DNA from: a virus
Virus record (IMG/VR): IMGVR_UViG_3300029787_000414
Coordinates: 1 to 20,942 of that record
Reading direction: 5' to 3' (one strand)
DNA: 20,942 nt
Shown here: one piece after another, positions 1 to 20,942 of the stretch
How the letters are laid out: each line of letters starts with the position of its first letter
Position numbering within the stretch: position 1 is the stretch's first letter
Program-made: the position numbers and the translations under genes
Notes under the pieces: model-generated
Told to the model about the DNA's origin: nothing
The model's database searches: none
What the model saw: the letters and a program-made list of their open reading frames with translations, nothing else

Positions 1-75
1 CAAATCGTTGGACACTCTATTGCAGAAGATTTAATATTTGTACAACCATCATTAACCTTTATAACTCACGCATAA
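1..75 (+). CDS. C-terminal end of an unidentified upstream gene (partial)
   Basis: The first reading frame is open from base 1 and ends at TAA 73-75, giving 24 residues that finish SLTFITHA. The stop lies one base before the ATG at 77, the same tight spacing seen between many genes here, which supports a real gene end. It belongs to the virion module by position. The fragment is too short to assign a function. Confidence 0.5.
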   Translation, partial: QIVGHSIAEDLIFVQPSLTFITHA

Positions 76-76
76 C

Positions 77-1471
77 ATGTCTAATAATGTAAAAACAATA
101 ATGGGTATAGCAGCAGCTTCAGTAAAAACTGTTAGTGGTATTGCTGCAGCTAGTGTAAAAACTGTCATGAATGAGGCTCTAGTATTAATAAAAGACATTG
201 CTACAATAACAAGTTACGCAGCAGTTGAGCAAAGTGGTAGTGCTACAACTGATGGACAATATGGTGTAAATATGAGTTATGACGAAGATAACAACTTTGT
301 ATATGTACAATATGCTTTATCTGGTGGTGGAGGTGGTGCAGTTGTAGGTGAATTTAATTCTAGCAATAATGATGTAGACTTTGGTGCTGAACAAACTATT
401 GAATCAAGTAACGCATTTTCTGGTAACTCTTGCGACTACGATAAATATAACAATAGAATATGGTCTGCATGGATTGGTGGTTCAGGTAACCAGTTGTTTG
501 CTAGATGTGGACAAATTAATTCTAATAAAACCATTACTTGGGGTACTAGATTAACTGTACAAGAAGGTGCTGATTCAACAAGCAATTATAATCAAGGACT
601 TTTACAACAAGGACTTGCAGTAGACCAAAGCACAGGTAAATGTTTAATTGTTTGGAATAGTGCCGCAGATAACATAAGTGGTGCAAGTAATCATCACCCT
701 ACTGGAGTTATATTAACTGTAGATACAAGTGATAACAGCATAACAGCAGGTAGCCAAGCTAGAATGGCAACTGGTGGTTCAGGTCAAAGTTTTCCATCAA
801 TTAAATGTCATTATGACCCAGACAATACTGAATGGGTAGCAGTAACAGATGCAAATGGTAGCTCTACTGGTATATATGCTTTGAGAATTACTAATAGTTC
901 TGGCACACCAGCACCTGCAAACCAAACACAATTAGGTAGCAATACAGCACACCATTTACAAGGTGATGGAACAGGCGACCACAATGCAAGTAAAAGTGCA
1001 GTAGGTGGTAGATATGGTGGTCTTTGGTTTGTTTATGATACAAGTTCTGACCACTTTATTGTAGGAAGTGCAACAGCAGATGGCAGTACAGTACCAAAAC
1101 TTTTTGCATTTGAAAATACTGGTAGTGCTATAAATTGGGATACAGGTGGTCAACAAGTAAGTCATGGCACTGCTATAAGTCAAAGTGGTAGAGGTGGCAC
1201 TATGGCATTTAGTCATGCAAGAGGTAGATTTGCAACACATGGTAACACTGGTAGTGCAGATAACTTAGAAATATTTAGTTATGATGGCACAAACTTTACA
1301 ACTCATAACGATAGCAGTTTAATTACAATAGTTTCTGATGATGATGGTTTTTATAGAGGTGGTGCATCAATGCAAGATATGTCTGCATTTGCTGATGGTG
1401 CAGTAATGATTGTTGGTACTGATTACGATAGTCGTGACCCTAAATATATTATTATTGAAATGGGTGGTTAA
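77..1471 (+). CDS. Putative tail fibre / receptor-binding protein with beta-propeller-like body
   Basis: This 464-residue protein has no signal peptide or membrane segment. Residues 5-37 are a short repeat built on VKT(V/I)xGIAAAS, a style I associate with the N-terminal part of marine phage fibre and adhesin proteins. The rest is rich in Gly, Ser, Thr and Asn. It contains recurring blade-like stretches such as CDYDKYNNRIWSAW, CHYDPDNTEWVAV and LWFVYDTSSDHFIV, in which a YD-dipeptide turn is followed by a hydrophobic strand. That pattern suggests a beta-propeller or similar all-beta adhesin. The gene ends at TAA 1469-1471, just before the next ATG. Its place among virion genes supports a structural role, most likely host recognition. 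The propeller call is inferred from sequence periodicity, and a decoration protein is an alternative. Confidence 0.6.
   Translation: MSNNVKTIMGIAAASVKTVSGIAAASVKTVMNEALVLIKDIATITSYAAVEQSGSATTDGQYGVNMSYDEDNNFVYVQYALSGGGGGAVVGEFNSSNNDVDFGAEQTIESSNAFSGNSCDYDKYNNRIWSAWIGGSGNQLFARCGQINSNKTITWGTRLTVQEGADSTSNYNQGLLQQGLAVDQSTGKCLIVWNSAADNISGASNHHPTGVILTVDTSDNSITAGSQARMATGGSGQSFPSIKCHYDPDNTEWVAVTDANGSSTGIYALRITNSSGTPAPANQTQLGSNTAHHLQGDGTGDHNASKSAVGGRYGGLWFVYDTSSDHFIVGSATADGSTVPKLFAFENTGSAINWDTGGQQVSHGTAISQSGRGGTMAFSHARGRFATHGNTGSADNLEIFSYDGTNFTTHNDSSLITIVSDDDGFYRGGASMQDMSAFADGAVMIVGTDYDSRDPKYIIIEMGG
89..187 (+). repeat. Three 11-residue (33-base) units encoding VKT(I/V)xGIAAAS
   Basis: Residues 5-15, 16-26 and 27-37 of the fibre candidate line up as VKTIMGIAAAS, VKTVSGIAAAS and VKTVMNEALVL. 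The first two units differ at two residues, while the third keeps only VKTV. Codons differ between copies (for example gcagcagcttca against gctgcagctagt), so the peptide rather than the DNA is conserved. Such repeats are probably an attachment or trimerisation segment. Confidence 0.75.
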
Positions 1472-1472
1472 T

Positions 1473-1763
1473 ATGGCAAAAATAATAAAAAGAAAATCAG
1501 ATAATTTAGTTATAAGAGTTCTTGCAGACGATAATGTAATAAATTTAGGTTCTGATAATTGCACATGGAATGATGGCGAGACATATAGTCAAGATATAAA
1601 TAGTTCTACGCATGAAATAGTTACAGGCGTAACTGCACCTACAAAGTTTTTTTCTGGTTATTTTACATACAATACTGACTGGTCATTAGATACAGATGCA
1701 TTAAACAACTATAATACAATGGCAGACGAAGTTGGGATACCAAGAATAGAAGCAGAACTTTAA
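1473..1763 (+). CDS. Small virion-module protein of unknown function
   Basis: I place the start at ATG 1473, one base after the previous stop, giving 96 residues (MAKIIKRKSDN to PRIEAEL). An in-frame ATG at 1410 would overlap the previous gene by 62 bases and add a hydrophobic leader that looks like out-of-frame read-through, so I rejected it. The protein has a basic N-terminus followed by an acidic, aromatic body with no cysteine pair or membrane segment. Translation is probably coupled to the fibre gene. I do not recognise the family. Position suggests a fibre-associated or small structural protein. Confidence 0.6.
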   Translation: MAKIIKRKSDNLVIRVLADDNVINLGSDNCTWNDGETYSQDINSSTHEIVTGVTAPTKFFSGYFTYNTDWSLDTDALNNYNTMADEVGIPRIEAEL

Positions 1764-1787
1764 ATATTTCTCTAAAAATAGTATAAT
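1759..1787 (+). promoter_or_regulatory. Predicted promoter P1 (TTTAAA, 17 bases, TATAAT)
   Basis: A perfect TATAAT at 1782-1787 lies 17 bases after TTTAAA (1759-1764), a weak -35 match. The box sits inside AGTATAATATAA (1780-1791), which recurs upstream of the tail tube gene. It lies in one of only three gaps longer than 30 bases, about 60 bases before the next start. Either a host-type sigma factor or the phage sigma factor encoded downstream could read it. Confidence 0.5.
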
Positions 1788-1798
1788 ATAAGTAGAGC

Positions 1799-1827
1799 TT
1801 GACATATAGTGTAAGAAAAAGTAAAAT
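1799..1827 (+). promoter_or_regulatory. Predicted sigma-70 promoter P2 (TTGACA, 17 bases, TAAAAT)
   Basis: A perfect -35 hexamer TTGACA (1799-1804) is followed after exactly 17 bases by TAAAAT (1822-1827), one mismatch from the -10 consensus. Transcription would begin near 1834, leaving a leader of about a dozen bases that contains the AGGAGG of the gene at 1846. This is the best host-type promoter I see in the window. It sits directly downstream of P1, so the gap may hold two promoters. Confidence 0.6.
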
Positions 1828-1845
1828 ACGATTTAGGAGGTAAAA

Positions 1846-2268
1846 ATGCCAATAGAAACTAAAACGTATAAACATTATTGGAAAGAAAAGAAATGGTGGC
1901 AAGGTGAGGAGTATGTAGAATTTCCAGTCTTAACATATAAAAAACACTACACAAGAACTAAAACAGTTGAGAGAAAAATAAAGAGTTTATTAAGAAGAGG
2001 TAAATCTTTTATACTTAATACAAATATTTTGACTGGAGATGATATACTATATGTAAGTGGGTTTAACGGAATGGTTCAACCTTGTGATGATGCATCTGAA
2101 GAATGCAAAGATGTATGGTATACTAAAAAAGAAGAAGGGCATTATTTATATGTCAATAATTGTCTACCCTTTTTAAATGGGGTTAGACCTGTGTGGGGAG
2201 AGCCCCCACCGCAAAGAAAAAGAAGAGTCTCTATGAAAAGAGGCATTAGTTCAAGGAGAAATGCATGA
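1846..2268 (+). CDS. Basic virion-module protein of unknown function
   Basis: The ATG at 1846 follows a strong SD (AGGAGG, 1835-1840) with a five-base spacer and is the first gene after the double promoter. The 140-residue product is rich in Lys, Arg, Trp and Tyr at its N-terminus (KHYWKEKKWWQGEEY) and ends in a basic tail (PPPQRKRRVSMKRGISSRRNA without its last residues). The tail could contact nucleic acid. Two cysteines at about residues 84 and 91 and one near 107 do not form a recognisable zinc site. I do not recognise the family. Its place just before connector-type genes suggests a head or neck accessory. Confidence 0.6.
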   Translation: MPIETKTYKHYWKEKKWWQGEEYVEFPVLTYKKHYTRTKTVERKIKSLLRRGKSFILNTNILTGDDILYVSGFNGMVQPCDDASEECKDVWYTKKEEGHYLYVNNCLPFLNGVRPVWGEPPPQRKRRVSMKRGISSRRNA

Positions 2269-2501
2269 GCGAAAGCATAGACATAAAAGCAGACTTAAAA
2301 ATTATGGAAGAAGAGTTAATAAAACTTCAAGATGAACTCGCAAAAATTGAGACATCTAGAACTCAATTACTTCAAAAACTCCATCAATTATCAGGTGCAG
2401 CTGCATATTTAAGAGGTAAATTACCCCCTGAAGAACAGCCAGTAGTAGAACAGCCAAAAGAAAAGCCTGAAGAAACAATGGAGGAAAACTCGGAGGGTTA
2501 A
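2265..2501 (+). CDS. Small coiled-coil protein of unknown function
   Basis: This 78-residue protein starts at ATG 2265 and overlaps the previous stop by four bases (ATGA), with AAGGAG just upstream. Residues 8-50 show a heptad-like pattern of Leu, Ile and Met alternating with Glu and Lys (IMEEELIKLQDELAKIE), typical of a coiled coil. The C-terminal third is acidic and Pro/Glu-rich and probably disordered. It may be a small scaffold or neck accessory. The family is not recognised and no catalytic motif is visible. Confidence 0.6.
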   Translation: MSESIDIKADLKIMEEELIKLQDELAKIETSRTQLLQKLHQLSGAAAYLRGKLPPEEQPVVEQPKEKPEETMEENSEG

Positions 2502-2504
2502 CCA

Positions 2505-3641
2505 ATGCCTACAGTGGCGAATGAACAATTTGATTACATCAGGATTGATACTGGTGGAGGTGTTTTTACTAATAGGGATTTAGAAGCAAGGTCTCTTACA
2601 GGAACTTCTTTTTCAGTGCTAGAAGGTACTGATGATTTTTTATATTTAGGAGATGACGCTAAGTTTGATATGGCAATATTTGACATAGATACACCCGGCA
2701 GTTTTACAGCACCTTTAAAGTATGAGTATTTCAACGGGTCTACTTTTGCAGAATTTATTCCTGATACTCAAGAATTTAATTTTAATAGAGATGATGGTGG
2801 AACATATGAGGGTGAAGCCTATGGATTTGCAGGGGATGGTGTAGAAATATTTCCATTAAGAGTGATAAGCGATTGGGCTAAAACAACTGTTGATGAAGGA
2901 CAGTCTGCGTATTGGATACGAATAAGTGCACCTAATGGTATAACCACTGCTGCAACTATTAAAAATATTAGAAAGAGAGCTGTAGAAGCCTATTGCACTA
3001 CACAAGAGGTATTTGAATTGTTACAACTTGCTAATGTAACAGGCACCACAGACTTTACTACATCAACTGTCCCAACTAAAGCAACAGTAGAAACTTATAT
3101 AGCAGGGGCACAGGCTCAAATAGACTATCAAACTAGAAAATCTTGGAGACCTAATTATGTTGCAGATGAAAAACATGATTTTAATATTTTTGGATTTAAA
3201 TTAGACAGATTAGATGCATATAAGATATTAGATTTATCAGTGTGGGATGGTAATGAATACGATACTAGAACACAAGGTAGAAACCAAGACTATTTCTTAG
3301 TTAGAGATACTGGTATGATACATTTTTCTAGATATTTCTTTTTACCAGCAAGATTTAGAGGGTTTAATACACCAACATTTAGATTTGGTGGTGGTGAATT
3401 CATAGCACCTGTAAGAGTCAGATATTTATATGGTAGAAATATGGGAACTGATGCTAGGGAAGCAAACTATGTTCACGAAATAGCTAAAAAACTAGCAGCT
3501 ATTGAAGTATTAAAAAATTCAGATTTCGGTAATTTAACTGTAAGTGGCATGGATAGAGTCCCTTTGCAACAAAAAATTCAAATGTTTGCAACAGAAGCAA
3601 CTGAGGGAATTGAATCATTGAAACAAGTGGAGATATTCTAA
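2505..3641 (+). CDS. Putative head-tail connector fused to an N-terminal beta-sandwich domain
   Basis: The start at 2505 has a strong SD (GGAGGG 2492-2497, spacer seven). The 378-residue product appears to have two parts. Residues 1-155 are beta-rich with the run LYLGDDAKFD, YEYFNGSTF and AYWIRI. That layout recurs in phage structural proteins as a small sandwich domain. From about residue 164 a helical portion begins with CTTQEVFELLQLANVTG and ATVETYIAGAQAQIDYQTR, resembling gp6-like connector adaptors that join portal to tail. The gene precedes the tail terminator and tube candidates, where a connector is expected. The assignment rests on helical pattern and gene order, not a diagnostic motif. 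A baseplate or neck protein is the alternative. Confidence 0.55.
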   Translation: MPTVANEQFDYIRIDTGGGVFTNRDLEARSLTGTSFSVLEGTDDFLYLGDDAKFDMAIFDIDTPGSFTAPLKYEYFNGSTFAEFIPDTQEFNFNRDDGGTYEGEAYGFAGDGVEIFPLRVISDWAKTTVDEGQSAYWIRISAPNGITTAATIKNIRKRAVEAYCTTQEVFELLQLANVTGTTDFTTSTVPTKATVETYIAGAQAQIDYQTRKSWRPNYVADEKHDFNIFGFKLDRLDAYKILDLSVWDGNEYDTRTQGRNQDYFLVRDTGMIHFSRYFFLPARFRGFNTPTFRFGGGEFIAPVRVRYLYGRNMGTDAREANYVHEIAKKLAAIEVLKNSDFGNLTVSGMDRVPLQQKIQMFATEATEGIESLKQVEIF

Positions 3642-3642
3642 T

Positions 3643-4092
3643 ATGCCTACTGAACCCATAGCAGTAAATGAATTTATTACAGATTTAGAAAACCAATGGA
3701 CTTTTAGTAATGTTAGTGGTACATCTAAAAAACCGGGTTTTATAGAAGTAACTGGTAGTAGTGAACCTATGAGATATAACCTGAATGTCAATGACCAAAT
3801 AATAGCTAGACCGGGTAATCCAGCTGTTGCTGAAACTCCTATCGGAAATTATAAATTTGGAGACAGATTGTACAACATTAGTTTAGAACTTTACACTAAT
3901 GTTAGTAGGCAACGATTATATGATGTGATGAGAGAAATAAGAAGAATATGTCACGCTAGGATACATAGTTTAACTAATTTTCAAAGAATTAGATTTGTTT
4001 CTTTTAATGAGTCTACTGACTCTACTGCAAATGTGTGGACTGGTATAGTTTCAGTAGAATTAGTTAACAATTCAATTGCTTTAGAAACATAA
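3643..4092 (+). CDS. Putative tail terminator / neck completion protein
   Basis: The 149-residue product starts one base after the previous stop, with GGAG at 3629-3632. It shows alternating strands (FGDRLYNISLELYT, WTGIVSVELVNNS) flanking a helix with RQRLYDVMREIRRICHAR. This alpha/beta layout and size match tail terminator or completion proteins, which cap the tail tube and join it to the head. Gene order is the main support, because the gene lies between the connector and tail tube candidates. No enzyme motif or membrane segment is visible. Confidence 0.5.
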   Translation: MPTEPIAVNEFITDLENQWTFSNVSGTSKKPGFIEVTGSSEPMRYNLNVNDQIIARPGNPAVAETPIGNYKFGDRLYNISLELYTNVSRQRLYDVMREIRRICHARIHSLTNFQRIRFVSFNESTDSTANVWTGIVSVELVNNSIALET

Positions 4093-4108
4093 GAAAAATG
4101 AGTATAAT
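4080..4108 (+). promoter_or_regulatory. Predicted promoter P3 for the tail tube gene (TTTAGA, 17 bases, TATAAT)
   Basis: A perfect TATAAT (4103-4108) lies 17 bases after TTTAGA (4080-4085). The surrounding AGTATAATATAA (4101-4112) is identical to that of P1, and the flanks also match (five A then T before, a purine then TA after). The 36-base gap ends with AAGGAG and the tail tube ATG. TATAAATA at 4108-4115 also resembles a T4-type late box. A promoter here would give extra transcription of the most abundant tail protein. Confidence 0.55.
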
Positions 4109-4128
4109 ATAAATATAAGGAGATTATA

Positions 4129-5871
4129 ATGGCAGTTTATCGTAGTGACCAAGCACAATTAACAATAGCAGCTGAAGCCGCAGCAGGTGGTGACCCTGAA
4201 ATGAACTCAGGAACACGCCATACCGGTGGTTTTAATGCTTTAATAAATGATGGAAGTGGTATTCCTGCTGGAAGCACACAAATTACATATGATGGTGGCA
4301 GTAACACATTATATAAAGGTGATTTTATTAGAATAGGAAATACTGAAAGTGATAACTCTGCTGGTGATGCAGACGATAGCAACACAGTTAATGAATTTGA
4401 AATAAGAAGAGTAGTTCATTTTACAGGCACAAGTGCTGGAACTATATTTTTAGATAGACCGACTGCATTTTTTCATGCGGATAATGAAATAATAATTAAC
4501 ATAGAAAGCACAGCTAGCACTTTAGCTCAAAGTTATATTACAGAGGTTCCGGGTGTGTATGACTCTGTTACTTTACCTGAGTTTACACCTACGATTGAAC
4601 CAAGATACTTGTTAGGTACTTCTTCAGATAGAAACTTTACAAAGGCTTACTCAGGCACGCAATCTTTTAGTGGTTCATTGCCTGCATTCGTAGTGGTAGA
4701 TGCTACTCCGTTAAGATTCCCTATAGGTAAAATGACCACTGTGCCATCATCTGTCGCATCTGACACAATATTATTAAGTGCTGCGGCTAAAAAAGGTGAT
4801 ATATACATATCATGTGATGGAAGTGATGTAGGTAATTTAACTGATAATGATTATATTCAAATTACAGATGACTCTGGAGGCACGGATACTTCAGAGGTAA
4901 GACAAATTAAAGATGAAGTAGGAACATCAAACACATTTAGGTTGGATAGACCTTTACAGTTTGACCACCCAGACAATACCGTAATCAATGAAGTTTCTGG
5001 TGGTTCATCTCCTTCAGGGACATTTACTCACACAATTTCAGAAACATTTGATTTAGATACTTTATCTTGGAATGTACTATTTAGAGATAGTGCAGAAACT
5101 GCTGCAAATGATTTACAAAGACGATATGTAGGTGGTATTGTAGATAGTGCAACTCTTAGTGCTTCTGAGGGTGGAATGTTAATGATGAGTTATGATTCTG
5201 TACCATTTTTAGATATGCTTCATAACCAAGCTAATCAAGGAACAGTGGGTGATAACATATTTGCTGATGGTGGGGGTTCAGAGGATGCTGGTATGCCTAG
5301 ATATTCTATAATGAATTCTATAGGGACTTCTGATGTAAACTTCCCATCAACAGAGCCTTATTATTTCTCTCAAGGTAGTTTTACTTTATTTGGACAAGAG
5401 TTTGCTAGAGTAAGAAACATAGCAATATCAATTTCTAATTCTGTAGAACCTAGATACTATATAAGTCCGAGACACGGAAGACACAGAGGACCGAGTGAAT
5501 TTAGAGAAGGTAGAAGAGCTTACTCTTTATCATGCACTGTAGCGTTACCAGATACTGTCGCTAGCACCGCAACTACTGTAAATAGTGCTAACGAAATATT
5601 TAAACAAGTATTACTAGAGGGTAACTATGGTGACGGTAATGGTTTATCGGGATTTGCGATAACATTAACTTTTACTAGAGGAACTAATGATACAATAACT
5701 ATAACGATACCAAATGATGGTACAGCAGCTACAGGATTAAATGAAGCAGGAGCATTCATTCTTTCTGCTCCGTATAACATTACGGGAGACCCAATAATCC
5801 AAGCTGATTTAGACATATTGTTTAGAAATATGAAAATAGAAATAGTAGATACAAAACCAGTTTATATGTAA
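4129..5871 (+). CDS. Putative major tail tube protein with duplicated inserted beta domain
   Basis: The ATG at 4129 follows AAGGAG with an eight-base spacer. At 580 residues it is long for a tail tube subunit. Two segments, about residues 45-124 and 211-288, share a layout: a (D/N)(F/Y)I(R/Q)I strand, an EIRR or EVRQ strand, then LDRPxxFxHxDN at 108-119 and 272-283. These look like duplicated add-on domains. Residues 300-580 would hold most of the tube core, with strands such as SFTLFGQEFARVRNIAISIS and SGFAITLTFTRG. The gene has its own predicted promoter and directly precedes the frameshifted chaperone gene, where the major tail protein usually lies. The role rests on gene order and beta-rich composition. 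A head decoration protein is less likely. Confidence 0.6.
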   Translation: MAVYRSDQAQLTIAAEAAAGGDPEMNSGTRHTGGFNALINDGSGIPAGSTQITYDGGSNTLYKGDFIRIGNTESDNSAGDADDSNTVNEFEIRRVVHFTGTSAGTIFLDRPTAFFHADNEIIINIESTASTLAQSYITEVPGVYDSVTLPEFTPTIEPRYLLGTSSDRNFTKAYSGTQSFSGSLPAFVVVDATPLRFPIGKMTTVPSSVASDTILLSAAAKKGDIYISCDGSDVGNLTDNDYIQITDDSGGTDTSEVRQIKDEVGTSNTFRLDRPLQFDHPDNTVINEVSGGSSPSGTFTHTISETFDLDTLSWNVLFRDSAETAANDLQRRYVGGIVDSATLSASEGGMLMMSYDSVPFLDMLHNQANQGTVGDNIFADGGGSEDAGMPRYSIMNSIGTSDVNFPSTEPYYFSQGSFTLFGQEFARVRNIAISISNSVEPRYYISPRHGRHRGPSEFREGRRAYSLSCTVALPDTVASTATTVNSANEIFKQVLLEGNYGDGNGLSGFAITLTFTRGTNDTITITIPNDGTAATGLNEAGAFILSAPYNITGDPIIQADLDILFRNMKIEIVDTKPVYM

Positions 5872-5880
5872 GGAGACTAC

Positions 5881-6258
5881 ATGACAACAGAAGACAGCCC
5901 AGCACAGAAAAGTTTTGACATAAATAAATACAAGATTAATATAGCAGATAGAGAATTAGTAGATGTAGAAGTTGGTGATGATAAATTTCAAGTTGAAATT
6001 AAACCTTTAACATGGTTTAGAAAAAATCAACTTGTAACTGACTGCATGACTTTTGGAGCAAACGGAGAAACAAAATTTGATGGAAGTAGATACGTCAAAG
6101 AAGTGTTAAAAGAGATAGTAACGGATGCCCCATGGGGTAAAACTACAGATGCTTTTCTACAAAGTATAAATAGTGAGCTTGGACAAGCGTTAGAAGCAGT
6201 GGTGCCGAAAGCATTTATCGGTGATGAGCTTGATATAGATTCGGTAAAAAAAGATTAG
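5881..6258 (+). CDS. Tail assembly chaperone, short (G-like) form
   Basis: The 125-residue product starts at ATG 5881, preceded by AAGGAG, and ends at TAG 6256-6258. It is acidic with a strand-rich start and a helical second half (TDAFLQSINSELGQALEAVV). Chaperones of this kind bind the tape measure protein during tail assembly. In many long-tailed phages a fraction of ribosomes shifts to -1 near the end of this gene to make a longer form. That signal is visible here at 6246-6300, and the -1 frame stays open to 6506. The position between the tube and tape measure candidates is the canonical one. Confidence 0.8.
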   Translation: MTTEDSPAQKSFDINKYKINIADRELVDVEVGDDKFQVEIKPLTWFRKNQLVTDCMTFGANGETKFDGSRYVKEVLKEIVTDAPWGKTTDAFLQSINSELGQALEAVVPKAFIGDELDIDSVKKD

Positions 6259-6300
6259 ACCGCTTTCTTAGAGGAGTACAGGTCAGTACAGAGGAAGCGG
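6246..6300 (+). promoter_or_regulatory. Programmed -1 ribosomal frameshift signal: slippery A AAA AAA plus stem-loop
   Basis: The heptamer A AAA AAA (6246-6252) is in the correct register, since the zero-frame codons are GTA AAA AAA GAT TAG. After a seven-base spacer a nine-pair stem follows, CCGCTTTCT (6260-6268) with AGGAAGCGG (6292-6300). It includes one G-U pair, and the loop is 23 bases. The zero-frame stop is at 6256-6258 and the -1 frame runs on to 6506. Slippery site, spacer and stem all match known -1 signals. Confidence 0.8.
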
Positions 6301-6506
6301 CTTTATATAAATTTTGGACTATGGTAAGTACCTTATTAAATATGGGGCTATCATATACTGAAATTAAAAATTTAACAGATAATGAATATATAATGATTAT
6401 GGCGACTAAGATAGCAATTAAAGAAAAAGAAGCGGAACAACAGCAGGCGGCAACTAGGGCTCCTATGCCCAACAAGATGCCTCCTAAAATGAGAGGTCTA
6501 TACTAA
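6252..6506 (+). CDS. Tail assembly chaperone, -1 frameshift extension (GT-like form)
   Basis: The -1 frame is open from the slippery site to TAA 6504-6506. It adds 84 residues after residue 124 of the short form, for a fusion of about 208. The extension begins RLDRFLRGVQVSTEEAALY and continues through the segment that starts at ATG 6321 (MVSTLLNMGLSY). An independent start there is unlikely, because the frame is open and protein-like well before the ATG and no good SD precedes it. It has an amphipathic helix (MIMATKIAIKEKEAEQQQ) and a short basic tail, and it overlaps the tape measure start as TAATG. Small hydrophilic T-like extensions of this kind recruit the tape measure in lambda-type assembly. 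Confidence 0.8.
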   Translation, partial: RLDRFLRGVQVSTEEAALYKFWTMVSTLLNMGLSYTEIKNLTDNEYIMIMATKIAIKEKEAEQQQAATRAPMPNKMPPKMRGLY

Positions 6507-7351
6507 TGGCACAATCAACTTTTCAATTTTTAGTTTCAGATGCAGTCGGTAGCGGCGATGGTGGTGTTGATGCAGATAGAACCCGAAAAACTGATGAGAA
6601 AAATATGTTTGCTAATTTACTACAAACTAGTAAAAAAAGTTTACAAACAAACTTAGGTATTCAATTATCTGTAGCAGCAGTTTTAAAACAATCACAGATA
6701 TTTACCGGGTTCATTGGTTCACTATTTCAAATACTAGGTGCCTTTGTTGATGTAGCTTTAATGTCTGTATTCCCTCTACTTAAAAATTCTTTGAAGTTTT
6801 TGATGAAATTTTTTGACCCTATTAAAACTGTAGCGAGTGGTGTAGGAAGTATAGTAGATGCTGTAATGATGGTTTTTGGAGAAATTGGTAAAGGATATGA
6901 AAAAATTAGAGATGTCATTAGCACTGTTATAGATTATATTCCCGGATTCGGCGGAGAAGATACAGCTAGTAGAGGTGTAGGTGTGGGTGCAGGTGGGTTA
7001 GCTGCTAGAGTAACAGCAAAAGGTGGAAAAGGGCTTGGTACAGCAATACCCGGAGCTGGATTGGCTCTTGGAGCGTATGGTATATTTGAAGGATTTGAAC
7101 GAGAAGGAATAGTAGGTGTTATTAAAGAAACTGTAAACTTCGCATTAGGAGGTTTATTTGGAGCAGGTGGATTTGCTCTTGGTACTGCGACCACAGGGGT
7201 AGGAGGTACAGCTGGAGCTATAGGTGGGATTGCTTTATATGATTTACTTGTTAAAGATATAACTCAAAGTCTATTAGATACTATGTTAGGTGGGGCTAGT
7301 GAAAAACAAACAGAAAATATGATGTATGGCACAACACCATTAGGAGAGTAA
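6506..7351 (+). CDS. Putative tape measure protein (unusually short)
   Basis: The 281-residue product overlaps the chaperone stop as TAATG and directly follows it, where the tape measure gene normally lies. Residues 50-105 are hydrophobic and helical (FTGFIGSLFQILGAFVDVAL), and the C-terminal half is rich in Gly and Ala (GLGTAIPGAGLALGAYGIF). Both features are typical of tape measure proteins, which line the tail lumen, set tail length and enter the host membrane during DNA ejection. At the usual 1.5 angstrom or so per residue this would span only about 42 nm. An alternative is an ejection or membrane-active internal protein with another length determinant. Confidence 0.55.
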   Translation: MAQSTFQFLVSDAVGSGDGGVDADRTRKTDEKNMFANLLQTSKKSLQTNLGIQLSVAAVLKQSQIFTGFIGSLFQILGAFVDVALMSVFPLLKNSLKFLMKFFDPIKTVASGVGSIVDAVMMVFGEIGKGYEKIRDVISTVIDYIPGFGGEDTASRGVGVGAGGLAARVTAKGGKGLGTAIPGAGLALGAYGIFEGFEREGIVGVIKETVNFALGGLFGAGGFALGTATTGVGGTAGAIGGIALYDLLVKDITQSLLDTMLGGASEKQTENMMYGTTPLGE

Positions 7352-7352
7352 A

Positions 7353-8075
7353 ATGGCATTATCAATATTATTAACAGATATAGGTTCATTGACTACTTCA
7401 AAGTTTTGTTTACTTAACGGTGCATTAAGTGCTGATGCAAATGGTAACAGTAGTGATGATATAAATATAGACAACACTAACAACTCTAGTTTTGATTCTA
7501 CTGGTAGCATATTTGTAGAGGGTGAAGAAATATCTTACACATCTAAAGGCAGCTCAACTCAGTTTACTACAATAACTAGAGGAGCAAATAATACTAATGC
7601 GGTGGCTCATGGGGACAATACTAATGTAACGGGTGTTAGAAGATATGCATTAAAAGCAGATTCTTTTGGAGTATCCGTAACTAAAACACCCATTCAAATA
7701 CCTTTTCCTCAAAATTCACCTGAATTGATAGAGTTGGGGATGTTTAGACCTAATATAACAGTAACAGGCACAGTAGATAGAGACCAATCAACTACCCCAG
7801 AAAAAGTTACTGGTCCAGCCAAAGGTAATTTATCTGATGGAGATAAAGCTAATTTTTATGTACCTACACAGAAACAACTAGAAAGTTTTGCTACCGATGT
7901 TATATACGATGATAGTAGTACACCTATTCAGTTGGTTGTTCAAACATCAACCGGCACAGTATATGGAACTTATGAGGTTGCAATTACTCAAGCTAGATTT
8001 GATTTAGCTCCGGGAACAGAAGATAGGTTTTCATTTTCAATGACATTTGTTGCAAAAGATAGACAGGATTCATAA
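7353..8075 (+). CDS. Putative distal tail / baseplate protein
   Basis: The 240-residue, beta-rich protein starts one base after the tape measure stop. Residues about 45-95 carry the pattern FVEGEEISYTSKGSSTQF then ITRGANN and AVAHGDNTNV, a small sandwich-like element I recognise from phage tail and fibre proteins. The remainder (PFPQNSPELIELGMFRPNIT, RFSFSMTFVAKDRQDS) resembles tube-like beta folds used by distal tail proteins. Such proteins form the ring that joins tail tube and hub, matching its place between the tape measure and hub genes. The functional call is by synteny. The stop at 8073-8075 overlaps the next start by one base. Confidence 0.5.
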   Translation: MALSILLTDIGSLTTSKFCLLNGALSADANGNSSDDINIDNTNNSSFDSTGSIFVEGEEISYTSKGSSTQFTTITRGANNTNAVAHGDNTNVTGVRRYALKADSFGVSVTKTPIQIPFPQNSPELIELGMFRPNITVTGTVDRDQSTTPEKVTGPAKGNLSDGDKANFYVPTQKQLESFATDVIYDDSSTPIQLVVQTSTGTVYGTYEVAITQARFDLAPGTEDRFSFSMTFVAKDRQDS

Positions 8076-11000
8076 TGGCGATAGGAACTAACCCAAGAGT
8101 AGCAAGGATGTTAGTGCAGTATTGGAGTGGTTCTGCATGGACTAATCTTGCGGATTCTGATGGTGTATCAAGAGTATTAAACTTATCAATAACCGACACT
8201 CTTAATAATCCTAGATATGTTTCAATTACGCTTTTTAATCCAAGAGCTTCAGGACAAGATGCTTTTGGCACGGGTGATTTTAACAGTGTCATAAAAAATA
8301 AAATGAAAATAAGACTAGTTGACCAGACTACATTTAGTGTTTTATTTCTTGGTCAAGTAGACAATATAGTTCCTGAAAATAGTTTAAAAGGTTATACTTT
8401 AACAATTACAGCTTATGATAGTTTAATTGAACTTACTCAGAATATATTAAAGAAAGATTTCTTAAATGATAGTGATAGAAGCGAGTCACCGGCTGTTTTA
8501 AATAATGATTTTATATCAGAGGATATAGATGAGTTAATAGACTATGGAAGTTTTAATCGAGGCACTGGCAATAGGTCAATAGAAGTAGTAAATACTACAG
8601 ATAGTGATGATGCAGGTGCATTTAGATTCCAGAAATCATTAGGAAAAACTAATACTAGAGATAAAGATTTTAGTGCTTCTGGGGGTAGTTTTTTAAATGC
8701 GGTAAAAAGATTAGCTGAATTAGAATCAGGTATTGAAGCAACAGCATCAGCTAAAATAACTGGTGGTTTAAAACCGTATAATTTTTATGTAGATACGAAT
8801 TTCCAGACCACCGCTACTAACACAGAGGGTAGTGGAAACTTTTTTAATTACTTTCCAGCAGGATGTATGCCTGCAGCAGCTCAATCAGGCACTAGTTATA
8901 CACTAGCTAATCCAGCGGATGATGGACTAACATTAATGTTTGGTAGTGGTAGTGCTGTAACTGAAACGGGTCAAACTTTAAAATTATTACCATCTTTTAG
9001 CTTTGAAGATTTAGCACGAGAAAGAGTTACACATTTAACAGCTCACTTCAAAGACCCTATAAGTGGTTACGCTAAAGATTTAGAGTTTGAAGTATTTAAT
9101 TATAAATCTATAAGTTCTGGAGCTGGGTTACAGGATAGTTATGAACCTTCTGGAACTGATACTGGAGGTACAGAAACTGGTAAAACTTTAGCACAAACCG
9201 ACAATCTTGTAAAAGATACTTCAGGTAATTTAGTAGGGTATTTACAATATATAAGTAATGTGTCTGGAGCTGGGTTTGCACTATTAACGGGCACTACAGG
9301 AACTGCTGGAGCTATAAGACACAGTGTTGCCGCAGGAGAACAATTAAATGTAACTAATTCAAGCGGTAGTGCATTAGGAAACTTTACGTTATCTGATACT
9401 ACAGACCCTAATGGGAGTGATATATTTAGACCTCAAGAAGTATTTCAACAGAAAATATTAAGAAACTTTAGTATCAATACAGGTGATTTACTAACTTTTA
9501 GAAGAGCAGTTGCGGCAGCTTTTGAAAACAAAGATACAAGAAGAGTTAGAGCTAAATTTTCATTAGCTAGTGGTTATCCATATCATTTTGTAGAGGGGCA
9601 AGTAAATTCAGTATCTACTAATACTATAACTGATAGCACTATAGCTAATCAGCACTCTACAACTACAGATGGTTTAGCATCTGCTAATATAGATAGCTTT
9701 CCTACTGCAGGTATAAGAACTGGTATGGTTTTACATAAACTTACTGGTGAAGATGGTACTATGTCTGAGTATGGGTACATAGAAAAAACTGAAGATAATT
9801 CTTTAACAGCTGATTTAACTAATTCTGCTACATTCTCTACAAATGATTATTACAGAGTATATGTGCCATTACGAGTAGGACACACTGTGCAGATTAAAAA
9901 TACAGCGATTGATTCAAGCCTTTTCAATCATGTGGTAACATCGATTACTTATGAAGAGGGTGAACAAGGTTTCATGACATATTTAGAAACTGTTGGAGAT
10001 GTTAGCAACCCTAAAGCCCTTACAGCCGGAGTAAGAGTAAAAGCTTCAACTGCTCCTATTGATTATGATGATGAAACTTACTCAGATGCTCTACCACTTG
10101 CAAACCAAAATCCTGTATTTACAGGTGAATTTAAACCGGGGAATACAAGTGATGGTAATTTAAATACTGCAGTTCAATATACGGCTGGTACGTTTTCAGT
10201 GGATGGTTTTGACCATACTATTACTGCAGGTGATAGTGAGGATGCTACACACGGAGTTGACGGTGGAGCAGACCATAGTGGAACAGCTTTCGCAGATTCT
10301 ACACAGTATACAATATTTTTTGACCCCGCACTTTCTACAACTAAGTTTCAAATAAGGTCTGATGCTGATTTTACAAAACAAGCAGAAACCGCAGCAGGAG
10401 GTTCAGGGAATGGGTCTAGTGCTTTTCAAGGAGATTTAATAAGGCTGGGCACAGCTAATAAAGCTAGTCACGCTGCTGCCGAAGCACCTTTTGAATTAAC
10501 CAACCTTGAAACACCTAATAGTAATTTTAAATTAGACGCTCAATCTATTTCTGCTAACTCTATTACTGCATCTCAAATAAAAGCAGATACAATTACTGCA
10601 AGTGAGATATCATCAGGCACTATAACAGCAGATGAGATTGCTGCTAATGCTATAACTGCAGATGAATTAATTGCGAATGCTATAACATCTAAGCATACAA
10701 TTACAGGTGCGACTATTCAAACTTCTGCTAGTGCTAGTGATGATAGAGTTATATTAAATTCAACTGGAATAGATGTAATAAGTAGTAGTTCAAGTTCTAA
10801 TGTATTAGATATTTTACATAGAAGTGGTAGTAGTACCCCAACTGGTATAGGGTCAATATATGCTGATTCTGGTCAATGGAATTTAGCATCATTTGACGGA
10901 ACTACTAGAACTTCAGTTATTCAAATTGCTAAACGTGGCACAACAATAGGAAGCAATAGTGCAGTATTATTTATTGATGGGGTGGTAGAGTTTGATGATA

Positions 11001-11749
11001 AAGTGTTCTTACAAACTAGTATAGTAGCAGAAAATGTAAATGCTACAGTTGGAGACACTAACAATGCATTTAAGAACTTCTATGGATTAGACGGAAGCAC
11101 TGCTCAACCTACATTTAGTTTTTCTTCAGATATTGATACAGGTTTTTATTATTACTCAACTGGTTTTGCAGGAATTGTCGGTGGTGGGACTGCATCAATG
11201 GCTATTGGAGGCGGGCATAGTTATGTAAATGGTAGTTATTTATGGATAAATGACCCTAATACTGGTTTTTCTGCCACTGGAGATGTTATTAGCTTTTTTA
11301 GTGGGGGTAACAATAGGATGTTTATGGGTGAATCTGTAGGAAGCCACAGCCGAGCTGGATTATATATCTCTGCAGGTCTTGAAGTGGATGGTGCTGTATC
11401 ATTTGATGCTCTTAGTAGCGACACAGGGACAGATGTTGTTGTAACCTCTGGGGGTGATATAAAAAAGAAAACAAGTTCTATAGAATATAAAGAAAATGTA
11501 AAAGATTTAAAAATAGATTCAGAAAAATTATATAAATTAAATCCTGTAAGTTATAACTATAAAATAACTAATACAAAAGATATTGGATTAATCGCTGAAG
11601 AAGTTGATGAAATATTACCAGAACTGGTATATCGTAACGAAAAAACAGGTAAGCCAGAGTCAGTAAAATACAGTAGTTTATCTGTTATACTTTTAGATGA
11701 ATTAAAAAAATTAAGACAAGAAATACAAGAATTAAAGGAGAATAAATAA
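8075..11749 (+). CDS. Baseplate hub-tail fibre fusion with C-terminal S74 intramolecular chaperone
   Basis: At 1224 residues this is the largest product here. Residues 1-130 are beta-rich and hub-like (RYVSITLFNPR, GYTLTITAYDSLIEL). Long Gly/Ser/Thr-rich beta regions follow. Residues 823-881 are an ITAxEI repeat, and near 1013 the fibre-type motif PTFSFSSDIDTGFYYYSTG appears. Residues 1134-1224 match the intramolecular chaperone domain of endosialidases and fibres (Peptidase S74): SSIEYKENV, LNPVSYNYK, IGLIAEEVDEILPELV, then a terminal coiled coil. Ser1134 and Lys1139 have the spacing of the known Ser-Lys catalytic pair, so autocleavage should release about 91 residues after the fibre trimerises. 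The gene probably forms tail tip and host-contact fibre in one chain. The S74 call is firm and the hub call moderate. Confidence 0.8.
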   Translation: MAIGTNPRVARMLVQYWSGSAWTNLADSDGVSRVLNLSITDTLNNPRYVSITLFNPRASGQDAFGTGDFNSVIKNKMKIRLVDQTTFSVLFLGQVDNIVPENSLKGYTLTITAYDSLIELTQNILKKDFLNDSDRSESPAVLNNDFISEDIDELIDYGSFNRGTGNRSIEVVNTTDSDDAGAFRFQKSLGKTNTRDKDFSASGGSFLNAVKRLAELESGIEATASAKITGGLKPYNFYVDTNFQTTATNTEGSGNFFNYFPAGCMPAAAQSGTSYTLANPADDGLTLMFGSGSAVTETGQTLKLLPSFSFEDLARERVTHLTAHFKDPISGYAKDLEFEVFNYKSISSGAGLQDSYEPSGTDTGGTETGKTLAQTDNLVKDTSGNLVGYLQYISNVSGAGFALLTGTTGTAGAIRHSVAAGEQLNVTNSSGSALGNFTLSDTTDPNGSDIFRPQEVFQQKILRNFSINTGDLLTFRRAVAAAFENKDTRRVRAKFSLASGYPYHFVEGQVNSVSTNTITDSTIANQHSTTTDGLASANIDSFPTAGIRTGMVLHKLTGEDGTMSEYGYIEKTEDNSLTADLTNSATFSTNDYYRVYVPLRVGHTVQIKNTAIDSSLFNHVVTSITYEEGEQGFMTYLETVGDVSNPKALTAGVRVKASTAPIDYDDETYSDALPLANQNPVFTGEFKPGNTSDGNLNTAVQYTAGTFSVDGFDHTITAGDSEDATHGVDGGADHSGTAFADSTQYTIFFDPALSTTKFQIRSDADFTKQAETAAGGSGNGSSAFQGDLIRLGTANKASHAAAEAPFELTNLETPNSNFKLDAQSISANSITASQIKADTITASEISSGTITADEIAANAITADELIANAITSKHTITGATIQTSASASDDRVILNSTGIDVISSSSSSNVLDILHRSGSSTPTGIGSIYADSGQWNLASFDGTTRTSVIQIAKRGTTIGSNSAVLFIDGVVEFDDKVFLQTSIVAENVNATVGDTNNAFKNFYGLDGSTAQPTFSFSSDIDTGFYYYSTGFAGIVGGGTASMAIGGGHSYVNGSYLWINDPNTGFSATGDVISFFSGGNNRMFMGESVGSHSRAGLYISAGLEVDGAVSFDALSSDTGTDVVVTSGGDIKKKTSSIEYKENVKDLKIDSEKLYKLNPVSYNYKITNTKDIGLIAEEVDEILPELVYRNEKTGKPESVKYSSLSVILLDELKKLRQEIQELKENK
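10541..10717 (+). repeat. ITAxEI peptide repeat in the fibre stalk (residues 823-881)
   Basis: The segment reads as repeating SITASQIKADTITASEISS and TITADEIAANAITADELIAN units with a period near ten residues. Two neighbouring copies are also similar at DNA level (gcagatgagattgctgctaa against gcagatgaattaattgcgaa). Repeats of this type occur in the stalks of siphovirus tail-tip and fibre proteins and probably form a trimeric fibrous segment. Confidence 0.7.
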
Positions 11750-11946
11750 TGCCAGACGTAACAGTATCATTTACAGATGCTCAGTGGGCTAGAATAGTAG
11801 CTGCAAGTGCTTATGTAAAAGGTGGGGATGTAATAAATAATCCGGGTGATGTGACTGGGGATTATCTTGCTACATCATGGAAAGAAATTCTTTCACAAAA
11901 AGTAAAAGAATACGAAAGACAACAAGCATCAATAGATGATTTCTAA
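11749..11946 (+). CDS. Small protein of the fibre-adjacent SFTDAQWARI type, function unknown
   Basis: The 65-residue product overlaps the fibre stop as TAATG, with AAGGAG at 11735-11740. The start MPDVTVSFTDAQWARIVAAS resembles short proteins seen next to tail fibre genes in marine phages, for which I know no established role. A C-terminal helix (WKEILSQKVKEYERQQASI) follows. It has no signal peptide, membrane segment or cysteine. It may be a fibre assembly or capping accessory, but this rests on position only. Confidence 0.6.
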   Translation: MPDVTVSFTDAQWARIVAASAYVKGGDVINNPGDVTGDYLATSWKEILSQKVKEYERQQASIDDF

Positions 11947-12326
11947 TGAAAGCCAAAAACAAGATAGTAAGGTTACGCACTAAGTATCCTTTAATGTCTT
12001 CAGCTGAAATTAGTAGACAAGTAGGCGTTAGTCGTGTCTATGTTCACAATATTTTAAAAAAAAATGACCTACAAACTAAAGTCCCAAAACCTCAAAAGGT
12101 GGTATACTGTAAGGAGTGTGGTGATATAACTACTGATAAAGGTAGAATACACAAGGGAGAGTGCACATTCAAGTCAAGATTTATGAAATTGACATGTTCT
12201 TGGTGTAAAGTGCCCTTTTATAGAAGAAAAACCGTAGTAAAAGCAAGGATTAAAAGTAAATTAAAGAATATTTACTGCACATATGACTGTTATGCCGAAT
12301 ATAGACGATACAATGCGAATAAATGA
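11946..12326 (+). CDS. Helix-turn-helix protein with two zinc-binding cysteine clusters (putative regulator)
   Basis: The 126-residue basic protein overlaps the previous stop by one base. Residues 17-39 (MSSAEISRQVGVSRVYVHNI) form a clear helix-turn-helix with the usual SxAEIxxxxGVSxxxV spacing. Two probable zinc sites follow: C55, C58, H69 and C73, then C84, C87, C111 and C115. The DNA-binding domain and zinc sites suggest a transcription regulator or DNA-targeting factor. The gene overlaps the sigma factor gene by up to 44 bases, so the two are probably translated together. A run of nine A at 12056-12064 separates the helix-turn-helix from the zinc part and could be slippery. No HNH catalytic histidines are visible, so I do not call it a homing nuclease. 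Confidence 0.7.
   Translation: MKAKNKIVRLRTKYPLMSSAEISRQVGVSRVYVHNILKKNDLQTKVPKPQKVVYCKECGDITTDKGRIHKGECTFKSRFMKLTCSWCKVPFYRRKTVVKARIKSKLKNIYCTYDCYAEYRRYNANK
12056..12067 (+). other. A9 run with immediate -1 stop inside the regulator gene (possible frameshift or slippage site)
   Basis: The zero-frame codons are TTA AAA AAA AAT GAC, so A AAA AAA (12056-12062) is in slippery register. A -1 shift would add one Lys and end at TGA 12065-12067. The product would be a 40-residue protein holding only the helix-turn-helix. I see no strong downstream stem, so this is only a candidate site. Confidence 0.3.
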
Positions 12327-12819
12327 CGACCTGATTGAGAAATGGGAGCCAAAAATCTACAAAATGTTGCAAAATGCTTACATTGAGGGCTGGGAAAAGG
12401 AAGATTTAGTTCAAGAGTTAAGATTAACGATTATTAGAGCCGCAAAAAAGTATGATTCTAACCGAAATGCATCTTTTCACACTTATTTACACACTGCGAT
12501 GGTAAATACTCTTAGAACTCTGCATACTAAGTCTACTAAAAAGGTAGACACTGTTAGTATGGATAGAAATAACTCATCTTCAAATCTAGATGGGGATGAA
12601 TTTACATTGAAAGATAAATTACCCAGCACTGACAATTCAATTGATGAATTACGGTTGGACCATTTTTTAAATTCTTTAGGCTTAGAAAATAACGAAAAAG
12701 AATTCTTGACAATGAAGTATAAAAATTATACTATGGAACGTATTCAAGATAACTTGACTAATACTTCTATATATAAAGTCAAGAAATCGTTAAGAAATAA
12801 GTACAAAGAAGGAGAATAA
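12283..12819 (+). CDS. Phage-encoded sigma-70 family RNA polymerase sigma factor
   Basis: The product has up to 178 residues. Residues 36-82 match sigma region 2 (EKEDLVQELRLTIIRAAKKY, then DSNRNASFHTYLHTAMVNTL), the part that binds RNA polymerase and the -10 element. Residues 121-174 resemble a region 4 helix-turn-helix (NEKEFLTMKYKNYTMERIQD). A charged Asn/Ser-rich linker joins them and region 3 is missing, as in small alternative sigma factors. It should redirect host polymerase to phage promoters. The start is uncertain: ATG 12283, 12292 and 12313 are in frame, all inside the previous gene and without a good SD, which suggests coupling. ATG 12313 gives the shortest overlap (14 bases). It could read the repeated boxes at 1780 and 4101. 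Confidence 0.75.
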   Translation: MTVMPNIDDTMRINDDLIEKWEPKIYKMLQNAYIEGWEKEDLVQELRLTIIRAAKKYDSNRNASFHTYLHTAMVNTLRTLHTKSTKKVDTVSMDRNNSSSNLDGDEFTLKDKLPSTDNSIDELRLDHFLNSLGLENNEKEFLTMKYKNYTMERIQDNLTNTSIYKVKKSLRNKYKEGE

Positions 12820-14070
12820 TTGGAAAATTATAATTTTATAGAGTCGGGACTTATATTTGGACTATGTGATTCACAGAACTTTAAATCTTTTACACATCCA
12901 ATAAAAGATTTTGCTCAACACGGGGATACATATAAATTTATTCAAGAATATTTAGATGAGTATTCAGAGTCACCTAGTAATCAAATACTGATAGAAAAGT
13001 TTCCGCATCTTTCTACAGATGCACAAGACATGAACTTTCAGTATGCTCTTGCTGAGTTTAAAAAACAAGTGATGTTTAGGAATATAATTAGTGCATTCTC
13101 TAACAACAAACCAACTCTAGAGCAGAATCCTAAAAAAGCATTGTCTTTAATTATGGAGGGTTTACACGATGTAGAAATTTTACACGATTCTGATGTAAGT
13201 CAATATGATTGTGGGGAACTTGATAGATTTGAAGAATGGAAAGATAAAAATAGTAAAAGAGAACTAGGAGATGGTATGATTGGCATACCTACCCCTTTTG
13301 ATGTTATCAACTCTACAGGTATGGGATGGCAACCCGGTGATTTAATTACAGCTTATGCGAGACCAACTGTAGGTAAAACATGGTTATGTTGTAAGATAGC
13401 AGCTATAGCAGTAGAAAAAGGTTTTAAAACATTACTAGTATCTACTGAAATGACTAAATCCTCTATCAATTTAAGGATGGATGTTATATTAGGACACATG
13501 AGGGGGTTTAAGTTATCACACTCTGCCATACGAAATGGTAATGAGATAGATGAAAATGAATATAAGAAGTTTTTGACTAATAGTGACTCAAGAAATCTAC
13601 TGATATGTGACCACATTAGTGGAGAAGATAGTATATCTTTACCTAGTATCACAAACTTAGTTAGAAAGTATTCACCTGATTTACTAGTTATAGATGGAGT
13701 TTACTTAGTATCTACTCAAGATGCCAAGAGAGCCGCTTGGGAGCAATCTCATTCGCTGTTCTATGGATTAAAAAATTTAGCATTATCAACTAATACAGCA
13801 GTTATGGCTTCAACACAGGCTACACGAGATGCATCTGATATGTATGTCCCACCTGCCCCTAATCAAGTGGCATTTGGAGACGCATTGATAAGAGCTTCAG
13901 ACGTAGCAGTGTCAATGTCCATGATGAAAGATGACCTTGATATGGTAATACAAGATAAAAGACAAATACAGTTTCAAAAGTATAGAGATGGAGATTTACC
14001 ATTCTCTGACTTTGAATTTATATGGAGGGTAAACAATGGACACATTGAGCAAACTAATGCGACAATATAA
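12820..14070 (+). CDS. DnaB-type replicative DNA helicase
   Basis: The 416-residue protein starts at TTG 12820, directly after the sigma factor stop, with AAGGAG at 12809-12814. The N-terminal 130 residues are helical, as in the DnaB primase-interacting domain. The RecA-like core has Walker A ARPTVGKT (180-187), catalytic Glu210 in LLVSTEM, Walker B LLVID (288-292) and a sensor Gln333 in ASTQ. DnaB-family helicases move 5' to 3' on the lagging strand as hexamers. The primase gene lies two genes downstream. The product is shorter than bacterial DnaB (about 470), mainly in its N-terminal domain. The TTG start is chosen for the SD and because no ATG lies nearby in frame. Confidence 0.9.
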   Translation: MENYNFIESGLIFGLCDSQNFKSFTHPIKDFAQHGDTYKFIQEYLDEYSESPSNQILIEKFPHLSTDAQDMNFQYALAEFKKQVMFRNIISAFSNNKPTLEQNPKKALSLIMEGLHDVEILHDSDVSQYDCGELDRFEEWKDKNSKRELGDGMIGIPTPFDVINSTGMGWQPGDLITAYARPTVGKTWLCCKIAAIAVEKGFKTLLVSTEMTKSSINLRMDVILGHMRGFKLSHSAIRNGNEIDENEYKKFLTNSDSRNLLICDHISGEDSISLPSITNLVRKYSPDLLVIDGVYLVSTQDAKRAAWEQSHSLFYGLKNLALSTNTAVMASTQATRDASDMYVPPAPNQVAFGDALIRASDVAVSMSMMKDDLDMVIQDKRQIQFQKYRDGDLPFSDFEFIWRVNNGHIEQTNATI

Positions 14071-14320
14071 AAATAGCACGTTTTTAAATTTACAATGTGC
14101 AAAATGTAGCATTAATGGTAAATACGATATAGGATTGACAGTTAAAATACCACTGTTAAAATCAGATGGCTCTCCAAGAGTTAAAATATTAGGAATAATA
14201 AAAGACGACCCCTCATGTATTAAATGTGGAACAACATTCCCAGAGGGATATAGGCAGGTAAAAGGTGACCTTGTATACAGAATACAACCAAACAGGACAA
14301 GATTTGATAGATTGGACTAA
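14036..14320 (+). CDS. Small zinc-ribbon protein between helicase and primase
   Basis: The 94-residue product starts at ATG 14036, inside the helicase end (35-base overlap), with a strong SD GGAGGG upstream. Two CxxC knuckles, C21/C24 (CAKC) and C61/C64 (CIKC), are 36 residues apart and typical of a zinc ribbon. The chain is basic and has no other domain. Lying between helicase and primase, it may be a replisome accessory that binds single-stranded DNA or bridges the two enzymes. That role is inferred from context. Confidence 0.65.
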   Translation: MDTLSKLMRQYKNSTFLNLQCAKCSINGKYDIGLTVKIPLLKSDGSPRVKILGIIKDDPSCIKCGTTFPEGYRQVKGDLVYRIQPNRTRFDRLD

Positions 14321-15176
14321 CATCTTACAAAAGATTGATGTTGATGTACCACTAGGTGAGGAACAGTTCAACATAGAGTGTCCTTTCCATAAAGATGATA
14401 AACCATCTTTATCAATAAATACTAAGAAAGGGGTATGGATATGCTTTGCAGGTTGTGGTCAGGGTAGTCTAAAAAGTTTTATTAGGAAGCATACGGGATG
14501 GAGTGCTCGTGAAATATTAAACTTTTTAGCAGAGAACTCAGATGGTTACGACCCTGCAAAAATGTTTGAATTGAATACTCCTGCTCCTCTTGGACTACCA
14601 GCACTTGAAGAAAAAGTATTCCCTTATAAACAATATGTAGTGCCTAAATGGATATTTGATAGAGGGTTTGATAAGTTTACATTAAATAGATGGGGGTGTG
14701 GTATAACACCTAGTAATGGATTAGTAATCCCTGCTCACGATAAAGATGCAAAGTTAGTTGGTTGGATAATTAGGAGAGAATTTGGGATACCAAAATATGT
14801 TTATGCTAAAGGCTTCAAGAAATCACACATATTATTTGGACAACCTTTGGTTGACACATCTAATGCAGTATGTATAACTGAAGGTGCGTTAGATGCTATG
14901 TGGTTGAATCAACTTGGGTATCAAGCAGTTGCTTTACTAGGCATGCAGATGTCTAAGGTTCAAGAGGATTTGATAGTAGGATTACCATCAAAAGAAATAA
15001 TATTGTGTTTAGACAACGACAATGCAGGTAAAAAAGGTAGAGATTATATATTGACAAGATTAAGAGGTCGTGTTAATATATCCTATCTAAAACTTCCCAA
15101 TCAATATAAAGATGTGCAGGAAGTAAAAAAGTATGATATACTAAAAGAAACGATAAATAACCGGCGTAGCTGGTAA
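14265..15176 (+). CDS. DnaG/T7-type DNA primase (zinc finger plus TOPRIM)
   Basis: This primase makes RNA primers for lagging-strand synthesis. Residues 39-64 hold a CHC2-type zinc finger (C39, H42, C60, C64 in ECPFHKDDKPSLSI and WICFAGCGQGS) for template recognition. The TOPRIM core has the catalytic Glu in ITEGALDAM (Glu206) and the acidic pair in LCLDNDNAGKKG (Asp250, Asp252). At about 303 residues it lacks a helicase domain, consistent with the separate helicase gene. GTG 14265 overlaps the previous gene by 56 bases and has only a weak AGG. TTG 14304 has AGGA with a six-base spacer, overlaps by 17 bases and gives 290 residues. I think 14304 is as likely, and both keep the zinc finger. Confidence 0.88.
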   Translation: MTLYTEYNQTGQDLIDWTNILQKIDVDVPLGEEQFNIECPFHKDDKPSLSINTKKGVWICFAGCGQGSLKSFIRKHTGWSAREILNFLAENSDGYDPAKMFELNTPAPLGLPALEEKVFPYKQYVVPKWIFDRGFDKFTLNRWGCGITPSNGLVIPAHDKDAKLVGWIIRREFGIPKYVYAKGFKKSHILFGQPLVDTSNAVCITEGALDAMWLNQLGYQAVALLGMQMSKVQEDLIVGLPSKEIILCLDNDNAGKKGRDYILTRLRGRVNISYLKLPNQYKDVQEVKKYDILKETINNRRSW

Positions 15177-15186
15177 AGGAGAAAAA

Positions 15187-15945
15187 ATGGCAGGAATAGC
15201 CGATATACAAACTAGATATGAGAGTTATCAAAAGAATAGAAACTCTCAATCAAACAACAGTTTAGGTAGGGAACTATTTTTAAAACAAGATGGTGACCAA
15301 GCCTTTATAAAATCAATAGCAACAGGGAGTCCTGATGACCCTTATCTAGCAGAGATTAGATTGCATACATTCCGTGAAGATGGTAGATGGCAATCTGTTC
15401 TACATACAGAAGATGGTCCAGCAGATGAAGTCCCTGAAGGAAGTGTGCCTTCTAGAAAGTTTTCTTTATGGGCGTATGTATCAGAAGTAGTACATCCAGA
15501 AAAACCTCAAACAGGTTTGGCAGGGGATTTGAACTGGGAAGAAAAAGTAATGCCTTCAGGTAAAACTATGTTCATCGAACCTATCAACGACTTCCGAATC
15601 ATTACATTAAGTTTTGGTAGAGGCAGATACTTATGGAACGAACTTGTTGACATATACAATGATTGGCAAGGGCTTGATAAAGGTGTGCTTAGAATTAAAA
15701 GAAATGGTTTAAGCACTGATACTACTTATACTATAACCGCTGCTTCAGATAAGACTATTGAGATACCAGAGGATAGACTCAAAGAGACTACTGAATTAAC
15801 AGCTCTTGATGAATACTTTGCTGATAGGTATGGTAAAAAGTTCGTACCAGCATCACAAAGCACTAACTCAAATACAAATATCGTACCTAAAGATGCAGTG
15901 TCTACATCTGATTCAACATCAGATGAAGTACAGATGCCCTTTTAG
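15187..15945 (+). CDS. Single-stranded DNA-binding protein
   Basis: The 252-residue protein starts at ATG 15187 with AAGGAG upstream (spacer seven). The body has alternating strands (FSLWAYVSEVV, FRIITLSFGRGRYLWNELVD) compatible with an OB fold. A low-complexity acidic linker leads to the tip TSDEVQMPF. An acidic C-terminus ending in Pro-Phe is the classic partner-recruiting tail of SSB proteins, used to contact polymerase and primase. Its place between primase and polymerase agrees. The fold was not confirmed by a search, but tail and context are strong. The protein is likely abundant and coats lagging-strand template. Confidence 0.75.
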   Translation: MAGIADIQTRYESYQKNRNSQSNNSLGRELFLKQDGDQAFIKSIATGSPDDPYLAEIRLHTFREDGRWQSVLHTEDGPADEVPEGSVPSRKFSLWAYVSEVVHPEKPQTGLAGDLNWEEKVMPSGKTMFIEPINDFRIITLSFGRGRYLWNELVDIYNDWQGLDKGVLRIKRNGLSTDTTYTITAASDKTIEIPEDRLKETTELTALDEYFADRYGKKFVPASQSTNSNTNIVPKDAVSTSDSTSDEVQMPF

Positions 15946-15961
15946 GAACCTCCTCTCAATT

Positions 15962-15993
15962 TCCTCCCTAAGTTAAACTCATCTTAGGGAGGA
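15962..15993 (+). promoter_or_regulatory. RNA hairpin burying the SD of the DNA polymerase gene
   Basis: An 11-pair perfect inverted repeat, TCCTCCCTAAG (15962-15972) with CTTAGGGAGGA (15983-15993), encloses a 10-base loop. The only SD for the polymerase ATG at 16003 is AGGGAGG (15986-15992), entirely within the 3' arm. When folded, the SD would be inaccessible. No T-run follows on either strand, so a terminator is unlikely. A second pyrimidine tract CCTCCT lies at 15949-15954. The layout suggests translational repression of polymerase synthesis. Confidence 0.75.
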
Positions 15994-16002
15994 TGAATAA
16001 TT

Positions 16003-18009
16003 ATGGACTCATTAATTGTAAACACAGATAATTTTAAAGATACACTTAGTTCACTCAAAGATAACTATGGTGATGTAAATACTTGGATAATAGACGTAGA
16101 GACTAATGGTTTAGATGTTTACAATCCAGATATTAAATTATGTGGTATAGGACTTACCCCTGTAACAAATCATAACGCACAAGATGTCGCCCCTATATAT
16201 TATTTTCCGGTAAGACACGATGGAGATACAAATTTAGAAATATCGGATGTAAATAAATTGATACAGTTTCTAAATGATACATGTCACATAGTTATAGGGT
16301 ACAACATCAAGTTTGATGCTAAGTTTTTAGAAAAGCAAGGTATGAATATATCTGATATGCAAATGATTGATGTGTTAGTCATGGTTAGAATGACTGAGGC
16401 TACTACAGTCAACAAGTTAAGTCTACTAGATATAACTATCAAAGATTATGGAGAAAATGCAGGTCAGTATGATTTAAATACAGATAAAATTTTAAAGTCT
16501 AATCGCACTGATGGGGTAAGATGGAAAGATAATTATTCATTAGCACCTATTAATACATTAGGTCCATACTGTATAGAAGATGTCAACTGCACTAAAAGAT
16601 TATATGTTGATAGATTGGCTAAGATAAAACAAGCAGGTATGACTGATTTATTAAAACTACAATGTAAATTAAGTAAGGCTTTATATGATATGGAAAGCAG
16701 AGGGGTTGCAATAGATAATAAATATGCCCAAACTGCTAATAAAAGAATTCTTACAAGATTAAAGAAGTTAGAGCAGCGTATATACGATTTAGCCAAAAGT
16801 GAATTAGGATTTGATAAAATAGACTTTAAGTTTAATATTAGTAGCCCGTCTCAGATAGGTGAGATATTTAATAAAATGAATGTACACTCTCCTGTTCAGA
16901 CTACTACGGGAGCTGAAGCATGGAATGAGGCAGTGCTAGTTCAAGTTAATCACCCACTTGCAGGGTTGATAAGACAGTACAGAACACTTAATAAATTTAA
17001 CTCTACTTATATAGAGCCTTATTTAGAGATGCCTGTGTTACATACAGGATTTAAAAACTGGGGCACTGTTACAGGTAGACTATCATCTAGCAATCCTAAT
17101 TTGCAGAACATACCTAGAGACACTATATATATTGCAGATAGAGAGCTTGACGAAGAACAACGCGATGAAGTTAAGGGTAGGATATCTGCTTTAATATCTA
17201 GTAAAGGTGGGGACTCTACTGTGACTCTTACTGATGATGTAGTTGATACATGGAGTTTTTTAGGTGGTGATAAGTTTGATGCCAAAGATAAAACACAGAT
17301 TTCTATTCGACATTTATTTGTGCCTCGTAAGGATTACACTCTTATGGCATATGATTATTCACAGATGGAAGTTAGAGTCTTTATGTATTATGTAGATAAT
17401 GCTGAGATGAATGAATTAATGAAACAAGATGATGTGGATTTTCACGGTGAAGCAGCTAAGATAGCTTTTCACATGGATGAGGACAACCCTGAATTTAAGT
17501 TTTATAGACAGTTAGCAAAGTCCATTACATTCGGAGTTATATATGGTATAGGCAAAGATAAACTAGCCATGCAATTAAATACTAGTCCTATTGAAGCGTT
17601 TAGATACAAGCAAACTTATCTAGAGAATATGAAGGGGTCAAAAGAGTTTTTTAATTCTGTTGTTAAGACAATAGAAACTAAAGGCTGGGTTAGGAATAAG
17701 TATGGAAGAATATACAAAGTTCCTAAAGATTATGCATATAGAGGTGTAAATTACTTGATTCAGGGGACAAGTGCTGATATAATGAGTGAAAGAATAGTAG
17801 AAATACACAATTATCTAAGAGATAAGAAAAGTAATTTGTTACTTCAAGTGCATGATGAGGTTATATGTGAGATACATAAGGATGAGGTGGATGAAGTTGC
17901 ACCAATGATTAAACAATTAATGAAAGAAAACACATTAAATATACCACTTGGTGTAGATATGGAAATATGTAAACCATCGTGGGCAGTTAAGAAGGAATAC
18001 ACAGTATGA
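16003..18009 (+). CDS. polA: Family A DNA polymerase with 3'-5' exonuclease and a palm insertion
   Basis: The 668-residue replicative polymerase lacks a 5' nuclease domain. The proofreading motifs are Exo I (Asp31, Glu33 in IIDVETNGLD), Exo II (Asp105 in GYNIKFDAK) and Exo III (Tyr189, Asp193 in YCIEDVN). Polymerase motifs are TGRLSSSNPNLQNIPR (357-372), motif A DYSQMEVR (Asp451), motif B RQLAKSITFGVIYG (Lys506, Phe510, Tyr514) and motif C QVHDEV (Asp618). Phe510 corresponds to E. coli Phe762, a residue tied in viral ecology to virulent phages. About 55 extra residues (roughly 374-432) separate NLQNIPR from IRHLFVP, where Pol I has about ten. The SD is sequestered in the preceding hairpin. 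The stop overlaps the bS21 start as ATGA. Confidence 0.95.
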   Translation: MDSLIVNTDNFKDTLSSLKDNYGDVNTWIIDVETNGLDVYNPDIKLCGIGLTPVTNHNAQDVAPIYYFPVRHDGDTNLEISDVNKLIQFLNDTCHIVIGYNIKFDAKFLEKQGMNISDMQMIDVLVMVRMTEATTVNKLSLLDITIKDYGENAGQYDLNTDKILKSNRTDGVRWKDNYSLAPINTLGPYCIEDVNCTKRLYVDRLAKIKQAGMTDLLKLQCKLSKALYDMESRGVAIDNKYAQTANKRILTRLKKLEQRIYDLAKSELGFDKIDFKFNISSPSQIGEIFNKMNVHSPVQTTTGAEAWNEAVLVQVNHPLAGLIRQYRTLNKFNSTYIEPYLEMPVLHTGFKNWGTVTGRLSSSNPNLQNIPRDTIYIADRELDEEQRDEVKGRISALISSKGGDSTVTLTDDVVDTWSFLGGDKFDAKDKTQISIRHLFVPRKDYTLMAYDYSQMEVRVFMYYVDNAEMNELMKQDDVDFHGEAAKIAFHMDEDNPEFKFYRQLAKSITFGVIYGIGKDKLAMQLNTSPIEAFRYKQTYLENMKGSKEFFNSVVKTIETKGWVRNKYGRIYKVPKDYAYRGVNYLIQGTSADIMSERIVEIHNYLRDKKSNLLLQVHDEVICEIHKDEVDEVAPMIKQLMKENTLNIPLGVDMEICKPSWAVKKEYTV

Positions 18010-18191
18010 GAATAGTAGCAAACAAAAATGAACCTTTTGAAAAATTAATTCGTAGGTTTAAAAAAGCTGTTGAAAAGAATGATATAATTAAAACATACAG
18101 AGAAAAGTCAGAGTTTACACCTAAAAGTGTTGCTAAACAACAGAAGAAAAAAGATAAGTTAAGGAAAAGTAGAGAAAATGGCAGAGGCTAA
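18006..18191 (+). CDS. rpsU: Phage-encoded ribosomal protein bS21
   Basis: The 61-residue, strongly basic protein matches bS21: NEPFEKLIRRFKKAVEKNDI aligns with the NEPFxxALRRFKRxCEKAG core, followed by a Lys/Arg-rich helix (SVAKQQKKKDKLRKSRENG). Cellular bS21 has about 70 residues and binds the 30S platform beside the anti-SD helix, where it aids initiation. Phage copies are known, including in pelagiphages, and probably join host ribosomes to bias translation. The ATG at 18006 overlaps the polymerase stop (ATGA) and has AAGGA at 17992-17996 with a nine-base spacer, so expression is probably coupled to the polymerase. The protein is complete except for a shorter C-terminal tail. Confidence 0.88.
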   Translation: MRIVANKNEPFEKLIRRFKKAVEKNDIIKTYREKSEFTPKSVAKQQKKKDKLRKSRENGRG

Positions 18192-18501
18192 GAAAAAAAC
18201 ATTAAAAGAAAAGTTAGACAGTTATCTAGAAGAAACTGAAGAAACAGTCATGTTATATGATGAATACGAGGATGCCTTTATAGGATTAGGTTATCAACAA
18301 TACAGAGGTCCAATAGCTATATACGATGCTAAGAAATCTGTAGATATATTAATTAAAAACTTTATGGATGACCCTGACTGTGAAAGTAAAGAGATGGCAG
18401 AGGAGATGGCAATAGAGTGGTTCGACTATAACACAGTTGGAGCATGGTATGGAGATAAAACTCCTATATTTATATCTAACACTAGAGAGGATTTAGAATA
18501 A
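18178..18501 (+). CDS. Conserved-looking phage protein of unknown function
   Basis: The 107-residue acidic protein overlaps the bS21 gene by 14 bases, with AAGGA 12 bases before the ATG. After a charged N-terminal helix, residues 25-105 form a compact pattern: YDEYEDAFIGLGYQ, AIYDAKKSVDILIKNF, EMAEEMAIEWFDYNTVGAW and TPIFI. The EYxDAFIG, AxEWFxxNTVGAWxGxxTP pattern is familiar from other phages, but I know no established function. It shows no metal-binding or nucleotide-binding motif. Its place in the post-polymerase operon suggests an early auxiliary role. Confidence 0.65.
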   Translation: MAEAKKKTLKEKLDSYLEETEETVMLYDEYEDAFIGLGYQQYRGPIAIYDAKKSVDILIKNFMDDPDCESKEMAEEMAIEWFDYNTVGAWYGDKTPIFISNTREDLE

Positions 18502-18890
18502 TGACAGCAGGATGGAAAAACCCAAACGCTCCTTACGATTTTACAGAAGGAGAGTGGCGAGATTATAAAAAGAACTACCCAAATTTATCTTGGGGAGAAT
18601 ATAAACAAATGAAAGAATGGAACGTAGAGGAAAGAATGGACAATAAAAAGTATAGTTTTACAGAAGCATATAATAGACCTGTAAAAGAAGCTACTGACCC
18701 TGTACACTATCATTTTGATATAGAACCTTTTGATTACATACATGATAATCAGATGGGTTTTGCAGAGGGAAATGTGATAAAATATATAACAAGGTGGAGA
18801 TACAAAGAGAATGGTATTGAAGACCTATACAAAGCAAAGCAGTATATAGACATGCTAATAGCAAAGGAACTAACAAATGATTCAGTATGA
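18501..18890 (+). CDS. DUF3310 family protein
   Basis: Residues 66-122 carry the DUF3310 signature: DPVHYHFDIEPFDYI, GFAEGNVIKYITRWRYK, then IEDLYKAKQYIDMLI. The family is common in phages near nucleotide metabolism and replication genes. Its biochemical role is not firmly known to me. The N-terminal 60 residues, with two WxxY-type aromatic clusters, are an extra segment. The ATG overlaps the previous stop as TAATG and the C-terminus overlaps the next gene by 14 bases, placing it within a tightly coupled operon. Confidence 0.85.
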   Translation: MTAGWKNPNAPYDFTEGEWRDYKKNYPNLSWGEYKQMKEWNVEERMDNKKYSFTEAYNRPVKEATDPVHYHFDIEPFDYIHDNQMGFAEGNVIKYITRWRYKENGIEDLYKAKQYIDMLIAKELTNDSV

Positions 18891-19443
18891 AGACTATGTA
18901 GATAAATATCAAGATAACTTTGTTCAAGTTGAACTAGATGATTCTACAGTCACTAAAGTTAAAAATTTTGTTTCTGATATTATTGAGGTTAAAAAAGATG
19001 AAAGGCATCATGTTATAGATTCTGGAATGGAAGAAAAAAGATGGACTACTGGCTATTTAGGGGAATGTGCAGTTGAAAAATTTATAGGAGTAAACTTTGT
19101 AGATTTTAGCATAGGGGATTCTACGAAATATCATGTAGCAGATTTAAAATTTTTAGGAATTGATTGTGGGATAAAAACCGTAGAAAAAGGTAAATTCCCG
19201 ATAATATTTAAAAAGTCATACAAACCAGAAATTATAGTAATTAAAAAGTCAGAAAAACTTTTTGATATATGTGGTTTAGCAACTAAAGAAGTATTGAATA
19301 AATATCAATCTATAGATTTAGTTCTTAGCCCATATTTAAAAAATAGGGGGACTAAAACAGGGTTTTATGGATTTAATAAATTAATACATCCAGAAAAATT
19401 TTTATTAAGAATACAACAATTACAGGAGATAGCAAATGGCTAA
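18877..19443 (+). CDS. Putative PD-(D/E)XK-type nuclease
   Basis: In this 188-residue protein, residues 59-107 resemble restriction-endonuclease-like phage nucleases. A helix GYLGECAVEKFIG (Glu63) is followed by a strand with Asp89 (HVADLKFLG), then a strand ending in IKTVEKG (Lys100). Later strands (PEIIVIKKSEKLFDICG) complete the core pattern. In the typical motif an acidic residue lies two before the Lys, but here it is Gly98, with Asp96 one step further away. The site may therefore be degenerate, or use Asp96 or Glu63. A Holliday junction or recombination nuclease role would fit beside RecA. Family and activity are inferred, so confidence is moderate. Confidence 0.5.
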   Translation: MIQYEDYVDKYQDNFVQVELDDSTVTKVKNFVSDIIEVKKDERHHVIDSGMEEKRWTTGYLGECAVEKFIGVNFVDFSIGDSTKYHVADLKFLGIDCGIKTVEKGKFPIIFKKSYKPEIIVIKKSEKLFDICGLATKEVLNKYQSIDLVLSPYLKNRGTKTGFYGFNKLIHPEKFLLRIQQLQEIANG

Positions 19444-19669
19444 AGTAGGATTAAAATTAGGATTTACATTTAGAGTAGGTCCATTAGATACAAATCAGTA
19501 TGCAAGAATGGACATGGAGATACATGACATTGATACTGAGTTACCAATAGATGAACAACTAACAGAAGCAGGGTTGACTATAGATAAAGCATATACTGCA
19601 ATACATGATAAGGTAGATGAAGAAATCAAGAACATCCTAATGAAGGGAAAGAAGAAGGATGGAAGCTGA
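19436..19669 (+). CDS. Small acidic protein of unknown function
   Basis: The 77-residue product starts at ATG 19436, eight bases inside the previous gene, with AGGAG upstream. Its first half is strand-like (LKLGFTFRVGPLDTNQYARM) with a conserved-looking IHDIDTELP. The second half is one helix (AYTAIHDKVDEEIKNILMKG). Similar short proteins with the IDTE pattern occur beside RecA-type and MazG-type genes in phages, but I can assign no function. It has no cysteine, membrane segment or catalytic motif. Confidence 0.6.
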   Translation: MAKVGLKLGFTFRVGPLDTNQYARMDMEIHDIDTELPIDEQLTEAGLTIDKAYTAIHDKVDEEIKNILMKGKKKDGS

Positions 19670-19940
19670 ACATGTTAGAGCTATAGTTACTGAACAGTTT
19701 TTATCTGAACGAGAGTCACAGGAAAAGAAATGGGGTGAACAAATAAATCATTCAGATGAATATTGGACTGTAATTCTAGCGGAAGAGTTTGGCGAGGTAG
19801 CTAGGGAAGTATACGAAAAAAATACACCTAAGTTGTATAATGAACTTATTCAATGTGGTGCTGTATGTATGGCTTGGGCGGAAGCAATACAAAAAAGAAA
19901 TATGGAAAGACGAATAGAAAAAGGAGACGATTTACTTTGA
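19659..19940 (+). CDS. MazG-like nucleotide pyrophosphohydrolase
   Basis: The 93-residue all-helical protein matches the MazG-like family common in phages: KKWGEQINHSDEYWTVILAE, EEFGEVAREVYE, then NELIQCGAVCMAWAEAI. The metal-binding ExxE is Glu43 and Glu46. The second motif reads ExxQ (Glu62, Gln65) rather than ExxD, as I recall in several phage relatives. Family members hydrolyse (d)NTPs to monophosphates, and phage copies have been linked to nucleotide recycling or alarmone control. The ATG overlaps the previous gene by 11 bases, and the stop overlaps the recombinase TTG. Confidence 0.82.
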   Translation: MEAEHVRAIVTEQFLSERESQEKKWGEQINHSDEYWTVILAEEFGEVAREVYEKNTPKLYNELIQCGAVCMAWAEAIQKRNMERRIEKGDDLL

Positions 19941-20938
19941 AAGAAAATGCAGAATCAATATTTAATGATTTATTAAATGATAAAAAACTTGCTACAAAGC
20001 GTGGAGATGATGAAAGTTTTGCTTACGGTAGAATACCTTTTAACATCCCACAACTAGATAAGATTACAAATGGAGGTATACCAAGAAAAAGATTTACTCT
20101 TTTATTTGGTGGATGGTCATCTGGTAAGTCTTATATAGCATCACAATTATGTAAGTCTGTGCAAGAAGATGGTGGAGTGCCAATGTGGATAGACTTGGAA
20201 AAATCTTGGGACCCCGCATGGATGGAAAAAGTTGGTGTGGATATAACTAAAATATTAGTTGCAGACCCAGCAACTGCAGAAGAATCATTTAAAGTTGCAC
20301 AAAAAGGATTACGAAGTGGTGTTGATTTAATCGTGTTAGATAGTGCTGCTGGTATTATACCCGCAGATATATTTAACAATGATAAAGGAATCGACTATAG
20401 TCCCATTGCATGGCAGTCAAGAACATGGAATCAAATGTTAATTAGGTTACTCCCAGACCTGACATATGGTAGTTCATTGGTTGCTATTAACCAAACAAGG
20501 GGAGCAATGGGACCAGTCACTGCTATGGAAACTATGCCCGGTGGAGAAGGACAAAAGTTCTTTTCACACTGTTGTATGCAGGTATCCAAAGGTGGGTGGA
20601 TAAATGAACCATCATCATCTACTAATAGAGTAGGCTTTGAAATTAAAGTAAAACTATTGAAAGATAAGTTCGGTGGGGAGAAGTGGGAAGAAGTAGTTGT
20701 ACCATTCCGTGTCGAAGGTGGAGTAGATATAGTAGAAACTTATGTAAGATTAGGATTAGAGTACGGTCTTATTAAACAAACAGGAGCTTGGTACACCTAT
20801 GAAAAAATGCCTAGCAAGGTTGCAGGTATTAATAAAGTAGTAGACTGGTTCAAAGAAAATCCTGAAGAGTACGAGGTATTTAAGAGTGAGACCGAAAAGT
20901 TTTACACCACAGGAGAATCTGATAGCAAAAGTTCTTGA
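19937..20938 (+). CDS. recA: RecA-type recombinase
   Basis: I choose TTG 19937, overlapping the MazG-like stop by four bases with AAGGAG at 19921-19926. An in-frame ATG at 19853 would lie wholly inside the previous gene and add a basic, Cys-rich leader unlike RecA. The resulting 333-residue protein has Walker A GGWSSGKS (58-65), the MWIDLEKSWDP strand with Glu88, Walker B DLIVLD (130-135) and a loop region ending LVAINQTRGAMG. All are in RecA order. It forms filaments on single-stranded DNA for recombination and replication restart. The tail is acidic and Ser-rich. A new ATG overlaps the stop (TGATG) at 20938, perhaps the next gene, but only five bases remain. Confidence 0.9.
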   Translation: MKENAESIFNDLLNDKKLATKRGDDESFAYGRIPFNIPQLDKITNGGIPRKRFTLLFGGWSSGKSYIASQLCKSVQEDGGVPMWIDLEKSWDPAWMEKVGVDITKILVADPATAEESFKVAQKGLRSGVDLIVLDSAAGIIPADIFNNDKGIDYSPIAWQSRTWNQMLIRLLPDLTYGSSLVAINQTRGAMGPVTAMETMPGGEGQKFFSHCCMQVSKGGWINEPSSSTNRVGFEIKVKLLKDKFGGEKWEEVVVPFRVEGGVDIVETYVRLGLEYGLIKQTGAWYTYEKMPSKVAGINKVVDWFKENPEEYEVFKSETEKFYTTGESDSKSS

Positions 20939-20942
20939 TGAA

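Follow-up and report, generated by a model that had tools for sequence, protein, structure and literature searches.

A covariation-supported RNA hairpin between the ssb and family A DNA polymerase genes of uncultured marine phages

How is translation started on a phage DNA polymerase gene if its only SD sequence lies in the arm of a perfect hairpin, and what might such a hairpin do? This question is raised by the IMG/VR virus record IMGVR_UViG_3300029787_000414, which belongs to a family of marine, uncultured phages and was analyzed over its positions 1–20,942 (in the following called the window). An earlier note on this DNA had described the hairpin and suggested that the polymerase, or its neighbor SSB, may be controlled by an RNA operator convergent with that of T4 gp43. 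The features of interest are, from upstream to downstream:

15187..15945, plus strand: ssb, 252 aa, encoding a likely gp32-like single-strand DNA-binding protein
15946..16002, plus strand: ssb-pol intergenic leader, here 57 nt
15947-15960, plus strand: invariant unpaired stretch AACCTCCTCTCAAT, 14 nt, between the ssb stop codon and the stem
15962-15972, plus strand: 5′ arm TCCTCCCTAAG, with CCTCC at 15963
15973-15982, plus strand: loop TTAAACTCAT, 10 nt
15983-15993, plus strand: 3′ arm CTTAGGGAGGA, with the SD-like AGGGAGG at 15986-15992
15994..16002, plus strand: spacer from the stem base to the ATG, 9 nt, no T-run
16003..18009, plus strand: pol, DNA polymerase of family A, 668 aa, start ATG at 16003
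18006..18191, plus strand: gene for ribosomal protein bS21, 61 aa (PF01165, E 1.5e-9)

The ssb-pol junction in its gene cluster

The leader lies in a cluster of sigma-factor, helicase, primase, SSB, polymerase and bS21 genes (12283-18191). The set of sigma factor, primase and bS21 recalls the bacterial rpsU-dnaG-rpoD operon. The polymerase belongs to family A, as the earlier note had read it (PF00476, E 5e-78; PHROG 17, E 2e-111). Its stop codon overlaps the start of the bS21 gene (ATGA), and bS21 is therefore probably translationally coupled to pol. Close relatives also have bS21 located 3′ of pol, either directly or with an inserted ORF in between. Such an ORF of ~185 aa was found in L033 and L037, and a similar one in L213 from position 5148 onward. 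The start of the inserted ORF resembles that of bS21, for example KKGETFEKMLRRF in L213, where PF01165 matches the first residues. Unrelated, possibly nuclease-like sequence follows this start, and an intact bS21 gene lies downstream. Possibly, the inserted ORF is a mobile gene carrying a copy of the 5′ end of the gene it targets.

The gene upstream of pol is preceded by a strong and free SD (AAAGGAG, 5 nt before the ATG). Its product in the window gave no direct match in Pfam, PHROG or PDB. Among 31 aligned homologs, 28 matched PHROG 1607, “single strand DNA binding protein” (best E 3e-6), and an AlphaFold model built from the homologs (mean pLDDT 72, disordered ends) was closest in the PDB to the RB69 and T4 gp32 cores (E 1.4e-4 to 8e-4). 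These matches and the predicted fold make “SSB” a fair name, in line with the earlier assignment of the neighbor of pol, and the modeled fold points to a likely gp32-like type.

In the window, the hairpin described in the earlier note was found exactly as drawn, with a perfect stem of 11 bp, a loop of 10 nt and no T-run. It is the sole perfect inverted repeat in the window with at least 11 bp and a loop of 3–12 nt, with a mean of 0.1 such repeats in first-order Markov copies. The surrounding 101-nt RNA stretch is predicted to fold at −23.4 kcal/mol (z −2.15), a value reached by 4 of 200 shuffles. AGGGAGG ends 10 nt before the ATG at 16003 and is indeed the only SD-like site for this start codon; the other genes of the window mostly have AAGGAG-type SDs 4–8 nt from their starts. 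The CCTCC of the 5′ arm and a second CCTCCT upstream (15949-15954) are both present. Keeping positions −18 to +3 unpaired at the pol start has a predicted cost of 19.2 kcal/mol, compared with 1.0–8.2 kcal/mol at 24 other candidate ORF starts in the window; 0.25% of 400 random positions reach the cost at pol. As a side observation, the ACTCAT of the loop (15977-15982) is repeated just past the beginning of pol (16003-16012, ATGGACTCAT) in the window and its nearest relatives. This repeat is absent from L009 and is probably due to chance.

Conservation of the hairpin and of the single strand before it

Relatives were collected by a scan of IMG/VR, which yielded 54 loci with pol 59–99% identical to that of the window; more distant loci were added afterwards. 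Isolated phages yielded no polymerase closer than ~28% identity and no ssb match, and a scan of bacterial genomes for possible hosts returned remote polymerases only.

A stem 7–17 nt before the pol ATG is present in all of the ~50 relatives that share the ssb-pol order and whose junction is sequenced. The ssb-pol gap in the clade of the window measures 57–80 nt, and every member with a sequenced junction has the hairpin in it. L029, at first taken for an exception without hairpin, has its junction interrupted by a run of N, a scaffold artifact, and the hairpin lies beside it. In each of the 27 distinct junctions measured, the stem begins 16–26 nt past the ssb stop codon and ends 7–17 nt before the pol ATG.

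The earlier note had suggested searching related phages for paired changes that keep the stem, and this comparison was positive, with many compensatory and G-U changes in the mRNA sense. In 17 distinct junctions from the other half of the clade (in the following called B-type), 95.9% of the alignment cells pair, and double-sided changes occur in 10 of 13 pairs. Their covariation score of 0.696 compares with 0.348 for shuffles and at most 0.178 for slid structures. The eight near relatives show double changes in 3 of 11 pairs. RNAalifold recovered the same stems unaided. Cells that deviate from Watson–Crick pairing are mainly G-U, and A-C occurs only twice; this preference of G-U over A-C indicates selection on a plus-strand mRNA structure, not on a minus-strand RNA or a DNA cruciform. 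A covariance model found at most one site per genome, at the ssb-pol junction only, and detected the near group weakly. Rfam gave no match above the gathering score in the window or in 12 relatives, and chance-level matches only at a relaxed E-value; our literature search returned no description of this leader. Judged by this sequence comparison, the leader is a real, previously unlisted and covariation-supported cis-acting RNA that precedes the family A polymerase gene of a phage.

A second conserved part precedes the stem. No near relative differs from the window in the unpaired stretch AACCTCCTCTCAAT (100% identity), not even L013 and L014, in which the four-fold degenerate sites of pol are only 48% and 45% identical to those of the window; across the farther near relatives this value is 45–55%. 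The stretch is thus far better conserved than the four-fold sites of pol. In B-type junctions it reads ACCTCCATRA. Its core, ACCTCC, matches the 16S anti-SD in sequence and is kept in all lineages but one, represented by L104 and L105, which retain the stem without the stretch. On the plus strand, ACCTCC occurs once in the window, within AACCTCCTCTCAAT, and AACCTCC occurs once in the 43-kb relative G002, at the ssb-pol junction. An alternative fold in which ACCTCC would pair with the 3′ arm was rejected, since the stretch is invariant despite arm changes (GGAAGG in L009). The upstream CCTCCT, listed in the earlier note as a second tract besides the CCTCC of the 5′ arm, is therefore more than a spare anti-SD; it is the core of a 14-nt stretch whose sequence is invariant and does not track changes of the 3′ arm.

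The proposal that the hairpin hides the sole SD of pol also held in part. It applies to the window and its close relatives, but many members of the wider clade have no usable SD to hide. In the near group, the SD ends ~8–14 nt before the ATG, with only a weak AGGA in L009. In the other group, the sole GGAG or GGGG is part of the 3′ arm, at a distance of 12–18 nt or more from the ATG, and L069 has none. As the hairpin is kept in many members without a well-spaced SD, what is conserved is a hairpin at the site of initiation rather than a masked SD; SD masking is the form that it takes in the subgroup of the window. In the clade, the predicted cost of opening positions −20 to +10 is 10–23 kcal/mol at pol starts versus 7–11 kcal/mol at ssb starts. 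Because a block of 19 kcal/mol alone would nearly silence pol, some route of opening must exist.

Phages of the sister lineage (pol ~50% identical) mostly lack both gap and hairpin: ssb directly adjoins pol, or a deaminase-like gene that in turn adjoins pol. Control by the leader is thus dispensable in principle. Several other arrangements were seen. Loci L111-L114 have a well-conserved ssb-pol gap of 99–110 nt (107-nt gap) with a normal pol SD and no clear single hairpin; the gap of L113 had no Rfam match. Among the sister phages, an unrelated strong hairpin lies right after ssb in L121 (3465-3497) and L214 (2059-2133), with the pol SD free past the stem, and in L178 (3203-3247), there before another gene with its own SD. 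In L130, of the sister lineage as well, a terminator-like hairpin follows ssb. bS21 is absent from most sister-lineage records, several of which are fragments. In a nested lineage, L202, L205 and L213 carry bS21 in the same region with abutting ssb and pol and no hairpin. Together with L218 they represent a separate lineage that has bS21 downstream of pol and lacks the leader, which suggests a second acquisition of bS21 or a loss of the leader. Apparent gaps of 66 nt in L202, L205 and L213 and of 87 nt in L231 were discarded as wrong start calls, as pol directly follows the ssb stop codon.

Possible functions of the leader

We consider it about 60% probable, from the sequence comparisons, that this cis-acting RNA restrains the translation of pol. 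The ssb-pol gap would be co-transcribed in one message and fold in the mRNA as an autonomous hairpin. With its base 9 nt before the pol start, the hairpin would occupy the ribosome binding region and keep initiation at pol low, and the overlapping bS21 would likewise be held low through its coupling to pol. The less structured, SD-bearing ssb start would be read freely, and the leader would in this way set the ratio of SSB to polymerase. The sequence-specific part would be AACCTCCTCTCAAT, on which either a ribosome could land (standby site) or a putative trans-acting factor could bind that would keep the stem closed or open it. With the usual footprint, a ribosome ending on ssb would cover ACCTCC but not the stem base 16–26 nt downstream; translation of ssb alone should therefore not melt the stem. 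Against restraint of pol speak the many clade members in which an SD in the 3′ arm is badly spaced or, as in L069, missing, the predicted block that by thermodynamics alone would nearly silence the gene, and the sister phages that mostly do without any hairpin.

The main rival, unlikely but to be taken seriously, regards the hairpin as the 3′ end of the ssb message, where it would block 3′-to-5′ decay or serve as a processing site. It would raise ssb mRNA over the polymerase part, and the proximity to the pol start would follow from the compactness of the genomes. More SSB than polymerase is normally required, and unrelated hairpins recur right after ssb in the sister phages, in L130 with a terminator-like appearance; those of L121, L178 and L214 leave the next SD free and fit this explanation better than control of pol. 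In the clade of the window, however, the stem always lies in the initiation region with no free SD after it, and a stabilizer would not require an invariant single-stranded ACCTCC stretch. A special case of translational restraint of pol, rather improbable in our view, is an autogenous operator in the manner of T4, in which excess polymerase or gp32-like SSB would bind the stretch and the hairpin and repress pol. The bipartite anatomy of an invariant single strand and a covarying stem resembles a protein operator, and the product of the upstream gene has a predicted gp32 fold. The loop, however, varies across the clade (TTTGACTCA vs GATGTCCT), unlike the -UAAC- of the T4 and RB69 gp43 operators; the loop of the window has UAAA, which its closest relatives L004-L009 lack.

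Three further explanations appear improbable to different degrees. ACCTCC, being the anti-SD core, could mimic 16S rRNA and be read by the phage bS21 or by ribosomes carrying it, which would tie the translation of pol to bS21; bS21 contacts the 3′ tail of 16S rRNA and acts in initiation (PMC6375957, PMC9723584), and its gene follows pol in close relatives. Yet the two are decoupled in two lineages, as L104 and L105 have bS21 and the hairpin without ACCTCC, and L202, L205 and L213 have bS21 with neither gap nor hairpin, so that we dropped bS21 as the partner of the leader. The phages that combine bS21 and hairpin form one clade on a first tree, and their joint presence therefore counts once; the L202 lineage speaks against a functional link. 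The order of elements also differs, with the helix preceding the tail in 16S rRNA but following ACCTCC here. We consider this mimicry improbable, and give still less credit to an intrinsic transcription terminator or attenuator. A strong stem at a gene boundary would suit such an element, and the hairpin of L130, a phage of the sister lineage, resembles a true terminator, but at most two consecutive T follow the stem in the window and most members (four at maximum), and a terminator scan did not report the ssb-pol site. Least credible is a DNA element such as a replication origin, a protein site or a cruciform. It would match the location in a replication gene cluster, but G-U is tolerated and A-C almost never, and the arm sequences change freely while the pairing is kept.

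Relation to known translational control systems

The textbook example of a phage DNA polymerase acting as repressor of its own mRNA is T4 gp43. It binds a hairpin upstream of its own start together with the sequence of the ribosome binding site, and T4 gp32 also represses its own translation by binding RNA at the start region (PMC3014915). As in the gene 43 operators of T4 and RB69, the leader described here places an RNA hairpin upstream of a phage polymerase start, in or next to the ribosome binding region, and within a replication gene cluster that has a gp32-type SSB. The T4 gene 43 hairpin comprises 18 bases with a -UAAC- loop conserved between T4 and RB69 and lies ~40 bases upstream (PMC3014915), whereas here the stem has 10–16 bp, lies 7–17 nt upstream and is accompanied by an invariant single strand set apart from it. 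The loop varies between relatives (TTAAACTCAT, TTTGACTCA, GATGTCCT), and the polymerase is of family A, whereas gp43 is a model for alpha-type polymerases. As loop and type of polymerase both differ, the element is T4-like in position only. The parallel to gene 32 autoregulation is that the gene for a gp32-like SSB adjoins the RNA element; T4 gp32, however, acts on the leader of its own mRNA (a pseudoknot and an unstructured ribosome binding site), and the element here follows ssb and precedes pol.

That the leader represents a new family of phage translational operators, unrelated in sequence to that of T4, in which an invariant anti-SD-like single strand and a covarying hairpin are bound by a replication protein (gp32-like SSB or family A polymerase), is a possibility that we regard as rather doubtful. 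If true, a second phage lineage would have evolved replisome feedback on its own polymerase mRNA. With this covariation-supported leader of a family A polymerase gene, in a diverse group of phages that also encode a gp32-like SSB and a bS21, one can ask at a defined site whether RNA-level feedback of the replisome has more than a single origin. A further question is how ribosomes begin at a start codon that lacks a free SD and lies behind a closed leader.

Structured start sites elsewhere rely on a standby site upstream, for example in tisB, or on S1-dependent unfolding, as in rpsO (PMC7708055, PMC3858243). The pol leader shares with them a closed ribosome binding site and single-stranded RNA upstream on which a ribosome could wait, but differs in that the single strand is invariant and lies just past a stop codon inside an operon. 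In Flavobacterium, rpsU, which encodes bS21 and has an extended SD in its mRNA, is autoregulated by ribosomes lacking bS21 (PMC9976891). There as here, bS21, an anti-SD sequence and SD strength might be seen in one circuit; in the phages, by contrast, a long distance separates the anti-SD-like stretch of the mRNA from the bS21 gene, and bS21 is also found where the stretch is missing.
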